Source: Bacteroides fragilis NCTC 9343
GTDB lineage: Bacteria > Bacteroidota > Bacteroidia > Bacteroidales > Bacteroidaceae
DNA: 64,000 nucleotides
Direction of reading: 5' to 3'
Assembly: GCF_000025985.1 (NCBI RefSeq)
Contig: NC_003228.3
Span: 3,968,001 to 4,032,000 of the forward strand
In this document: positions 1-64,000 of the stretch, one piece after another
How the letters are laid out: every line of letters starts with the position of its first letter
Numbering within the stretch: the stretch's first letter is position 1
The notes under the pieces: generated by a model
What the model was told of the DNA's origin: nothing
The model's input: the letters and a program-made list of their open reading frames with translations, nothing else
The model's database searches: none
Program-made: the position numbers and the translations under genes

Positions 1-663
1 GCAAGCAATCTGTCGAATGTCGGCATTTACGCAGTCAGCGAAGGGAGCATAGCCGGGCAATATCCCTGGACATCCACTCCTTTCGCCCTGAATCTGGTAC
101 CGAGCGGCATCAGCGGCAGCCAGCTCTCTTTCAACCCCAAACTCTATTATCCATTGGGAGGGAAACGGGTCATTTTCTACAGTTATTATCCGCGCACGAC
201 AGCCACAAGCGGCAGCAATTACATCACGGCTCCGGGCAACGGTGTCGCCCCTGCCTATCATTTCACGCTGACGGGAACAGAAGACATCATGTATGCCGCA
301 GGCACTCCCACAGGAAGTACCAGCACCATGCCCGTCAGCCTGACATTCAACCATGTGTTGACCCAACTCCAACTGAACACTTCTCTATTGGGCGCACTGT
401 CCAGCATCAAGCTGCTGGGTGTGTACAATAAAGGTATGCTCGACATCGGCAACGGAAATGTCACCTACGACAGTTCCACGACGGATATCACATTGACCGT
501 TCCCCTTCTAGGTTCGGTTACCAATACCGTAATGGTTCCTGCCGGAGTAGCAAGTTATAAGGTAGAAGTCGTTCTGCTGCTTTCGCTGTTGAAAAGGACA
601 TATCTGGTGAAACCCACTTCGGGTAATTTCCAACCGGGGGTAATTTATACGATCAGTCTCTGA
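1..663 (+). CDS. Fimbrillin-like (Mfa-type) cell surface protein, 5' end missing
   Basis: The reading frame is open from base 1, so this is the C-terminal 220 residues of a larger protein. The pattern LYYPLGGKRVIFYSYYP, followed by an EDIMYAAG stretch and LTFNHVLTQLQLN, is typical of the Mfa-like/FimB fimbrillin family of Bacteroidetes, which are exported lipoproteins that form or anchor surface pili. It ends in a hydrophobic strand and FQPGVIYTISL, like the terminal strands of these beta-sandwich proteins. The signal peptide and lipobox would lie upstream of the window. The stop codon abuts the stop of the next gene on the opposite strand. The family call is from motif memory; whether it is a stalk or tip subunit cannot be told. 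Confidence 0.75.
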   Translation, partial: ASNLSNVGIYAVSEGSIAGQYPWTSTPFALNLVPSGISGSQLSFNPKLYYPLGGKRVIFYSYYPRTTATSGSNYITAPGNGVAPAYHFTLTGTEDIMYAAGTPTGSTSTMPVSLTFNHVLTQLQLNTSLLGALSSIKLLGVYNKGMLDIGNGNVTYDSSTTDITLTVPLLGSVTNTVMVPAGVASYKVEVVLLLSLLKRTYLVKPTSGNFQPGVIYTISL

Positions 664-1452
664 TCAGGAAAAGAGTAACGACAGGAAGTTTGCATTCTCC
701 TCCTGCTCTCCGTCTTCCGGATTATGGCTGTAGCCGTTCTCCATCAACAAGTCACGGTATATCAGGCAGAGCTGCATGGGTGAGTGGTAAGGCTCGTATG
801 TGCTGACCGGAAGTTGCGACACCGCATGCAGGGCATCTGCTATTTTCATTGCCATCCGCCTGTTCTCCTGTATCCGGTGGAAACACTCTTCCCGCTCCTC
901 TACACTTTCGGCATGTACCATCTGCGACGCAAGTTCTTCTATTCGGTTGAGAGGTCCCCGCAGCTCCCTGCTGACGTGGGCAAAAAAGGCTGAGCGCAAC
1001 CGGTCCGCCTGTTCGGTGCGCTCCTTCTCTATACACAGACGGTTGGCTTCCATCACCTGTGCGGTTATATTCTTGACGTATCCTTTCAGATAATAGAATC
1101 CATTGCCCAGCGGTTGGCAGGTCACAACATGATTTTCAAGATAAAAGTCCTCTCCGTTGCCATGAATCTTATAACGGATTCCTTCCTGGGGAGGACGCCC
1201 GGCATGAATGTCGGCCATAAATTGAGTGACGGTCTGCAGATCTTCACCGTTCATCAATTTCAGATAATCCGCTGGATCGACATACTGCAATTCGTCGTGC
1301 CGATGGATGGTATCGGCGAATCCAATGTAACGTAATCTTCCCGTTTCGGTACTGTATGTCCACATACCAACTCCTGCTATTTTCAGCATTTCCAGCAATA
1401 CCTTTTCCCTGAAAAGGGCATCAAGGCTCTCTTTACGATGTTTTTTAGCCAT
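664..1452 (-). CDS. PAS domain / degenerate histidine kinase-like protein
   Basis: This 262-residue soluble protein has an N-terminal PAS-like region (about residues 15-130, ending GYVKNITAQV), a helical linker, and a HisKA-like dimerisation helix (about 150-215). In a working kinase the H-box reads SHEIRTP; here it reads SRELRGP, so the phosphate-accepting His is Arg162. The protein ends after this helix pair, and no HATPase domain is present. No response regulator lies nearby. It may act as a sensor that dimerises with another kinase, or be a decayed hybrid kinase. The reading frame is intact, with no frameshift, which argues for a retained function. The gene meets the fimbrillin-like gene stop to stop with no spacer. 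Confidence 0.7.
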   Translation of the reverse strand: MAKKHRKESLDALFREKVLLEMLKIAGVGMWTYSTETGRLRYIGFADTIHRHDELQYVDPADYLKLMNGEDLQTVTQFMADIHAGRPPQEGIRYKIHGNGEDFYLENHVVTCQPLGNGFYYLKGYVKNITAQVMEANRLCIEKERTEQADRLRSAFFAHVSRELRGPLNRIEELASQMVHAESVEEREECFHRIQENRRMAMKIADALHAVSQLPVSTYEPYHSPMQLCLIYRDLLMENGYSHNPEDGEQEENANFLSLLFS

Positions 1453-1641
1453 TCTGTAATGATTATGAATACTTAGATGGTCCTGAGTTGTTTTACAGTT
1501 AAATCTATTTTATAAGTCCATTGTCTATCCAATTGCATAGTACACATCCGAAAGATGTTTGTTGAAGTACAACAATCGGGAAAAGAAAAGGTTCGGTAGC
1601 GGTCCTCTACTTTCCGGATGAGGAGCAGGCTGCTAAAAAGA

Positions 1642-1768
1642 GGATGTGTCAAGACTCCTGCTCACCACTGATTGCAGCGATTGACACAGATAAACATCAT
1701 TAGTTATCAATAGATTAAGTTCGCTCTACAGAACTCAGTGTTGCTCTGTGGTGAATTTTGACACATCC
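1642..1768. repeat. 127-base element with inverted ends (MITE-like candidate)
   Basis: The ends read GGATGTGTCAA (1642-1652) and TTGACACATCC (1758-1768), an exact 11-base inverted match that continues imperfectly into CTCACCAC and GTGGTGAA. The interior has no gene. It sits in the 346-base gap between the kinase-like gene and cusB; I see nothing else clear in 1453-1641 or 1769-1798. The layout fits a small non-autonomous element or an intergenic repeat family, but no target duplication is evident and no second copy is in the window. Confidence 0.4.
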
Positions 1769-1798
1769 CCCTATCTTCTATCCTACGCTGTGACAGCG

Positions 1799-3445
1799 TT
1801 ACTCATCCCGATATTTGCAGCAGCCGGGCAGAGCATCGTAAACTGCTTTGACAGCCTTGTACTTATCCGTATCATGACCCGCTGCGGCAATGGCTTTGGC
1901 AACGGCGTCGGCCGATGTTTCTGACGGGTCGAGTTGCAGGTGGATCATTTGTTTCTCCCGGTCCCAATGAGCGGACCGGACACCGGAGACACCTTTAGCG
2001 GCTGTTTCGATGCGTTCCTTGCACATATCGCAAGAACCACGGACGGCAAACGGTACGTGTTCACTTTCCTGAGAGACAGCATGACTGCCAGACATACCGG
2101 ACATGCTGTGTCCTTGGTGTCCGGTCATGGGAGCAGTTCCCGGAGCATCTTCGTTCATCATTGAGCGTTTGCCTTCGAGTTGCGCACTGGCATCGATGGA
2201 GAAGACTCCGTTGGTCACAATCTCCTCACCATCGGAAAGTCCGTCGAGAACCACATAGGCTCCGCCAAGAGCGGGGCCAAGGGTGACTTCACGCATCCGG
2301 AAGGTGGGAGTATCCGTATCGGGCAGGCGCACATAGACCACAGCACGCTTGCCGGTCCAGAGGACAGCCGTTTGCGGAACAACAATCCGGTCTTTATACC
2401 CCTTTAGAGGAGCAGCAACCTGGGCAGTAGCATACATTTCGGGCTTCATCTCCAGAGTGGGATTGGCTACATCCACGCGGACCCGGGCCGTGCGCGTAGT
2501 GGCATTAAGAATGGGATCGATGAATGAAATACGCCCGGAATACGTCTTTCCGGGAAAGGCAGAAAGAGTAAACTCCACCTGGTCGCCTTTGGCAAGAAAA
2601 GGTAAATCCACCTCAAAAGCGTCGAACATGGCCCACACACGGGAGAGGTTGGCAATATCGAAAAGAATGCTCCCCTGTGAAACATAGTCGCCCCGGTTAA
2701 CCCGCTTGGCAATGACGATCCCATTCGTGTTGGATTTAATCTCTACCATAGGAGACGCCTGGCCGGAATATTGGATAGCGTCGATCTGGGCATCCGTCAA
2801 GTTCCAAAGGCGGAGTTTCTCGCGGGCAGCCTGCACAAGAGCGGGTTGCTGCATACGGACCGCTTCGAGCAATTCCTGCTGGGCGGTGAAAAGTTCAGGC
2901 GAATAAAGAGTAGCAAGTGTCTGCCCGGCACGTACGGTCTCGCCGGTGAACTCGATGTCAAGCCGTTCAATACGTCCGCCTACATAAGCTGTCTGCGACT
3001 GCAAACTACGTTCGTCCGGAATAATCTTACCGTACAGCCGGACTTGCTTCACGGGGTTACTGCGACTGACACGGGTAGTCTGAACATCGGCGAGAGCCAT
3101 GGCCTCATCAGAGAGCCGGATGGCATCGGGATCGGAAACAGCATCACCTCCAGAAATAACGTTCTTCTTAAGAGGGATCAGGTCCATACCGCAGATAGGG
3201 CATTTGCCGGGTTTGTCCTGACGAATCTGCGGATGCATGGAGCAGGTCCAGACACCGGATTCGTCCTGCACCAGATCATGAGACGTTCCATGCATATCAT
3301 GGTTATGAGCTTCAGCATGTGTTCCCCCGGCAGACTCCGGAGAAGATGAAGGGCTGAACAAAAGCCATCCCAGCACAAAGCCGGCAAGGGCAATCAGGGG
3401 ATAAAGTACTTGCTTCTTACGAAGAATATCTGATATCTTTTTCAT
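1799..3445 (-). CDS. cusB: CusB-type periplasmic adaptor of a heavy-metal RND efflux pump
   Basis: This 548-residue membrane fusion protein links CusA and CusC and can hand metal to the pump. Residues 13-30 form an N-terminal membrane anchor. Residues 66-92 are a heavy-metal-binding YHS-like domain (Cys68, MHP, CPICGM with Cys82 and Cys85). The barrel-sandwich and beta-barrel domains (about 105-420) follow, with the typical ERLDIEFTGETVRAGQ and GGRIERL patterns. A His/Met-rich linker leads to a C-terminal HMA metallochaperone domain (about 464-548) with a CDMC pair at Cys472 and Cys475, and a final GCCKY. A metal-binding module at each end is unusual and suggests periplasmic metal capture, probably Cu(I)/Ag(I). 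It is the last gene of the operon reading cusA, cusC, cusB, 31 bases after cusC. Confidence 0.9.
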   Translation of the reverse strand: MKKISDILRKKQVLYPLIALAGFVLGWLLFSPSSSPESAGGTHAEAHNHDMHGTSHDLVQDESGVWTCSMHPQIRQDKPGKCPICGMDLIPLKKNVISGGDAVSDPDAIRLSDEAMALADVQTTRVSRSNPVKQVRLYGKIIPDERSLQSQTAYVGGRIERLDIEFTGETVRAGQTLATLYSPELFTAQQELLEAVRMQQPALVQAAREKLRLWNLTDAQIDAIQYSGQASPMVEIKSNTNGIVIAKRVNRGDYVSQGSILFDIANLSRVWAMFDAFEVDLPFLAKGDQVEFTLSAFPGKTYSGRISFIDPILNATTRTARVRVDVANPTLEMKPEMYATAQVAAPLKGYKDRIVVPQTAVLWTGKRAVVYVRLPDTDTPTFRMREVTLGPALGGAYVVLDGLSDGEEIVTNGVFSIDASAQLEGKRSMMNEDAPGTAPMTGHQGHSMSGMSGSHAVSQESEHVPFAVRGSCDMCKERIETAAKGVSGVRSAHWDREKQMIHLQLDPSETSADAVAKAIAAAGHDTDKYKAVKAVYDALPGCCKYRDE

Positions 3446-3476
3446 ACAATTACTATTTTAGTGGTTCTATTTATTT

Positions 3477-4982
3477 TCAGTCGGCTATCAGCTTTTCTAT
3501 GGCTGCCACCGTAGTATTATAAGCGGCTACGGCCTCACTCTTTTTCAGTTTATAATCGAGCATCTGGCGCTCCACCTGAATCACATCGGTCAGCGATTGA
3601 CGCCCGGCGGTAAATTCACGCACCATCAACTGCCAGGTAGAAAGAGAGAGGGCATACTGCCGTTCGTAAAGTGACACCTTACGGGCGGCATCGTCGAGCT
3701 GCTGGCGAACGTTAATGTATTCAGCCTGCAACTGGTTCTGTACATTGTCACGTTTCAGTTCGCTTGCCATCCGGTAGTTATGGCTCTCCCGCTGCCGGGC
3801 ATTGTATTTCCGGCGGAACAACGGAAGACTTACCTTGACCATCGGCATCACCATGTCCTTGCCGTTCATATCGGGCATTCCCATCGGATCGGCCACTTTA
3901 TTGACCACAGAGTATTGAAGACCGATACCGATCATAGGATAACTCATGCGACGGTCCATCTTTGCCTTGGCACGATAGGCTTCTCCCTCCGCCTCGAGCA
4001 TGGCAAGCATGGGATTACGGGTGAAGATGCTGTCGAGCAGGAGCTGTCCGTCTATCCGGTAGAAGCGTTGTGTCAGAGAATCGGGTACACAGACAGAAGC
4101 ATCGGACGGACGGTTGAGCAGGGCGTTAAACCGGGCTTGAACGGTCAGCCGGGCAGAAAGCAAACTGGCAAGGTTATCCTCCAATCCGGCACGCTCCATT
4201 TGAATGCGGAGAACATCGGACATACCACCAACAGCAACGTTTCCCATTGATCCGCCTCCCATGCCGGACATGCCTCTACCGGAAGAGCTGCCGGCAGAAA
4301 CACCTGGAGTCCCCGCAGGCGCCGGGCTGCCCATTCCTCCCATACCGGACATGCCACTTCCCGAAGAAAGTGCAGATGGCATCGAAGCAACTGACGTTAC
4401 AGAAGTCGACGAGGGAGCTGCCTGTGCCGACGAAGCGGAAAAGCGGTTCAGTGCCAACTGCTCGAGTTGATAAAGAAGACGGATATTAGCTTCCGTAATG
4501 TGATATTGCTCGTTGAGGCTACTAAGCTGATACCACTGGGCCTTAACCTCGTACCAGAGATTATTACGTGTATCACGAAATTGTTCGTAAGCCATACGTG
4601 CCATCTCAGAAGCTTCACTGCGGGCGGCCTTGCGAGTGCCGAACCAAGGAAACATCTGCATCAACGTAAAGTCGGCTATCTGCTTTCCCATCAGCGTCTC
4701 CATAGGTTTAACGAAAAAACCGATTTCCAATTCGGGATCGGCAAAAGCACCGGCCTGAGGGATCTTCTCCAAAGAGGCTTTATAGAGCATGAAGTCGGCA
4801 TTGACTTGCGGATTACTGCGTGCCGCCTGTTCCAGATAGTGGGACAAGCTGTCGACAGAGGGTTGCACCGAAACAGAAGGCACCTCCACAACGGATGGCT
4901 GCGCCGAAGCCGAAACGGCAAAATGACTCAGCGAAAGGAATATCGCCAAGGTGAGTAAAGATATATGTTTCTTGTTTATCAT
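3477..4982 (-). CDS. cusC: CusC-like TolC-family outer membrane efflux channel
   Basis: This 501-residue protein has a signal peptide (to about residue 27, ASAQP) and two outer-membrane-efflux repeats of long helices (about 45-180 and 255-500). It forms the outer membrane duct of the tripartite metal pump. Between the repeats lies an unusual low-complexity insertion (about residues 183-254, bases 4221-4436) rich in Ser, Gly, Ala and Met, with repeated MSGMGG units and about eight Met residues. Met clusters bind Cu(I)/Ag(I), so it may be a metal-binding loop on the periplasmic side; this role is inferred. The gene lies between cusA and cusB on the same strand and is probably co-transcribed with them. 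Confidence 0.88.
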   Translation of the reverse strand: MINKKHISLLTLAIFLSLSHFAVSASAQPSVVEVPSVSVQPSVDSLSHYLEQAARSNPQVNADFMLYKASLEKIPQAGAFADPELEIGFFVKPMETLMGKQIADFTLMQMFPWFGTRKAARSEASEMARMAYEQFRDTRNNLWYEVKAQWYQLSSLNEQYHITEANIRLLYQLEQLALNRFSASSAQAAPSSTSVTSVASMPSALSSGSGMSGMGGMGSPAPAGTPGVSAGSSSGRGMSGMGGGSMGNVAVGGMSDVLRIQMERAGLEDNLASLLSARLTVQARFNALLNRPSDASVCVPDSLTQRFYRIDGQLLLDSIFTRNPMLAMLEAEGEAYRAKAKMDRRMSYPMIGIGLQYSVVNKVADPMGMPDMNGKDMVMPMVKVSLPLFRRKYNARQRESHNYRMASELKRDNVQNQLQAEYINVRQQLDDAARKVSLYERQYALSLSTWQLMVREFTAGRQSLTDVIQVERQMLDYKLKKSEAVAAYNTTVAAIEKLIAD

Positions 4983-5161
4983 ATCTGATTGTTTTTATGT
5001 GAATCCGATAGACGAATCGAAGACTGTCGGATTCTGATTCTGTTATTCTTTATAATGATGAGTACGGTTTCAGCCCCATACGACCGGCAGAGGGGACATT
5101 CCAAATATCCGGGAATGTCCCGGATAGCCATCAGGGAGTATGCCGGATGCCCATCTGAAGA

Positions 5162-8100
5162 TCAGATACCGGGAGAGCCTGTAACCGGCTCAGAAACTTC
5201 ACTTCCGTTTTTCTTCTCACGTCTCCTCTCCACAGTCTCACGCCACCAGCATTGTAATACCGGGACGACAAACATGGTCATTGATTGTATCAGCATTCCT
5301 CCAAACGTGGGTATAGCCATCGGTACCATGATATCCGCTCCCTTTCCGGTAGATGTAAGTACGGGAAGCAGAGCGATGAGTGTTGTCGCCGTTGTCATTG
5401 CAGCAGGGCGGACACGCTTCAGCCCGGCTTCTACTACCGCCTCACGGATGTCATATTTCGTACGGGGATCGCGTTCCAGAAAAACATGGTGAATATACGT
5501 TCCCATCAATACTCCATCATCCGTGGCCACACCGAAGAGAGCAATGAACCCTACCCAGACCGCTACACTCAGGTTGATGGGATGCATCTGGAAGAGGTCA
5601 CGCATGTTTTCACCCGCAATGCTGAAATTCATAAACCACGGTTGCCCATAGAGCCACAAGAGAATAAAACCGCCAGCGAAAGCTACGAATACACCCGAAA
5701 AATGAATCAGCGAGGCCGTCACCGTACGAAACTGGAAATAGAGTACTAGCAGGACAATGAGCAAAGCCAACGGAACAACAATCATCAACCGGTCCGTAGC
5801 ACGTTGCTGTTGTTCATAATTACCGGCAAACTTATAAGAAACACCTTTGGGGAGAACCAGTTCACCGCTTTTTACTTTAGCCTCGAGCAGATTACTCGCC
5901 TCCTTCACCACATCCACTTCGGCACGGCCTGAAAGTTTATCGAAGATGACATAACCTACCAGGAAAGTGTTCTCACTCTGGATCATTTGTGCACCACGGG
6001 AATATTCGATGTCCGCCAACTCTTTAAGAGGTACCTGTATTCCGGTAGCAGTAGGTACAAGTAGCATGGAAAGAGCCTCCGGACTATCACGCAACTCACG
6101 TGCATAACGTAACCGGATGGGGAAGCGCTCGCGCCCCTCTACAGTACGGGTCAACGCCATGCCACCAACAGCAGCACTGAGCACTTCCTGCAGATCGCCC
6201 ACCGCCACGCCATAACGTGCCATTGACTCACGATTCAGCTTTATTTCAAGATACGGAGCACCTACCGCCCGGTCGTAGAACACAGACGAGGGAATGACAG
6301 ACGGTACAGACTTTAATGCCTGCTCAATCGCCTTACCTCCCTGCTCTATATCCTCCAGTGTGGGACCGTATACCTTCACCCCCATCGGTGCACGCATACC
6401 GGTTGAAAGCATTACGAGCCGTGCCTCAATAGGTTGCAGTTTCGGTGCAGAGGTCAGTCCCGGCAAATGGGTAACATTGACAATCTGTTGCCAGATATCA
6501 TTTGCATTCTTAATCTCCGGACGCCACTGGCGGAAATAGTCGCCACGCGAATCAGGCACCAGACTATCGGCAGGGATAAGCCGGAAACCATTGGCAGGAT
6601 TATATGTACCTCCACCTTTCAGCAGGAATGCACCATCATAATTCACACGGAAACGGGCACGCTTTCCGTCTTCTCCGATGATATATTCGGGACGATAATT
6701 AATGGTATTCTCAAACATCTGGACCGGTGCCGGATCGAGAGCGGAATTTACACGTCCCCACTTACCGATGGCAGTTTCTACTTCTGGAATGGCCGCCAGC
6801 CGCTTATCGAGTTTCTCCACATAATCTAGATTCTGTTCAATACCCGTATGAGGCATACTGGTAGGCATCAATAGAAAAGAGCCTTCGTTCAGGCTGGGCA
6901 TAAATTCCTGCCCGATACTCCGCCAGATGAGGAAACCACAAACGACGGTTGCTGCAGGAATCATCATAAACTTCCAACGATTGGCCAGACACCAACGCAA
7001 AATACGCTCGTAGAAAATGACCAGTATCCAAAGTAAAGCCAGAATGATGGCAACGCAACCGGCTACAAACAGCACATTTACCGACAGTCCCCGTTGCGGT
7101 CCCATCGGCAGCCACTCTTCGGACAGATAGAAAACAGCTACCAACAGGGCAATACCGATATTAACATAATTGCCTGTCTTAGGATTCTTCCAACGATATG
7201 CAAGCAAGTTATTGATTCCAACCGCCGTCAGTCCCAATGCAGGGACACTATCGTATACGGCGAACAAAACAATACCCGCTGCTATAAGCACACAGTTCAT
7301 TACGCGCCGGATCAACCTCGAGTCAATCCGCACCGAAAAAAGGATATAAGCCAATGTAGGCAGCAAAATTAATCCCAACACAAAAGCTGATGCCAATGCA
7401 TAAGTTTTTGTATATGCCAGTGGAGAGAACATTTTCCCCTCTTGCGCCTGCATGGCAAATACGGGTAAGAAACTGACAATAGTCGTAATCATTGCCGTAG
7501 CAATAGCTCCCGACACCTCGCTTACAGCTTTATAGATCAGTCCGACAAATGGTTTACCCCGCGTGATACCCTTATTCTCCGGCATCTCCATGTACCGGAT
7601 AATACTCTCGACAAATACCACACCCACATCTACCATCACCCCGATGGCAATCGCGATACCGGACAGCGCCACGATATTTGCTTCGATACCGGTATATCGC
7701 ATCAGTATAAATGTAGCCAATACGGCAATAGGCAGCATACTTGCTATTACAACCGATGCCCGCAAGTTAAGTACCAACACAATGATGACAATAATACAGA
7801 TCAATATCTCGTGCGAAAGGCTCGTCTCCAATGTACCGATGGTCTCCTTTATCAATCCCGTCCGGTCGTAGAAAGGGACGACAGTCACTTTCGACACCGT
7901 CCCGTCAGCCAATGTTTTCTGCGGCATTCCGGCATCCATCTCATGTATCTTTTCTTTCACATTATTAATTACTTCCAGAGGATTGGAGCCATAACGGGCA
8001 ATCACCACGCCCCCCACAGCCTCTACTCCTTCCTTGTCCAAGCCGCCACGTCTCGTCCCCGGCCCGATATTCACAAAGGCAATATCGGAAATACGTACAG

Positions 8101-8920
8101 GTACCCCTTCACGGACGGTAACAACCGTATTCTCTATATCTGCCACATTTTTCACATACCCAAGACCACGAATCAAGTATTCCACTTTATTCACCTCCAT
8201 TGTTTCGGCACCAATATCAAGGTTACTCTTCTTCACAGCATTCATCACATCCATCACCGACACATTGAACGAGTACATTGCATCCGGATTCAACTCGATC
8301 TGATACTCCTTGATAAAACCTCCTGCTGAAGCTACTTCGGACACACCTTCGGCAGCAGACAAAGAGTACTTGACATAAAAGTCCTGAATAGTACGCAATT
8401 CCTCAGCGTTCCAGCCGCCGGCAGGTTTCCCGGTTTTAGGATCACGCCCTTCCAGCGTATACCAATAGATTTGTCCCAATGCTGTAGCATCCGGCCCCAG
8501 CGTAGGCTGCACATTTTCGGGCAAAGTGCCCGGAGGCAACGAGTTGAGTTTCTCTAAAATGCGCGAACGACTCCAATAGAACTCAATATCATCCTCAAAA
8601 ATAATGTAGATAAACGACATACCGAACATAGACGAACTGCGGATGGTCTTCACCCCCGGTATACCCAACAATGAAGTGGTCAGCGGATAGGTAATTTGAT
8701 CTTGGATGTCCTTAGGCGAACGTCCCATCCATTCCGTAGCCACAATCTGCTGGTTGTCACCGATATCGGGGATAGCATCCACAGGAATCGGGTTTCGCGG
8801 CACAATCCCCCCATGCCAGTTAAAGGGCGCAGTAGAAATTCCCCAAACCACGACAAGTGTCAGCAGAAGAATAGTTATCACCCTATTTTCAAGGAAATAA
8901 CGAATTATTTTATTAATCAT
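5162..8920 (-). CDS. cusA: CusA/CzcA-type heavy-metal RND efflux transporter
   Basis: The 1252-residue inner-membrane proton antiporter drives metal export from the periplasm or cytoplasm through CusB and CusC. Features include an N-terminal helix (about 12-30), periplasmic porter domains with the DAIPDIGDNQQ pattern of the HME subfamily, and TM4 carrying Asp431 in IGVMVDVGVVFVES, the proton relay residue. It also has a Met-containing porter segment with VMLSTGMRAPMG. It is about 200 residues longer than E. coli CusA. Much of the excess is at residues 535-640, where extra hydrophobic segments lie before the second half. The start ATG at 8920 follows a 191-base region with strong hairpins. It is the first of the three cus genes, with 179 bases to cusC. 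Confidence 0.92.
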   Translation of the reverse strand: MINKIIRYFLENRVITILLLTLVVVWGISTAPFNWHGGIVPRNPIPVDAIPDIGDNQQIVATEWMGRSPKDIQDQITYPLTTSLLGIPGVKTIRSSSMFGMSFIYIIFEDDIEFYWSRSRILEKLNSLPPGTLPENVQPTLGPDATALGQIYWYTLEGRDPKTGKPAGGWNAEELRTIQDFYVKYSLSAAEGVSEVASAGGFIKEYQIELNPDAMYSFNVSVMDVMNAVKKSNLDIGAETMEVNKVEYLIRGLGYVKNVADIENTVVTVREGVPVRISDIAFVNIGPGTRRGGLDKEGVEAVGGVVIARYGSNPLEVINNVKEKIHEMDAGMPQKTLADGTVSKVTVVPFYDRTGLIKETIGTLETSLSHEILICIIVIIVLVLNLRASVVIASMLPIAVLATFILMRYTGIEANIVALSGIAIAIGVMVDVGVVFVESIIRYMEMPENKGITRGKPFVGLIYKAVSEVSGAIATAMITTIVSFLPVFAMQAQEGKMFSPLAYTKTYALASAFVLGLILLPTLAYILFSVRIDSRLIRRVMNCVLIAAGIVLFAVYDSVPALGLTAVGINNLLAYRWKNPKTGNYVNIGIALLVAVFYLSEEWLPMGPQRGLSVNVLFVAGCVAIILALLWILVIFYERILRWCLANRWKFMMIPAATVVCGFLIWRSIGQEFMPSLNEGSFLLMPTSMPHTGIEQNLDYVEKLDKRLAAIPEVETAIGKWGRVNSALDPAPVQMFENTINYRPEYIIGEDGKRARFRVNYDGAFLLKGGGTYNPANGFRLIPADSLVPDSRGDYFRQWRPEIKNANDIWQQIVNVTHLPGLTSAPKLQPIEARLVMLSTGMRAPMGVKVYGPTLEDIEQGGKAIEQALKSVPSVIPSSVFYDRAVGAPYLEIKLNRESMARYGVAVGDLQEVLSAAVGGMALTRTVEGRERFPIRLRYARELRDSPEALSMLLVPTATGIQVPLKELADIEYSRGAQMIQSENTFLVGYVIFDKLSGRAEVDVVKEASNLLEAKVKSGELVLPKGVSYKFAGNYEQQQRATDRLMIVVPLALLIVLLVLYFQFRTVTASLIHFSGVFVAFAGGFILLWLYGQPWFMNFSIAGENMRDLFQMHPINLSVAVWVGFIALFGVATDDGVLMGTYIHHVFLERDPRTKYDIREAVVEAGLKRVRPAAMTTATTLIALLPVLTSTGKGADIMVPMAIPTFGGMLIQSMTMFVVPVLQCWWRETVERRREKKNGSEVSEPVTGSPGI

Positions 8921-8954
8921 ACAGATAGATTATTTATTTTAAATTAGTAAACAC

Positions 8955-8967
8955 TTGGCAATGCCAA
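8955..8967. promoter_or_regulatory. 13-base palindrome upstream of cusA
   Basis: The sequence TTGGCAATGCCAA is a perfect palindrome around one central base, 35 bases before the cusA start codon. It could be an operator or part of the leader RNA. No regulator gene is adjacent, so its partner is unknown. Confidence 0.3.
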
Positions 8968-8978
8968 AAAGGATCAGT

Positions 8979-9052
8979 AAAGTGATAATAAAATAGAAAG
9001 TAGGAGCCAATTCCCCATCGATACATGGGTATGACGACTCCTACCTCACTTT
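8979..9052 (-). promoter_or_regulatory. Nested hairpin in the cusA leader
   Basis: Three pairs of complementary arms nest inside each other: AAAGTGA (8979-8985) with TCACTTT (9046-9052), GTAGGAG (9000-9006) with CTCCTAC (9038-9044), and CCCAT (9014-9018) with ATGGG (9025-9029). All are exact. Near-identical direct repeats TTTAAATTAGTAA and TTAAAATTAGTAA flank it at 8938-8950 and 9051-9063. The position between the small Cys-rich gene and cusA suggests an attenuator, a processing site, or a small inserted element. The arms are seen in the sequence; the role is inferred. Confidence 0.5.
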
Positions 9053-9111
9053 AAAATTAGTAAGGTCTAATTTTCTCTTCTTTTCTGGCCGAAAGAGAAG
9101 CTATGTGAAAA

Positions 9112-9498
9112 CTAAATCAGATAAGTACAATGATGAACAAACAGCGGAATATCTGTTTGCCAAGGTGGGAAATTGAAAGAAGCAACACTTCGACGCAGAC
9201 TTTCTGCCTCCAATGGTATAAAAGCACTATACATCACAGGTAACAGTTCTGTCACTGCCGGTAATAGATTAGTTACCGGTACGTGGTTCACATCCTGATC
9301 TACCGCCAGTTTGACGTAATGCGCCTCGTCCTTACAACAATGTGAGGTCATCTTCTTCTCTCCACACGATGCACAAACGGACGCACTTCCCCACTCTACA
9401 TCCGCCAGACGGCCCATGCAGTAATGGAAATTAATCGTTATGCCTGATGAAACAACGGCATAAAGCAACGTCAAGGTGATTAATATAAACTTCTTCAT
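9112..9498 (-). CDS. HYC_CC_PP family small Cys-rich membrane-anchored protein
   Basis: The family is named from its conserved HYC, CC and PP residues, and all three are present here: FHYC near residue 25, a CASCGEK...HCCKDE block, and FPPW near the C-terminus. The protein is about 128 residues with an N-terminal signal or anchor segment. I prefer the ATG at 9498 (MKKFIL); an upstream in-frame ATG lies at 9504. The Cys/His content and its place directly upstream of cusA on the same strand suggest a part in metal handling, but no function is established for the family. It probably shares a transcript with the cus genes. Confidence 0.7.
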   Translation of the reverse strand: MKKFILITLTLLYAVVSSGITINFHYCMGRLADVEWGSASVCASCGEKKMTSHCCKDEAHYVKLAVDQDVNHVPVTNLLPAVTELLPVMYSAFIPLEAESLRRSVASFNFPPWQTDIPLFVHHCTYLI

Positions 9499-9634
9499 GT
9501 GCATTTTGAGGCTGCGAAAATAAGTATCGACACCGATACTACCGATACCCGTTACATATAATTAACGTATGAACATCCTTTTTGGTTTAATCCTTTTGGT
9601 TATCTTTACCCCACTAATTAACATAATAATTGTC

Positions 9635-10612
9635 ATGAAACATACATCTATTAACTATATTCTAACTACTGCACTTGCTTTAGGTATCGGCATCAGCATC
9701 CCTGTCCTTGTAGGCAGCACTTGCCTCAGCGAACAACACTCTGTACAATCCGAAGTTCCTTATTGCGTCACTCCTCCCACTGTTCCCGAACAAGCTGTGT
9801 TTGATGGTGACACAATCGACCTGCGTCGTTATGACCGCCGTGAACGTATGGACCGCGAACTGATGTCCTTCACTTACATGCACTCCAGCACCATGCAAAT
9901 GATTAAACGGGCCAACCGCTACTTCCCTGTCATTGAACCATTACTGAAAGCCAACGGTATTCCGGACGACTTCAAATATTTGATGGTAATAGAGAGCAAT
10001 CTCAACCCGATAGCACGTTCACCGGCCGGTGCCGCCGGTTTATGGCAATTTATGCCTGTCACTGCCCGTGAATTCGGTCTTGAAGTAAATGATAACGTAG
10101 ACGAACGCTATCATATTGAGAAAGCTACCGCAGCCGCCTGCCGTTATTTCAAGCAGGCTTATGCCAAATATGGCGACTGGATGGCTGTATCTGCCTCTTA
10201 CAATGCCGGACAAGGACGTATTTCCTCTCAACTGGACAAACAATTGGCGGATCATGCCATGGACCTCTGGCTGGCAGAAGAAACCTCACGCTACATGTTC
10301 CGCCTACTGGCTGTAAAAGAGGTATTCGGCAATCCTCAACGTTTCGGTTTTCTGCTGAAGCGGGAACATCTCTACCCTGCCATCCCCTACAAAGAAGTGG
10401 CGGTAGATACAGAAATCAGTGACTTGAGCAACTTTGCACAGAAACAAGGCATCACCTATGCACAACTTCGCGATGCCAACCCCTGGCTTCGAGGTTCATC
10501 ACTAAAAAACAAAACCGGGAAGAAATACGTTTTACATATACCCACGCAAGAGGGTATGAATTATGATTCTCGTAAAACAGTTCCTCACGAACATAAATGG
10601 GTGATTGACTAA
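9635..10612 (+). CDS. Membrane-bound lytic murein transglycosylase (SLT domain, MltD-like)
   Basis: This enzyme cleaves peptidoglycan glycan strands between MurNAc and GlcNAc in the periplasm. The SLT fold (about residues 100-235) shows the catalytic Glu120 in VIESNLNP, followed by GAAGLWQFMP and the SASYNAGQGR motif. A LysM-like segment lies near the C-terminus (DLSNFAQKQGITYAQLRDANPW). The frame can start earlier at 9569. I prefer 9635 (MKHTSINY), which gives a normal signal sequence, and the upstream stretch 9577-9610 holds a promoter-like TTTTGGTTATCTTTACC. The length from that start is 325 residues. It stands alone, divergent from the HYC_CC_PP gene. Confidence 0.88.
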   Translation: MKHTSINYILTTALALGIGISIPVLVGSTCLSEQHSVQSEVPYCVTPPTVPEQAVFDGDTIDLRRYDRRERMDRELMSFTYMHSSTMQMIKRANRYFPVIEPLLKANGIPDDFKYLMVIESNLNPIARSPAGAAGLWQFMPVTAREFGLEVNDNVDERYHIEKATAAACRYFKQAYAKYGDWMAVSASYNAGQGRISSQLDKQLADHAMDLWLAEETSRYMFRLLAVKEVFGNPQRFGFLLKREHLYPAIPYKEVAVDTEISDLSNFAQKQGITYAQLRDANPWLRGSSLKNKTGKKYVLHIPTQEGMNYDSRKTVPHEHKWVID

Positions 10613-10656
10613 TGGTTAATCAAACGAGTACATTGGTATATTAATATATTGGCACA

Positions 10657-11556
10657 TTGAAAAGTGATTCTTGGCTCCATCGTTTTTTGCATAATCAGCC
10701 GCTAAAGCATAAGCTGTATGTCATTATCTTCGAATCCGATACACCCGCAGGGAAAGCATTCGACGTAACCCTTATCATATGTATTCTGCTGAGTATCCTG
10801 CTTGCTATAATCGAAAGCCTTCAAGGTCTGCCTTCCTGGCTTTCCACTCCCTTTATCGTGCTTGAATATCTTTTCACAGTTTTTTTTACCTTTGAATATG
10901 TCACCCGCATCTATTGCTCACCCAATCCACGGAAATATATTTTCAGTTTTTTCGGTATTGTCGATCTTCTGGCTACATTGCCACTCTACCTTGCCTTCTT
11001 CCTGCCCGGAGCACGCTATCTGCTGATTATACGTGCTTTCCGGATTATCCGGGTATTCCGAATATTCAAGTTGTTCAACTTCTGGCTCGAAGGTGAACGT
11101 CTACTCACTTCCCTGCGGGAAAGCAGCAAAAAGATCGCCGTCTTTTTCCTCTTTGTTGTCATCCTCGTCGTTGCCATCGGCACTTTAATGTACATGATTG
11201 AAGGGACTCAACCCAATACACAATTTAATAACATTCCGAATAGTATCTATTGGGCCATTGTCACCATGACCACCGTAGGCTATGGAGACATCACTCCTGC
11301 TACCGCTCTTGGCAAATTTCTTTCTGCCTGCGTGATGCTGATCGGTTACACAATTATTGCTGTCCCTACAGGTATCGTCTCTGCATCCATGATGAAAGAA
11401 TACAAAAAATTAAAAGACTTACAATGTCCCAACTGTCATAAAACGGGGCACGAAGAGAATGCCACTTATTGTAAATACTGCGGACATAAATTGAAAAATG
11501 ATGAAATTTACCAGCAAGAAAACACGGCAACTGATCCGGATCGGACTACTTCATAA
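10657..11556 (+). CDS. Voltage-gated-type potassium channel with zinc ribbon tail
   Basis: This 299-residue six-helix ion channel has an S4-like helix with regularly spaced arginines (Arg126, 129, 132, 135) and the potassium selectivity filter TVGYGD (206-211) between two pore helices. The C-terminus carries a zinc-ribbon pattern CPNC...CKYC (Cys257, 260, 272, 275), which is not part of the core channel and may bind metal or sense a cytosolic signal. The start appears to be TTG at 10657: an in-frame TAA lies 13 bases upstream and no ATG is close downstream. The 3' end overlaps the convergent helicase gene by 11 bases. Confidence 0.87.
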   Translation: MKSDSWLHRFLHNQPLKHKLYVIIFESDTPAGKAFDVTLIICILLSILLAIIESLQGLPSWLSTPFIVLEYLFTVFFTFEYVTRIYCSPNPRKYIFSFFGIVDLLATLPLYLAFFLPGARYLLIIRAFRIIRVFRIFKLFNFWLEGERLLTSLRESSKKIAVFFLFVVILVVAIGTLMYMIEGTQPNTQFNNIPNSIYWAIVTMTTVGYGDITPATALGKFLSACVMLIGYTIIAVPTGIVSASMMKEYKKLKDLQCPNCHKTGHEENATYCKYCGHKLKNDEIYQQENTATDPDRTTS

Positions 11557-14500
11557 GTATCTTACCCCCTTCGATCTTTACCTCTTCTCCGTCCAACAGT
11601 ATTTGCACTCCCCTGCGCATGGCAGTCTCCACATTCAACCCGAAACGTGCATACCCCAACAACTGGGCGGTTACCCGCATTAAGTCAACCAAAGGTAAAG
11701 CGACCTGCTGTTCCAGTATATTCCGAGCCGCATTGGCTACCTCACGAGGAGGTAAATCTACGGCTTCACGCTTGGAGTCTATGCGGAATCCGGTATACGA
11801 GTCTGCTTCTTCCTTGGTATTCCAGTAGAAAACCAATCCATCAATTTCCTGCTTGTAATAAGGAGTTTTATCCAGTATACCATCCATCCATTCAATCAGG
11901 CGAGCTGTCTTCCGAAGAATGCCATAAGCATTAAAGATTCTGCTGCTTAACAATGAACGGCTAATCGGAGCCTCCGTACGCATGATCTCATTCAATTGTT
12001 TTCTGATACGGGGCTCCCGGCGTGGCATCATCAATTCCCAAGCAGATACATTTACAGAGTTTAAAAGAGTTTTTTCATAGATCTCCGGTGGCGCAGCCTT
12101 CACTTCTTCCCGAATTACTAGCTCCGGCAACTTCACTAAGCAGTGTTGTGCATGGCATAGTAAACCCTCTTTTTGCACTTCTCCCGATCCTGAAGCCAAA
12201 GAAATCACCGGAACGGATCGTTGCGATTTTCCGCACTCTGCTCTTTTCAATTCCGCCTCTATATGGTCAATAACTTTCTGTGAGTCTTCCCACCAATCCA
12301 GAGTCCATACTTTACAAATGTTCCATCCCAACATTTTCAGTACACTGTCTTGCACAATCTCCCTATCCCGAGCTGTTTTTGCAGCCCGATAATTCTCGCC
12401 ATCACACAAAATCCCGAGCATATAACGGGAGGTATCATTAGGATCGATAATACCTACATCTACTTTGAATCCGGAACATCCGATTTTGGTTTTCACCTGA
12501 TGTCCTTTTTCACGAAGTGCCGCAGCAATCAGCTCACCCATTTCGACCTCTTCGGATACCGCTGCATAAGAATGATTCAAAACTCCGGTACCCTTACCTG
12601 CATATTCAAGGAAATATTTCAAACCTGCCACTCCTATAGAAGATGTCTTTTTCAGATCAATCTGGTCGGCTCTTAATGTAGAGAAGACTTTCATCTCATA
12701 TCGGGCACGTGACACTGCCACATTCAAACGACGTTCGCCACCATCCCTATTCAACGGTCCGAAATTGAGACTCACCCTTCCGTTGACATCCGGACCATAA
12801 CCTACAGAAAAAAGAATAACGTCCCGTTCATCCCCTTGCACATTTTCCAGATTCTTAATAAAAACAGGTTCTTCACGATTGAATGCAAGATTCTCTAATT
12901 CTGCGTTCTGTAAAACAACATCCGATAACATGTCTTCTATTAAAGTCTGCTGTACGGAACTAAAAGTTACAACACCTATACTCTGATTTCTCAATTCCGG
13001 ATCGGAAAGTCTGCGAACAATCTCGTCTACTACCGCCTGTGCCTCAGCTTGATTCTGACGACTTTTACCCTTATCGTAATATCCCTCGATGGGTACTAAA
13101 GTAACTTTGGCAGCCAGATCATCCGGAGATGGAAAAGTCAGCAACTTATTATCATAATACTGAGAATTGCTGAAAGCAATCAGGCTTTCATGTTTACTGC
13201 GATAATGCCATAACAAATATTTAGAAGGCATAGACAAAGCCAGGCAATCATCCAGGATACTTTCCAGATCTTCTATCTCTATATGTTCTTCATCAACTGA
13301 ATTACTGGTAAAGAAATTAGTCGGGGGCATTTGTTTCGGATCACCTACAACGACTACATGATTTCCACGGGCAATAGCACCTACGGCTTCACAAGTAGGC
13401 ATCTGTGAAGCCTCATCAAATACAACCAAATCAAACTTATCGTGGTTCACATTGATATACTGCGCTACTGACATTGGACTCATCAGCATACACGGACACA
13501 TACGTGACAATAAGTTGGAAATCGAATCGAACAACTTACGAATAGACATTCCACGTCCGTTACTGCGAATACATTTCTGCAAAATACCAACCTCCGAACT
13601 TTGGGCAGCCGCAAGTACAAACGATGGGATATTAGAAGCCAGTTTTGTATAAAGTTCCTTTTTTATTAATTCCTGATACTCCGTATTCAATTCACGAAAA
13701 CGCCGGATACTGTCATTGAACAGCTCCCCGTTAAAAAATTGCAGAACCTGCTCCTTCCCGATGGCATATTCAATAAAACTATGATAAAACCCTTTCAAAT
13801 AAATATTCATCATCCGTTCGGCAGGCAAGTTACGTTCCGTATATGCTGCAAATACAGAAGTCAAGCCACAAGCCTCGAACCGACGAGATACATTCAGCCA
13901 ACGATACCAATCTTTCAACTTATCCGTGTTCCTTGCCCAAATCTCACATTGTCGTGACGCTCCTGCCAGCCAGTCGTCTTCACAAGCATGAAGCACCTCT
14001 TTGGAAACGCCCAATAATTGCAACATCGATTTTTCCAATTGCTTTATACACTCCCAGTCGTATACCAAACCTTCCAACAACTCCCGATTCATTTGCCGGA
14101 ACAAAGAATACCCCCCAGAGAGTTGTTCCGCCAGTTTCTCCTTAACTCGCCGTATAGACATAGGATCATCCACTACCTCCACCAGAAGCCTGTTCAATTG
14201 GAGTATAGCCTTGCTCATCACTTCTATATCGTCCCATTGCTCTTCACCGGGATGGGATTTATTCCCAAATAAGTCCTCAAACCAACGACTACTGCTATCT
14301 ACTTCCTGTTTTTGCTGCTGATAAAAGAGCAATTGTTGCAAAGCGGGAAGAACTTGTTCTTTATTGACACGGCCCTGAAGCGAAAAGAGAGACAGTTCCT
14401 TACAAAACTTCCGTTGTTTTAACAAGCGAGGCAGAAACCAACTCTGTGTAATATCTTTCCATTCCGAGATCTTTTGCTGCACCGGTAAAGTGAGAAAAGT

Positions 14501-17419
14501 GTCTTCAAATGATTGTTTTAGCAGATTGCAAAATTCATCTCTTTTTCGTCCATGTTCAATGATCCGGCCTATCTTATCAACATTCTCGTCAAGATCGGTT
14601 AACAACATCAAGTTACCGGTCATACCAGGAAGTTGCATTAGGATTCGGATGAACCGAACAAAGTTATCCAATAGCTTCTCTGTGCATTTATTCCCTATTC
14701 CATAATTTGAGAAGCATCTATTCATCTTCTCTTCCATCTTCTGCAACAGAATCATATAGTCTTTCAGAAGTTTATCCGCTTCTTCTTTCAGTTGAGAAGA
14801 GTACTCCATTATATTGATTCCTGTGAGAGGATGCTGATGGGAATGTCCACTTACTTTTCCAACTCCGATCAACTCTTCCACAGCATGATTCCATTCATTG
14901 AATTGCTCCTTAGTCAACGAAGCAAGCAAAGAAGCGGGTATCATTATTTCTTCTGTTTCGTCAATGGAGCTATAACGGGTGATAGCCTCGTAGACAGATA
15001 TGCCACAAGGATATATTCGGTGTAATGCCTCTACATATCCATTAATCTGCTGACGCATTTTAAACAGCCTTTCCGACTCTTCCTTAAACTCTTCCGGTTC
15101 CTTATAACGAAAGATCTCAGTTGATTCTTTCAGCTGACTCAGTACATCTGTCTTTCGTGCTTTATTAGAATGCAGTTCCAGGCAGAACGGAGCTAAACCT
15201 ATATTCATAAGCCTTTTCTGAACTACGGAGAGTGCAGCCATTTTTTCGGCCACAAACAATACCCGTTTACCCTGATACAGTGCATTGGCTATAATATTCG
15301 TAATGGTTTGTGACTTGCCAGTTCCCGGAGGTCCATGTAAAATAAAGCTTTTCTCATTTACAGCTTCATAAACCGCTTCAAGCTGCGAAGAATCGGCACT
15401 GACAGGCAACGCAATATCAGCAGGAGTTAAAGCATGATCCAGTTCTACGGCATTGGCATCGACTTCTGCAACCTCCCATTCCATTTTACCACTCATCAAA
15501 CTGCCGACAATCTTATTTTTACTCAACTCTTCGGCATTCGAATGAATGTCATTCCACATGATGAACTTACTGAATGAAAAAGTACCCAAAATAGCCTGTT
15601 CTTCTACGTCCCAACGCTTTTCGTTCATCACAGCTTTCCGAAAGATTGAGAAAATACGTTTCACATCGGTTCCATTTTCATCTTTCGGCAATGAATCGAG
15701 CCCAGAAATAGTGATGCCAAAGTTTTGTCTCAACATCTCCAACAAGGTAATGTTAAGCATACTCTCTTCTTCACGGGCACGGATAATATATCCTTTGGAT
15801 ACCGACTTACGGATCATCTCAACAGGAAGTAACAATATCGGGGCATAGCGAGGACGCTCACTATGTTCGGTTTCATACCACCTCAGCAGCCCCAAGGCAA
15901 GATATAAAGTATTTGCACCATTTTCTTCCAATGCTATTCTGGAAGAACGATATAAATAAGTAAGCGATTTCTTCAGATCCTGTTCGGTAAGATAGGTTCT
16001 CAATCTTTTTTGAGTCAGCTCCTGCTTAATCAAATCAATCATCGGATCCGATTCCGTTAAAGTGCCATAAAGCCCGAAGTCATACAACGGATTATCCCAA
16101 TCAGAGGGCTTACCCAAAATCTGAAATTCTGTTCCGTCCGAAAAAGCATCTTCCATCTTATCTATATCCGCAGAGATCACTTGAAGGGCATTACGGGTAA
16201 TACGCAGGTTCAGAAAATTATTACGTAGACTCAGGTCAAGTAACTTTCGTTCCCACAAAAGTTGTTTGGTGAATTCCACATAACTATCCTGATTATCCAA
16301 ATCATATTGCTTAATCTCTTCCGGAGCACTAACAGGACTAATGTACAACCCGCTTTTAGGAATCTGAGCTACCTCCGGACCCACAGTCCATGCTTTCCCA
16401 TGCATAACCCGTTGAGGTAAAGGCAAAATATGAGCAAAACGGCTGCGAGCAACATCTATAAAACAAGTAAAGTCATTCACAGCCAACATTTTGTCATTAG
16501 CCAGCCCGACTGCGGTATCGAAAGTCACATTGTTTCCATCGGTCATACAAGTGGCTTCCAGCAAAATAACTTCGTTGATACCGTCCGCCGTTCGTTTGGT
16601 CAATAACGAAGGGTCATCGTTCACCGCATCAGGAAATGTCCCGTCAATCAACCAGCATCCCACAAAAGCATGTCCCTGAATGATCACCAACAACGGATGC
16701 AACCCCATGGCTTCGGCACATGAAGCATACAACAGTGACAGATCCAAACAAGTCCCTAATTTACCGGAAAGTACATTATCCGAAAGCCTGACTCGCTGAC
16801 CGGCATCACCAAAACTGGACGGAGGCGTGCAGTATGCAATATGCTGTTCTTTAATAGCCTCGTACAGAGCCGCCAATTGTAACTTCACCCGATTGGGATT
16901 ACAACTCTGATAAGCATCCAATGAAGAATTACCGGACCACTCTTTCAGGATAGATGACGCCCGCGAAAGAACTCCTGTAAGTACCGGATGATTAGGAACC
17001 ACAAATGCAGACAAAAGTTCAGGCAATACCTGAATGCCTCCCCATTGATCAAAAGCCAGGATATCAACAGGATACTTCTCTTGAAAAAATACGTTTTTTT
17101 CATCAGAAACTACCAGAACGATAGTACCGGACAAGCGTTCGGTTTGCTGAATAAAAAAAGAAGGGTCCAGCATCAGATTTAATCCGGTTATTGTAATAAT
17201 CTCACCGGAAGCTAATTTTTCTACCATTACCGGTGAAACTGATGCAAATTCAGGCTCCAGAGTTAGAAATACCTTTAAATCCGCAAGCGGATGTTCTGTA
17301 TTATTTTTAATAGAAAGTAACCGGACAACAGGTATCCGGTTTTGCTGCATGGAATAATTGATAACAGGCAAATAAATAAATTCCACATCCAATTGTGAAG
17401 AAGGATTCTCTTGACTCAT
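11546..17419 (-). CDS. DUF4011 / SF1 helicase / Vsr-like nuclease protein (putative defence protein)
   Basis: This giant 1957-residue protein reads, in order: an N-terminal beta-rich region; a transglutaminase-like segment (GTCLD with Cys224, GHAFVGCW with His250); a DUF4011 segment (about 385-500, WERKLLDLSLRNNFLNLR); a superfamily 1 helicase with Walker A GPPGTGKS (696-703), a long helical insert, Walker B VVFDEAS (1332-1338) and motifs VQGDERDVI and LNVAVSRAR; a PD-(D/E)xK/Vsr-like nuclease (about 1610-1700, CDGENY...RDREIVQ...LGWNICKVW); and a DUF3320-like C-terminal part. From memory, DUF4011-helicase-Vsr single-gene proteins have been tested as antiphage systems. A box GCAAAATTA-like at 17463-17470 gives a likely promoter. 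No companion defence genes are adjacent. Confidence 0.85.
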   Translation of the reverse strand: MSQENPSSQLDVEFIYLPVINYSMQQNRIPVVRLLSIKNNTEHPLADLKVFLTLEPEFASVSPVMVEKLASGEIITITGLNLMLDPSFFIQQTERLSGTIVLVVSDEKNVFFQEKYPVDILAFDQWGGIQVLPELLSAFVVPNHPVLTGVLSRASSILKEWSGNSSLDAYQSCNPNRVKLQLAALYEAIKEQHIAYCTPPSSFGDAGQRVRLSDNVLSGKLGTCLDLSLLYASCAEAMGLHPLLVIIQGHAFVGCWLIDGTFPDAVNDDPSLLTKRTADGINEVILLEATCMTDGNNVTFDTAVGLANDKMLAVNDFTCFIDVARSRFAHILPLPQRVMHGKAWTVGPEVAQIPKSGLYISPVSAPEEIKQYDLDNQDSYVEFTKQLLWERKLLDLSLRNNFLNLRITRNALQVISADIDKMEDAFSDGTEFQILGKPSDWDNPLYDFGLYGTLTESDPMIDLIKQELTQKRLRTYLTEQDLKKSLTYLYRSSRIALEENGANTLYLALGLLRWYETEHSERPRYAPILLLPVEMIRKSVSKGYIIRAREEESMLNITLLEMLRQNFGITISGLDSLPKDENGTDVKRIFSIFRKAVMNEKRWDVEEQAILGTFSFSKFIMWNDIHSNAEELSKNKIVGSLMSGKMEWEVAEVDANAVELDHALTPADIALPVSADSSQLEAVYEAVNEKSFILHGPPGTGKSQTITNIIANALYQGKRVLFVAEKMAALSVVQKRLMNIGLAPFCLELHSNKARKTDVLSQLKESTEIFRYKEPEEFKEESERLFKMRQQINGYVEALHRIYPCGISVYEAITRYSSIDETEEIMIPASLLASLTKEQFNEWNHAVEELIGVGKVSGHSHQHPLTGINIMEYSSQLKEEADKLLKDYMILLQKMEEKMNRCFSNYGIGNKCTEKLLDNFVRFIRILMQLPGMTGNLMLLTDLDENVDKIGRIIEHGRKRDEFCNLLKQSFEDTFLTLPVQQKISEWKDITQSWFLPRLLKQRKFCKELSLFSLQGRVNKEQVLPALQQLLFYQQQKQEVDSSSRWFEDLFGNKSHPGEEQWDDIEVMSKAILQLNRLLVEVVDDPMSIRRVKEKLAEQLSGGYSLFRQMNRELLEGLVYDWECIKQLEKSMLQLLGVSKEVLHACEDDWLAGASRQCEIWARNTDKLKDWYRWLNVSRRFEACGLTSVFAAYTERNLPAERMMNIYLKGFYHSFIEYAIGKEQVLQFFNGELFNDSIRRFRELNTEYQELIKKELYTKLASNIPSFVLAAAQSSEVGILQKCIRSNGRGMSIRKLFDSISNLLSRMCPCMLMSPMSVAQYINVNHDKFDLVVFDEASQMPTCEAVGAIARGNHVVVVGDPKQMPPTNFFTSNSVDEEHIEIEDLESILDDCLALSMPSKYLLWHYRSKHESLIAFSNSQYYDNKLLTFPSPDDLAAKVTLVPIEGYYDKGKSRQNQAEAQAVVDEIVRRLSDPELRNQSIGVVTFSSVQQTLIEDMLSDVVLQNAELENLAFNREEPVFIKNLENVQGDERDVILFSVGYGPDVNGRVSLNFGPLNRDGGERRLNVAVSRARYEMKVFSTLRADQIDLKKTSSIGVAGLKYFLEYAGKGTGVLNHSYAAVSEEVEMGELIAAALREKGHQVKTKIGCSGFKVDVGIIDPNDTSRYMLGILCDGENYRAAKTARDREIVQDSVLKMLGWNICKVWTLDWWEDSQKVIDHIEAELKRAECGKSQRSVPVISLASGSGEVQKEGLLCHAQHCLVKLPELVIREEVKAAPPEIYEKTLLNSVNVSAWELMMPRREPRIRKQLNEIMRTEAPISRSLLSSRIFNAYGILRKTARLIEWMDGILDKTPYYKQEIDGLVFYWNTKEEADSYTGFRIDSKREAVDLPPREVANAARNILEQQVALPLVDLMRVTAQLLGYARFGLNVETAMRRGVQILLDGEEVKIEGGKILMK

Positions 17420-17462
17420 GATAAACGAGATTAATTAATTCACATTCAAACAATAACATGTG

Positions 17463-17470
17463 GCAAAATT
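17463..17470 (-). promoter_or_regulatory. Likely -7 box of the DUF4011 helicase gene
   Basis: On the minus strand this reads TAATTTTG, matching the Bacteroides -7 consensus TAnnTTTG. It would start transcription near 17458, about 40 bases before the helicase ATG. The -33 region is weak. Confidence 0.4.
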
Positions 17471-17537
17471 ACATATTTATTTATAAAGGAGACCTCTTTA
17501 ATTTAAAGAATTTACAAAACAAGCAGAAATATATGTA

Positions 17538-17909
17538 TTATTTTCTTTTCTTATCTAAAAAATATTCTGCCAGTAGAATAAATACATATCCGCCGGCATA
17601 ACTGACCATATCTTTCAAATCGAAAGTAGAACCAAGGGCTATACGGAGTATACGATTCGATATTCCCAACACATCCACCAACTGAAAATATTGAAGTATC
17701 TCTATGAAACAGGCAAAAGCAAGCACATACAAAGGTAATTGTGACAAACCGTTCGGAATAAAAATCCGTATAAAACAATAAATCAACACAACAACCAGTG
17801 CGTCACCCATATAAGGACGTACAAAGCTATCACGAACATATATACCAATAATAATCTCAACTACCAGTATTACGACAAAACATATCGCATAGAAAAAATT
17901 TTTATTCAT
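17538..17909 (-). CDS. DUF2809 family small membrane protein
   Basis: This 123-residue protein has four predicted membrane segments and the family pattern GDALVVVLIYCFIR, followed by the conserved ACFIEILQYFQ and LGSTFDLKDMVSYAGG. The last motif resembles VanZ-like proteins, where a charged FDxxD loop lies between helices. The biochemical role is not known. It stands alone upstream of the helicase gene on the same strand, 118 bases away, and diverges from mgtC. Confidence 0.75.
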   Translation of the reverse strand: MNKNFFYAICFVVILVVEIIIGIYVRDSFVRPYMGDALVVVLIYCFIRIFIPNGLSQLPLYVLAFACFIEILQYFQLVDVLGISNRILRIALGSTFDLKDMVSYAGGYVFILLAEYFLDKKRK

Positions 17910-18133
17910 GGTGTCTTTCGAATTTTATCTTTCACAGGATATACTGAGAATACAAAGTTCGATTGTTGTTTATCAATACTATTAAGAACTTTATGTATTA
18001 CATCAACTTTATGATGTCAGTATTTCCGATAGAAATAATCTTTTGACTGCGAATATACGTTATTTCTAAAAAACTATTGTATCTTTAGGTAATGAATAAA
18101 CGATTGAAATAAAGATAGAAAGGAAATTTACGT

Positions 18134-18802
18134 ATGATGTTGAACTTCGACTTTGTATTAAGACTGTTAGTCGCCGGAATCTTAGGTGCCATCATTGGCT
18201 TGGACAGAGAATATCGTGCCAAAGAAGCGGGCTATCGCACACACTTTCTGGTGTCATTGGGTAGTGCACTGATTATGATCGTTTCTCAATACGGCTTTCA
18301 AGAAATCATAAAAGAAAATAGTGTTACACTCGATCCAAGCCGTGTAGCGGCACAAGTAGTCAGTGGGATTGGTTTTATCGGTGCCGGAACGATTATCTTT
18401 CAAAAACAGATAGTCAGAGGACTGACTACAGCGGCAGGGATTTGGGCGACAGCCGGAATAGGCCTGGCAGTAGGCGCGGGCATGTACGTCATAGGTATTG
18501 CTGCCATGGTACTGACCCTGATTGGTCTTGAAGTGCTAAGTTACCTGTTTAAAAGCATAGGAATGAAAAGCTCAATGATAACTTTTTCGACCGATAACAA
18601 ACAAGTACTGAAAGGAGTGGCTGACCGATTTAATTCCAAAGATTACCTCATAGTGTCGTATCAGATGGATACACAGAAGCACGGAAGCATAGAAACCTAT
18701 CAAGTGACAATGATCATCAAATCCAAACGGAACAATGACGAAGGACATTTGCTATCTTTAATACAAGAATTTCCTGAAGTGACAGTAGAACGAATTGAAT
18801 AA
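18134..18802 (+). CDS. mgtC: MgtC/SapB family membrane protein
   Basis: This 222-residue protein has an N-terminal MgtC domain of about four membrane helices (residues 7-140), with the signature GLDREYRAKEAGYRTHFLVSLG and VSGIGFIGAGTI, and a C-terminal cytosolic ACT-like domain (about 145-222). MgtC proteins help bacteria grow under low magnesium, and in pathogens they inhibit the F1Fo ATPase. Here the substrate or partner is unproven. A box TATCTTTAG at 18080-18088 may be its -7 element. The stop codon lies 2 bases before the stop of the convergent DUF4130 gene. Confidence 0.88.
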   Translation: MMLNFDFVLRLLVAGILGAIIGLDREYRAKEAGYRTHFLVSLGSALIMIVSQYGFQEIIKENSVTLDPSRVAAQVVSGIGFIGAGTIIFQKQIVRGLTTAAGIWATAGIGLAVGAGMYVIGIAAMVLTLIGLEVLSYLFKSIGMKSSMITFSTDNKQVLKGVADRFNSKDYLIVSYQMDTQKHGSIETYQVTMIIKSKRNNDEGHLLSLIQEFPEVTVERIE

Positions 18803-18804
18803 GA

Positions 18805-19578
18805 TTATTTCTGTTTTTCGGTGATATACTTCCAATAACGCACCGGCATATCCTGTTTATGTTTACGAGGATTCAGTCTTTCTTTAATTGTGATAGATTT
18901 AAAATAAGTCTTCCAAAGTTGTTGGAAAAGTTTTTCGTCCTTATCCATCAAACTTTCGTCCAGCATTCCGGTAATCAGATGTGCTGCTTGACCATCATCA
19001 TCAAATGTCACCTCCTCTACCGTGTGTAGATCATAATAAAAACCATAACGGCGCTTCATGTCATAAATCAGCCACCGCTGATCGGCAAAACGATCTTTAA
19101 AGTGACCTACCGTTAAAGGTAAAGCATTGTGCTGTGGTTCAAAAGCAGCAAAAAAGGTACCATCCACCGCTTTCTGAAAACGTACGAACTGCAACATACG
19201 CAAACGCTCCCAATCTACCCGCTTCCATATTTTGGAAAGAGCGAGAACATCCGGATCACCGAAATTAGTCTCAATGGAGACGGGAGAGTCAATGGCCTTT
19301 CGGATGTATCGGAACAAAAGCATACCTACTTCCGGTAACTCTGAAAGCCAACACCAGGTGATAGCTGAAAGGGCTGATGCCGATATCTTCTTCTGCAATC
19401 CCCGCCAGACACGTCCTGCCTTCTCTTCATCAGTGATAACCGTAAAAATGTCATCATAGAAAAGTGGTAAAGTATCTCCTTTCGAGAGTAAGACATCAGG
19501 AAAGGTCTTGCGGTTATAAGCATCGAATAGTGCTGTCAGCAAGCCATCAAGTGTTTTATCGTAGATAAAAAGAATCAT
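18805..19578 (-). CDS. TIGR03915/DUF4130 family putative DNA metabolism protein
   Basis: This 257-residue protein starts MILFIYDKTLDGLLTALFDAY and contains the DUF4130 patterns LSKIWKRVDWERLRMLQFVRFQ and FKDRFADQRWLIYDMKRRYGFYYD. The family is found next to a radical SAM protein of the TIGR03916 type, and in other bacteria it is fused to an unusual uracil-DNA-binding glycosylase (UdgX type). It is thought to act in DNA repair or modification; the reaction is unknown. I prefer the start at 19578 because it leaves 7 bases after the radical SAM gene; an ATG at 19620 would overlap that gene and adds an atypical extension. It is the third gene of the operon. Confidence 0.83.
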   Translation of the reverse strand: MILFIYDKTLDGLLTALFDAYNRKTFPDVLLSKGDTLPLFYDDIFTVITDEEKAGRVWRGLQKKISASALSAITWCWLSELPEVGMLLFRYIRKAIDSPVSIETNFGDPDVLALSKIWKRVDWERLRMLQFVRFQKAVDGTFFAAFEPQHNALPLTVGHFKDRFADQRWLIYDMKRRYGFYYDLHTVEEVTFDDDGQAAHLITGMLDESLMDKDEKLFQQLWKTYFKSITIKERLNPRKHKQDMPVRYWKYITEKQK

Positions 19579-19585
19579 AACAATC

Positions 19586-20851
19586 TCAATCGTTAAAAAC
19601 AAATGATAACTGATTTTCATCCGTCTTTTTCTTAGCAGATTTGGGCAGTAACAAGCTACGTACGGTCTGTGGAGTCATTTCATTTACAGTCCGCATGGGT
19701 AATTCGCTGCAAGTAATAAAATATTGTGCTTTTTTCATAACCACACCTATTTTTTTAAGTTGATAATATCCCAACTTCGAATAACGACGGGAAGCTATAA
19801 TTAATTTTGCCGACTTTACCCCAATTCCCGGAATACGAAGTATCATTTCATAATCCGCCTTGTTGATATCAACAGGAAACTGCTCGGGATGACGTAACGC
19901 CCACGACAACTTGGGATCTATTTCCAGATCAAGATCAGGATAGGTGTCATCCACAATTTCATTGACTTTGAACTGATAGAACCGCATCAGCCAATCTGCC
20001 TGATAAAGACGATTCTCACGTACCAAAGGAGGCTGTTTAAGTGCAGGTAAACGAGTATCGTATGTATTTACTGATACGTAACCGGAATAATAGACACGCT
20101 TCATCGTGGGACGCTGGTAAAGGGCGGAAGAAAGAAAGAGAATATCCTTATCACTTTCAGCCGTAGCACCGACAATCATCTGTGTACTCTGACCCGCAGG
20201 AGCAAAGCGGGGCGCATACCGGAACTTTTTTCGTTCTTCACTACTTTCCAGTACGCCCTGTTGAATATAAAGCATCGGTGCAAATACACTTTTATGATCT
20301 TTTTCAGGAGCCAGCAGTTTCAAGTTCTCTTCTTTGGGGATCTCCACGTTCACACTAAGCCGGTCAGCATAACGCCCGGCTTCGTTCACCAATTCCCGGC
20401 TGGCTCCCGGAATACTTTTCAAATGAATGTACCCGTTAAAGCGGTGCACTTCACGCAGATCTTTCGCCACACGTACCAAACGCTCCATTGTATAATCGGG
20501 ATTTCGCACCACACCGGAACTCAAAAACAACCCTTCAATGTAATTTCGACGATAAAACTCAATCGTCAAGTCTACCAGTTCGGACACAGATAACGTAGCC
20601 CTGGGCAAGTCATTACTTCTCCGGTTAATACAATAGGCACAATCGTATATGCAATAATTGGTAAGCATCACTTTCAGTAACGAAATGCAACGTCCGTCTT
20701 CCGCAAAACTATGGCAAATACCCCATCCACCCACCGTATTACCTAATGTACCGGGCTTGTTGGCACGCACCGTGCCACTTGAGGCGCAGGAAACATCGTA
20801 CTTGGCCGATTCTGCCAGTATCTTCAATTTTTCGAGAACATTTGCATTCAT
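19586..20851 (-). CDS. TIGR03916-type radical SAM protein, putative DNA modification/repair
   Basis: This 421-residue protein has a radical SAM core with the cluster motif CIYDCAYC (Cys67, 71, 74), preceded by a conserved N-terminal segment with further cysteines (Cys22, Cys46, Cys55). A C-terminal helix-hairpin-helix region (about 333-375, ILRIPGIGVKSAKLIIASRR) suggests direct DNA binding. The combination is the known TIGR03916 family, always paired with a DUF4130 protein, as here. Its substrate is not established. The start codon overlaps the stop of the WYL regulator by 4 bases (ATGA), so the two are translationally coupled. Confidence 0.88.
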   Translation of the reverse strand: MNANVLEKLKILAESAKYDVSCASSGTVRANKPGTLGNTVGGWGICHSFAEDGRCISLLKVMLTNYCIYDCAYCINRRSNDLPRATLSVSELVDLTIEFYRRNYIEGLFLSSGVVRNPDYTMERLVRVAKDLREVHRFNGYIHLKSIPGASRELVNEAGRYADRLSVNVEIPKEENLKLLAPEKDHKSVFAPMLYIQQGVLESSEERKKFRYAPRFAPAGQSTQMIVGATAESDKDILFLSSALYQRPTMKRVYYSGYVSVNTYDTRLPALKQPPLVRENRLYQADWLMRFYQFKVNEIVDDTYPDLDLEIDPKLSWALRHPEQFPVDINKADYEMILRIPGIGVKSAKLIIASRRYSKLGYYQLKKIGVVMKKAQYFITCSELPMRTVNEMTPQTVRSLLLPKSAKKKTDENQLSFVFND

Positions 20852-21747
20852 AAGTGGTAAAGAGTTTGCATGTTTTGTATCTCGGCTTTTATCTTATCCC
20901 GCAGCGACTGGGGCTTCAACACCTCCACTGCCGCTCCTTTGGATAATAACTCCTGAATAAAATCATAAGTATGCGAAATATAAAGTTCAAAATCAACATA
21001 ACTCTCTGTAACGGCAATCTCCTTTTGACTGGAATGTAAAGGAAGATTTCTCAGGTATGGAGCCTGTGAAATAGTGGTCCTGAGGACAGTGTGCTGAGGA
21101 AGCAGATTTTCATCACGAATAATACCAAAACTATCTCTGAAATGATCCTGAGGAGTAAACTTACGTGGGAAATTGAATGTCTCTTCCGAAAGAGCGATTC
21201 TCTTGATCCGATCGAGAGAATAAGAACGAAAAGCTTTATATTCCCGGTTTATTCCTATCAAATACCAGCGATGACGGAATAATTTCACGAAATAAGGCTC
21301 AAGTAACACATCTTTGGAGTGTTCCCAGTTGTACGCCTGATATTCCATAGCAAGCACGCGTCCGCTACGCATAGCATCAATAACAAGATCCATGAATTGC
21401 ACTCCCGAAGGTACTTCCTCAAATACAATCCGGTTCTTCATATCCACATTTTCCTGCAATACATTGTTCAACGAAAAACTATTCAGTAACCACATCTTCA
21501 ACTTATCGCCCAACATTCCTTCGGCGTCTGCTATATAATAGGTATTGTTCCGTTTATCACATTCAATGTTTATGTCGAATATTTCTTCAATGGCCTGTCG
21601 ATGGTTATGGAAAGTCCGCAAAGGTATATCAGAACGATTATCATCTCCCGCTCTCCAACGACGATTGATTTCGGCAAATGTCACAGGAGCATTCCGGAAG
21701 ATAGTATCTACCAGCCAGATTAGTTTATTGAATTGTTGTTTTGCCAT
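20848..21747 (-). CDS. WYL domain transcriptional regulator
   Basis: This 299-residue protein has an N-terminal winged-helix region (about 1-75, with IPLRTFHNHRQAIEEIFD) and a WYL domain (about 125-200), in which FRHRWYLIGINREYKAFRSYSLDRI carries the R-W-Y-L and downstream Arg residues. WYL proteins bind ligands, often single-stranded nucleic acid ends, and frequently control DNA-damage or defence genes. It is the first gene of a three-gene operon with the radical SAM and DUF4130 genes, which points to control of a nucleic-acid repair or modification function. Confidence 0.87.
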   Translation of the reverse strand: MAKQQFNKLIWLVDTIFRNAPVTFAEINRRWRAGDDNRSDIPLRTFHNHRQAIEEIFDINIECDKRNNTYYIADAEGMLGDKLKMWLLNSFSLNNVLQENVDMKNRIVFEEVPSGVQFMDLVIDAMRSGRVLAMEYQAYNWEHSKDVLLEPYFVKLFRHRWYLIGINREYKAFRSYSLDRIKRIALSEETFNFPRKFTPQDHFRDSFGIIRDENLLPQHTVLRTTISQAPYLRNLPLHSSQKEIAVTESYVDFELYISHTYDFIQELLSKGAAVEVLKPQSLRDKIKAEIQNMQTLYHL

Positions 21748-21918
21748 ACTAAACTTGATTTCTGCTGCAAAGCAAGGAAATGTTTATGCCAAAAATAAGC
21801 ACAATCCTCCAAAAGATCAAAAGATAATCTCTTTTTAACCACTTCATTGCAGGATACAACAGTTCTTAATAATCCGAAAACGATCTTCGTTTGTTATTTA
21901 TAAAAGAGACTGAAAATT

Positions 21919-23004
21919 ATGAAGAAGAAGTTTACTATATTTGTCGTGCTATTGGCCGGTATCATTTACACTGGCCATGCACAAGGCGTACAATGGATTT
22001 ATCAACAAAAACAGGAGAAAAAAAACATGAAGAATCTGAGTGAAATATATTTTGCAGGCGGTTGTTTCTGGGGAACAGACCATTTCCTGAAACAGATCAG
22101 AGGAGTAAAATCGACTCAGGTCGGATATGCCAACGGAAACATTGCTAATCCGACTTACCAACAGGTGTGTACAGGAAAAACCAATTTTGCAGAAACCGTT
22201 AAGGTGGAGTATAATCCACAAGAAGTTCCCCTAAAACTATTGATCGACCTTTTTTTTAAGACAATAGATCCTACAAGTCTGAATCGACAAGGCAATGACA
22301 AAGGTTCGCAATATCGCACCGGTATTTATTATACTGATAAAGTTGACTTGCCGACTATCCGGACAGCCATCGACGAATTGGCTAAAGAGTATTCCAAACC
22401 TATAGTCATAGAAGTGAAACCCTTATCCAATTTCTACAAAGCCGAGGAATATCATCAGGATTATCTGGATAAGAATCCCGGAGGATACTGCCATATTAAC
22501 CCTGCACTATTCGAGTTGGCAAAAAAAGCAAATGCACAGGCTGAGCAGCCCCAGACAAATTACAAAAAGCCGGATGACGCCACACTTCGTAGTAAATTGA
22601 CGCCCGAGCAATATGCGGTCACACAAAAGAACGCAACCGAACCAGCTTTTCATAACGAATACTGGGATGAAAAACGAGATGGCATCTACGTAGATATCAC
22701 TACCGGTGAGCCTCTTTTTATATCAACAGATAAGTTTGATTCCGGCTGTGGCTGGCCCAGTTTCACCAAACCGATAGAAAAAGAAGTGATAAAAGAGAAG
22801 ATGGATACATCACACGGAATGATACGCACAGAAGTACGGAGTAAAACGGGAGATGCACATTTAGGACATGTCTTCACGGATGGCCCTAAAGAAAAAGGAG
22901 GATTACGTTATTGCATCAACAGTGCATCCTTACGCTTCATTCCAAAAGAGAAAATGAAAGAAGAAGGATATGGAGAGTACTTGAAACTTCTGCCTCAAAA
23001 ATAA
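21919..23004 (+). CDS. msrAB: Bifunctional peptide methionine sulfoxide reductase MsrA/MsrB
   Basis: The MsrA domain (about 42-200) has the catalytic GGCFWG with Cys49 and reduces S-sulfoxides. The MsrB domain (about 222-345) has SGCGWPSF (Cys277), THE conserved GDAHLGHVF, and catalytic Cys332 in [11 protein letters not shown], for R-sulfoxides. The two zinc-binding CxxC pairs of many MsrB proteins are absent. An N-terminal signal-like segment ([23 protein letters not shown]) indicates export, so the enzyme probably repairs periplasmic or envelope proteins after oxidative damage. The 361-residue length fits MsrAB fusions. It is monocistronic. Confidence 0.93.
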
Positions 23005-23116
23005 GTCACCAACAGATATCAAAATCATTGTCGGAATCCCAGTGTACACAAAAAGAGGATATCCACAAGATTATCGTTTCTGAAATATAGACGGATTAAA
23101 ATTCTGTAAAACAAAA

Positions 23117-23144
23117 AAGCCGGTTTCAAAATTGAGACCGACTT
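23117..23144 (-). terminator. Terminator of the histone H1-like gene
   Basis: The minus strand reads AAGTCGGTCTCA, a four-base loop, TGAAACCGGCTT, and then a run of six T. One G-T wobble aside, the stem is complete. It lies 24 bases after the stop of the histone-like gene and may also stop msrAB from the other side. Confidence 0.75.
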
Positions 23145-23167
23145 TTCCATTTTTTCTATTCGTAAGA

Positions 23168-23344
23168 TTACTTCTTTGATTCTTCCAAAGATACTTTACG
23201 GAATTCTTTCATTGCTTTTTCGATTTCCAATGAAGCTTTACGGGCACGAGTTCCTGCAGCTTTGTTACCATTTTCAATCTGAGCATTTGCATCTTTGTTG
23301 AACTCAGCTACCAAAGTAGCAATCTTTTCTACTAATTCTTTCAT
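23168..23344 (-). CDS. Histone H1-like small DNA-binding protein
   Basis: This 58-residue protein begins MKELVEKIATLVAEFNKDAN and continues with a Lys/Arg/Ala-rich helical stretch (GNKAAGTRARKASLEIEKAM) and ends SLEESKK. It matches the small H1/Hc1-like proteins common in Bacteroides, which are thought to bind and compact DNA. The gene has its own terminator 24 bases downstream and no partner gene on its strand, so it is a single-gene unit. The composition, with many Lys and Ala and no Cys or Trp, fits a nucleoid protein. The function is inferred from the family. Confidence 0.82.
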   Translation of the reverse strand: MKELVEKIATLVAEFNKDANAQIENGNKAAGTRARKASLEIEKAMKEFRKVSLEESKK

Positions 23345-23479
23345 AATCCTTATTTATTTCTTCGTTAATAATGATGGGCAAAAATACATCCTTTCCCGAA
23401 ATAAACGCATAAAAACGATATTTTTTTTGAAATTATCAGCTAAAAATCAGCAAAAAAATAAGGTTTAGTCTTTTTTATC

Positions 23480-23487
23480 TACTTTTG
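23480..23487 (+). promoter_or_regulatory. -7 box (TACTTTTG) directly before the AlbA_2 gene
   Basis: The match to TAnnTTTG is exact and ends 5 bases before the ATG at 23493. Transcription would begin at or next to the start codon, implying a leaderless or nearly leaderless mRNA. No convincing -33 box is seen at the usual distance. Confidence 0.4.
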
Positions 23488-23492
23488 CAGGC

Positions 23493-24134
23493 ATGAAACC
23501 GCTTACAGATACTGATTACATACACGCATTGATAGCCGAAGGGGAGCATCAACAGCAAGACTTTAAATTTGAAATATCCGATGCCCGTAAAATCGCCAAA
23601 ACACTGTCAGCTTTTGCCAATACCGATGGAGGACGGCTGTTGATCGGCGTTAAAGACAATGGAAAAATAGCCGGCGTACGTTCGGATGAAGAAAAATATA
23701 TGATAGAAGCAGCTGCCCAACTTTATTGCCGGCCGGAAGTTGATTATTCCATGCAAACATTTCACGTTGAAGGACGTTCTGTATTAGTCGTACAAATAGA
23801 TGAAAGTGAACACAAGCCCGTTTTTGCAAAAGACGAAAACGGTAAATCACTGGCATATATTCGGATCAAAGATGAAAATATCCTGGCTACTCCGGTACAT
23901 TTGCGCGTCTGGCAGCAAAGCGGTAGTCCGGCAGGAGAATTGATCCGCTATACCGAACGGGAACAACTGTTGCTGGACTTACTGGAAGAAAATACTTCGC
24001 TTTCTCTTAACCGCTATTGCCGGCAAGCAGGTATTTCCCGACGGGCTGCAGAGCATTTACTGGCTAAATTTATCCGGTTTGATATCGTGGAACCGATATT
24101 CGAGAACCATAAATTCTACTTCAGGCTAAAATAA
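23493..24134 (+). CDS. AlbA_2 (Schlafen-like AAA_4) domain protein
   Basis: This 213-residue protein has an AlbA_2 domain (about 10-130), shown by EHQQQDFKFEISDARKIAKT and then LSAFANTDGGRLLIGVKDNG, the nucleotide or nucleic-acid binding core of this family. A C-terminal winged-helix segment (about 145-213) follows, with SLNRYCRQAGISRRAAEHLL. The layout suggests a DNA-binding regulator or a divergent ATP-binding protein; the target is unknown. It lies 35 bases upstream of the symporter gene on the same strand. Confidence 0.82.
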   Translation: MKPLTDTDYIHALIAEGEHQQQDFKFEISDARKIAKTLSAFANTDGGRLLIGVKDNGKIAGVRSDEEKYMIEAAAQLYCRPEVDYSMQTFHVEGRSVLVVQIDESEHKPVFAKDENGKSLAYIRIKDENILATPVHLRVWQQSGSPAGELIRYTEREQLLLDLLEENTSLSLNRYCRQAGISRRAAEHLLAKFIRFDIVEPIFENHKFYFRLK

Positions 24135-24169
24135 AAGAATTTGCCCCTGATACCAATTAATTAATAGAT

Positions 24170-25549
24170 ATGAATCTAATTAACGATATATTATGGACCT
24201 ACATCCTGATTGCAATGCTGTTGGGATGCGCCATTTGGTTCACGATTAAAACCCGTTTCGTGCAATTCCGCATGATCGGCGAAATGCTACGTCTGTTGAA
24301 AGACTCTGCCGGAAAAGGAGAACATGGAGAGAAACATATTTCTTCGTTCCAGGCCTTTGCCATATCACTGGCAAGCCGTGTCGGTACAGGAAATCTGGCT
24401 GGCGTAGCTACGGCAATTGCCATCGGCGGACCGGGTGCCATATTTTGGATGTGGATCATTGCTCTATTAGGAGCATCGAGTGCTTTTGTAGAATCTACCC
24501 TCGCACAATTATATAAGGAAAAAGGGAAGGAATCTTTTATCGGAGGCCCTGCCTACTACATGAAGAAAGGGTTAAAAAAACCATGGATGGGAATTCTGTT
24601 TGCCATACTGATTACTGTCACTTTCGGATTTGCCTTCAACTCAGTACAAAGCAATACCATTTGTGCAGCTGTAGAACATGCGTTTGGCATCAGCCATGTG
24701 CCTATGGGCATCATCCTGACCGGACTGACTCTATTGATTATTTTCGGAGGTATCCAGCGCATTGCTAAAGTAAGCAGCATCATCGTCCCTGTCATGGCAC
24801 TGGGATATGTAGGATTGGCATTGGTCATTGTACTCATCAATATCACACATCTGCCGGATGTTATCGGAACCATTGTCAGCCATGCTTTTGGTTGGCAACA
24901 GGCTTTAGGAGGAGGTGTAGCAGCTGCATTGATGCAAGGCATCAAACGTGGGCTGTTCAGCAATGAAGCCGGTATGGGTTCGGCACCGAACGTAGCTGCA
25001 ACCGCATTCGTATCACACCCGGTGAAACAAGGACTGATTCAGACCTTAGGAGTTTTCACAGATACTCTTATTATCTGTTCATGCACAGCATTCATCATTC
25101 TTTTCAGTGGTGCTCCGCTCGATGGTTCGACCAACGGAGTACAACTCACTCAACATGCGTTGAACAACGAAATAGGAAGCATAGGAGGTATATTTGTGGC
25201 AGTTGCCCTTTTCTTTTTTGCGTTTAGCAGCATCATCGGCAATTACTATTATGGAGAAGCAAATATCCGATACCTCACCCACAAACGATGGATAGTTTAC
25301 CTTTACCGTCTATTGGTAGGAGGGATGGTATGGGTGGGAGCCATGTCCACTCTCGATTTTGTATGGGGACTGGCAGATATCACCATGGGGTTAATGGCCA
25401 TCTGCAACCTGATAGCGATCGCCTTTCTGGGAAAATATGCTTTCCGATTGCTGCAGGACTATCGTGAACAGAAAAAGTCAGGCATCAAAAGCCCGGTATT
25501 CACCAAAAACAAGATGAAGGATATTGAAAAAGATATTGAGTGTTGGTAA
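24170..25549 (+). CDS. Alanine/glycine:cation symporter (AGCS family)
   Basis: This inner membrane sodium- or proton-coupled amino acid carrier of 459 residues has about 10-11 hydrophobic helices. The family signature appears in SLASRVGTGNLAGVATAIAIGGPGAIFWMW and the later GIKRGLFSNEAGMGSAPNVAA. It takes up alanine or glycine in characterised members; the substrate here is not determined. It may be read through from the AlbA_2 gene 35 bases upstream. The C-terminus is a charged cytosolic tail. Length and motifs are complete. Confidence 0.92.
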   Translation: MNLINDILWTYILIAMLLGCAIWFTIKTRFVQFRMIGEMLRLLKDSAGKGEHGEKHISSFQAFAISLASRVGTGNLAGVATAIAIGGPGAIFWMWIIALLGASSAFVESTLAQLYKEKGKESFIGGPAYYMKKGLKKPWMGILFAILITVTFGFAFNSVQSNTICAAVEHAFGISHVPMGIILTGLTLLIIFGGIQRIAKVSSIIVPVMALGYVGLALVIVLINITHLPDVIGTIVSHAFGWQQALGGGVAAALMQGIKRGLFSNEAGMGSAPNVAATAFVSHPVKQGLIQTLGVFTDTLIICSCTAFIILFSGAPLDGSTNGVQLTQHALNNEIGSIGGIFVAVALFFFAFSSIIGNYYYGEANIRYLTHKRWIVYLYRLLVGGMVWVGAMSTLDFVWGLADITMGLMAICNLIAIAFLGKYAFRLLQDYREQKKSGIKSPVFTKNKMKDIEKDIECW

Positions 25550-25610
25550 AGAGCCTCAAAAAGAATAGATGTTATCCGTATAATCTGTAGTAATTTAACA
25601 ACTTATTTAG

Positions 25611-25618
25611 TAAATTTG
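25611..25618 (+). promoter_or_regulatory. -7 box (TAAATTTG) of the conserved unknown gene
   Basis: The box matches TAnnTTTG exactly, 31 bases before the ATG at 25650. The -33 region is not well matched. Confidence 0.4.
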
Positions 25619-25649
25619 CAACCTCAATCTATAATTGACAAAATGACTT

Positions 25650-26288
25650 ATGAGCATATTCGCTAACTTATTTAAAAAACAGGCCGACGCTGACGCAAAA
25701 GTAGTAGGCAATGTAGAAGATTTCGTATCACTGACACGTGTATATTTTCAATCTGTAATCGCAGTAAATTTAGGTATCACGAATATCCGTTTTCTGCCGG
25801 ATGTAGCCAACTTCAAACGTTTATTCAAAGTAGCCACACAAGGTGGCAAATTAGGACTTGCCGAGAAATCAGCTTCCCGCAAGATGTTGATGCAGGATTA
25901 CGGCATCAGTGAATCGTTTTTTAAAGAGATAGACACCTCTATCAAGAAAAACTGCCGCACACAAAATGATGTACAGGCATATCTTTTCATGTACCAGGGA
26001 TTCTCAAGTGACCTGATGATGCTGATGGGTAACCTGATGCAATGGAAGTTCCGTATGCCGGCGATATTCAAAAAAGCCTTGCGCTCCATGACAGAAAAAA
26101 CTGTGCACGATGTATGTACCAAAACAGTATGGAAAGCTGATGACGTACACAAAACGGCTGCCGCAGTACGCCAGTACAAAGAACGTCTCGGATTTTCGGA
26201 ACAATGGATGTCAGAGTACGTATACAACATTGTTTTACTGGCTAAAAAAGAGCCGAAACATAAGGACGAAGAAGCGAAAGCAAAATGA
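25650..26288 (+). CDS. Conserved hypothetical protein
   Basis: I do not recognise this 212-residue protein. It has no signal peptide or membrane segment and is probably helical and cytosolic. It has a basic, Lys-rich tail (KKEPKHKDEEAKAK). The central part (about 90-150) has a Met-rich stretch (FSSDLMMLMGNLMQWKFRMP). It has its own promoter box and a strong terminator, so it forms a single-gene unit. Codon use looks like that of the neighbours, with no sign of recent transfer. Confidence 0.6.
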   Translation: MSIFANLFKKQADADAKVVGNVEDFVSLTRVYFQSVIAVNLGITNIRFLPDVANFKRLFKVATQGGKLGLAEKSASRKMLMQDYGISESFFKEIDTSIKKNCRTQNDVQAYLFMYQGFSSDLMMLMGNLMQWKFRMPAIFKKALRSMTEKTVHDVCTKTVWKADDVHKTAAAVRQYKERLGFSEQWMSEYVYNIVLLAKKEPKHKDEEAKAK

Positions 26289-26341
26289 AAAGCGGAATGT
26301 TATTAAACAAAAAAGAATCGTAAAGAATAGCACGAATAGCA

Positions 26342-26371
26342 AAGCGGAGGTTTTCTACCTCCGCTTTTTTT
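26342..26371 (+). terminator. Intrinsic terminator after the conserved unknown gene
   Basis: The arms AAGCGGAGG and CCTCCGCTT close a short loop and are followed by a run of T. It lies 54 bases after the stop. Confidence 0.88.
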
Positions 26372-26421
26372 GTTATATTTATGCAAATATTTCAATTTTA
26401 ACAATCTAAAAACAATCGCGT

Positions 26422-28521
26422 ATGAAACAAAAGAAAATGCTTTCACTCACACTTTCCCAAATACGGCAACTATACTGTCAGGAGTTACCTGAACTCACAG
26501 CAATGGCTCAACAAAGTCTTGACGACACCGACTTTAAAAACCACCTGCAAGAGTTCCTCACTCCTTACATATCCGGAGGGAACAAAGCGGGTGAGCAAAT
26601 TCGACTCCTTATCAGCTACGACGGAAAGACTGTTCATGAGCTGTCTAACGAACAGGATATGCAAATACAGACCTTATCTCTTCTCCGACGCTTCTTGACC
26701 GGGAATTTGGAAAATGCAGAAATACCTACTGACTTATTCCTGGACCTATACTATCTCTTTAAAAGGCTGGAAGAGCCGGAATCCCCACTCCCCTCTCCAC
26801 AACGAATTAAAAACCGAACCGAACGCTGGGCCACCGGACTGGACGAAGATGTGATAGAGTTACGTTCCGAGAATCAGGAACGGATGCTGCATCTACTGAT
26901 ACAAAAAATAGAAAACCGGAAATCCAAACCATCTTCACGTTTTCACTTTGAAGAAGGAATGAGTTATGAAGAGAAATATCAACAGGTCTGTCAGTGGTGG
27001 AACGACTTTCGCTTCCATCTTTCAATGGCCATCAAAACTCCTACCGAGTTGAACCGCTTTCTCGGGAACTCCCTTTCCAGCGAAACAATGTATTTGTTGT
27101 CACGGGCCCGCAAAAAAGGAATGCCTTTTTTTGCCACTCCTTACTATCTTTCTTTACTCAATACCAGTGGAGAAGGGTATAACGATGAAGCCATCCGCAG
27201 CTACATTCTTTACTCCCCCCGTCTGGTAGAAACCTATGGTAACATTCGTGCTTGGGAACGTGAAGACATTGTAGAAGCCGGTAAACCGAACGCCGCCGGA
27301 TGGTTATTGCCGGATGGACATAACATCCACCGTCGTTATCCGGAAGTAGCTATCTTGATCCCCGATACAATGGGACGGGCTTGTGGAGGATTGTGCGCTT
27401 CATGTCAACGCATGTACGACTTCCAAAGCGAACGATTGAATTTCGAGTTCGACGCACTTCGTCCTAAAGAAAGCTGGGACAAAAAGCTACGCAGATTAAT
27501 GTCTTATTTTGAAGAAGATACCCAATTACGAGATATATTGATTACCGGAGGAGATGCTCTGATGAGTCAGAACAAAACCCTGAAAAATATTCTTGAGGCT
27601 GTTTACCGCATGGCCGCACGTAAAAGAAAAGCAAATCAGGAACGCCCGGAAGGAGAAAAATACGCAGAATTGCAACGTGTCCGTCTGGGATCAAGATTAT
27701 TAGCTTACCTACCTATGCGTATTAACGATGAATTGATAGAGATTCTAAGAGAATTTAAAGAAAAGGCTTCTGCCATCGGAGTGAAACAATTTATTATTCA
27801 AACTCACTTCCAAAGTCCTTTAGAGGTTACTCCCTACACCCGGGAAGCTATCCGGAAAATCCTTTCTGCCGGATGGCTGATTACGAATCAGCTGGTATAT
27901 ACCGTAGCTGCATCCCGACGGGGACACACCACAAGACTGAGACAAGTACTCAATTCGCTGGGAGTAGTTTGTTATTATACCTTCTCCGTCAAAGGATTCA
28001 ATGAAAATTATGCCGTATTCACTCCCAACAGCCGATCGATGCAGGAGCAACATGAAGAAAAAGCATTTGGCAAGTTGACGCAGGAACAGGCTGAAGAACT
28101 GTACTCTCTTCTTGAAACAGGTGAGGACATCGCTACTCGAATACGTCATTTCATGAAGAAACATCATTTACCCTTCATGGCAACAGACCGAAGTGTACTT
28201 AATCTGCCCGCTATCGGCAAGAGCATGACATTCAACCTAGTGGGAATAACAGAGGAAGGCAGACGTATCCTTCGTTTCGACCATGACAGCACCCGCCGTC
28301 ATAGCTCTATCATTGACAAACTGGGAAAAATATATATCGTAGAAAATAAATCACTCGCAGCTTATCTAAGGCAATTAAGCAAAATGGGGGAAGATCCGGA
28401 AGATTATGCCAGCATTTGGAGCTATACGGAAGGAGAAACAGAACCTCGCTTCAAGTTGTATGAATACCCTGAATTTGAATTCCACACAACAGAACGGATG
28501 AGCAATCTGGAAGTATTATAA
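26422..28521 (+). CDS. KamA-family radical SAM protein (lysine 2,3-aminomutase-like)
   Basis: At 699 residues this is much longer than a standard lysine 2,3-aminomutase (about 420). A radical SAM cluster motif CGGLCASC (Cys321, 325, 328) sits mid-protein, followed by the KamA-type barrel with DILITGGDALMSQNK and RLGSRLLAYLPMRI. The first 300 residues form an extra domain without a motif I recognise, and a C-terminal extension follows the barrel. Aminomutases of this family use SAM and PLP to shift an amino group. Whether this protein acts on free lysine, a peptide or another substrate is not clear. It is a single-gene unit. Confidence 0.8.
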   Translation: MKQKKMLSLTLSQIRQLYCQELPELTAMAQQSLDDTDFKNHLQEFLTPYISGGNKAGEQIRLLISYDGKTVHELSNEQDMQIQTLSLLRRFLTGNLENAEIPTDLFLDLYYLFKRLEEPESPLPSPQRIKNRTERWATGLDEDVIELRSENQERMLHLLIQKIENRKSKPSSRFHFEEGMSYEEKYQQVCQWWNDFRFHLSMAIKTPTELNRFLGNSLSSETMYLLSRARKKGMPFFATPYYLSLLNTSGEGYNDEAIRSYILYSPRLVETYGNIRAWEREDIVEAGKPNAAGWLLPDGHNIHRRYPEVAILIPDTMGRACGGLCASCQRMYDFQSERLNFEFDALRPKESWDKKLRRLMSYFEEDTQLRDILITGGDALMSQNKTLKNILEAVYRMAARKRKANQERPEGEKYAELQRVRLGSRLLAYLPMRINDELIEILREFKEKASAIGVKQFIIQTHFQSPLEVTPYTREAIRKILSAGWLITNQLVYTVAASRRGHTTRLRQVLNSLGVVCYYTFSVKGFNENYAVFTPNSRSMQEQHEEKAFGKLTQEQAEELYSLLETGEDIATRIRHFMKKHHLPFMATDRSVLNLPAIGKSMTFNLVGITEEGRRILRFDHDSTRRHSSIIDKLGKIYIVENKSLAAYLRQLSKMGEDPEDYASIWSYTEGETEPRFKLYEYPEFEFHTTERMSNLEVL

Positions 28522-28527
28522 ACAACA

Positions 28528-28588
28528 AACAGTGAACAATAAACAGCCTCCTAATATATAATGCGTATCCTGTTTATTATTCACTGTT
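28528..28588. repeat. Long inverted repeat between convergent genes
   Basis: The arms AACAGTGAACAATAAACAG (28528-28546) and CTGTTTATTATTCACTGTT (28570-28588) match at 18 of 19 positions around a 23-base spacer. It sits between convergent genes and may end transcription from both sides, although it lacks a clear T-run. Confidence 0.6.
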
Positions 28589-28611
28589 CATCACTCTTTG
28601 CCGAGCGTCCG

Positions 28612-29937
28612 TTATTCCTCGTTTTCCTCTTTCACCCGAATTACGATATTCGCTATGATAGCAGTCAAACCACCGGTCGTGATGCCAGACGAAAAGATAC
28701 TACGAATAGCTTCCGGAGCCTGGCTTAACACATCGGGCATCAATTCTACTCCAAGTCCCAATGAAAGACTGACAGCCAATACCAATGTTTCCTTCCGTCC
28801 GATATTTTGTGATGCAACAATGCGGATTCCGGCTGCTGCGACAGTTCCGAACATTAACAAAGTAGCTCCGCCTAACACAGGGTCCGGCATCAGTGAGAAA
28901 ACAGCTCCCACAATCGGAAATAGCCCCAAAAGAATCAACATTGCAGCTATATAGTAACCCACATACCGACTGGCCACTCCTGTCAATTGAATGATTCCAT
29001 TGTTCTGAGCAAAAATAGAATTAGGGAAAGAGTTAAATATACCTGCCAGAAAAGAGTTAAAACCATCGGCCATCACACCTCCCGAAACTCGTTTGAGATA
29101 GTCGTCACCCTCGATCTTCAAACCAGAAATCATCGAATTGGCCGTTACGTCTCCGGTCGCTTCGATAGCTGTAATCATATATACGAGCCCGATGGCAATG
29201 AAAGAAGACACATTAAAATCGAGTCCGTATTTAAAAGGCTGGGGAATATTGAAACTCATCAGCATCTCTACATTCAAAGCACTCATATCTACTTTTCCCA
29301 AAACAAAAGCAAGGCCGTATCCCAAACAGAGTCCCAACACAATGGAACTCATGCGCAAATACTTATTCTTGCAACGGTTAAAAAACAGCACGCTGAGCAA
29401 AACCGCACCTGCAATCGAAAGATTCTCCCAAGAAGCAAACGTACCATTATCCATCGCAGTATAACCACCTCCACAAGAGATAATACCTACTTTTATCAGA
29501 CTTAACCCGATAAGCAACACCACGATACCCGAAACCAACGGAGTAATAATATTACGCATATATTTGAAAGTGCGGCTGATGATCATTTCAATGGGAGCAG
29601 CCGCCATACAGACACCAAAAATAAGAGGAAGTCCACCGACAAGTCCCGTAGCAATGATAGGACCGATAAACGAAAAACTTGTTCCCTGAATACAAAGCAA
29701 CTTTGCCCCTATAGGTCCAAAACGGCGACACTGGATAAAAGTAGATACCCCCGAAGCAAAGAGAGACATCGAAACCAAGAAACCGGTTTTCTCCACATCC
29801 AGTTTCAAGGCACTGGCGATAATCAACGGCGGAGTAATAATAGCTACAAAAATAGCAAGCAGATGCTGCAATGCCGCAAATAATGCATCTTTAAAAGGCG
29901 GACGGTCTTCAATACCGTATATCAAGTCTGTTTTCAT
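28612..29937 (-). CDS. NCS2-family nucleobase permease (xanthine/uracil type)
   Basis: This 441-residue inner membrane protein has about 12-14 helices. The NCS2 signature residues appear in AIEATGDVTANSMISGL and the GVMADGFNSFLAGIFNSFPNS region. It imports a nucleobase such as xanthine, uric acid or uracil with a cation. Sequence style favours a purine/xanthine permease over UraA, but the substrate is inferred. It lies 6 bases downstream of the DUF5020 outer membrane gene, so the pair likely forms an outer plus inner membrane uptake route. The next gene across is a base-excision glycosylase. Confidence 0.9.
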   Translation of the reverse strand: MKTDLIYGIEDRPPFKDALFAALQHLLAIFVAIITPPLIIASALKLDVEKTGFLVSMSLFASGVSTFIQCRRFGPIGAKLLCIQGTSFSFIGPIIATGLVGGLPLIFGVCMAAAPIEMIISRTFKYMRNIITPLVSGIVVLLIGLSLIKVGIISCGGGYTAMDNGTFASWENLSIAGAVLLSVLFFNRCKNKYLRMSSIVLGLCLGYGLAFVLGKVDMSALNVEMLMSFNIPQPFKYGLDFNVSSFIAIGLVYMITAIEATGDVTANSMISGLKIEGDDYLKRVSGGVMADGFNSFLAGIFNSFPNSIFAQNNGIIQLTGVASRYVGYYIAAMLILLGLFPIVGAVFSLMPDPVLGGATLLMFGTVAAAGIRIVASQNIGRKETLVLAVSLSLGLGVELMPDVLSQAPEAIRSIFSSGITTGGLTAIIANIVIRVKEENEE

Positions 29938-29943
29938 CAGTTT

Positions 29944-30651
29944 TTAGTTTATTGTCCATTTCAGTGCCAGTGTAGGGATGACATAAAAACCATCGCGTCC
30001 ACCAAAATTATTACTCAGCTCAACTTCTGAGCCCACACTCAACTTAAATTTATCACTGATACCTTTTATACGGTTCAGATTCACCCAAAACTGGGGCTCG
30101 GTAAGAAAAATAGTCTTCCCATAAGCAGTCTCCTCACGCCACCAGTCAGCAAAGCCGGAAAAAGTGAGCAAGTTATTGCTGAAATTCATATACCAGGTTC
30201 CGGTCAGCTGAAAGTTATTGGGAGAATGGTGTTTCTGAATATACTTATACATGGCCGACAATGAAAAGCCACGCGAGAAAGCAGTATTATTATAAGTATA
30301 GGTAACTCCCCCCAAATAAGCGTTCTGATAAGAAAAACCTTTGGCAAGACCTCCATTATACTCCACATGTACCGAGAACGGATTCTTCCAGAATTTCAAT
30401 TCACGGGCTATTTCCCAATAAGCAGCCGCTACTCCGTCAGAAGTATAGTCCATGTCCACAAAGAAATAAGTACTACCCCACTTATCAGGATGAAACTTCT
30501 CCACGGTAGAGGTTAATACAGGACGGTCCTTTAAATCTTTATCATACAAAGAACGTCCGAAATCATAGTGCAACTGAATGTTTTGTGCCCTTAATCCGAT
30601 GCCAACGGATAACAAAAACAGGCAAAAAAGAGCAATAGCAGTCCTTCTCAT
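29944..30651 (-). CDS. DUF5020 / Tsx-like outer membrane channel
   Basis: The 235-residue product begins MRRTAIALFCLFLLSV with a signal peptide ending at LRAQN and then shows alternating beta-barrel strands to the final WTIN, with an aromatic-rich end. DUF5020 belongs to the family of nucleoside-specific Tsx channels, which let nucleosides cross the outer membrane. An earlier in-frame ATG at 30678 falls inside the likely -7 box, so 30651 is chosen. It is the first gene of a pair with the NCS2 permease, which supports a role in nucleoside or nucleobase uptake. Confidence 0.82.
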   Translation of the reverse strand: MRRTAIALFCLFLLSVGIGLRAQNIQLHYDFGRSLYDKDLKDRPVLTSTVEKFHPDKWGSTYFFVDMDYTSDGVAAAYWEIARELKFWKNPFSVHVEYNGGLAKGFSYQNAYLGGVTYTYNNTAFSRGFSLSAMYKYIQKHHSPNNFQLTGTWYMNFSNNLLTFSGFADWWREETAYGKTIFLTEPQFWVNLNRIKGISDKFKLSVGSEVELSNNFGGRDGFYVIPTLALKWTIN

Positions 30652-30675
30652 GTTGAATGTTTTTTTATTAAGGCG

Positions 30676-30683
30676 CAAAAGTA
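30676..30683 (-). promoter_or_regulatory. -7 box (TACTTTTG) of the DUF5020-NCS2 operon
   Basis: On the minus strand this is an exact match to TAnnTTTG followed by C. It predicts a start near 30671 and therefore supports translation from 30651. Confidence 0.5.
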
Positions 30684-30728
30684 ATTAAAAATCGTGGGAG
30701 TACGTTTCTATCAAATAGATATTATCAC

Positions 30729-30736
30729 TATTTTTG
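30729..30736 (+). promoter_or_regulatory. -7 box (TATTTTTG) of the DNA glycosylase gene
   Basis: Exact match to TAnnTTTG, 21 bases before the ATG, with a TTTC at the -33 distance. Confidence 0.45.
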
Positions 30737-30757
30737 CTCCCGATCAAATAGTAAACA

Positions 30758-31348
30758 ATGGACATAGAAATAGAAAATCATCCGTTAGAGCCCTTTCTCC
30801 CCGCCAATGCCCGATTGCTGATGCTGGGAAGTTTTCCACCTCAAAAGAAACGATGGTCGATGGATTTTTACTATCCGAACCTGAACAATGATATGTGGAG
30901 AATCGTGGGATTGCTGTTCTTTAACAACAAAGACTACTTCCTTAACGAAACCCGGAAAGCTTTCTGCCGCGAACGCATTATCAGCTTTCTCAACGATAAA
31001 GGAATAGCTTTATTCGATACCGCTTCGGCCATCCGACGCCTACAGGACAATGCCTCAGACAAGTTCCTGGAAGTGGTGCAGCCCACTGATATAAGCCGAC
31101 TTCTCGGACAACTCCCGGAATGCAAAGCCATCGTCACAACAGGGCAAAAGGCAACAGATACACTCCGGGCACAATTCGAAGTGGAAGAACCCAAGGTGGG
31201 CGATTTCTCTGAGTTCGTCTTTGATGGACGCCCGGTGCGCTTATACCGCATGCCTTCTTCTTCACGAGCCTATCCGTTGGCACTCGACAAAAAAGCGGCA
31301 GCATACCGCACCATGTATCAGGATTTACAAATGCTTAATATAGAATAA
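30758..31348 (+). CDS. Uracil/hypoxanthine-DNA glycosylase family protein
   Basis: The pattern MLGSFPPQKKRWSMDFYYPN followed by NNDMW, and the later VVTTGQKATDTL and LYRMPSSSRAYP, identify the uracil-DNA glycosylase superfamily branch that removes hypoxanthine or related deaminated bases (deoxyinosine glycosylase type). Deamination of adenine in DNA yields hypoxanthine, so this is a base-excision repair enzyme. The exact substrate is inferred from the family. The length, 196 residues, is usual. It is followed 2 bases later by an ArsC-like gene and is probably co-transcribed with it. Confidence 0.82.
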   Translation: MDIEIENHPLEPFLPANARLLMLGSFPPQKKRWSMDFYYPNLNNDMWRIVGLLFFNNKDYFLNETRKAFCRERIISFLNDKGIALFDTASAIRRLQDNASDKFLEVVQPTDISRLLGQLPECKAIVTTGQKATDTLRAQFEVEEPKVGDFSEFVFDGRPVRLYRMPSSSRAYPLALDKKAAAYRTMYQDLQMLNIE

Positions 31349-31350
31349 AT

Positions 31351-31704
31351 ATGAAAACTCTCTTTTTGCAATATCCCGCATGCAGCACTTGCCAGAAAGC
31401 TAAAAAGTGGCTGATAGAAAACAACATTGAGTATACTAACCGCCTTATTGTGGACGATAATCCCACAGTAGAAGAATTGAAAGCTTGGATTCCACTAAGC
31501 GGACTACCCGTTAAGAAGTTTTTCAACACCAGTGGTGTAGTATATAAAGAGCTGAAACTCAGCAGCAAGCTTCCTACAATGACTGAAGAAGAACAGATCG
31601 CCCTTTTAGCTACCAATGGCAAATTAGTGAAACGCCCGCTGGTAGTGACCGAGCGCTTCGTATTGGTAGGATTTAAACCCGAAGAATGGGAAAAATTAAA
31701 ATAA
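31351..31704 (+). CDS. ArsC/Spx-family thioredoxin-fold protein
   Basis: This 117-residue protein has YPACSTCQKAKKWL with a CxxC (C14 and C17 in CSTC), the ArsC-like fold, and a conserved LVKRPLVV segment near the C-terminus with the Arg that binds oxyanions or glutathione in this family. The YffB/Spx-type members are often called arsenate reductases, yet many do not reduce arsenate. No arsenic efflux gene is near, so a general thiol-redox role is more likely. It starts 2 bases after the glycosylase gene. Confidence 0.85.
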   Translation: MKTLFLQYPACSTCQKAKKWLIENNIEYTNRLIVDDNPTVEELKAWIPLSGLPVKKFFNTSGVVYKELKLSSKLPTMTEEEQIALLATNGKLVKRPLVVTERFVLVGFKPEEWEKLK

Positions 31705-31727
31705 TTAGCAACTTCTTTGCATAAAAG

Positions 31728-31758
31728 CTTGCAAATTCAGAAGTTTATTCTACCTTTG
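31728..31758 (+). promoter_or_regulatory. Promoter of tRNA-Trp
   Basis: CTTG (31728-31731), 19 bases, then TACCTTTG (31751-31758) match the Bacteroides -33/-7 pattern. The tRNA begins 12 bases later. Confidence 0.6.
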
Positions 31759-31769
31759 CAGCCGCAAAC

Positions 31770-31842
31770 ACGGGAGTAGCTCAGTTGGTAGAGCACCGGT
31801 CTCCAAAACCGGGTGTCGGGAGTTCGAGCCTCTCCTCCCGTG
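31770..31842 (+). tRNA. tRNA-Trp (anticodon CCA)
   Basis: The 73-base cloverleaf is complete. The 5' acceptor strand ACGGGAG (31770-31776) pairs with CTCCCGT. The D arm is GCTC...GAGC, the anticodon stem is CCGGT/ACCGG with loop CTCCAAA (anticodon CCA), and the T loop is TTCGAGC. The CCA tail is not encoded. A terminator follows directly. Confidence 0.97.
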
Positions 31843-31846
31843 CAGA

Positions 31847-31887
31847 AAAAATCCCGCTTAGGTCACATGACTTAGGCGGGATTTTTC
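31847..31887. terminator. Bidirectional terminator between tRNA-Trp and the TonB-like gene
   Basis: AAAAAATCCCGC and GCGGGATTTTT enclose a long loop with CTTAGG/GACTTAG pairing. A T-run lies on one side and an A-run on the other, so it can end both convergent units. Confidence 0.85.
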
Positions 31888-31892
31888 ATTAA

Positions 31893-33062
31893 TCAAAAAC
31901 GGATACTGATTTCTACCGGTTCCTCACCCATTGTCCAGTCAGGTCCTTCCTCGATCAAGCGAATGGCTTCCTCATCAGCCGAAGCACAAAGTCCCTTTTT
32001 AACAGTAATGTCTTGTGGACGTCCTTCCTTATCTACCCGAAAAGTAAGAATAACTTTTCCCTTGGCACGCGCACAGTCTTTATCAGACGGATGAACCAGA
32101 CTCTCTTTCAGATATTTCCGAAATGCCTTTCTACCTATGGTAGGTTGGGGAGTACCGGACATTTTCAGACTCGCTACAGCTCCCGTTATACTCCCTTTCG
32201 ACTGCGAACCATACCCTACCACTACCACCTCATCAAGCGTGGCTTGATCTTCGTTCATCGCTATCAATAAGCTTTTAGTCGTATCAACCGGAAGCGTAAC
32301 GGATTCATAACCAATATAATCGACTGCAAGTTCCCGATTTCCACCTGTCTTCAATACAAAATTACCATTTACGTCGGAGATAGTTCCCTGATTAGTCCCT
32401 TTCAGCTTAACGGTAGCACCGACAATAGGATAACCGCTGGAGTCTGTCACTCTGCCATGTACTTTACCCCCAACCGCTACCTGAGCAGTAAGGCTGCTGT
32501 CATTAGCCGGAATAGATTTCATAGCCGAACTTGTGGTAGCAGCCAAAGGCTCTTCGGCAATAGTGGTTTCCAATGCCTCATCGATCCATCCCTGTGTCAT
32601 GGCCTGAGGCACCTCTGTGTGGGGAGATACAACAACTTTTTTCTCTCTATTCCCGGTTATCAATCCCTTCTGAATAGTTGCGGAATCTTTTCTCACCGTC
32701 GCCACCAAATCCTCTTTCTTTTCTTCCTTTTGTACAGACAAAGGTTCCAAGTGAGATACTTCTTCCATTGCTATCCGTGCTTCATCCGGTAAAGTATTCT
32801 CCTGAAGCAGGAAATAAGAACCGATACAAACTCCGATCAGAAGGCTGGCAGCCACACTCCAAGCAATGGTATGCCTGCGTTTTTGCGTTACGCGCATATT
32901 CACCCGGCGACGCAACAACTCTATTTGCTCATCGGCTCCACTCTCCACCCGGCTATACCCTTCCAACGCATCGGCCAAAAAAGGATCACGCATCGCTTCT
33001 TTCTCCAATCGATGTGCTTCTTTCCCCTTGCGGAATCCCCGTATGTAATCCGATAGTTTCAT
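31893..33062 (-). CDS. Inner membrane anti-sigma-like protein with SusC-like linker and TonB C-terminal domain
   Basis: This 389-residue protein has a cytosolic N-terminal region (1-65) like anti-sigma factors, a single membrane helix (about 66-86), and a long periplasmic linker. A CarboxypepD-regulatory-like domain (about 198-270) follows, then LDEVVVVGYGSQSKGSITGA (276-295), a TonB-box/plug sequence typical of SusC receptors, and a TonB C-terminal domain (about 313-389). It starts 4 bases inside the sigma factor gene (ATGA overlap), so the sigma factor is its partner by location. The chain of a receptor-type TonB box and a TonB domain in one protein is unusual. Confidence 0.75.
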   Translation of the reverse strand: MKLSDYIRGFRKGKEAHRLEKEAMRDPFLADALEGYSRVESGADEQIELLRRRVNMRVTQKRRHTIAWSVAASLLIGVCIGSYFLLQENTLPDEARIAMEEVSHLEPLSVQKEEKKEDLVATVRKDSATIQKGLITGNREKKVVVSPHTEVPQAMTQGWIDEALETTIAEEPLAATTSSAMKSIPANDSSLTAQVAVGGKVHGRVTDSSGYPIVGATVKLKGTNQGTISDVNGNFVLKTGGNRELAVDYIGYESVTLPVDTTKSLLIAMNEDQATLDEVVVVGYGSQSKGSITGAVASLKMSGTPQPTIGRKAFRKYLKESLVHPSDKDCARAKGKVILTFRVDKEGRPQDITVKKGLCASADEEAIRLIEEGPDWTMGEEPVEISIRF

Positions 33063-33634
33063 CCCTTAAGCTGATTTTTAATGCAAATCTTTAAATTTCG
33101 TTTTCCATTTTGGATATAACTCTTCACATTGTTCAGAGTAAATCCGTTTTGTTCCACAATGTCGGCATACGACATCTCTTCGAGAAAGAAACGCGTAATA
33201 CTGGTCCGTTGTTCTTCGGGCAACTTTTCGAGACAGTGATGTAATGCCTTCAGTTGTTCCTCCGAACTTTCCTCTTCACTTAATAGATGCAGAAATTCGT
33301 CAGATTCCATAATATTAACCGTATAATCTAACGGAATTTCTTTATTTTCCTTCCGTAAAAGTTGCAGGCAATGATTCTTCGCTACCCGGTAGAGCCATGG
33401 CTTGAACACTTTTATCTCATAATTTCCCAACTTAGGTAGTAAATCTTCAAATAGTTGCATGACTGCTTCCTGTGCCCGGTCTTCATCATGCAGGTATTTC
33501 AGGCAAAGTCCATACAGTAACGGTATATATCGGTTATATAATTCGCCGAAATATTCCGTATCGCCAGACTTCGTATAGTGTATCAGTAATTCCTCGTCCG
33601 ATAGTCTCGATATGTTTCTTTTGAAAAACAACAT
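33059..33634 (-). CDS. ECF sigma-70 family sigma factor
   Basis: This 191-residue protein has sigma region 2 (about 12-85), with the core-binding YIPLLYGLCLKYLHDEDRAQEAV, and region 4 (about 125-180), a helix-turn-helix with MSYADIVEQNGFTLNNVKSY. It directs RNA polymerase to a target set that is unknown. It directly follows plsC (stop and start abut) and is coupled to the downstream TonB/anti-sigma-like gene. The phospholipid genes upstream suggest an envelope stress or growth link, which is inferred from the shared operon. Confidence 0.9.
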   Translation of the reverse strand: MLFFKRNISRLSDEELLIHYTKSGDTEYFGELYNRYIPLLYGLCLKYLHDEDRAQEAVMQLFEDLLPKLGNYEIKVFKPWLYRVAKNHCLQLLRKENKEIPLDYTVNIMESDEFLHLLSEEESSEEQLKALHHCLEKLPEEQRTSITRFFLEEMSYADIVEQNGFTLNNVKSYIQNGKRNLKICIKNQLKG

Positions 33635-34306
33635 CTATTCCTCTTCTTCGTCGATAACGACTTGATATTTTTCTTTCATTACTTCAAAATCACCTGTAAT
33701 CTGGTCTAATATTTCATGTGTATCTGTACTCTTTACCAATGTGGGTATACCGTAATAGACGGATGCTTTGTAGGGTAGCAGTATCATTTTGCCTTTAGGC
33801 AGTGAACGTCCCATGCCGGTCATGAACACGGGAATATATTTCACTTCAGGTCGCAGAGACAGGATACGGGCTATACCGGATTTTATTTTTCCCATTTGTT
33901 CCGACTTTCCTCTGGTTCCTTCCGGAAAAAGAATCAGTGAATATCCGGCATCAATGGCTTCGAGCATCTTGCGAATCGGATCATGTTCCGAATCTTTTTC
34001 CCCTTTTCTCCTGATTAAAAGAGTATTGATGAAAAAGTTACTTATCGAAGCCTGAAAGCGAGTTTTCCCGAAATAATCTTCTGCCGCTACAGGTTTGACT
34101 TTCCATAAAAGGTTACCGGGCAAAGAAGATAGCAAACTGAGGGTATCCAAGTGGCTGTTATGATTGGCAAGGATGATAAACTGCTTCTCCTTTTTGAGGA
34201 ACTGGCAATCGGTGAACTGAACCCCTACGATTAATTTCAGGAACCAGTGGAAAACACCTTTATATATAATCCGCATGGCAACAGATTGCATGAATCTTTT
34301 TTCCAT
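33635..34306 (-). CDS. plsC: 1-acyl-glycerol-3-phosphate acyltransferase (PlsC-like)
   Basis: This 223-residue enzyme has the catalytic NHNSHLD (NHx4D) motif near residue 50 and FPEGTR near residue 130, both diagnostic of lysophosphatidate-type acyltransferases. A hydrophobic N-terminal helix associates it with the membrane. It transfers an acyl chain to position 2 of 1-acyl-glycerol-3-phosphate to make phosphatidate, which CdsA uses. It lies between cdsA (9 bases upstream) and the ECF sigma gene. The family has several substrates; this assignment rests on motifs and context. Confidence 0.88.
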   Translation of the reverse strand: MEKRFMQSVAMRIIYKGVFHWFLKLIVGVQFTDCQFLKKEKQFIILANHNSHLDTLSLLSSLPGNLLWKVKPVAAEDYFGKTRFQASISNFFINTLLIRRKGEKDSEHDPIRKMLEAIDAGYSLILFPEGTRGKSEQMGKIKSGIARILSLRPEVKYIPVFMTGMGRSLPKGKMILLPYKASVYYGIPTLVKSTDTHEILDQITGDFEVMKEKYQVVIDEEEE

Positions 34307-34315
34307 CTTTTCCTC

Positions 34316-35272
34316 TTAATAAGCAATATAATAAACTAAATGAAAAAATACGGGGGCAGTGTAGGCCAGAGAGTCGATCCGGTCGAACACCCCTCCATGA
34401 CCGGGAATACTGTTTCCCATATCTTTGATTCCTTTGTCTCTCTTGATCGCGGAGATGACTACATCTCCCGAGAATCCGGCAATTGCGATAAGGGCACTTA
34501 CCAGGATGACATTAGGAGCGGAGAGGGGAGTCAGGAAACCGAGAAAGTAACCAATCACAGTGGTACTGATTACACCACCCAGAAAACCTTCCCATGTTTT
34601 GTTCGGACTTATTTTCGGAAGTATCTTATGCCGTCCCAAGAGTTTACCCCAAATGAACTGCATGACATCATTTATTTCGGTAAGGAATACAAGGAACAAC
34701 AGCAGACCTCGTCCTCCTGAACTGAATCCCGGTAGTTCGGGAAGCGACAGGAGATAAGCAAGGTGACTGATACCGAATACCGAAAGCATCAGAATCCATT
34801 GCAACAGGGCCATCGACTTGGTAATTCCATGCGTGTCTCCCTTTAAAACCAGTCGTAAAGGCAATACAAGGAACATGACTACCGGAATGAATATGATGAA
34901 GGCTCCATACCAGGCCAGGTAGGCAAGGTAATATTGAATGGGAATGGCTAGTATGCCCCAGAACAATGCTCCGCGATCCGCTTCTCTGAATCCCAGTACC
35001 GAATAAAGTTCTCTGAAGGCGATAAAAGAGAGAAATGCAAGGAAGAAATAAGAGATGTTATAGCTGATAAATACGGCACCGATAAACATGCCCGCCATGA
35101 TCCACCATGAGCGTGTGCGTGCAGCGAGTTCACTGATATTTGTTTTCGGAAATATCTTCTTTACGAGAAAGAGAATAAGGCTTGCCGTAACAAGTAGTCC
35201 GATGATAAGCGAGATGACAATAATCAGTTCATCGCTTAATGTGGGGAATATTTTATCCAGTAGATCTTTCAT
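34316..35272 (-). CDS. cdsA: Phosphatidate cytidylyltransferase (CdsA-like)
   Basis: This 318-residue membrane enzyme with about eight helices makes CDP-diacylglycerol from phosphatidate and CTP. The signature region reads SGDVVISAIKRDKGIKDMGN followed by PGHGGVFDRIDS, which holds the catalytic Asp and Lys residues, and SPNKTWEGFLGG precedes it. The start codon overlaps the stop of the CDP-alcohol transferase by 4 bases. It supplies the substrate that class of enzyme uses, consistent with a shared phospholipid pathway. Confidence 0.93.
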   Translation of the reverse strand: MKDLLDKIFPTLSDELIIVISLIIGLLVTASLILFLVKKIFPKTNISELAARTRSWWIMAGMFIGAVFISYNISYFFLAFLSFIAFRELYSVLGFREADRGALFWGILAIPIQYYLAYLAWYGAFIIFIPVVMFLVLPLRLVLKGDTHGITKSMALLQWILMLSVFGISHLAYLLSLPELPGFSSGGRGLLLFLVFLTEINDVMQFIWGKLLGRHKILPKISPNKTWEGFLGGVISTTVIGYFLGFLTPLSAPNVILVSALIAIAGFSGDVVISAIKRDKGIKDMGNSIPGHGGVFDRIDSLAYTAPVFFHLVYYIAY

Positions 35273-35925
35273 TTTATTTCAGTGTTTGTAGTGTGTGATA
35301 TGAGGTACAAGCGGTGTATCAGTGTTGCGATAAGACCGATGTTGATAATGATTAGAGCTATGAAGCATACCATCTGGTCGTATCCTGAATAAATAGTGCA
35401 AGTGGCGACCACGAAGGTAAGAGTCAATAATGCCATACGGTGCTGCTTGGCCATCGGGCCGTTAAAGAAATGCTGGTGTGTCTTGTATGCCCCTATCCAG
35501 CGGAAATAGGCAGTCATAACAGCGAGAAAAGCAGCCAACCATCCCAATTCAATGCCGAATCCACCAGCTACATACCCCACGGGAATGATGAACAGAGCAT
35601 CGGCAAAGCGGTCGGGCATATCGTTATAAAGATCTCCATTGGCACTTTTCTTTCCTCCTTCAATGGCTACCATCCCGTCGAACAGATTGCAGAGTAATCG
35701 CGACTGCATACAAACGATAAACAGAATATAGGCTACATATTTATTGAAGCCGGGATAAATGACTGTGCCAATCAGCAGGAGACATCCCACCATAGCGAAG
35801 AATACACTCATCATGGAAATTTGGTTGGGTGTGACACCCCAATGAGTAAGTTTACGGGCAATGATATTAGCCCAGGCCGTGTTTCGTGAGGCTATTTCCC
35901 GCCTTCCATCAACTTCATTTTTCAT
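35269..35925 (-). CDS. CDP-alcohol phosphatidyltransferase family protein
   Basis: This 218-residue membrane protein transfers a phosphatidyl or phosphate-diol group from a CDP-alcohol. The usual motif DGxxARx8Gx3Dx3D appears here in altered form as DGMVAIEGGKKSANGDLYND followed by MPD: Arg is Ile and the third Asp is Asn with an Asp beside it. I prefer the start at 35925 (MKNEVDG) over 35964, because the promoter boxes end at 35948. It is the first gene of an operon with cdsA, plsC, the ECF sigma factor and the TonB-like gene. The product alcohol is unknown. Confidence 0.82.
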   Translation of the reverse strand: MKNEVDGRREIASRNTAWANIIARKLTHWGVTPNQISMMSVFFAMVGCLLLIGTVIYPGFNKYVAYILFIVCMQSRLLCNLFDGMVAIEGGKKSANGDLYNDMPDRFADALFIIPVGYVAGGFGIELGWLAAFLAVMTAYFRWIGAYKTHQHFFNGPMAKQHRMALLTLTFVVATCTIYSGYDQMVCFIALIIINIGLIATLIHRLYLISHTTNTEIK

Positions 35926-35947
35926 ATTTGTGATATGTTTATGATTC

Positions 35948-35979
35948 GCAAATATACACATCATCTGATGAGTTGCAAA
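35948..35979 (-). promoter_or_regulatory. Promoter of the phospholipid/ECF operon
   Basis: On the minus strand TTTG (35979-35976), 19 bases, then TATATTTGC match the Bacteroides housekeeping promoter. Transcription would begin near 35942, giving a leader of about 17 bases before the ATG at 35925. Confidence 0.65.
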
Positions 35980-36115
35980 GGAATGAGTGAGAATTTTGAA
36001 ATGAACCTCTTTTGCAGCAAAATAAAAAAAGTTTGGGTTGTTTATGGAATCTGTGTGGAATCTGCATCTCTATAGTAAAAGCGAACTAATAGTAACATTT
36101 TAAAATAATGAAGTT

Positions 36116-37948
36116 ATGAAAACAAATCAATTCAGAGCGATGGTGCTCGCACTGCTAATGGCAGTTATCTCTTTGGCTACAGTGAGTGCACAAGCTATTA
36201 CTGTGTCGGGTACTGTAACAGATGCAAAAGATGGAACTCCGCTTGTCGGCTGTTCGGTACAGATAAAGGGTACTACGAAAGGTACGGTGACGAACATGAA
36301 CGGTCAATACACGATTCAGTCTAAGAAAGGAGAGACGTTGTTGTTTCAGTATATCGGCTATAAGCAAGAGAAAAGGGTGGTAAAATCGTCCACGCTGGAT
36401 GTGAAGATGAAAGCTGACGAACTTGTATTGGAAGAATGTGTGGTTGTAGGATACGGACACGAACTAAGGGCCACTAAATCAATGTCTACTGCTTATATGG
36501 CAGTATGTCCCGCATCGGGAATCATGTATAATGCTGTAAATGCGGAAGAATATGGCGAGATTCAGGAAAATGGTTTCAAGAATGTGTCGGATGCTCCACT
36601 TTCTACTTTTTCTATTGACGTGGATGCCGCTTCTTACAGCAATATGCGTCGTTTTATCAATAAAGGTAAACTGCCTCCAGTCGATGCAATCCGTACGGAA
36701 GAATTAGTGAACTACTTTTCCTATGATTATCCGAAACCGACGGGAAGTGATCCTGTGAAGATTACGATGGAAGCCGGAACCTGCCCTTGGAACGCAGATC
36801 ACCGTCTTGTCCGTATCGGACTGAAGGCTAAAGAAATCCCGACGGACAATCTGCCTGCATCCAATCTTGTCTTTCTGATCGACGTCTCTGGCTCTATGTG
36901 GGGAGCGAACCGGTTGGATTTAGTGAAATCCTCTCTTAAACTATTGGTAAACAACTTACGTGATAAAGATAAAGTAGCTATCGTGACTTATGCAGGCAAT
37001 GCCGGTGTGAAACTGGAAGCAACTCCGGGCAGTGACAAACAAAAGATACGTGAAGCCATTGACGAGCTGGAAGCAAGTGGTTCTACCGCAGGAGGTGAAG
37101 GGATCATGCTGGCTTATAAAATAGCCCAAAAGAACTTTATATCAGGAGGCAACAATCGTATCATACTCTGCACCGATGGTGATTTCAATGTGGGCGTATC
37201 ATCGGACAAGGAACTTGAAAAGCTGATTGAACAAAAGCGTAAAAGCGGTATATTCCTCACCGTATTGGGATACGGAATGGGCAACTACAAAGACAGCAAG
37301 ATGCAGACTCTCGCCGAAAAAGGCAACGGAAACCATGCCTACATCGATAACTTACAAGAAGCCAACCGAGTATTGGTGAACGAATTCGGAGCAACTTTAC
37401 ACACTGTTGCCAAAGACGTAAAGTTACAGGTAGAGTTCAATCCGGCACAAGTGCAGGCCTACCGACTGATAGGTTACGAGAGCCGTTTGCTTGCAGACGA
37501 GGATTTTAATAACGATACAAAAGATGCCGGAGAAATGGGAGCCGGACATACAATGACAGCTTTCTATGAAGTAATTCCCACGGGAGTAAAGAGTGATTTT
37601 GCAGGAAAAATAGACGATCTCAAATATCAGAAAAAACAAAAACCATCTACGCCTCTCAATGAATCTGACGAGTTATTAACCATTAAGCTACGTTACAAAG
37701 CTCCGGACAGTAATACCAGCAAGAAGATAGAATTGCCGTTGATTGACCATAAAAGCAACCGGGTCTCTGCCGATTTCCGCTTTGCAGCCGCAGTAGCCAT
37801 GTTCGGACAACTACTGAGAGACTCGGAATTCAAAGGAAACGCCACTTATGACAAAGTGATCTCTTTGGCAAAAACCGGATTAGAAAATGATGAAAAAGGG
37901 TACAAAAGAGAATTCATACGGCTTGCAGAAACTGCCAAAAGTCTCTGA
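36116..37948 (+). CDS. VWA domain protein with SusC-like regulatory domain (YfbK-like)
   Basis: This 610-residue exported protein has a signal peptide (to ~26), a CarboxypepD-regulatory-like domain (about 28-100), VVVGYG (109-114) and a short linker. A VWA-associated N-terminal domain and then the VWA fold follow, with the MIDAS residues DVSGS (Asp256, Ser258, Ser260). A YfbK-type C-terminal domain (DUF3520-like) ends the protein. VWA proteins bind metal-dependent partners; here the exact role is unknown. The VVVGYG element, normally a TonB box in SusC proteins, suggests a past or present link to TonB-dependent complexes. Confidence 0.85.
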   Translation: MKTNQFRAMVLALLMAVISLATVSAQAITVSGTVTDAKDGTPLVGCSVQIKGTTKGTVTNMNGQYTIQSKKGETLLFQYIGYKQEKRVVKSSTLDVKMKADELVLEECVVVGYGHELRATKSMSTAYMAVCPASGIMYNAVNAEEYGEIQENGFKNVSDAPLSTFSIDVDAASYSNMRRFINKGKLPPVDAIRTEELVNYFSYDYPKPTGSDPVKITMEAGTCPWNADHRLVRIGLKAKEIPTDNLPASNLVFLIDVSGSMWGANRLDLVKSSLKLLVNNLRDKDKVAIVTYAGNAGVKLEATPGSDKQKIREAIDELEASGSTAGGEGIMLAYKIAQKNFISGGNNRIILCTDGDFNVGVSSDKELEKLIEQKRKSGIFLTVLGYGMGNYKDSKMQTLAEKGNGNHAYIDNLQEANRVLVNEFGATLHTVAKDVKLQVEFNPAQVQAYRLIGYESRLLADEDFNNDTKDAGEMGAGHTMTAFYEVIPTGVKSDFAGKIDDLKYQKKQKPSTPLNESDELLTIKLRYKAPDSNTSKKIELPLIDHKSNRVSADFRFAAAVAMFGQLLRDSEFKGNATYDKVISLAKTGLENDEKGYKREFIRLAETAKSL

Positions 37949-38065
37949 GATTGTGGAAGTTTTCCACGGTATCCACACTCCAAAGTCCCGTTTTCCACAG
38001 TTTGAACTTTAGGTTATCGTTCATAAACAGCTATATACTAGCACTATAACACATCCACCTTCGTT

Positions 38066-38083
38066 TTGGCACGAGGCTTGCAC
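38066..38083 (+). promoter_or_regulatory. Sigma-54 type promoter
   Basis: The -24/-12 pattern reads TTGGCACGAGGCTTGCAC. GG and GC are 10 bases apart, as required, and the match to TGGCACG-N4-TTGCW is complete. Transcription would begin near 38092, 59 bases before the PepSY-like gene. An enhancer-binding protein would be needed; none lies nearby. Confidence 0.75.
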
Positions 38084-38150
38084 TATTATTATCGTAAGCA
38101 AGTGGCTTACAGAAAAACAAACTTCATTTATTAACTTAAAACTTACAATT

Positions 38151-38465
38151 ATGAAAAAGGTATTAGTAGCAGTAGCATTGGTTATGGGATTAGGTAGCTC
38201 AGTAGCATTCGCACAGAACGCAGAAAACGCTAACGCAGTGGTAGCAACCGCACAAGCTCCGCAAGACGAGTATACAAAGATTGAAGTAAAGGATCTGCCC
38301 GCAGCAGTAACCGAAACTCTCGGAAAAGCTTATCCTGAATCAACCATCAAGGAAGCATCGGTAACAACTAAAGAAGAAGGTAAACTTTACAAAGTAGTCG
38401 TTACTCAGAAAGACGGAACAGACGTGACTGTGGTATTGAACGAAAAAGGGGAAGAAGTAAAATAA
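38151..38465 (+). CDS. Secreted PepSY-like protein
   Basis: The 104-residue protein has a signal peptide (MKKVLVAVALVMGLGSSVAFA) and one PepSY-like fold (IEVKDLPAAVTETLGKAYP, then KLYKVVVTQKDGTDVTVVLN). Members of this Bacteroides group are small periplasmic or secreted proteins of unknown role; PepSY domains elsewhere inhibit proteases. The mature protein is acidic. It has a strong sigma-54 promoter 68 bases upstream and a terminator 20 bases downstream, so it is a stand-alone, specifically controlled gene. A similar protein occurs at 45719-46201. Confidence 0.8.
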   Translation: MKKVLVAVALVMGLGSSVAFAQNAENANAVVATAQAPQDEYTKIEVKDLPAAVTETLGKAYPESTIKEASVTTKEEGKLYKVVVTQKDGTDVTVVLNEKGEEVK

Positions 38466-38480
38466 AAGTGCACGTTTAAA

Positions 38481-38525
38481 GGGCGAAAAGCACTGTTTCC
38501 AATCAGGGGAGCAGTGCTTTTCCCG
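38481..38525 (+). terminator. Terminator of the PepSY-like gene
   Basis: GAAAAGCACTG and CAGTGCTTTTC close a 16-base loop, followed by CCCGTTTAT. The stem is exact. Confidence 0.7.
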
Positions 38526-38665
38526 TTTATGGAGGAATGTGGACTTACCATTACAGTTTATTTGCCTCTTATCATCTATTGACTGGCCTCCTCCTGTCCG
38601 GCAACGAATGATAGGGACAATAAATATAAGCAACCGACTTCCGGAACAAAATTCAGAGTCACTAC

Positions 38666-39538
38666 TTAAATCAACTCGTAGCTGCTGCTCTGGATGGGCA
38701 TATCGAGATTGTGAAGTACCTTCTCCAACAGAATACCCTCACGATTGTCGTACTCGTAACCGAAAGTAGCACGAATGCCCTGCAAAATAAACTGCGTAGC
38801 ACGGTCCAGAGCAATGGGAAGACTGTCTCCCTGCAATAAAGCTCCGGTAATGACACTCGTAAACGTATCTCCCGTACCCGGATAATGGGCGGGCAAATAG
38901 GGACATGTGATTTTCCAGTAACGGTTTCCTGTCCGATTGTAAGCATAAACAGAAGTTTTGTGGGGTTCGTCCAACACCGGTACACTGGTGATAATGACCA
39001 CTTCCGGCCCTTTGTCCGACAAACAACGCAAATACTCTTTTAGTTCCTGATCGGTATTACTCTCTTTATACGGCCGGTCGAGCAGATAGAAAAGTTCCGT
39101 CAGATTGGGGGTGATCACATCGGCATGTGTGACTAAATGCTGCATTTCCACCACCATCGATTCATTGAAATTGGAATAGAGCTTACCATTGTCTCCCAAA
39201 ACGGGATCTATTACAGTCAGACTATCTTTTCTGCGAAAATCACGAATAAAATCAGATACAATCTGAATCTGTCGGGGCGATCCCAGATAACCGGTATAAA
39301 TAGCATCAAACTCCACTTCCAACCGTTTCCACTCAGCAATGATACGAGGCATCTCGTCCGTCAGATCAAGAAAAGTAAAATCAGGATACTGCGTGTGGTT
39401 AGACAGGATGGCCGTAGGCAACGGACATACCTGAAACCCCATCGATGACAGAATGGGAATGACGACCGTCAGAGAGACCCTTCCCATACCGGAAAGATCG
39501 TGAATGGCCGCCACCTTCTTTACTTTATTTGCAAACAT
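38666..39538 (-). CDS. pdxY: Pyridoxamine/pyridoxal kinase (PdxY type)
   Basis: This 290-residue ribokinase-fold enzyme phosphorylates a B6 vitamer with ATP to yield the coenzyme form. Supporting patterns are the N-terminal IHDLSGMGRVSLTVVIPILSS, the mid-protein PVLGDNGKLYS and the C-terminal anion-hole loop YPGTGDTFTSVITGALL with catalytic Asp. It is a vitamin salvage enzyme of the cytosol. The gene lies 70 bases downstream of lutC on the same strand and may be read through from it; no functional tie to the lut genes is known. Confidence 0.9.
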   Translation of the reverse strand: MFANKVKKVAAIHDLSGMGRVSLTVVIPILSSMGFQVCPLPTAILSNHTQYPDFTFLDLTDEMPRIIAEWKRLEVEFDAIYTGYLGSPRQIQIVSDFIRDFRRKDSLTVIDPVLGDNGKLYSNFNESMVVEMQHLVTHADVITPNLTELFYLLDRPYKESNTDQELKEYLRCLSDKGPEVVIITSVPVLDEPHKTSVYAYNRTGNRYWKITCPYLPAHYPGTGDTFTSVITGALLQGDSLPIALDRATQFILQGIRATFGYEYDNREGILLEKVLHNLDMPIQSSSYELI

Positions 39539-39608
39539 ACACTTATATTAATCAAAACCAATATTCATCCAGGCAACCCGCAGTCGCATCTCCTCTGACA
39601 CTGCTTCG

Positions 39609-40187
39609 TTACTTTAATATTACCAATACATCTCTCGCTCCATGAGCTCCCATCACCAATGCCTGTTCAATGTCGGCAGTCTTTGAGGGTCCCGAGATAA
39701 ATGTACCGAATTTATATTTTTCATCTTTTATCCGTTCGTAAGCCTGATGCATATTGCTCACAATACGATTTTTGTCCAGAACAATCACCAGCTTCTCAGC
39801 AATAAAATAGAGTGCCTTGTATTTCACTGTCTGAGGAATCCAGACAGCCGCATTCTCGGCTACTCCGATTTCACCTTTGACAACGGCTATATCGGTTCCG
39901 TTCAGATCCTGCGCACGACCTAACAAATCAGGATTGAACGTAGCACACGTGATTTCCTCCAAATCGGAAGCAATGCTGCCGGCATCAGGGTAAGTACGGC
40001 GAATGACAGCATTGATATCTTCTCCCTCACCGAGCACAATAGCCTCACCACCGACGGCAAAACTCATTTCACAGAATTTGGCAACCACGTCCGGATAAAC
40101 AGTTGCATTGATCTGCCAATCGGGATATTCGTAGCGGTTCTTCGTATTTTTACGGATACTCGCTAATATGTCTTCTTTACTACTCAT
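39609..40187 (-). CDS. lutC: LutC-type lactate utilisation protein (LUD domain)
   Basis: The 192-residue LUD-domain protein works with LutA and LutB to oxidise L-lactate to pyruvate without flavin. The pattern DIAVVKGEIGVAENAAVWI and the final HGARDVLVI fit the family. Its start overlaps the lutB stop by 4 bases, so it is coupled to it. It is the third gene of lutABC. The substrate is inferred from the conserved gene trio. Confidence 0.88.
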   Translation of the reverse strand: MSSKEDILASIRKNTKNRYEYPDWQINATVYPDVVAKFCEMSFAVGGEAIVLGEGEDINAVIRRTYPDAGSIASDLEEITCATFNPDLLGRAQDLNGTDIAVVKGEIGVAENAAVWIPQTVKYKALYFIAEKLVIVLDKNRIVSNMHQAYERIKDEKYKFGTFISGPSKTADIEQALVMGAHGARDVLVILK

Positions 40188-41569
40188 TTGTTTTCCTCCT
40201 TTCCCTGCACTTTATTTTTCTTCCACATCTCGTTAAACGATTCGCCCGCGAATTTAGGAAGTTCTCGTCCTTTTCCCCACGCATCCAAATCGTTATACTT
40301 CATAAAACGTGGCAAATGGTTAACTACCGGAGCAGCCCAAAGCGCCGCATTGAAAAGCGTAGGATGATCCATCAACACCTTCATGCCACCGGACATTATT
40401 TTCTTACCCGTATTAGCTTTTCCAATCTTATCCAGATCCTGCCTCCATTTATAAATCTGTTCGGCCAAGTCCACCTTTGCCGGACAAACATCCGAACAAG
40501 ACATACAGAGAGAACAGGCTGACAGATTATCGTAATACTTTTCCGGATCATGTGCCATTCCCAGATTGATACCGATAGGTCCGGGAATAAAGTAAGTGTA
40601 AGAATATCCTCCACTCCGACGATACACCGGACACGTATTCATGCAGGCACCACATCGGATACAGTTCAAAGTCTTGATATGATCGGGATGGGCCAGCAGG
40701 GCACTCCGTCCATTATCTACAATAATAATATGATATTCACCTCCTTCACGGGGATTCCGGTATTGAGAGGTATAAGTAGTGATCGGCTGTCCCGTTGCCG
40801 AACGTGCCAACAGACGGGTAAACACTCCCAGAGCCTCCATGTCCGGCACAATCTTTTCCATGCCGAAAGCAGCAATATTCAGTGTCGGGCACGATGTACC
40901 CATATCGGCATTTCCTTCATTGGTACAAACCACAATATCTCCGGTAGACGCCACAGCAAAGTTGGCTCCCGTCATAGCGGCTTCCGCATTCAGAAAGATA
41001 TTTCGTAAGTTCTTTCGGGCGGCATGGGTCAGATAAGTGGGATCAAAATTCCCTTTCTCCGTTCCCATTTCTTTCTCAAAAAGTTCTCCTACCTGCTCAC
41101 GCTTGATGTGGATAGCCGGAAGTACAATATGACTCGGTGCCAGATTCATCAATTGCAGGATACGCTCACCGAGATCGGATTCCACCACATCGATTCCTTT
41201 CTCTATCAGAAACGGGTTCAGTTCGCACTCTTCTGCCAACATCGATTTGCTTTTTACAAAATGCTTTACTCCGTGACTGCTCAATATTTCATAAACGATG
41301 GCACGATACTCTTCCGCATCTTTTGCCCAGTGAACGATGGCTCCATTGGCTGTGGCATTCTTCTCAAACTCCAGCAAGAGTTCCTCAAGGTGGCTGTTGG
41401 AGTAGAGTTTCAACGCACATGCCTTATCACGCAATTCTTCCCACTCGGGTACTTCCTTGCTCATCTTGTCTCTCTTGGCACGAACCATCCAAAGGGTCTC
41501 GTTGTGCCATGCTGCCATCACCGGATTTTCCAGGAATTTTTCGGCAGCTTTTGCATGCTTGGTACTCAT
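40184..41569 (-). CDS. lutB: LutB-type iron-sulfur lactate utilisation protein
   Basis: This 461-residue protein has an N-terminal LUD domain (about 60-290) and two 4Fe-4S cluster motifs, CIRCGACMNTCPVYR (about 302-316) and CSLCMSCSDVCPAKVD (about 353-368). LutB is the electron-transferring subunit of the lactate oxidation complex, with an oxidised route to the respiratory chain. Four-base overlaps on both sides (ATGA with lutA and lutC) show tight coupling. The C-terminal region is basic and helical. Confidence 0.92.
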   Translation of the reverse strand: MSTKHAKAAEKFLENPVMAAWHNETLWMVRAKRDKMSKEVPEWEELRDKACALKLYSNSHLEELLLEFEKNATANGAIVHWAKDAEEYRAIVYEILSSHGVKHFVKSKSMLAEECELNPFLIEKGIDVVESDLGERILQLMNLAPSHIVLPAIHIKREQVGELFEKEMGTEKGNFDPTYLTHAARKNLRNIFLNAEAAMTGANFAVASTGDIVVCTNEGNADMGTSCPTLNIAAFGMEKIVPDMEALGVFTRLLARSATGQPITTYTSQYRNPREGGEYHIIIVDNGRSALLAHPDHIKTLNCIRCGACMNTCPVYRRSGGYSYTYFIPGPIGINLGMAHDPEKYYDNLSACSLCMSCSDVCPAKVDLAEQIYKWRQDLDKIGKANTGKKIMSGGMKVLMDHPTLFNAALWAAPVVNHLPRFMKYNDLDAWGKGRELPKFAGESFNEMWKKNKVQGKEENK

Positions 41570-42306
41570 AATTGTGATGCTAATATTTCTACAACATGAA
41601 TCATTCGGATAGGCAGGTGCTCACGTTCGATGATACCCTGCATATGCATCAGGCAGGAGCTATCCGCTCCGGTGATGTATTCGGCACCGGTCTCCATGTG
41701 ATGCCGTATCTTATCGCGTCCCATACAGACTGAAACAGCCTGCTCCTCGACTGCAAACATACCTCCGAAACCACAACATTCGTCCACATGGGAGGGCTCA
41801 AAAACTTCAATTCCTTCGACCATCTGAAGTAAATCACGCAATTTATTAAAATAAGGTATATTCAGTTCGCTCGGAGCTGACAGGAAAAGTTCACGTACAC
41901 CGTGACAACTGTTATGGATGCTGACTTTATGGGGAAAGCGGGCAGGAATTTTCGTAGGTTTTATCACATCGTGAATGAAAGCGCAAAGGTCATATATCTT
42001 ACCTGCGCTTTGGCACTGATGGCCTTCTTTGGCCAGAATGCCGGGATGATTCTCTTTCACAAAAGCCACACAACTGGCAGAGGGACCGACAATGTAATCG
42101 TACTTCCGGAATAAATCATCGAAACGAATAGCCATTTTTAAAGATTCATCTTGAAAACCGGCGTTCGCCATGGGCTGTCCGCAACAGGTCTGGTCAAGAG
42201 GATAATCAACATCCACCCCTAAGTTCTTCAGTAATTTATATGATGCCACCCCTACCTGCGGATAAATGGCATTGATATAACAGGGGATAAATAAACCTAC
42301 TTTCAT
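41566..42306 (-). CDS. lutA: LutA-type (Fe-S)-binding lactate utilisation protein
   Basis: This 246-residue CCG-domain protein shows two cysteine-rich repeats, TCCGQPMANAG and DECCGFGGMF, and a SCHGVREL motif between them, which coordinate a cluster or disulfide pair as in heterodisulfide reductase-type proteins. It is the first gene of lutABC. The oxidation of L-lactate by this complex is known from other bacteria; the substrate here is inferred. A 5' region with short direct repeats lies upstream. Confidence 0.9.
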   Translation of the reverse strand: MKVGLFIPCYINAIYPQVGVASYKLLKNLGVDVDYPLDQTCCGQPMANAGFQDESLKMAIRFDDLFRKYDYIVGPSASCVAFVKENHPGILAKEGHQCQSAGKIYDLCAFIHDVIKPTKIPARFPHKVSIHNSCHGVRELFLSAPSELNIPYFNKLRDLLQMVEGIEVFEPSHVDECCGFGGMFAVEEQAVSVCMGRDKIRHHMETGAEYITGADSSCLMHMQGIIEREHLPIRMIHVVEILASQL

Positions 42307-42324
42307 AATATATCATTAATTAGT

Positions 42325-42358
42325 TACAAGTCACGAGTCACAAGCTACGAGTCACAAA
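42325..42358. repeat. Degenerate direct repeats upstream of lutA
   Basis: Copies of ACGAGTCACAA lie at 42333-42343 and 42347-42357, and a third, partial form (ACAAGTCACGAG) precedes them. The stretch is between lutA and queE and has no gene. Confidence 0.5.
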
Positions 42359-42442
42359 CGATCAATAACACACAAGACACAATACGGCTGCCTATATCTT
42401 GCAGCTTATCACATATATATAGCCCGAATCAGATCCCACAGC

Positions 42443-42988
42443 TTATAGAATATTTATCAGTTTGTGCGTTTGCAGGCTAAGTCTCCATTTAGGATGTCGC
42501 ATCACGCAATCCACCGTTTCTGCGGTGTTATTACAAGAACAAGGCTGAAGGAAAAAATGTTCGGCGGGAAGTTGTTCATAAACGTCAATATTTTGTCCTT
42601 CGTAAACAACTTTAACTTCATCCATCCGGTTTAAAGCTAAATTGACACCCTGCTTGGGAGAGCAGGTCACCCAATCGATAGCAACGGGCAAGGGTTTCGT
42701 ACCATTGGTTTCGATACATACATACTTGCCTGCACGGTGCAAAAGGTCTATAAAAGCATCGTCAATCCACAAAGAAGGCTCTCCTCCGGTAAGAATCACC
42801 ATGACAGCCGGATACTTCCCTATTTCATTGACAATATCTTCGTCTGTCATCATTTCACCCTCTTCGTGTCGGGTATCACAGAAGTCACATTTCAGATTAC
42901 AGCCCGAGAAACGTATAAAAACAGCAGGGGTACCCGTATGATACCCCTCTCCCTGTAAACTATAAAAAATTTCGTTAATCTTTCTCAT
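42443..42988 (-). CDS. queE: 7-carboxy-7-deazaguanine synthase (QueE)
   Basis: This 181-residue radical SAM enzyme converts 6-carboxy-tetrahydropterin to 7-carboxy-7-deazaguanine in queuosine synthesis. The cluster motif is CNLKCDFC (Cys30, 34, 37), with LTGGEPSLW (SAM-binding GGEP) and CSPKQGVNL further on. Its first 14 bases overlap the end of queD, the preceding enzyme in the pathway, so the two are coupled. Confidence 0.93.
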   Translation of the reverse strand: MRKINEIFYSLQGEGYHTGTPAVFIRFSGCNLKCDFCDTRHEEGEMMTDEDIVNEIGKYPAVMVILTGGEPSLWIDDAFIDLLHRAGKYVCIETNGTKPLPVAIDWVTCSPKQGVNLALNRMDEVKVVYEGQNIDVYEQLPAEHFFLQPCSCNNTAETVDCVMRHPKWRLSLQTHKLINIL

Positions 42989-43307
42989 AAATCACCGTAT
43001 TTGCTTCCGATTCCTGCACTTCGACCTTATAACATTGAGGTATTTGCTTGCATACCCAACGGGCAATATTTTCTGCCGTGGGATTAAAAGGAAGTACCTC
43101 ATTCAGATTCCTGTGATCCAGTTTCTCCTTAACGGCCTGCTTAATCTGGGTGAAATCCACTACCATTCCATCTGCATTGAGCCGCTCAGAACGGCAGTAG
43201 ACAGTGATAATCCAGTTGTGACCATGAAGACTGGCGCATTTGCTCCGGTACGGAAGAATCAGCTTATGTGCAGCCGATATCTCCATTCTTTTGATTACTG
43301 TAAACAT
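42975..43307 (-). CDS. queD: 6-carboxy-tetrahydropterin synthase (QueD)
   Basis: The 110-residue T-fold enzyme turns dihydroneopterin triphosphate into 6-carboxy-tetrahydropterin. The zinc ligands appear as AAHKL (His14) and SLHGHNW (His28, His30), and the catalytic Cys24 lies before the second motif. It heads the queD-queE pair on the minus strand. A short hairpin sits at the very start of its predicted transcript (43334-43355). Confidence 0.93.
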   Translation of the reverse strand: MFTVIKRMEISAAHKLILPYRSKCASLHGHNWIITVYCRSERLNADGMVVDFTQIKQAVKEKLDHRNLNEVLPFNPTAENIARWVCKQIPQCYKVEVQESEANTVIYEKD

Positions 43308-43333
43308 TGTTGTAGATATTATTAATGGTTACT

Positions 43334-43355
43334 GCACCTAATGTCACCTCGGTGC
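43334..43355 (-). promoter_or_regulatory. Hairpin at the 5' end of the queD-queE transcript
   Basis: On the minus strand GCACC and GGTGC pair around a 12-base loop, and the loop GGT could pair with ACC 7 bases downstream, making a pseudoknot-like form. The position, at the predicted 5' end of a queuosine operon, is where preQ1 riboswitches occur. The bases do not match the preQ1-I consensus as I know it, so the role is only a possibility. Confidence 0.3.
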
Positions 43356-43360
43356 GGGCA

Positions 43361-43368
43361 CAAAGATA
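43361..43368 (-). promoter_or_regulatory. -7 box (TATCTTTG) of queD
   Basis: Exact match to TAnnTTTG on the minus strand, which puts the transcript start near 43357, directly at the hairpin. Confidence 0.5.
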
Positions 43369-43411
43369 ATACAAAAGATAGTTTTCATTCAGCGAGAAAA
43401 GTTATTTTTCC

Positions 43412-43419
43412 TATTTTTG
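43412..43419 (+). promoter_or_regulatory. -7 box (TATTTTTG) directly before the YbaN-like gene
   Basis: Exact match to TAnnTTTG ending 4 bases before the ATG at 43424. As in the AlbA_2 gene, transcription would start at the start codon, so the mRNA may be leaderless. Confidence 0.45.
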
Positions 43420-43423
43420 CCGA

Positions 43424-43786
43424 ATGAAAACTATCTGTATTATATTAGGTACCATTTCGCTGGGGCTCGGCATTCTTGGCATTTTTCTGCCATTATTGCC
43501 CACTACCCCGTTTCTGCTACTCACTGCCGCCCTCTATTTCAAGGGATCTCCCCGGTTATACCAGTGGCTTCTGAATCACAAATACTTTGGTACTTATATA
43601 CGCAACTTTCGGGAAAATAAAGCGATCCCGTTACGCGCCAAAATCATCTCACTGCTGCTCATGTGGGGCACAATGCTTTATTGCATTTTCTTCCTGATCC
43701 CGTTGGTCTGGGTCAAGATACTCCTCTTCCTGATAGCCGCAGGCGTAACTTATCATATACTTTCTTTTAAAACATTGAAAAAGTGA
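43424..43786 (+). CDS. DUF454/YbaN-family membrane protein
   Basis: This 120-residue protein has three to four membrane helices. The pattern GLGILGIFLPLLPTTPFLLL followed by CFxxSPRLYxWL-like KGSPRLYQWLLNHKYFGTYI is typical of the YbaN family, whose function is unknown. It overlaps the convergent nucleosidase gene by 34 bases at its 3' end. The strand switch with a shared end probably means that both ends are functional. The predicted promoter abuts the start codon. Confidence 0.8.
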   Translation: MKTICIILGTISLGLGILGIFLPLLPTTPFLLLTAALYFKGSPRLYQWLLNHKYFGTYIRNFRENKAIPLRAKIISLLLMWGTMLYCIFFLIPLVWVKILLFLIAAGVTYHILSFKTLKK

Positions 43787-44319
43787 GATAAGCCTGCACG
43801 GGCATCTTCCAAACGGTCTTCCCAGTGCTTCACAGAATTCTGTCCAATCACATCCGAAACATACTTAACCGAAATAAAAGGAATTTCTTTGGCTCTGCAT
43901 ACAAAAGCCTGCGCATAAGCCTCCATATCAACCACATCTCCCTCAATATCCGTCAGCTCAGTCAGGAAGCTATCACCGGTATTGCAGGTTGCCGATTCGG
44001 TCCAGTGTTGGCAAAAGCCCTTGGCAGCAAGCAATTCCGACGAATCAATACGGTATTCCATTCCCAATCCGGTCATCTTATGCATATCCCGATCGACAAA
44101 ATGACGGCAGACAAAAACGTCCCCTACCTGATGATTAATAGTTCCGGCTGTTCCCTGATTGATCACAATATCGGGCTTCACTTGCTGGATAGCCTCGGAC
44201 AAATGAAAAGCCGATTTCACTTTTCCAATACCGGTCCGCACATAATATACCTCCACGTCGGGCCACTTGATTTCTGTAAATTCGCCTTGTACGGCATAAG
44301 TCACCAATATCTTTAACAT
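43753..44319 (-). CDS. Nucleosidase / nucleoside phosphorylase family protein
   Basis: This 188-residue cytosolic protein has an MTA/SAH nucleosidase-like fold, seen in VRTGIGKVKSAFHL, INQGTAGTINHQVGDV and the conserved VVDMEAYAQAFVC, in which the Glu binds the ribose of the nucleoside. Such enzymes split nucleosides to base and sugar. The substrate may be methylthioadenosine, futalosine or another nucleoside; this cannot be told here. Its stop lies inside the YbaN-like gene. Confidence 0.78.
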   Translation of the reverse strand: MLKILVTYAVQGEFTEIKWPDVEVYYVRTGIGKVKSAFHLSEAIQQVKPDIVINQGTAGTINHQVGDVFVCRHFVDRDMHKMTGLGMEYRIDSSELLAAKGFCQHWTESATCNTGDSFLTELTDIEGDVVDMEAYAQAFVCRAKEIPFISVKYVSDVIGQNSVKHWEDRLEDARAGLSHFFNVLKESI

Positions 44320-44439
44320 GATTACTTTTTTTGAATTTCATACATTTATATCGCTGCAAAAGTAATCAATTAAAGCCAAATTGACCAGATATTATCTTTA
44401 ATTGGTCAGAATCTACATATACCCGGCTCCTTTTCATCC

Positions 44440-44447
44440 TATCTTTG
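44440..44447 (+). promoter_or_regulatory. -7 box (TATCTTTG) of the acyltransferase gene
   Basis: Exact match to TAnnTTTG, 24 bases before the ATG at 44472. Confidence 0.5.
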
Positions 44448-44471
44448 CCCGAAACTTAAAGCACAAATATC

Positions 44472-45641
44472 ATGATTCAAAACTCTATCTCCGACAATCG
44501 TATCGTCTGGCTCGACGTCATCCGCTGTGTTGCAATGATAATGGTCATAGGCGTTCATTGTATCGACCCTTTTTACATTTCTCCCACAATGCGGGCTATT
44601 CCGGAATACACGCATTGGGCAGCGATCTATGGTTCACTGCTCCGTCCGTCGGTACCTCTGTTTGTTATGATGACGGGACTGCTTCTGCTCCCCGTAAAAA
44701 AACAACCACTGGGTAAATTCTACAAAAAGCGCATTTACCGTGTTTTGTTCCCTTTTCTTATATGGTCGGTGTTGTATAGCATGTTTCCTTGGGTTACAGG
44801 CGTACTCGGACTACCGAAAGAGATCATCGGTGACTTCTTTTGCTATACACAAGGGCAGGAATCACAAAGCCTGATAGACTCTCTTAAAGATGTGGCAATG
44901 ATTCCATTCAACTTCAGCCATAAAGAGAACCACATGTGGTATATCTATCTACTTATCGGTCTGTATCTCTACATGCCATTCTTCTCGGCATGGATAGAAA
45001 ATGCCGACCGAAAGACCAAACGAGCTTTTCTCCTGATATGGATTATCTCACTCTTCATCCCTTATTTGAAAGAGTATGTTGCCAATTGTTTGTTCGAAAG
45101 AAGCGGATATGTATTCGGCACGGACACGTGGAATGAATTCGGGCTCTTCTATTACTTTGCCGGATTCAACGGCTATTTATTACTGGGGCATTATGTCAAA
45201 AAAGGAAATGACTGGAGCCTTATGAAAACATTCATACTCTGCATACTCATGTTTGCCGTCGGATATTATATCACTTATACAGGGTTCAGCACCACAGCGT
45301 CAAATCCCAATGCGACGGAAACGGAGATGGAACTCTTCTTTACCTTCTGCAGCCCCAATGTGCTACTAATGACTTTGGCTACCTTCTTACTATTACAAAA
45401 GGTTGTCATCACCAACTCTACTGTCATTAAAGTATTGGCCAATATGACCCAGTGTGGTTTCGGCATCTATATGGTACACTATTTTGTCGTAGGTCCCTTC
45501 TTCCTTTTAATAGGACCTTCGTCATTGCCCATCCCTTTGCAGGTTCCACTGATGGCTATCTGCATATTCCTTTGCAGTTGGGCATTTACTGCACTAATTT
45601 ATAAGCTGATGCCACAAAAAGCCGTTTGGTTTATGGGATAA
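44472..45641 (+). CDS. Membrane acyltransferase family 3 protein
   Basis: This 389-residue integral membrane protein has about ten helices. The start IVWLDVIRCVAMIMVIGVHC with catalytic-type His and the Arg in KKRIYRVLFPFLIWS place it in the acyltransferase-3 (OafA/WecH) family. Such enzymes add acetyl or succinyl groups to surface sugars or lipids. The acceptor is not known. It stands alone, followed by a strong inverted repeat. Confidence 0.88.
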   Translation: MIQNSISDNRIVWLDVIRCVAMIMVIGVHCIDPFYISPTMRAIPEYTHWAAIYGSLLRPSVPLFVMMTGLLLLPVKKQPLGKFYKKRIYRVLFPFLIWSVLYSMFPWVTGVLGLPKEIIGDFFCYTQGQESQSLIDSLKDVAMIPFNFSHKENHMWYIYLLIGLYLYMPFFSAWIENADRKTKRAFLLIWIISLFIPYLKEYVANCLFERSGYVFGTDTWNEFGLFYYFAGFNGYLLLGHYVKKGNDWSLMKTFILCILMFAVGYYITYTGFSTTASNPNATETEMELFFTFCSPNVLLMTLATFLLLQKVVITNSTVIKVLANMTQCGFGIYMVHYFVVGPFFLLIGPSSLPIPLQVPLMAICIFLCSWAFTALIYKLMPQKAVWFMG

Positions 45642-45650
45642 AGAACAAGC

Positions 45651-45701
45651 ATTTACGGGTGAATGGAAAGATATTCGGACTCCTTCCATCCACCCGTAAA
45701 T
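45651..45701. terminator. Inverted repeat between convergent genes
   Basis: ATTTACGGGTGAATGGAA and TTCCATCCACCCGTAAAT pair almost fully around a short loop. It lies between the acyltransferase and the PepSY-like gene and can stop both, though the T-run is missing. Confidence 0.6.
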
Positions 45702-45718
45702 CCATAATATGAAGAAAG

Positions 45719-46201
45719 CTACAAAAAAGTACCGGGGCCCAATATATCACCCATATAGCTCACATTGCGAGTACGCAGCAATGTCCCATTCGGACTATAG
45801 AACAGTTGATACTGGATGTCTACATTTTGCTGTCCCACCTTAATGACAATAATCGGTTGCCATTTCGGAAATTCTACGTAAGTGACGTCCTCTACCTGCC
45901 AGCCGGAATAGGGTCCGGAAGCATACGCATTATATACCGTGGCAGAAAGTTCATCGGTATCTCCCCACTCTGTCTGCGTCATCTGCCATTGTCCCTGTGC
46001 ATTGAACCAGACATTCTTTTCATAACCATTCATCATAAAATCGGCACAATAGTAACCACCGTCCTGCGACCAGGCGATTCCATCAGCCTTGGGATACATT
46101 TTTTTCAGGGCTGTCTGCACTTTGGCAGGTGCATTATCCGCAAAAACCGACACAGCCACTACCAACAAAGCCATCAACAAGCTGAATCTCAATTTTATCA
46201 T
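45719..46201 (-). CDS. Secreted PepSY-like protein (second copy)
   Basis: The 160-residue protein has a signal peptide (to ADNAPA) and a PepSY-like (PF11396-type) domain with two related units: VQTALKKMYPKADGIAWSQDGGYY and then a second half ending in VDIQYQLFYSPNGTLLRTR. It is related in kind to the 38151-38465 protein but has no sigma-54 promoter. It lies downstream of cutC on the same strand, about 109 bases away. Its role is unknown. Confidence 0.78.
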   Translation of the reverse strand: MIKLRFSLLMALLVVAVSVFADNAPAKVQTALKKMYPKADGIAWSQDGGYYCADFMMNGYEKNVWFNAQGQWQMTQTEWGDTDELSATVYNAYASGPYSGWQVEDVTYVEFPKWQPIIVIKVGQQNVDIQYQLFYSPNGTLLRTRNVSYMGDILGPGTFL

Positions 46202-46269
46202 AGCTAAAGCATTTTAATCGGGTGAATACTTTTCGCTAACTAACAGTTTGCAGGGATGGTTTGTTTCGA

Positions 46270-46299
46270 AAAAACGGCCGACACCCATTCGAACCGGCT
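46270..46299 (-). terminator. Probable terminator of cutC
   Basis: On the minus strand GCCG and CGGC close a 14-base loop and are followed by a run of six T. The stem is short, so confidence is limited. Confidence 0.4.
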
Positions 46300-46310
46300 C
46301 AAATACTCTT

Positions 46311-47066
46311 TTAAAGAGAAGAAGTAATACTCTCAATCGTATCTTTCACGCGTTTCACTGTCGTCACGTTCCGCTCATACTCACTGATGTGGACAGTTCC
46401 TCCCATGGATACCGCCTCATTCTTATACTCCATTCCGCTCTTAATGCTTTCACGAGCCGAGAAATGGAATTCCTGAATACCGGTCTCTTTTGCAATCCGG
46501 CAGATATTCTTTTCGTTCACCCCACAACCTGCAAGGAGAGTAATTCTGCCGTTCGCCCTTTCACGGAGTTCCTTCAACAAAGGTATTCCAAGTTCCGCCG
46601 TTGCCTGTTGCCCCGAAGTCAGGATACGGTCGCATCCCAGATCAATTATCTGTTCCAAAGCTTCAGACGCATCACGGCAGACATCAAATGCCCGATGGAA
46701 AGTGACAGATAAGCCTTTTGAGGCCTCCATCAATTGTTTCATCACCGGTACGTCTATCCCGCCATTTGTAGTCAGGCAGCCAAACACCACCCCGTCGGCT
46801 CCAAGTTGACGAGCCATTTCTATATCCTTCAGCATGGTCTTTACCTCGACAGGAGAATAAAGAAAATCGCCGCCGCGCGGACGTATGATGACATGCAGCC
46901 GGGTGGTCGTCAGTACCTCACGTGCCATTGCTATCTCGCCATACGACGGAGTAGTTCCGCCTTCGGGGATACCGGCACAAAGTTCCACACGGTTTGCTCC
47001 ACCTTCCTGTGCAGCAATGCAACTCTCTACAGAGTTGGTACAAACCTCAAATAAGTAATTCTTCAT
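46311..47066 (-). CDS. cutC: CutC family copper homeostasis protein
   Basis: This 251-residue TIM-barrel protein begins FEVCTNSVESCIAAQEGGANRVELC and contains the conserved GGTTPSYGEIA and HVIIRPRGGDFLYS segments of CutC. It was named for copper tolerance, although its biochemistry is unsettled. It is far from the cus operon. It lies next to RNase Y on the same strand but is separated by a strong terminator, so it is a separate unit. Confidence 0.92.
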   Translation of the reverse strand: MKNYLFEVCTNSVESCIAAQEGGANRVELCAGIPEGGTTPSYGEIAMAREVLTTTRLHVIIRPRGGDFLYSPVEVKTMLKDIEMARQLGADGVVFGCLTTNGGIDVPVMKQLMEASKGLSVTFHRAFDVCRDASEALEQIIDLGCDRILTSGQQATAELGIPLLKELRERANGRITLLAGCGVNEKNICRIAKETGIQEFHFSARESIKSGMEYKNEAVSMGGTVHISEYERNVTTVKRVKDTIESITSSL

Positions 47067-47109
47067 ATTTTATCCATATTAAAAACAACTGTTGAACGGA
47101 GAATTAAAA

Positions 47110-47131
47110 AAGGGCGAATTGCTTCGCCCTT
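47110..47131 (-). terminator. Terminator of RNase Y
   Basis: On the minus strand AAGGGCGAA and TTCGCCCTT pair around a short loop and lead into a run of six T. Confidence 0.88.
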
Positions 47132-47157
47132 ATCCTAAACATTTTCTTTTTCAATCT

Positions 47158-48693
47158 TTACTTTGCAAAGCTCACCGCACGTGTTTCGCGGATAACGGTT
47201 ATCTTCACCTGTCCCGGGTAGGTCATCTCATCCTGAATCTTCTTCGCAATTTCACCCGACAGATTCTCCGTCTGCTTATCGTCTATCTTATCCGCTCCGA
47301 CAATGACGCGAAGTTCACGTCCTGCCTGAATGGCATAAGTCTTGGTCACACCCGGATAAGACATAGCCAATTGTTCCAGATCGTTCAGACGCTTGATATA
47401 AGCTTCAACAATTTCACGGCGTGCACCCGGACGTGCTCCTGAAATAGCATCACACACCTGTACGATAGGTGCAAGCAGACTGGTCATTTCTATTTCATCA
47501 TGGTGAGCACCGATAGCGTTGCAAATATCCGGTTTTTCCTTAAACTTCTCAGCAAGCTTCATACCTAACAAAGCATGTGGCAATTCCGGTTCTTCATCGG
47601 GCACCTTACCAATATCGTGCAGCAATCCGGCACGTTTTGCCTTTTTCGGATTCAGTCCCAGTTCGGATGCCATCACAGCACAAAGATTAGCCGTTTCGCG
47701 AGCATGTTGCAACAGGTTCTGTCCGTAAGACGAACGATATTTCATTTTACCGATGATACGAATCAACTCCGGATGTAATCCGTGTATACCAAGGTCGATA
47801 GTGGTGCGTTTACCTGTCTCGATAATCTCTTCTTCCACTTGCTTACGCACTTTGGCAACCACCTCTTCGATGCGTGCCGGGTGGATACGTCCGTCAGTAA
47901 CCAACTGGTGCAATGCCAGACGGGCTATTTCACGGCGAACAGGGTCGAACGCAGAAAGAACGATAGCCTCGGGGGTATCGTCTACTACGATTTCAACACC
48001 GGTAGCAGCTTCGAGAGCACGGATATTGCGGCCTTCGCGTCCGATGATGCGTCCCTTGATTTCGTCCGATTCAATGTGGAATACAGTTACTGAGTTTTCA
48101 ATAGCTGTTTCTGTAGCCACACGCTGTATAGACTGTATCACGATGCGTTTAGCCTCTTTACTTGCGGTCAACTTGGCATCATCCATGATATCATTGATAT
48201 AAGACTGTGCCTGGGTTTTCGCTTCTTCTTTCAGTGACTCTACCAGACGTTCTTTGGCTTCGTCGGCCGACAAACCGGAAAGTGCTTCCAGCTTCTCAAT
48301 CTCCTGATGCTGGAGTTTGTCCAGTTCTTCTTTCTTCTTGTCTACAATACCCAATTGAGCTTCCAGATTTTCTCTGACCGCATCAGCCTCGGCTCTTTTA
48401 CGCTGAATCTCTTCCTGGCGCTGGCTAAGCACCATTTCACGTTGCTTCAACTTATTTTCGGCCTGTTGGATCTTTTGGTTACGTAGAGCTACCTCTTTCT
48501 CCAAATCTGCTTTCTTATTGAGAAACTTCTCTTTCACTTCCAGCAGTTTGTTTTTCTTAATCACTTCCGCTTCTGTCTCTGCTTCTTTCAGGACATTATC
48601 ATATTTGGCCTTTAGTCCGTATTTAAACAATACGTACGATAAGATTCCTCCTACGATGAAGCATGCAATGGATGCTACTATTGTTACTAACAT
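47158..48693 (-). CDS. rny: Ribonuclease Y
   Basis: This 511-residue endoribonuclease starts the decay of mRNA at the membrane. It has an N-terminal membrane helix (about 3-25), a long coiled coil (about 30-190), a KH RNA-binding domain ([20 protein letters not shown], about 215-240) and an HD domain with catalytic HD in LLHDIGKV. The gene follows zapA with a 108-base spacer that holds a large hairpin. The length agrees with the family. Confidence 0.97.
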
Positions 48694-48709
48694 TGTAATT
48701 TAATTTAAA

Positions 48710-48774
48710 TATAAATAAAAACGCACTGCCAAATACCCGAGAGCTTCCTCTTTCGGGCATCTTTAGCAGTGCGT
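48710..48774 (-). terminator. Large hairpin between zapA and rny (terminator or small RNA)
   Basis: On the minus strand ACGCACTGC (48774-48766) pairs with GCAGTGCGT (48729-48721), with an inner CCCGA/TCGGG stem, and a T-rich run follows in the direction of rny. It can end zapA transcription or form a processed RNA in the rny leader. Confidence 0.6.
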
Positions 48775-48801
48775 GGATTTTCTTTATAAAAATGGAAACA
48801 G

Positions 48802-49095
48802 TTATTCCTCGTTCCTGAAATACTCTTCCAGCATTTCCGTAAGTTCTTCTATCTTGGCCGTATACGGTTGGGTATCATTACGTTGCAGCAACTGTAGTTT
48901 CTCCAGTGAAAACTGATATGCCACCATAGCTATAATCTTCTCCGGAGCCACGTTCCTGTAGTGCTCCCGATACGCATTGAGCCTGATATTTACCTGCTTT
49001 GCCGCTTCTCTTACGGTCTCTTCCTCATCACGGTTAATGGTGAGAGGATAATAAGAATCCGCTATTTGCAGGTTTATTTTTATTTTATCGTTCAT
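48802..49095 (-). CDS. zapA: Cell division protein ZapA
   Basis: This 97-residue protein starts with a short globular head (KINLQIADSYYPLTINRDEEETVREAAKQ) and ends in a coiled coil (about 60-97). ZapA bundles FtsZ filaments at the division site. It is the second gene after the coiled-coil protein at 49111-49404. ZapA partners often include a coiled-coil protein such as ZapB. A large hairpin lies after it, before rny. Confidence 0.88.
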   Translation of the reverse strand: MNDKIKINLQIADSYYPLTINRDEEETVREAAKQVNIRLNAYREHYRNVAPEKIIAMVAYQFSLEKLQLLQRNDTQPYTAKIEELTEMLEEYFRNEE

Positions 49096-49110
49096 ACATC
49101 CTTTTTTATG

Positions 49111-49404
49111 TTATTCATTCAACAAAGCGATGCATTTATCGACTTCACGCACTAATTTGGACAATCGCAGCTTCGTCTCTTTTACGTCGCTGCCGTTAAG
49201 GCTGATTGTCGTAGCTGTTTTTAGGTCTGTGTAGCTTGATTCTAACGCTTTGTATTCAGCTCTCGCCTTTTCGAGTTCGGACTTCTCATCTTCGAGAAGT
49301 TGCTTTAACTCAGCATTTTCGCGCTTTAATTCATCGTGCAGATAGATTAAATGCCGCAGCCTTGCTTCAAAGGTACTTAATAGCTTCTTTTCTTCTTCTG
49401 TCAT
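49111..49404 (-). CDS. Small coiled-coil protein upstream of zapA
   Basis: This 97-residue protein (MTEEEKKLL start) is almost all coiled coil (about 20-65, RENAELKQLLEDEKSELEKARAEY) with a short conserved tail (KLSKLVREVDKCIALLNE). The start is set at 49404 because the -7 box TATTTTTG overlaps the earlier ATG at 49425. It is conserved next to zapA in Bacteroidetes as far as I recall, which suggests a ZapB-like cell division role. The name ZapB is not applied because the sequence is not alike. Confidence 0.7.
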   Translation of the reverse strand: MTEEEKKLLSTFEARLRHLIYLHDELKRENAELKQLLEDEKSELEKARAEYKALESSYTDLKTATTISLNGSDVKETKLRLSKLVREVDKCIALLNE

Positions 49405-49424
49405 CACTACACCAAAATTGTACA

Positions 49425-49432
49425 CAAAAATA
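49425..49432 (-). promoter_or_regulatory. -7 box (TATTTTTG) of the zapA operon
   Basis: Exact match to TAnnTTTG on the minus strand. The rest of the gap to maeB (49433-49743) holds a CGGGGG/CCCCCG stem at 49500-49525 and the maeB promoter; I see no gene there. Confidence 0.5.
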
Positions 49433-49700
49433 CGATTAACTCTGATATTACAAAAACTTTTCGGCGGAAAATAGTCATTTATAGTGAAAATAGTTATCCG
49501 GGGGACTTCCTTTACCTCCCCCGACTCCTAATTATATAAAAGCCCGCTACAAGCACAATTATCCAAAATCGACAACCGATTTGTTATAAATATGCAATAA
49601 GAGTGCAAAAAACCGGATACATTTTCATCTTTTTGTGGCTTTTTGTTATTAATTTAATAGAATTTATATCAGATAGACTACGATTTCGAACTTTTATTCC

Positions 49701-49708
49701 TACATTTG
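49701..49708 (+). promoter_or_regulatory. -7 box (TACATTTG) of maeB
   Basis: Exact match to TAnnTTTG, followed by CGGG, 35 bases before the ATG at 49744. The -33 element is not clear. Confidence 0.5.
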
Positions 49709-49743
49709 CGGGCAAATGATAACCTTTATTAAAACGCATAATC

Positions 49744-52032
49744 ATGGCTAAAATAACCAAAGAAGCCGCATTGCTCTATCATTCACAGGGCAAACCCGGT
49801 AAAATTGAGGTGGTACCTACCAAACCCTACAGTACACAAACCGACTTATCTCTCGCTTACTCTCCCGGCGTGGCAGAACCATGCCTCGAAATAGAAAAGA
49901 ACCCACAAGATGCTTATAAATATACAGCCAAAGGCAATCTGGTAGCTGTTATCTCAAACGGTACAGCTGTTCTGGGATTGGGTGATATCGGCGCTCTTAG
50001 CGGCAAACCGGTAATGGAAGGTAAAGGTTTGCTTTTCAAAATCTATGCAGGAATCGATGTATTCGATATCGAAGTCAATGAAAAAGACCCCGACAAATTT
50101 ATCGAAGCCGTCAAAGCCATCGCCCCTACTTTCGGGGGTATCAACCTGGAAGATATCAAAGCACCCGAATGTTTTGAAATAGAACGCCGCCTGAAAGAGG
50201 AACTCGACATTCCCGTAATGCATGACGACCAGCACGGAACGGCCATCATCTCCAGTGCGGGATTGGTCAATGCCTTGCAAGTAGCCGGTAAAAAGATTGA
50301 AGATGTAAAAATCGTAGTTAACGGTGCAGGTGCTTCGGCCGTATCGTGTACGAAGCTTTATGTATCATTGGGCGCACGCCTTGAAAACATTGTCATGCTC
50401 GATAGCAAAGGTGTTATCAGCAAGGCACGCACCGACCTGAACGAACAGAAGCGTTATTTCGCAACCGACCGTACCGATATTCACACACTGGCCGAAGCCA
50501 TCAAAGATGCCGACGTATTCTTAGGACTCTCCAAAGGAAACACTTTGTCGCAGGATATGGTGCGCAGCATGGCTCCGATGCCTATCGTCTTTGCCCTGGC
50601 AAACCCGACCCCGGAAATCTCTTACGAAGACGCCATGGCAGCCCGTCCGGACGTATTGATGGCAACCGGACGTTCGGATTATCCCAATCAGATTAATAAT
50701 GTAATCGGTTTCCCGTATATCTTCCGCGGAGCTCTCGACACGCAAGCGAAAGCGATCAATGAAGAGATGAAAATTGCCGCTGTACACGCCATTGCCAATC
50801 TGGCCAAACAGCCCGTACCCGATGTAGTGAACGAAGCCTACCATGTGAACAACTTCACCTTCGGTCCGGAATATTTTATTCCGAAACCGGTAGATCCCCG
50901 CCTGATCACGGAAGTATCCATCGCCGTGGCCCGTGCCGCTATGGAGAGTGGTGTTGCCCGTAAGAATATAGAGAACTGGGATGATTATAAAACACATCTC
51001 CGCGAATTGATGGGACAGGAATCTCAGCTGACCCGCCAACTCTACGACACGGCCCGTCGCAATCCGCAACGTGTGGTATTTGCCGAAGGCGGACACCCCA
51101 ACATGTTGAAAGCTGCTGTCGAAGCCAAATCGGAAGGAATCTGCCATCCTATTATATTAGGTAACGAAGAGCGCATCGAGAAACTGGCCAAAGAACTCGA
51201 CCTGAGCCTGGACGGAATCGAAATCATCAACCTCCGCCACGACCGTGAAGCGGAACGCCGTGAGCGCTATGCACACATCCTCTCTCAGAAGCGTGCCCGC
51301 GAAGGTGCTACATACGAAGAGGCCAACGACAAGATGTTCGAGCGCAACTACTTCGGTATGATGATGGTTGAAACCGGAGACGCAGACGCTTTCATCACCG
51401 GACTGTACACCAAATACAGCAATACCATCAAAGTAGCGAAAGAAGTTATCGGCATCCGTCCGGAATACAAACATTTCGGAACCATGCACATCCTGAACTC
51501 CAAAAAGGGAACTTACTTCCTGGCTGACACTTTGATCAACCGTCATCCGGATACTTCCACTTTGATAGATATAGCCAAACTGGCCGATCAAACTGTCAGA
51601 TTCTTCAATCATACTCCGGTGATCTCCATGCTGAGCTATTCCAACTTCGGTTCCGACCAGGCAGGAAGCCCGCTGAAGGTACACGAGGCAGTGGCCTATA
51701 TGCAACAGGAATATCCCGAACTGGCAATTGACGGTGAAATGCAGGTGAACTTCGCCATGAACCGCGAGCTCCGTGACTCTAAGTACCCTTTCACCCGCCT
51801 CAACGGCAAGGATGTCAATACATTGGTATTCCCCAACCTGAGTTCTGCCAACGCAGGATATCAGCTGCTGCAAGCCATGGACCCGGATACCGAATTCATC
51901 GGCCCGATCCAGATGGGACTGAACAAACCTATCCACTTTACGGATATAGAAAGCTCGGTACGCGACATCGTAAACATCACAGCCGTGGCTGTGATCGACG
52001 CTATTGTAGAAAAGAAAAAAGCTAATAAATGA
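49744..52032 (+). CDS. maeB: NADP-type malic enzyme fused to a phosphotransacetylase-like domain
   Basis: This 762-residue protein has a malic enzyme part (about 1-430), seen in [12 protein letters not shown] and the NAD(P)-binding [12 protein letters not shown], and a PTA-like part (about 430-762) with [20 protein letters not shown] and the later [18 protein letters not shown]. It decarboxylates malate to pyruvate with reduction of NAD(P). The PTA-like part in MaeB enzymes is regulatory or structural and normally lacks acetyltransfer activity. It links the C4 acids to pyruvate in the succinate-forming metabolism of Bacteroides. A small membrane protein follows with a 4-base overlap. Confidence 0.94.
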
Positions 52033-52205
52033 AACGGCCATTATCCAAATCACAAATAGTTTGTATCATTCTGCTTTGGGTGGCGCTTTGTTACATAGTA
52101 TTGGTATACGCCGAACGTATTGACGGTCCTACCATACTTATGCTTATCATTTCGGCAGCATTAGTGTTTATTCCCGTCTATAAATCACTTAAAAAGAATA
52201 AATAA
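52029..52205 (+). CDS. Small two-helix membrane protein coupled to maeB
   Basis: A 58-residue frame starts at the ATGA that also holds the maeB stop, and encodes [20 protein letters not shown] and two hydrophobic helices (about 9-27 and 35-53) with a basic end (KSLKKNK). The coupling, the two-helix shape and the strong terminator 22 bases after its stop support a real gene. No function is known. Confidence 0.72.
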   Translation: MKRPLSKSQIVCIILLWVALCYIVLVYAERIDGPTILMLIISAALVFIPVYKSLKKNK

Positions 52206-52227
52206 TATCTTTTTATTCCTTTTTTGC

Positions 52228-52267
52228 GGCATAAAATATCAATTTTGATGTTTTATGCCGTTTTTCT
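52228..52267 (+). terminator. Terminator of the maeB operon
   Basis: CGGCATAAAATATCAA and TTGATGTTTTATGCCG pair, with one G-T wobble, and a run of T follows at 52261-52265. Confidence 0.9.
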
Positions 52268-52300
52268 TTATAAAATGCTTGCTAGTTCGATTTTTATGTT

Positions 52301-52308
52301 TACTTTTG
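52301..52308 (+). promoter_or_regulatory. -7 box (TACTTTTG) of gdhA
   Basis: Exact match to TAnnTTTG with CTTG near the -33 distance. The predicted leader is about 57 bases. Confidence 0.55.
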
Positions 52309-52369
52309 CAACGTCATCAACAGAGACGATAGAATTTAAAAACAATCATATTAAAAAGAAAAAAGAATT

Positions 52370-53704
52370 ATGAATGCAGCTAAGGTATTAGAAGATTTGA
52401 AGAGAAGGTTCCCCAACGAACCGGAGTATCATCAGGCAGTAGAAGAAGTTCTTTCTACCATTGAAGAAGAATACAACAAACATCCTGAATTCGACAAGGC
52501 CAATCTGATTGAACGTCTTTGCATTCCAGACAGAGTATACCAGTTCCGTGTAACTTGGGTAGACGATAAAGGCAACGTGCAGACCAACATGGGTTACCGT
52601 GTTCAGCACAACAACGCCATCGGCCCGTACAAAGGAGGTATCCGCTTCCATGCTTCTGTAAACCTTGGTATTCTGAAATTCCTTGCTTTCGAACAAACAT
52701 TTAAAAACTCGCTGACCACATTGCCTATGGGTGGCGGTAAAGGTGGATCGGACTTCTCTCCACGCGGAAAGTCAAATGCCGAAGTAATGCGTTTCACTCA
52801 AGCCTTCATGCTCGAACTGTGGCGCCACATCGGTCCTGAAACCGACGTACCGGCCGGTGACATCGGTGTAGGTGGCCGCGAAGTAGGCTTCATGTTCGGT
52901 ATGTACAAGAAGTTATCTCACGAATTTACCGGAACATTCACCGGCAAGGGACGCGAATTCGGCGGTTCACTGATCCGTCCGGAAGCTACAGGTTACGGTA
53001 ACATCTACTTCCTGATGGAAATGCTGAAGACCAAAGAAACCGATCTGAAAGGTAAAGTATGCCTGATCTCCGGTTCGGGTAACGTGGCTCAGTACACTGC
53101 CGAAAAAGTATTGGAACTCGGTGGTAAAGTAGTTACCATGTCCGACTCCGATGGTTACATCTACGATCCGGACGGAATCGACCGCGCCAAACTGGATTAC
53201 ATCATGGAGTTGAAGAACCTCTATCGTGGACGTATCCGCGAATATGCCGAAACTTATGGTTGTAAATATGTTGAAGGAGCCCGCCCCTGGGGTGAAAAGG
53301 GTGATATCGCACTGCCTTCAGCCACTCAGAACGAACTTAACGGAGACGATGCACGCAAGTTGGTTGCCAACGGGGTGATAGCCGTATCGGAAGGTGCTAA
53401 CATGCCTTCTACACCTGAAGCCATCAAAGTGTTCCAGGATGCTAAGATCCTGTACGCTCCGGGTAAAGCAGCCAATGCAGGCGGTGTATCTGTGTCAGGA
53501 TTGGAAATGACTCAAAACTCTATCAAACTGAGCTGGAGTTCGGAAGAGGTGGACGAAAAACTGAAGAGCATCATGAAGAACATTCACGAAGCTTGCGTAC
53601 AGTACGGTACCGAACCGGACGGATACGTAAACTATGTGAAGGGTGCTAACGTTGCCGGATTCATGAAAGTAGCCAAAGCAATGATGGCACAAGGAATCGT
53701 ATAA
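52370..53704 (+). CDS. gdhA: NADP-specific glutamate dehydrogenase
   Basis: This 444-residue hexameric-type enzyme makes glutamate from 2-oxoglutarate and ammonia. The substrate-binding region reads GPYKGGIRFH, the catalytic Lys lies in PMGGGKGGSDFSP, and the nucleotide-binding fold includes ISGSGNVAQYTAEK. The length is standard for the small hexameric class. It is central to ammonia assimilation. The gene has its own promoter and terminator and is a single-gene unit. Confidence 0.96.
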   Translation: MNAAKVLEDLKRRFPNEPEYHQAVEEVLSTIEEEYNKHPEFDKANLIERLCIPDRVYQFRVTWVDDKGNVQTNMGYRVQHNNAIGPYKGGIRFHASVNLGILKFLAFEQTFKNSLTTLPMGGGKGGSDFSPRGKSNAEVMRFTQAFMLELWRHIGPETDVPAGDIGVGGREVGFMFGMYKKLSHEFTGTFTGKGREFGGSLIRPEATGYGNIYFLMEMLKTKETDLKGKVCLISGSGNVAQYTAEKVLELGGKVVTMSDSDGYIYDPDGIDRAKLDYIMELKNLYRGRIREYAETYGCKYVEGARPWGEKGDIALPSATQNELNGDDARKLVANGVIAVSEGANMPSTPEAIKVFQDAKILYAPGKAANAGGVSVSGLEMTQNSIKLSWSSEEVDEKLKSIMKNIHEACVQYGTEPDGYVNYVKGANVAGFMKVAKAMMAQGIV

Positions 53705-53737
53705 TCAGCAAAGAATCCAATAATGTCATAGTAAAAG

Positions 53738-53771
53738 AAAGCCCGTTTCTCCTAAAAGGAGGACGGGCTTT
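53738..53771 (+). terminator. Terminator of gdhA
   Basis: AAAGCCCGTTTCTCC and GGAGGACGGGCTTT pair around a short A-rich loop, and a T-rich stretch follows. Confidence 0.9.
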
Positions 53772-54260
53772 CATTTTAAACAATCCACACTACTTCTTTA
53801 CAATAACCTCCGGTTCGAAACTCTCCCTATCGAACAGCTTTCACACATATGTCCCCCCCTTTCATACCTCCGCAACCAATCAGGCAGAGCCATCCGGCGT
53901 TGCGAGTACAACTATCCCTCATCTGGTTGCAACCATACGAAAATCCGAATAGAAAACGGCTTGACAGGCATTACCAACTATATTGAAGAGCCAGTAGTGC
54001 TTTTTTAATTCCCTTCACGCGTCCACCATTTTACCGACCTCCGTCCGGTACTCCCAACGGCACCGGAATATGTCTCCCCATTCAGTTCCTGCCGATATTC
54101 CGCCAACCGTTCAGTCACAAAAAATAATATTAACAGGCGGTTCAAACAGATGCCTTATCAGTTTGCTATAAAAGAAGTTGCCGGCATCACAAAAATAAAA
54201 ACAATCGTTTCAATCTTTCATAAAACTAAAAAGAGGTCTCTTTTTTTAATCTATTAAAAA
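53772..54260. other. Gene-free stretch upstream of the PUL
   Basis: I see no gene, tRNA, or repeated element here. The longest open stretch (about 49 codons on the minus strand near 54005) has no start codon. The composition is more even in A/T than the genes to both sides. It may hold regulatory sites for the sigma factor gene that follows. Confidence 0.5.
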
Positions 54261-54292
54261 TTTGCTTGTTTGTTTTAAACCATTTACTTTTG
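54261..54292 (+). promoter_or_regulatory. Promoter of the ECF sigma factor gene of the PUL
   Basis: TTTG (54261-54264), 20 bases, then TACTTTTG (54285-54292) match the Bacteroides consensus exactly. The gene starts 62 bases later. Confidence 0.7.
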
Positions 54293-54353
54293 GAATTTTA
54301 AAAACCAAAGCCTTATTTTTGAAAAAATCACAATCAGCCTTATATTCTACTAA

Positions 54354-54893
54354 ATGATTTTAAATAACGAGTCTAATAAGAAGAAGAAATTTGAGCAGTT
54401 TTTCATTATGACTTATCCCAAAGTCAAAGCGTTTGCATGGAAATTGTTGAAGTCAGAAGAAGATGCAGAAGATATAGCCCAGGATATATTCGCAAAACTA
54501 TGGACTAATCCTGAGATTTGGGAAAATCAGGAAACTTGGAACAGCTACATATATACTATGGTCCGCAACCATATCTATAACTTTCTAAAACATAAATCAA
54601 TCCGGCAGACCTATCAGGAGCAATGCACAAAAGAGGAGCCGGCTATATCCGAAACTGACATTCACGATCAACTTTATGCCAAGGAAAGTGAACTTCTGAT
54701 AAAACTTACGATTGCCAATATGCCCGAACAGAGGAGGAAAATCTTCCGAATGAGCCGGACACAGGAAAAAAGTAATCAGGAAATCGCCGACGAGCTGAAT
54801 ATTTCGATCCGCACTGTAGAGCGCCACATCTATTTGGCACTAATCGATTTAAAAAAAGTACTCCTCACCCTATTTTTTTTCTATCTCGGTTGA
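54354..54893 (+). CDS. ECF sigma-70 family sigma factor (PUL regulator)
   Basis: This 179-residue sigma factor has region 2 (about 10-80, VKAFAWKLLKSEEDAEDIAQDIFAKLW) and region 4 (about 120-175, RTQEKSNQEIADELNISIRTVERHI). It is part of a sigma/anti-sigma switch that turns on a SusC/SusD transporter in response to a glycan felt by SusC. It is followed by the FecR-type anti-sigma gene, 46 bases later, then by susC. In the B. fragilis don locus the same gene order is known. Confidence 0.92.
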   Translation: MILNNESNKKKKFEQFFIMTYPKVKAFAWKLLKSEEDAEDIAQDIFAKLWTNPEIWENQETWNSYIYTMVRNHIYNFLKHKSIRQTYQEQCTKEEPAISETDIHDQLYAKESELLIKLTIANMPEQRRKIFRMSRTQEKSNQEIADELNISIRTVERHIYLALIDLKKVLLTLFFFYLG

Positions 54894-54939
54894 GTAATCA
54901 GTCACACCTAATTGTCTTATCTATATAAAGGCTATAAAA

Positions 54940-55929
54940 ATGAAGAATTATATTCAGAGAATCATCCGTTTGTTTGCCACCTCCGACCCCGACCCAAAGC
55001 TCACCGGAGAGATCCACCGATGGCTGCTCGATCAGGAGCATGCCGGGGAAAAGGAGACGGCACTGCACGATTTATGGAACGAAACGGAAGGAAAGGTGGA
55101 CAAAACTACCTGGGATTCTCTTGCATCGGTATATACCAAAGTCGGAGCCAACTCCGGGGACAGACATCAGCCACGTATCCGTTTCGCACATTATGCGGCT
55201 GCCATAGCGTTGCTGATCGTATCAGTTTCGGTCACTTTTCAAATGACCAAACAGCACTTTGCCGAAGCTCCCCTTATTGAAAACATAACACCGGACGGAC
55301 GACTGAGCAGCCTTCGTCTTCCGGACGGCAGCATAGTACAAACCAACTCGGGCAGTATCTTGCTCTACCCCGAAAAGTTTAAAGGTGAAACCCGCACAGT
55401 TTACCTAATCGGTGAGGCCAACTTCAAAGTAAAGAAAAACTCCGGTCAGCCATTCATTGTCAGATCGGGTACCATGTCGGTGACAGCCTTGGGCACTGAG
55501 TTCAATGTCGCTGCTTATCCGGAAGAGAACGAAATGATTGCAACTTTGATCCATGGAAAAATAAAAGTGGAATGCGACAATGGGAAAGAGAGTTATATCG
55601 TCACTCCCGGACAACAGGTCACTTATCGTAAAAGTACGGGAGAAAGCCGGCTCGCCGAAGCAAACATCGAAGACGTAACAGCCTGGCAAAAAGGAATGTA
55701 CGTATTCAGAGGCGTCACCATGTCAGAAATCCTGAACGAGCTGGAAAGACGCTATGCAGTCACCTTCCAGTATAACGCCAATTTATTTAATGATGATAAA
55801 TTCAACTTCCGTTTTCGTGAAAAATCCACTTTGGAAGATATCCTGAACATTATGCAAGAAGTTGTGGGAGGATTCAGTCATGAACTGAAGGGAAATATAT
55901 GTTATATAAAACCGGAGACAAAAAAATAA
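54940..55929 (+). CDS. FecR-family anti-sigma factor
   Basis: This 329-residue protein has a cytosolic N-terminal part (1-80) that binds the sigma factor, one membrane helix (about 84-101), and a periplasmic FecR domain (about 120-210, with LPDGSIVQTNSGS and the GEANFKVKKN pattern). A C-terminal STN-like/DUF4974-type region (about 245-325) meets the signalling domain of SusC. Signal from the SusC N-terminal domain would release the sigma factor. It follows the ECF gene and precedes susC with a 180-base leader. Confidence 0.93.
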   Translation: MKNYIQRIIRLFATSDPDPKLTGEIHRWLLDQEHAGEKETALHDLWNETEGKVDKTTWDSLASVYTKVGANSGDRHQPRIRFAHYAAAIALLIVSVSVTFQMTKQHFAEAPLIENITPDGRLSSLRLPDGSIVQTNSGSILLYPEKFKGETRTVYLIGEANFKVKKNSGQPFIVRSGTMSVTALGTEFNVAAYPEENEMIATLIHGKIKVECDNGKESYIVTPGQQVTYRKSTGESRLAEANIEDVTAWQKGMYVFRGVTMSEILNELERRYAVTFQYNANLFNDDKFNFRFREKSTLEDILNIMQEVVGGFSHELKGNICYIKPETKK

Positions 55930-55980
55930 AATGATTTAATATATTGATTTGTTTAACCTTAAAAACAATTGTTTAGTATG

Positions 55981-56067
55981 TAAAAAAGTATCCGGAAAGA
56001 GGCGGCCACCTGATTCCGGATATGAAATCTGAATTCTTTGCGTTAAAGCTTATGCTTTACTTTTTGG
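55981..56067 (-). ncRNA. Candidate antisense RNA to the susC leader (DonS-like)
   Basis: The minus strand has a strong intrinsic terminator: TATCCGGAA (56022-56014) pairs with TTCCGGATA (55997-55989), with a run of six T after it (55987-55982). Upstream on that strand, TTTG (56105-56102) and TAATATTT (56080-56073) form an imperfect promoter. An RNA from about 56067 to 55982 would be 80-90 bases and fully antisense to the susC leader. From memory, B. fragilis has a cis-antisense RNA called DonS, of about this size, that represses the don PUL. The terminator is seen; the RNA start is inferred. Confidence 0.65.
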
Positions 56068-56109
56068 GAAATAAATATTATGATTTAACACTAAAATTCG
56101 TTCAAATCT

Positions 56110-59100
56110 ATGAATTTTTATCGATTAAAGTCTATTTTTTTTATAATTTTTAGCTGTTTTATTCTACAAACGGCTGCCTTTGCTCAAAACAACGTAAAAA
56201 TAACAATCAAGAAAAAGAATATCACGTTGCAGGAAGCATTGCGGGAGGTTGAGAAACAATCTGATTATCTGATCGCTTTCAACGAATCCAAACTTGAGAA
56301 AACCAAGCGCGTTAACCTGAATATTAATGCTGAATCTCTGGATAAGACACTGGCTTCTATCCTGTCCGGAACGGGGCTTTCCTACAAAATCAAAGACAAA
56401 TATATCATGATTATTCCGCAATCAAAAGTGGAAGTCGAAAGCAAAAAACTGTCGGGGATAGTGAAAGATGACAAAGGAGATCCCTTGATCGGAGTCAACG
56501 TCTCCTTCAAAGGCAGCCCCACAGGAACCGTCACCGGTCTTGACGGACGATTTTCCATTCTGGCTGCCAAAGGAAATATCATTGAATTCTCCTACGTAGG
56601 CTATACCACCCAATATATTACAGTGGGCGATGCTTCTTCGCTAACTGTCGTATTGGAAGAAGACGCCAAGGCACTGGACGAAGTAGTTGTTACCGCACTG
56701 GGTATCAAACGTGCGGAAAAGGCATTGAGTTATAGTGTTCAGCAGGTAAAATCGGATGCTATCAACGATGTGAAAGATGCCAACTTCGTGAACGGATTGA
56801 CCGGGAAAGTTGCAGGTGTATCCATCAACCGGAGTTCCTCGGGCATCGGCGGGGCGACCCGTGTTGTCATGCGCGGAGCCAAGTCTATCGTAGGAAACAA
56901 TAATGTGCTCTACGTGGTGGACGGTATGCCTATCGGCAACCCTTCAAAAGGCGAAATCAACAATGACTATAGCACTCCGGGAGGAGGTGAAGGTATTTCC
57001 GACTTCAACCCGGAGGACATCGAAAGTCTATCGATACTGACAGGTCCGGCCGCCGCAGCCCTGTATGGTTCATCGGCAGCCAACGGTGTTATCCTGATTA
57101 ACACCAAGAAAGGGCAGGAAGGCAAACTGAAAATCTCGATCTCCAACAATACGGAGTTTATGACCCCGTATGTAATGCCGGAATTTCAAAATCGATACGG
57201 TAATGCAAAAGGATCATACAAGAGTTGGGGTGAGATGCTGCAACAGCCTTCAACGTTCCGCCCGAAAGACTTCTTCAAGACAGGAGCCAATATCATGAAT
57301 GCCGCCAATTTTTCAGTAGGAAACAAAAATAATCAAACGTTCGTATCGGTGGCAACAACAAACTCCACCGGCATCATTCCCAACAACGAATACTATCGTT
57401 ACAACTTCACATTACGCAACACCGCGAGTATGCTGAATGACAAACTCCATCTCGACCTGGGAGCCAGTTATGTTCTGCAGGGAGACCAGAATATGCTGTC
57501 GGCAGGGCGTTACTTTAATCCGCTGGTACCTCTGTATCTCTTTCCGCGGGGTGAAGATTTCGAAGCAGTCAAAGTGTACGAGCGCTATGACACCAACCGA
57601 AAATTCCCCATACAGGAATGGTCTTATGGCGATCAGGGCCTGAATCTGGAAAACCCGTACTGGATTGTGAACCGCGAAATGTTTGTTTCCAAAAAGAAAC
57701 GTTACATGTTTTATGCCAACGTAAAATACGATATTCTCAGTTGGCTGAACATAGCAGGACGTATACGTGTGGATAACACCAACACTACTTCCGAGCGCAA
57801 ATTACACGCTTCGACAATCAAGCTGCATGCCCAATCGGACAAAGGAGCCTACAACCGGAGCATGGAAGAATATCAGCAGACCTATGCGGATATTATGCTG
57901 AATGTGAACAAGAATTTCGGTAACTTCAACCTGACGGCAAATGCCGGATTCAGTTATGAAGATCACCTGACCACCGGCATGGGCATCGGAGGAAAACTGT
58001 TTACCGTCCCCAACCTGTTCTCTGCCTATAACTTCGATCCGGCTTCCGGACCCGGTTCGCAATCGCACACCCATACACGTAACAATTCGGTCTTTGTAAG
58101 CACCGAGCTGGGATATAAAAGCATGCTTTACCTCACACTTACCGGACGACAGGAATGGGCTTCCCAGTTAGTCAACTCTGACCAGCCCACCTATTTCTAT
58201 CCTTCTGTCGGAGTGTCGGGCGTAATCTCTGAGATGATAAGTCTGCCTAAATTTATTTCATTCTGGAAGATGAGAGCTTCCTTCGCCGAAGTAGGAGGAC
58301 CGATCAACTATACCGGATTGACTCCCGGAACTGTCACCGATCCCATGAAAGGCGGAGTCATCAATCCGATATCTGTCTATCCTTTCCCGAACTTCAAAGC
58401 AGAACAAACCAAATCGTATGAGTTGGGAACTAACCTGAGACTTTTCAACAACAAAATCAATATCGATGCCACGGTGTACCTGACAGATACCTACAACCAG
58501 ACCTTCCTTTCCAGCATGTCTCCTGCTTCGGGATACTCGGGCTTCTATGTACAGGCGGGTAAAGTGCGCAACAAAGGTATCGAACTGTCATTAGGCTATA
58601 ACGACCGGTTCGGAAAAGTGGGATATGCCACCAATCTGACTTATACAGCCAACCGAAATAAAATCATGAAGATGGTGCATGACTATAAGAACCCTTCGGA
58701 CGGTTCGCTGTTCAGCATCACTGAACTGACCCTGCAAGATAAGGGAGGAGTTTACCTGCGGGAAAAGGACGCCATCGGAGACGTATATGTAAAAGGCATC
58801 CTTGCCAGGGGCAAAGACGGTAAACTGATCGAAGAAGAAGGAGGATATAAAGTAGACCGCTCACAACGCATCAAGATAGGATCGGTCAATCCGGACTTCT
58901 CGATCGGCTGGAGACACAATGTCACCTGGAACAACATTACTCTGGACCTGCTGTTCAACGGACGTTTCGGGGGTATTGTCACTTCTTCCACCCAAGCATT
59001 CCTTGACGACTACGGTGTATCGAAAGACACTTATAAAGCGCGTCAGAACGGTGGTGTATGGGTGAACGGAACCCAATACGACGCGGAAAAATATTATACG

Positions 59101-59379
59101 ACCATCGGCGGCGAACAACTGATGGCATATTATGCATACAAAGCAACCAATATTCGTCTTCAAGAAGCCAGCCTGAGCTATACCCTACCGGGCAAATGGT
59201 TCGGAAATGTGATCAACCGGCTGACAGTTTCCGCCATCGGGCGCAATTTGTGGATGATCTATAATAAAGCCCCATTCGATCCGGAAATGACCTCTTCGAC
59301 AGGTACCTATAACCGGGGAGATGTCTTTATGCCACCCAGTTTGCGTAGTGTGGGATTTAGCGTGAAGATTGAATTATAA
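56110..59379 (+). CDS. SusC/RagA TonB-dependent outer membrane transporter with STN domain
   Basis: This 1089-residue protein has a signal peptide (to AAFAQ), an STN signalling domain (about 27-100, VKITIKKKNITLQEALREVE), a CarboxypepD-regulatory-like domain (about 115-195), a TonB box near LDEVVVTALGIKRAEKALSY, a plug domain (about 205-330) and a 22-strand barrel ending in FSVKIEL. It imports oligosaccharides across the outer membrane with TonB energy. The STN domain would contact the FecR anti-sigma factor, completing a trans-envelope switch with the upstream genes. It pairs with the next gene, SusD. In the known don locus the ligand is a complex N-glycan. Confidence 0.95.
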   Translation: MNFYRLKSIFFIIFSCFILQTAAFAQNNVKITIKKKNITLQEALREVEKQSDYLIAFNESKLEKTKRVNLNINAESLDKTLASILSGTGLSYKIKDKYIMIIPQSKVEVESKKLSGIVKDDKGDPLIGVNVSFKGSPTGTVTGLDGRFSILAAKGNIIEFSYVGYTTQYITVGDASSLTVVLEEDAKALDEVVVTALGIKRAEKALSYSVQQVKSDAINDVKDANFVNGLTGKVAGVSINRSSSGIGGATRVVMRGAKSIVGNNNVLYVVDGMPIGNPSKGEINNDYSTPGGGEGISDFNPEDIESLSILTGPAAAALYGSSAANGVILINTKKGQEGKLKISISNNTEFMTPYVMPEFQNRYGNAKGSYKSWGEMLQQPSTFRPKDFFKTGANIMNAANFSVGNKNNQTFVSVATTNSTGIIPNNEYYRYNFTLRNTASMLNDKLHLDLGASYVLQGDQNMLSAGRYFNPLVPLYLFPRGEDFEAVKVYERYDTNRKFPIQEWSYGDQGLNLENPYWIVNREMFVSKKKRYMFYANVKYDILSWLNIAGRIRVDNTNTTSERKLHASTIKLHAQSDKGAYNRSMEEYQQTYADIMLNVNKNFGNFNLTANAGFSYEDHLTTGMGIGGKLFTVPNLFSAYNFDPASGPGSQSHTHTRNNSVFVSTELGYKSMLYLTLTGRQEWASQLVNSDQPTYFYPSVGVSGVISEMISLPKFISFWKMRASFAEVGGPINYTGLTPGTVTDPMKGGVINPISVYPFPNFKAEQTKSYELGTNLRLFNNKINIDATVYLTDTYNQTFLSSMSPASGYSGFYVQAGKVRNKGIELSLGYNDRFGKVGYATNLTYTANRNKIMKMVHDYKNPSDGSLFSITELTLQDKGGVYLREKDAIGDVYVKGILARGKDGKLIEEEGGYKVDRSQRIKIGSVNPDFSIGWRHNVTWNNITLDLLFNGRFGGIVTSSTQAFLDDYGVSKDTYKARQNGGVWVNGTQYDAEKYYTTIGGEQLMAYYAYKATNIRLQEASLSYTLPGKWFGNVINRLTVSAIGRNLWMIYNKAPFDPEMTSSTGTYNRGDVFMPPSLRSVGFSVKIEL

Positions 59380-59399
59380 CCTTTAAAAAATGCAACACT

Positions 59400-61028
59400 A
59401 TGAAATTAAATAAAGTAAAGAATATGTGGAGAACTCTATCGGTCATAGCCCTCTTGGGTTCAACACTATGCACCTCGTGTATATCCGAAGATATCAACCG
59501 GAACCCGTTGCTTCCGACGAAAGAAGATGAAAAGATGGACGGAGTTATTTACGGAGCCTACCTGCCCAATCTTGAAAAAAGTGTAATCCCCATCGGCACC
59601 GCTTCAGAAAGTACAGAACCGGTAAACCGCTATCAGATCGGAGTAAATCTGGCCGGTGACGCCTGGGCGGGATACATGTCTCCCCGAGACAACAAATTCA
59701 ACGGCAGCAAGAATTTCACCAACTATTTCATGTACGAAAACTGGGTGAACTATGTGTATTCTTTTATGGTGACGGATGTATATTCGCCATGGATGCAGAT
59801 AAAACGCATCTCGCAGGATGAAGGGACAAGAAATGACGAGATTTATGCCTTGGCCCAGATCATCAAGATCGCGGCACTGCACCGCACTACGGATATGTTC
59901 GGCCCGATTCCCTACTCACAAGTGGGCAAAGGTTCTTTTAAAGTGGCATACGACTCTCAGGAAAGCGTATACCGCTCTTTTCTGAAAGAACTGGAAGAGG
60001 CTGTCCAAACCCTGGACGATTACTCGAATAAGAGCAAAGAAGTATTGCCTGCCTTCGACATTGTTTATAACGGCGATGTCAATAAATGGATGCGCTTTGC
60101 CAATTCGCTGATGCTCCGCCTGGCCATCCGTGTCCGTTTTGCCGATGCGGGACTCGCCAAAGAATATGCGGAGAAAGCCGTGAAGCATCCCGCAGGCCTG
60201 ATCAACAGTAAAGAACTGGCAGCCCAGATGGGTAAAGGAGCCGGCCTGCAGATGAAGAATCCGCTGAAAGTGATCAACGAAGAATACAATGACACCCGTA
60301 TGGGGGCCACCATCTATTCTTACCTGGCAGGATACAATGACGCCCGCGCTGCCGTATACTTTGTCAAAAACAATGGTTTCAAAGCCGTACGTTGCGGGAT
60401 CGCCAAGTCCGGAGACGCCTATAACGGATTCACACGCCCGAACGTGCATGAAGACGACCCTCTCTATTGGATGAAAGCATCCGAAGTATGCTTCTTGAAA
60501 GCCGAAGGGGCACTGGCCGGATTCGATATGGGCGGCAGTGCCGGCGACTTCTACAACGCAGGCATCCGCATGTCGTTCAGTGAGAATGGACTGGACAATT
60601 CGTCGGCCGAAACCTATCTGAAAGACTCCACCCGCAAACCGGCCAACTACACCGATACCTCCAACGGCGAGTTGAGCGCCAATGCTCCGAGCAGCATCAC
60701 CATCCGTTGGGAAAACGGAGCTACGGAAGAAGAAAAGCTGGAACGTATCATCACTCAAAAATATCTCGCCATCTTCCCCAACGGTCAAGAGGCATGGACC
60801 GAGTGGAGACGTACCGGATATCCCCGCCAAATAGTCGTTGCCGAAAATAAAACGAACTCCGCAGTATTGATCGGAAACGGATACGACCTGGGAGGCGTAA
60901 GGAGACTGCCCTATCCCCGCACCGAATATGAACAAAACGGCGAAAACCTCCACAACGCCATCAGCCAGTATTTGGGAGGAGTAGACAATGCTGCCACCAA
61001 AGTATGGTGGGACAAAAAAAGCAAATAA
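59400..61028 (+). CDS. SusD/RagB-family surface glycan-binding lipoprotein
   Basis: This 542-residue lipoprotein has a signal peptide ending in LCTSC (lipid at Cys24 or Cys27) and a TPR-helical core of SusD type, with the conserved LRLAIRVRFADAGLAKEYAEK pattern and the C-terminal EAWTEWRRTGYPRQ. It caps the SusC barrel at the cell surface and hands glycan to it. It resembles the SusD-like_2 group. It lies 20 bases after susC and forms part of the same operon. Confidence 0.93.
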   Translation: MKLNKVKNMWRTLSVIALLGSTLCTSCISEDINRNPLLPTKEDEKMDGVIYGAYLPNLEKSVIPIGTASESTEPVNRYQIGVNLAGDAWAGYMSPRDNKFNGSKNFTNYFMYENWVNYVYSFMVTDVYSPWMQIKRISQDEGTRNDEIYALAQIIKIAALHRTTDMFGPIPYSQVGKGSFKVAYDSQESVYRSFLKELEEAVQTLDDYSNKSKEVLPAFDIVYNGDVNKWMRFANSLMLRLAIRVRFADAGLAKEYAEKAVKHPAGLINSKELAAQMGKGAGLQMKNPLKVINEEYNDTRMGATIYSYLAGYNDARAAVYFVKNNGFKAVRCGIAKSGDAYNGFTRPNVHEDDPLYWMKASEVCFLKAEGALAGFDMGGSAGDFYNAGIRMSFSENGLDNSSAETYLKDSTRKPANYTDTSNGELSANAPSSITIRWENGATEEEKLERIITQKYLAIFPNGQEAWTEWRRTGYPRQIVVAENKTNSAVLIGNGYDLGGVRRLPYPRTEYEQNGENLHNAISQYLGGVDNAATKVWWDKKSK

Positions 61029-61053
61029 TAATGAACCTGAAAATTAAAGAAAC

Positions 61054-62100
61054 ATGAATATGAGAAATACCATTTTTACATTTATCGGAGTAGCATTGTT
61101 GGTAGGCTTCGTCGCATGCGATGACTGGACCTCACCGGAGAAACTCGATGTAGAAAACGAAGCAGTGGGTGACCTTTACTCCAAACGCGACTCCATCAAG
61201 TGGGCCGAAGAAGAAAAAAGGCATAAAGAGAACGAAGCTGCCTACGAAAAATACCTGGAGAACCTGAGAGCTTACAAAAGCACCAAGCACCCCATTATGT
61301 TCGGGTGGTTCAATGCCTGGCAACCGGACGGAGCGGGAAAATATCCCCGCCTGTCTCTTTTGCCGGACAGCATGGATGTTGTTTCGATATGGGGAAACTG
61401 GCACTCTCTGAGCGAAGAAAAAATCAAAGAGTTGCGGAGCGTACAGGCCAAAGGAACCAAAGTCATTATCGGCTGGATTATAGAAGATATAGGCGACCAG
61501 ATAAAATGGGGACGCGACCAATGGCCCGCCGATGATACTCAAGCCATCAAAGAGTATGCGCAAGCCATCGTAGACACAATCAACAAATACGGCTACGACG
61601 GATTCGATTATGACTATGAGCCGTCATACGCATCACCGTTCAAGCCGGGCAACCATTGCGGCAATTTGACTTCTTGCTCACGCGATTATAATAAAGAGAA
61701 AGAAATCTTGTTTATGAAGACCATGCGCGAGCTGCTGGGCCCGGACAAACTGTTTCATCTGAACGGCTCTATCCACTGGCTGGACCCGCGTGCGGCACAG
61801 TATTTCGACCGTTTTGTCGTTCAATCTTACAACGGATCGGCTTCCAGTTTTGAGAGATGGACCAATGATATCCAAAACCGGTTGAATATCAAACCCGAAC
61901 AGCTCGTATTTACGGAAAGCTTTCAGAACAAGCCCGGTGCACGAAGCAGATTCCCGGGTACATACGCCGGTTACGTGGCTTCCAAACAAGGCAATGTGGG
62001 AGGAATCGGAGTCTTTCATATTAATGAAGACGCATTTGAAGACGAAGCCTATGTTAACATCAGAAAGGCCATCTCTATCATGAATCCTCCCGTAAAATAA
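61054..62100 (+). CDS. GH18 endo-beta-N-acetylglucosaminidase lipoprotein
   Basis: This 348-residue surface lipoprotein (signal peptide ending VAC, Cys22) has the glycoside hydrolase 18 signature DGFDYDYE at residues 182-189, with catalytic acid Glu189 and Asp187 assisting. Endoglycosidases of this type cut the chitobiose core of N-glycans, freeing the sugar chain from a glycoprotein. The order SusC, SusD, GH18 in one operon supports cutting at the cell surface followed by uptake. The type of N-glycan (complex or high-mannose) is inferred from the locus comparison only. Confidence 0.92.
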   Translation: MNMRNTIFTFIGVALLVGFVACDDWTSPEKLDVENEAVGDLYSKRDSIKWAEEEKRHKENEAAYEKYLENLRAYKSTKHPIMFGWFNAWQPDGAGKYPRLSLLPDSMDVVSIWGNWHSLSEEKIKELRSVQAKGTKVIIGWIIEDIGDQIKWGRDQWPADDTQAIKEYAQAIVDTINKYGYDGFDYDYEPSYASPFKPGNHCGNLTSCSRDYNKEKEILFMKTMRELLGPDKLFHLNGSIHWLDPRAAQYFDRFVVQSYNGSASSFERWTNDIQNRLNIKPEQLVFTESFQNKPGARSRFPGTYAGYVASKQGNVGGIGVFHINEDAFEDEAYVNIRKAISIMNPPVK

Positions 62101-62123
62101 TTAACCTAAAAACAGTTTGAAAC

Positions 62124-63305
62124 ATGAAATGTAACGTATCTTACAAATATCTGTTTATTGCGATCGGCATACTTTGCCCGCTCTTTTCCGCCTGTGACTA
62201 TGCCGACGGAGAAGGTTCAGGCTCGGAAAACGCAGTATACATGGAAACACCCGATAATAAAGGCATCGTCAACTTCACTTTAGAGCCCGATGGCGGAATA
62301 ACCTATCTGACACCCCGGCTGGCCAATATCAGCCAAAGCCCGGTGACTATACAAGTGGGTTATGACAAAGAGGCCTTGGATAAATACAACAAGGACAACG
62401 GGGCCTCGTATGAACCCCTTCCCCCCTCCGCTTTTAAACTGGCAGATGCAGAGGGAAACGAGCTATCCGCCTCCGAAGGCATACGGGTACCCGCCGGTGA
62501 CTTTTCAGCAAAAATAATGGTGAAAGTAGGACAACTGAATTCCAAGGATTTCCCCGACAGTAAGAAATACGCCATTCCCCTGAGCATCACGGGTGCTTCC
62601 AACTATTCGCTGATTCCCTCACAACGCAGCGCGATCTTGCTCCTGAATCGTTCCATCCTTTCGTCGGTAGCCAAAGTCAGCGGTGGAGAAGGCATCCGGA
62701 TAAAACCTGTCGGAATGCACACAAAGGCCGAATGGACCATTCAAATGAGCGCCATCTATTCCAGCCTGACCCGAAGCAACCTGACCACAGCCTATCTAAG
62801 CAACGGAACAGGAGGAGCATTCTATACCCGCATTTCATCTACTGCCGGCATACAAGTGAAAAACGGACGCGACGGGGACGACACATGGACTCAAATGCCT
62901 CTGCAAGCGGGTAAATGGCTGCATATCACCTATGTGCACAAGGATAAGAAAACGACAGTCTATGTCAACGGAAAGGTCCAGAAGGTCTTTGAGAACAGTG
63001 CCATCACCTTTGGCGAGAACAGCATGATCGTAGTCGGAAACTCCGGTTACCGTAACGACTATCTTCGCGAGATACGTTTATGGGACAAGGCGCTGACAGA
63101 GTCGGAAATCAACGATTACTTATACCTCCCGATGGACCCTGCAACCCCGCATCTCATTTCGTATCTGCCACTGAGCAAAGAGATGGAGACCAAAGACCTG
63201 AAAGCCCCCGCCGGTACGGAGAATGTAACCACGAAAGCCCGCATTGAATATGTGGAAAACGTTAAATTCCCGGCAGATGAATTAGTAATTGTAAATCAAG
63301 AATAA
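62124..63305 (+). CDS. DUF1735 and LamG-like domain lipoprotein
   Basis: This 393-residue protein has a lipobox (FSAC, Cys24), a DUF1735 domain (about 35-175, with VTIQVGYDKEALDKYNKDNG and IPLSITGASNYSLIPS) and a C-terminal LamG/concanavalin-like domain (about 190-375, LQAGKWLHITYVHKDKKTTV). Proteins of this kind in PULs are surface glycan-binding lipoproteins. It lies 23 bases after the GH18 gene and belongs to the operon. Confidence 0.88.
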   Translation: MKCNVSYKYLFIAIGILCPLFSACDYADGEGSGSENAVYMETPDNKGIVNFTLEPDGGITYLTPRLANISQSPVTIQVGYDKEALDKYNKDNGASYEPLPPSAFKLADAEGNELSASEGIRVPAGDFSAKIMVKVGQLNSKDFPDSKKYAIPLSITGASNYSLIPSQRSAILLLNRSILSSVAKVSGGEGIRIKPVGMHTKAEWTIQMSAIYSSLTRSNLTTAYLSNGTGGAFYTRISSTAGIQVKNGRDGDDTWTQMPLQAGKWLHITYVHKDKKTTVYVNGKVQKVFENSAITFGENSMIVVGNSGYRNDYLREIRLWDKALTESEINDYLYLPMDPATPHLISYLPLSKEMETKDLKAPAGTENVTTKARIEYVENVKFPADELVIVNQE

Positions 63306-63317
63306 AAGGAATTCAAA

Positions 63318-64000
63318 ATGAAAAGAAGAATAAAATCCGCCCAAAGCATTTTATGGGTTCTATTACTCATTTTGTCAGCATCGTGCAGTAAAGACGAAAT
63401 ACAGATCGTAGATCAGGATACAAGTTGGCAAATGGACAATAAGTATATCGAAGAAGATATCCGTGAGCAACTCGGCATCGATCCGTTCACAGATCTGGTG
63501 TACCTGGGATATTACGGCAATCCTTATACACAGTTGGAGGCAATCAACGACCTGGTAAATACCACACTGGTGGGAAAGAACGAACTTTCGTTCAAAGTAA
63601 AAGTGACGAAGCCTTACAAAGAAGATATCAAAGTCAATCTTATGAAAGAAGACAAACTGGTAACCGATTTTCCAGAGATGGCGGAGGGAATACCTCTTTT
63701 TCCGAGCGAAAACTGCACCTTTGAAGGCGGTGTGCTGAAAGCCGGCGAACTGGAAACAACGGTGAAACTGACCCTCAAGGATGTTGAGAAGTTAAACAAC
63801 CTATCGGGTTATGTGATGGCCATAAAGCTGACGATGGAAGGATCGCATGAACATTTGGCCATCGCCCGAACCCGCTCGTCATACTTTGTGAAACTAAATC
63901 TTTCTATACGCCTGGACAATATCGATTCAAGCAATAAAAAGATCGAAGGAAAAGGATTCAACAAAGAAATCAGTTTTAAATCGGACATACGCCCGGATAA
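63318..64000 (+). CDS. DUF1735 domain lipoprotein, 3' end cut by the window
   Basis: The frame begins MKRRIKSAQSILWVLLLILS and has a lipobox ending in ASC (Cys23). The 227 residues visible include a DUF1735-like domain (about 70-185, LSFKVKVTKPYKEDI and VMAIKLTMEGSHEH). It is a further surface glycan-binding lipoprotein of the operon, 12 bases after the previous gene. The C-terminal part lies beyond base 64000. Confidence 0.85.
   Translation, partial: MKRRIKSAQSILWVLLLILSASCSKDEIQIVDQDTSWQMDNKYIEEDIREQLGIDPFTDLVYLGYYGNPYTQLEAINDLVNTTLVGKNELSFKVKVTKPYKEDIKVNLMKEDKLVTDFPEMAEGIPLFPSENCTFEGGVLKAGELETTVKLTLKDVEKLNNLSGYVMAIKLTMEGSHEHLAIARTRSSYFVKLNLSIRLDNIDSSNKKIEGKGFNKEISFKSDIRPD

Follow-up and report, generated by a model that had tools for sequence, protein, structure and literature searches.

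A predicted cis-antisense RNA opposite the susC leader of an N-glycan-type PUL in Bacteroides fragilis, most probably DonS or its strain allele

Introduction

The question raised by this locus is whether the minus strand opposite the susC leader of a Bacteroides fragilis PUL encodes a small RNA and, if so, whether that RNA is DonS. According to passages of three papers, DonS represses its PUL, don, in B. fragilis, or has been validated as doing so (PMC7366714, PMC11697453, PMC10994844). DonS and the PUL-associated cis-antisense RNAs are those of Cao et al. (2016), taken here as these passages describe them. A length of 78–128 nt is given for the DonS family (PMC7366714), and the mechanism of DonS was called unknown in passages from both 2020 (PMC7366714) and 2025 (PMC11697453). 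Our approach was to locate the predicted ends of the RNA, its promoter and its structure, and to compare the leader with those of related loci in the same and other genomes. We conclude that a gene for a small repressor RNA very probably lies on the minus strand opposite the susC leader.

Materials and Methods

Two contigs make up the genome; together they hold 5,241,700 bases, and 5,205,140 of these are in the larger one. The window, the whole 64,000-nucleotide stretch that was analysed, is G000:C1:3968001-4032000; unless a locus is named, positions are those of the window.

For the comparison across genomes, 61 leader matches were listed and 43 loci were aligned (23 plus 20 more). One locus with a cut leader (L050) was left out, giving 42 leaders, 41 of which are distinct over the antisense region. 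The remaining 18 matches were mostly short or partial; those in genomes G073 and G108 are among them and overlap the hairpin described below. For the comparison within the genome, the first 25 of the 40 FecR_C matches listed were taken; the other 15 lie in ORFs of 861–1157 aa (14 matches) and in one ORF of 294 aa. Two of the 25 loci had no downstream ORF and four had a leader shorter than 100 nt, which left 19. The assignment of the next gene as susC in these 19 loci was made by eye from the N-termini.

Results

The locus is an N-glycan-type PUL

The features of the locus are listed in Table 1. Its make-up, with genes for an ECF sigma factor, a FecR-type anti-sigma factor, SusC and SusD homologues, a GH18 enzyme and two proteins with BT_3987-like N-terminal domains, is that of an N-glycan-type PUL. 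The susC leader runs from the fecR stop at 55929 to the ATG at 56110 and has the 180 bases originally ascribed to it.

Table 1 Features of the locus in window coordinates
Feature	Position	Strand	Evidence or remark
ECF sigma factor gene	54354..54893	+	PF08281, PF04542; TIGR02985
FecR-type anti-sigma factor gene	54940..55929	+	PF04773, PF16344
Candidate susC sense promoter, TTTAACCTTAAAAA ... TATG	55952..55980	+	Conserved in near orthologues
Predicted DonS-type antisense RNA, about 116 nt	55982..~56097	-	Start: box and P1; end: terminator and T-run
T-run of terminator	55982..55987	-	Sequence; at least 5 Ts in aligned rows
Terminator hairpin, 9-bp outer stem	55989..56022	-	Stem pairing and fold; present in 41/41 aligned rows
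Helix P1, 3' strand	56035..56047	-	Pairs with 56084-56096
Helix P1, 5' strand	56084..56096	-	Pairs with 56035-56047
-7 box TAGATTTG	56103..56110	-	Adjoins susC start codon; at most 1 mismatch to TAnnTTTG
susC homologue, predicted RNA opposite its leader	56110..59379	+	TIGR04056, 657.6 bits
susD homologue	59400..61028	+	PF12741
GH18 endo-beta-N-acetylglucosaminidase-like gene	61054..62100	+	PF16141, 147.6 bits
BT_3987-like N-terminal and laminin-G-like domain protein	62124..63305	+	PF08522, PF13385
BT_3987-like N-terminal domain protein, open at window end	63318..63998	+	PF08522

The candidate sense promoter of susC consists of TTTAACCTTAAAAA at 55952-55965 and TATG at 55977-55980. A regular expression for it matched 8 of the 19 leaders in this genome (1.2 expected) and 13 of the 42 relatives (3.0 expected), and several sigma/anti-sigma PULs (L058-L082) share a motif of the form TTAAC(C)TTAAA ... 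TATG ahead of susC. In the window the sense transcript is predicted to start at about 55985-55990. The motif is possibly an ECF promoter, recognised by the sigma factor that each such PUL encodes, a lead to be set beside two published statements: a passage from 2020 has it that no motif was known for the ECF sigma factors of B. thetaiotaomicron (PMC7366714), and in another source two of these factors are linked to a different -30/-10 motif (PMC12596196).

The minus strand carries a terminator hairpin

On the minus strand, TATCCGGAA (56022-56014) and TTCCGGATA (55997-55989) form a perfect 9-pair stem, followed on its 3' side by one C and then six Ts (55988-55982), just as the original prediction of a 9-base stem and a T-run had it. 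The minus strand from 56075 to 55975 folds at -24.1 kcal/mol (z -3.7), a value equalled by 0 of 200 shuffles. A simple terminator scan, with a loop limit of 8 bases, did not report the 55989-56022 hairpin. The hairpin is a near palindrome and folds on either strand. A plus-strand terminator after fecR was rejected, as the plus strand has no T-run 3' of the hairpin.

The case that the hairpin is beyond chance rests mainly on the comparison across leaders. With the leader as DNA query, matches at E <= 0.01, many of them short, were found in 36 of 149 genomes of the genus, the source genome being one of the 36, and matches of at least 144 bases in 15 of the 149, with several genomes matching at multiple places. 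In B. fragilis Q1F2 the anti-sigma gene is 93% identical and the leader 96% identical. The CCGG hairpin has been kept in all 41 distinct leaders aligned, as have five or more minus-strand Ts. This conservation is partly built in, because the rows were picked for their likeness to the window leader and in many cases for the hairpin core by itself. The -7 box and helix P1 are more telling, because both lie outside the hairpin core used to choose the rows.

A -7 promoter box at the susC start codon places the predicted RNA start near 56097

The sequence TAnnTTTG is given as the Bacteroides -7 consensus in passages of PMC7366714. With at most one mismatch, it was present on the minus strand of all 42 leaders, always at the same aligned position, and it was perfect in 25. 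In the window, TAGATTTG at 56110-56103 is the only minus-strand TAnnTTTG with 0–1 mismatch for box tops from 55996 to 56180. Where the box touches the start codon, the A of the start codon is one base of the box. That the box is a mere translation signal was rejected: in 5 of 23 leaders its aligned position, unchanged, falls inside the coding sequence, the start codons there being ATGs chosen by a script. The -33 TTTG box was not conserved, being found at 1 of 13 own-genome box loci when spacings of 12–29 were scanned.

Because the RNA is taken to begin 5–8 bases past the -7 box, its start is placed at about 56097. The RNA should also extend to 56096, because the 5' strand of helix P1 runs that far. 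So bounded, the antisense RNA (56097-55982) is predicted to span nearly the whole susC leader, save the dozen bases next to the AUG; it folds at -27.5 kcal/mol (z -3.9). Its predicted 116 nt lie within the 78–128 nt of the DonS family.

The original prediction had proposed an RNA of 80–90 bases starting at 56060–56075, and had named a start far outside that interval as evidence against itself. These boundaries were not supported: the only -7 box with its top between 55996 and 56180 is at 56110-56103, the conserved pairing extends to 56096, and the predicted start near 56097 would count against that model. An RNA of about 86 nt from near 56067, with a promoter at about 56060–56100, would end at the identical terminator and would also fit the published length range. 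However, no TAnnTTTG with 0–1 mismatch suits a start at 56067, and such a start does not fit, because P1 requires bases up to 56096 and would lose its 5' strand. We consider the shorter RNA very improbable. With the longer one, the RNA appears to be the known one with corrected boundaries, its predicted start lying about 30 bases beyond the earlier proposal and beside the susC start codon.

Helix P1 covaries as a helix of the predicted antisense RNA

Helix P1 has 13 pairs, 56096-56084 with 56047-56035, and 95.3% of its cells were paired in the 41 leaders. There were 408 Watson-Crick cells, 97 G-U cells (antisense strand), 4 A-C cells and 21 others; in 15 representatives under 75% identity the corresponding numbers were 143, 34, 3 and 13. 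P1 and the terminator together were paired in 95.4% of cells, compared with 36.8–51.5% in slid versions, and both sides had changed in 92 cells, compared with 2–28. In column shuffles, four of five measures stood out, each being reached by between 0 and 4 of the 500 shuffles. The fifth, a count of further pair types, was not set apart by within-column shuffling (207 of 500 as high). In 9 of 10 slides the slid controls, too, had more G-U than A-C, and part of this asymmetry is therefore due to composition. The G-U share of the non-Watson-Crick cells was 97 of 122 (80%) in register and 12–30% out of register. The window's own P1 holds an A-A mismatch. In many rows a small hairpin within P1 was noted by eye, and the alignment is out of register there.

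The conserved structure could instead be an element of the sense leader in the susC mRNA that acts as an attenuator or as a hairpin with a stabilising role, and there would then be no functional antisense RNA. The ability of the near-palindromic terminator hairpin to fold on both strands would agree with this, as would one closing pair that is U-G in the sense and C-A in the antisense RNA in 10 of 41 rows. The window leader itself is nearly a tie, with a sense fold of about -28.0 to -28.4 kcal/mol against -27.5 for the antisense. The wider comparison points the other way: P1 was paired in 95% of cells as antisense RNA vs 78% as sense RNA, the consensus fold of the aligned leaders was -22.5 kcal/mol for the antisense vs -8.2 for the sense, and the antisense fold was the better one in 41 of 41 aligned leaders and in 10 of 13 leaders from the own genome. 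The T-run and the -7 box, moreover, are meaningful on the minus strand only. A sense element without an antisense RNA thus has very little probability. Covariation in P1 implies selection on the predicted antisense RNA itself.

The same plan recurs at other loci of the genome

Read on the sense strand, the -7 box is CAAAnnTATG. This sequence was found at the start codon in 13 of the 19 FecR-downstream leaders and in 2 of 226 background ORFs, which have 200 aa or more and come from 20 stretches of the same genome, each 20 kb long, a difference with a Fisher P of 2e-15, in which related genes are non-independent draws. Because CAAAnnTATG occurs 313 times in the genome on both strands, it is unspecific when taken alone. 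The two background ORFs with the sequence at a candidate start lie in the L107:5985 and L121:709 regions (minus strand), and the second starts like a lipoprotein.

Box and antisense terminator occurred together in 12 of the 19 leaders, that is, in 12 of the 13 with a box. In the thirteenth (L059) a stem can be made out by eye, without a T-run. Among the six leaders without a perfect box, one (L079) has a terminator and a box with one mismatch, and the hairpin of another (L063) is weak (-8.2); nothing of the kind was found in the remaining four. The predicted RNAs of the 12 loci and L079 were cut at 78–121 nt, and all 13 fold with z between -2.2 and -6.4. Terminator loops that are often G- or C-rich within AT-rich RNAs were seen by eye in L060, L064, L065, L066, L075, L079 and L081; it is possible that such loops make the first pairing contacts.

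The plan is common to these RNAs and the sequence is not, because RNA model R1 finds just the window locus in its own genome at E <= 1 (150 of 4206 candidates scored). The model also gave a weak match to the plus strand at 55929-56024 (30.8 bits). Over 301 genomes of the family, with 11 candidates scored per listed genome and strict filters, there were 9 hits, in 2 of 30 genera. A match in another genus of the family was seen at G320:C1:974254-974385 (L095; 47.1 bits, E 0.002). Comparison of the leader with Rfam gave no family above its threshold and five matches below threshold.

The PUL in the window is the best candidate for don

The genome has two GH18 PULs of like make-up with PF16141, one in the window and the other at 1.57 Mb, and only the one in the window has the box and the antisense terminator. 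The second (L056, G000:C1:1566000-1582000) has a 310-base susC leader with neither. A search with PF00704 found no further GH18 above the cut-off; an enzyme of a different family could escape it. Because the other GH18 PUL lacks box and terminator and PF00704 gave no further match, we regard the PUL in the window as the best candidate for don. On these comparisons, the predicted RNA is most probably DonS or an allele of it in this strain.

The RNA could alternatively be a DonS-type RNA of a PUL other than don, that is, a new member of the family that works in the same way. Twelve other FecR-downstream leaders carry the same box and there is a second GH18 PUL; but that PUL is the one without box or antisense terminator, and PF00704 adds no other. 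An assignment to a different PUL is quite unlikely.

Discussion

Taken together, we think it likely that the RNA is the cis-antisense DonS, or its allele, of don, that it starts at the -7 box, that it has about 116 nt comprising P1 and the terminator, and that it represses susC. At its core, the original prediction set a cis-antisense RNA of the DonS type against susC in an N-glycan PUL. This core is supported by conservation, covariation, the -7 box and the terminator; the boundaries have found no support. The original prediction went as far as a likeness to DonS; the evidence suggests that the gene is that of DonS, in the same or in another strain, and so probably a rediscovery.

The following mechanism is proposed. 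Housekeeping RNA polymerase would start the antisense RNA at the -7 box, which reaches into the susC start codon; transcription would head away from susC for about 116 nt and terminate near the upstream edge of the leader. The RNA would fold into a 5' domain (P1) and a 3' terminator hairpin. As long as the anti-sigma factor keeps the sigma factor of the PUL bound, the antisense RNA would pair with stray susC leader RNA. Because it is complementary to nearly the whole susC leader, this pairing would block initiation of susC translation or expose the leader RNA to RNase III. Antisense transcription would additionally oppose the sense polymerase, which probably adds to the repression. Once sigma is released, strong sense transcription would cross the antisense promoter and flip the balance. 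One published observation counts against reading these RNAs as repressors: some antisense-PUL pairs in B. thetaiotaomicron are reported to be positively correlated (PMC10994844).

With two predicted promoters that face each other across about 120 bases, repression could also come from promoter collision alone, the antisense RNA being real but inert. The covarying helix speaks against inertness through the selection on the RNA that it implies, and the conservation of P1 argues that the predicted RNA itself matters. Repression by collision alone is in our judgement unlikely. Under the mechanism preferred here, in which the RNA itself takes part, the predicted 5' end, helix and promoter at about a dozen loci offer exact targets for separating pairing from opposing transcription. 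The plan of box and terminator also provides a sequence rule by which such RNAs may be predicted without RNA-seq.

A broader reading is offered tentatively, as possible but still doubtful. FecI/FecR-type PULs may carry a mirror circuit, in which the susC start codon sits in the -7 box of an opposing housekeeping promoter and a structured antisense RNA is complementary to the leader. As part of this reading, the antisense RNA would end at, or within about 40 nt of, the start of the sense mRNA, so that the two would be near-complete complements; and a 5' helix selected in the antisense only would point to a structured RNA, beyond mere opposing transcription. If true, the class would be set by its plan rather than by shared sequence, and the plan would constrain the first codons of susC.

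In its setting, the predicted RNA is like DonS: it lies in B. fragilis, opposite the susC homologue of an N-glycan-type PUL. Like the DonS family, it has its own terminator and a predicted length inside the published range. No tested feature differs from DonS as the cited passages describe it. No description of the start-codon box or of helix P1 was found in the passages searched, which came from PMC7366714, PMC10994844, PMC11697453, PMC12596196, PMC11180146, PMC5080379 and PMC5028390.

The other system for comparison is FopS of B. thetaiotaomicron, a paralogous sRNA family whose members have a terminator hairpin and are transcribed from a canonical -7 promoter; FopS represses susC of a high-mannose N-glycan PUL. 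Passages of the same paper describe FopS RNAs as about 65–70 nt long, with a single-stranded 5' seed, and as acting in trans near the start codon (PMC11697453). The predicted RNA shares its small size, the hairpin and the type of promoter with FopS. Unlike FopS, it has a predicted 116 nt, its 5' end lies in helix P1, and it is fully complementary in cis; neither a length of about 65–70 nt nor a single-stranded 5' stretch before the terminator is predicted for it.
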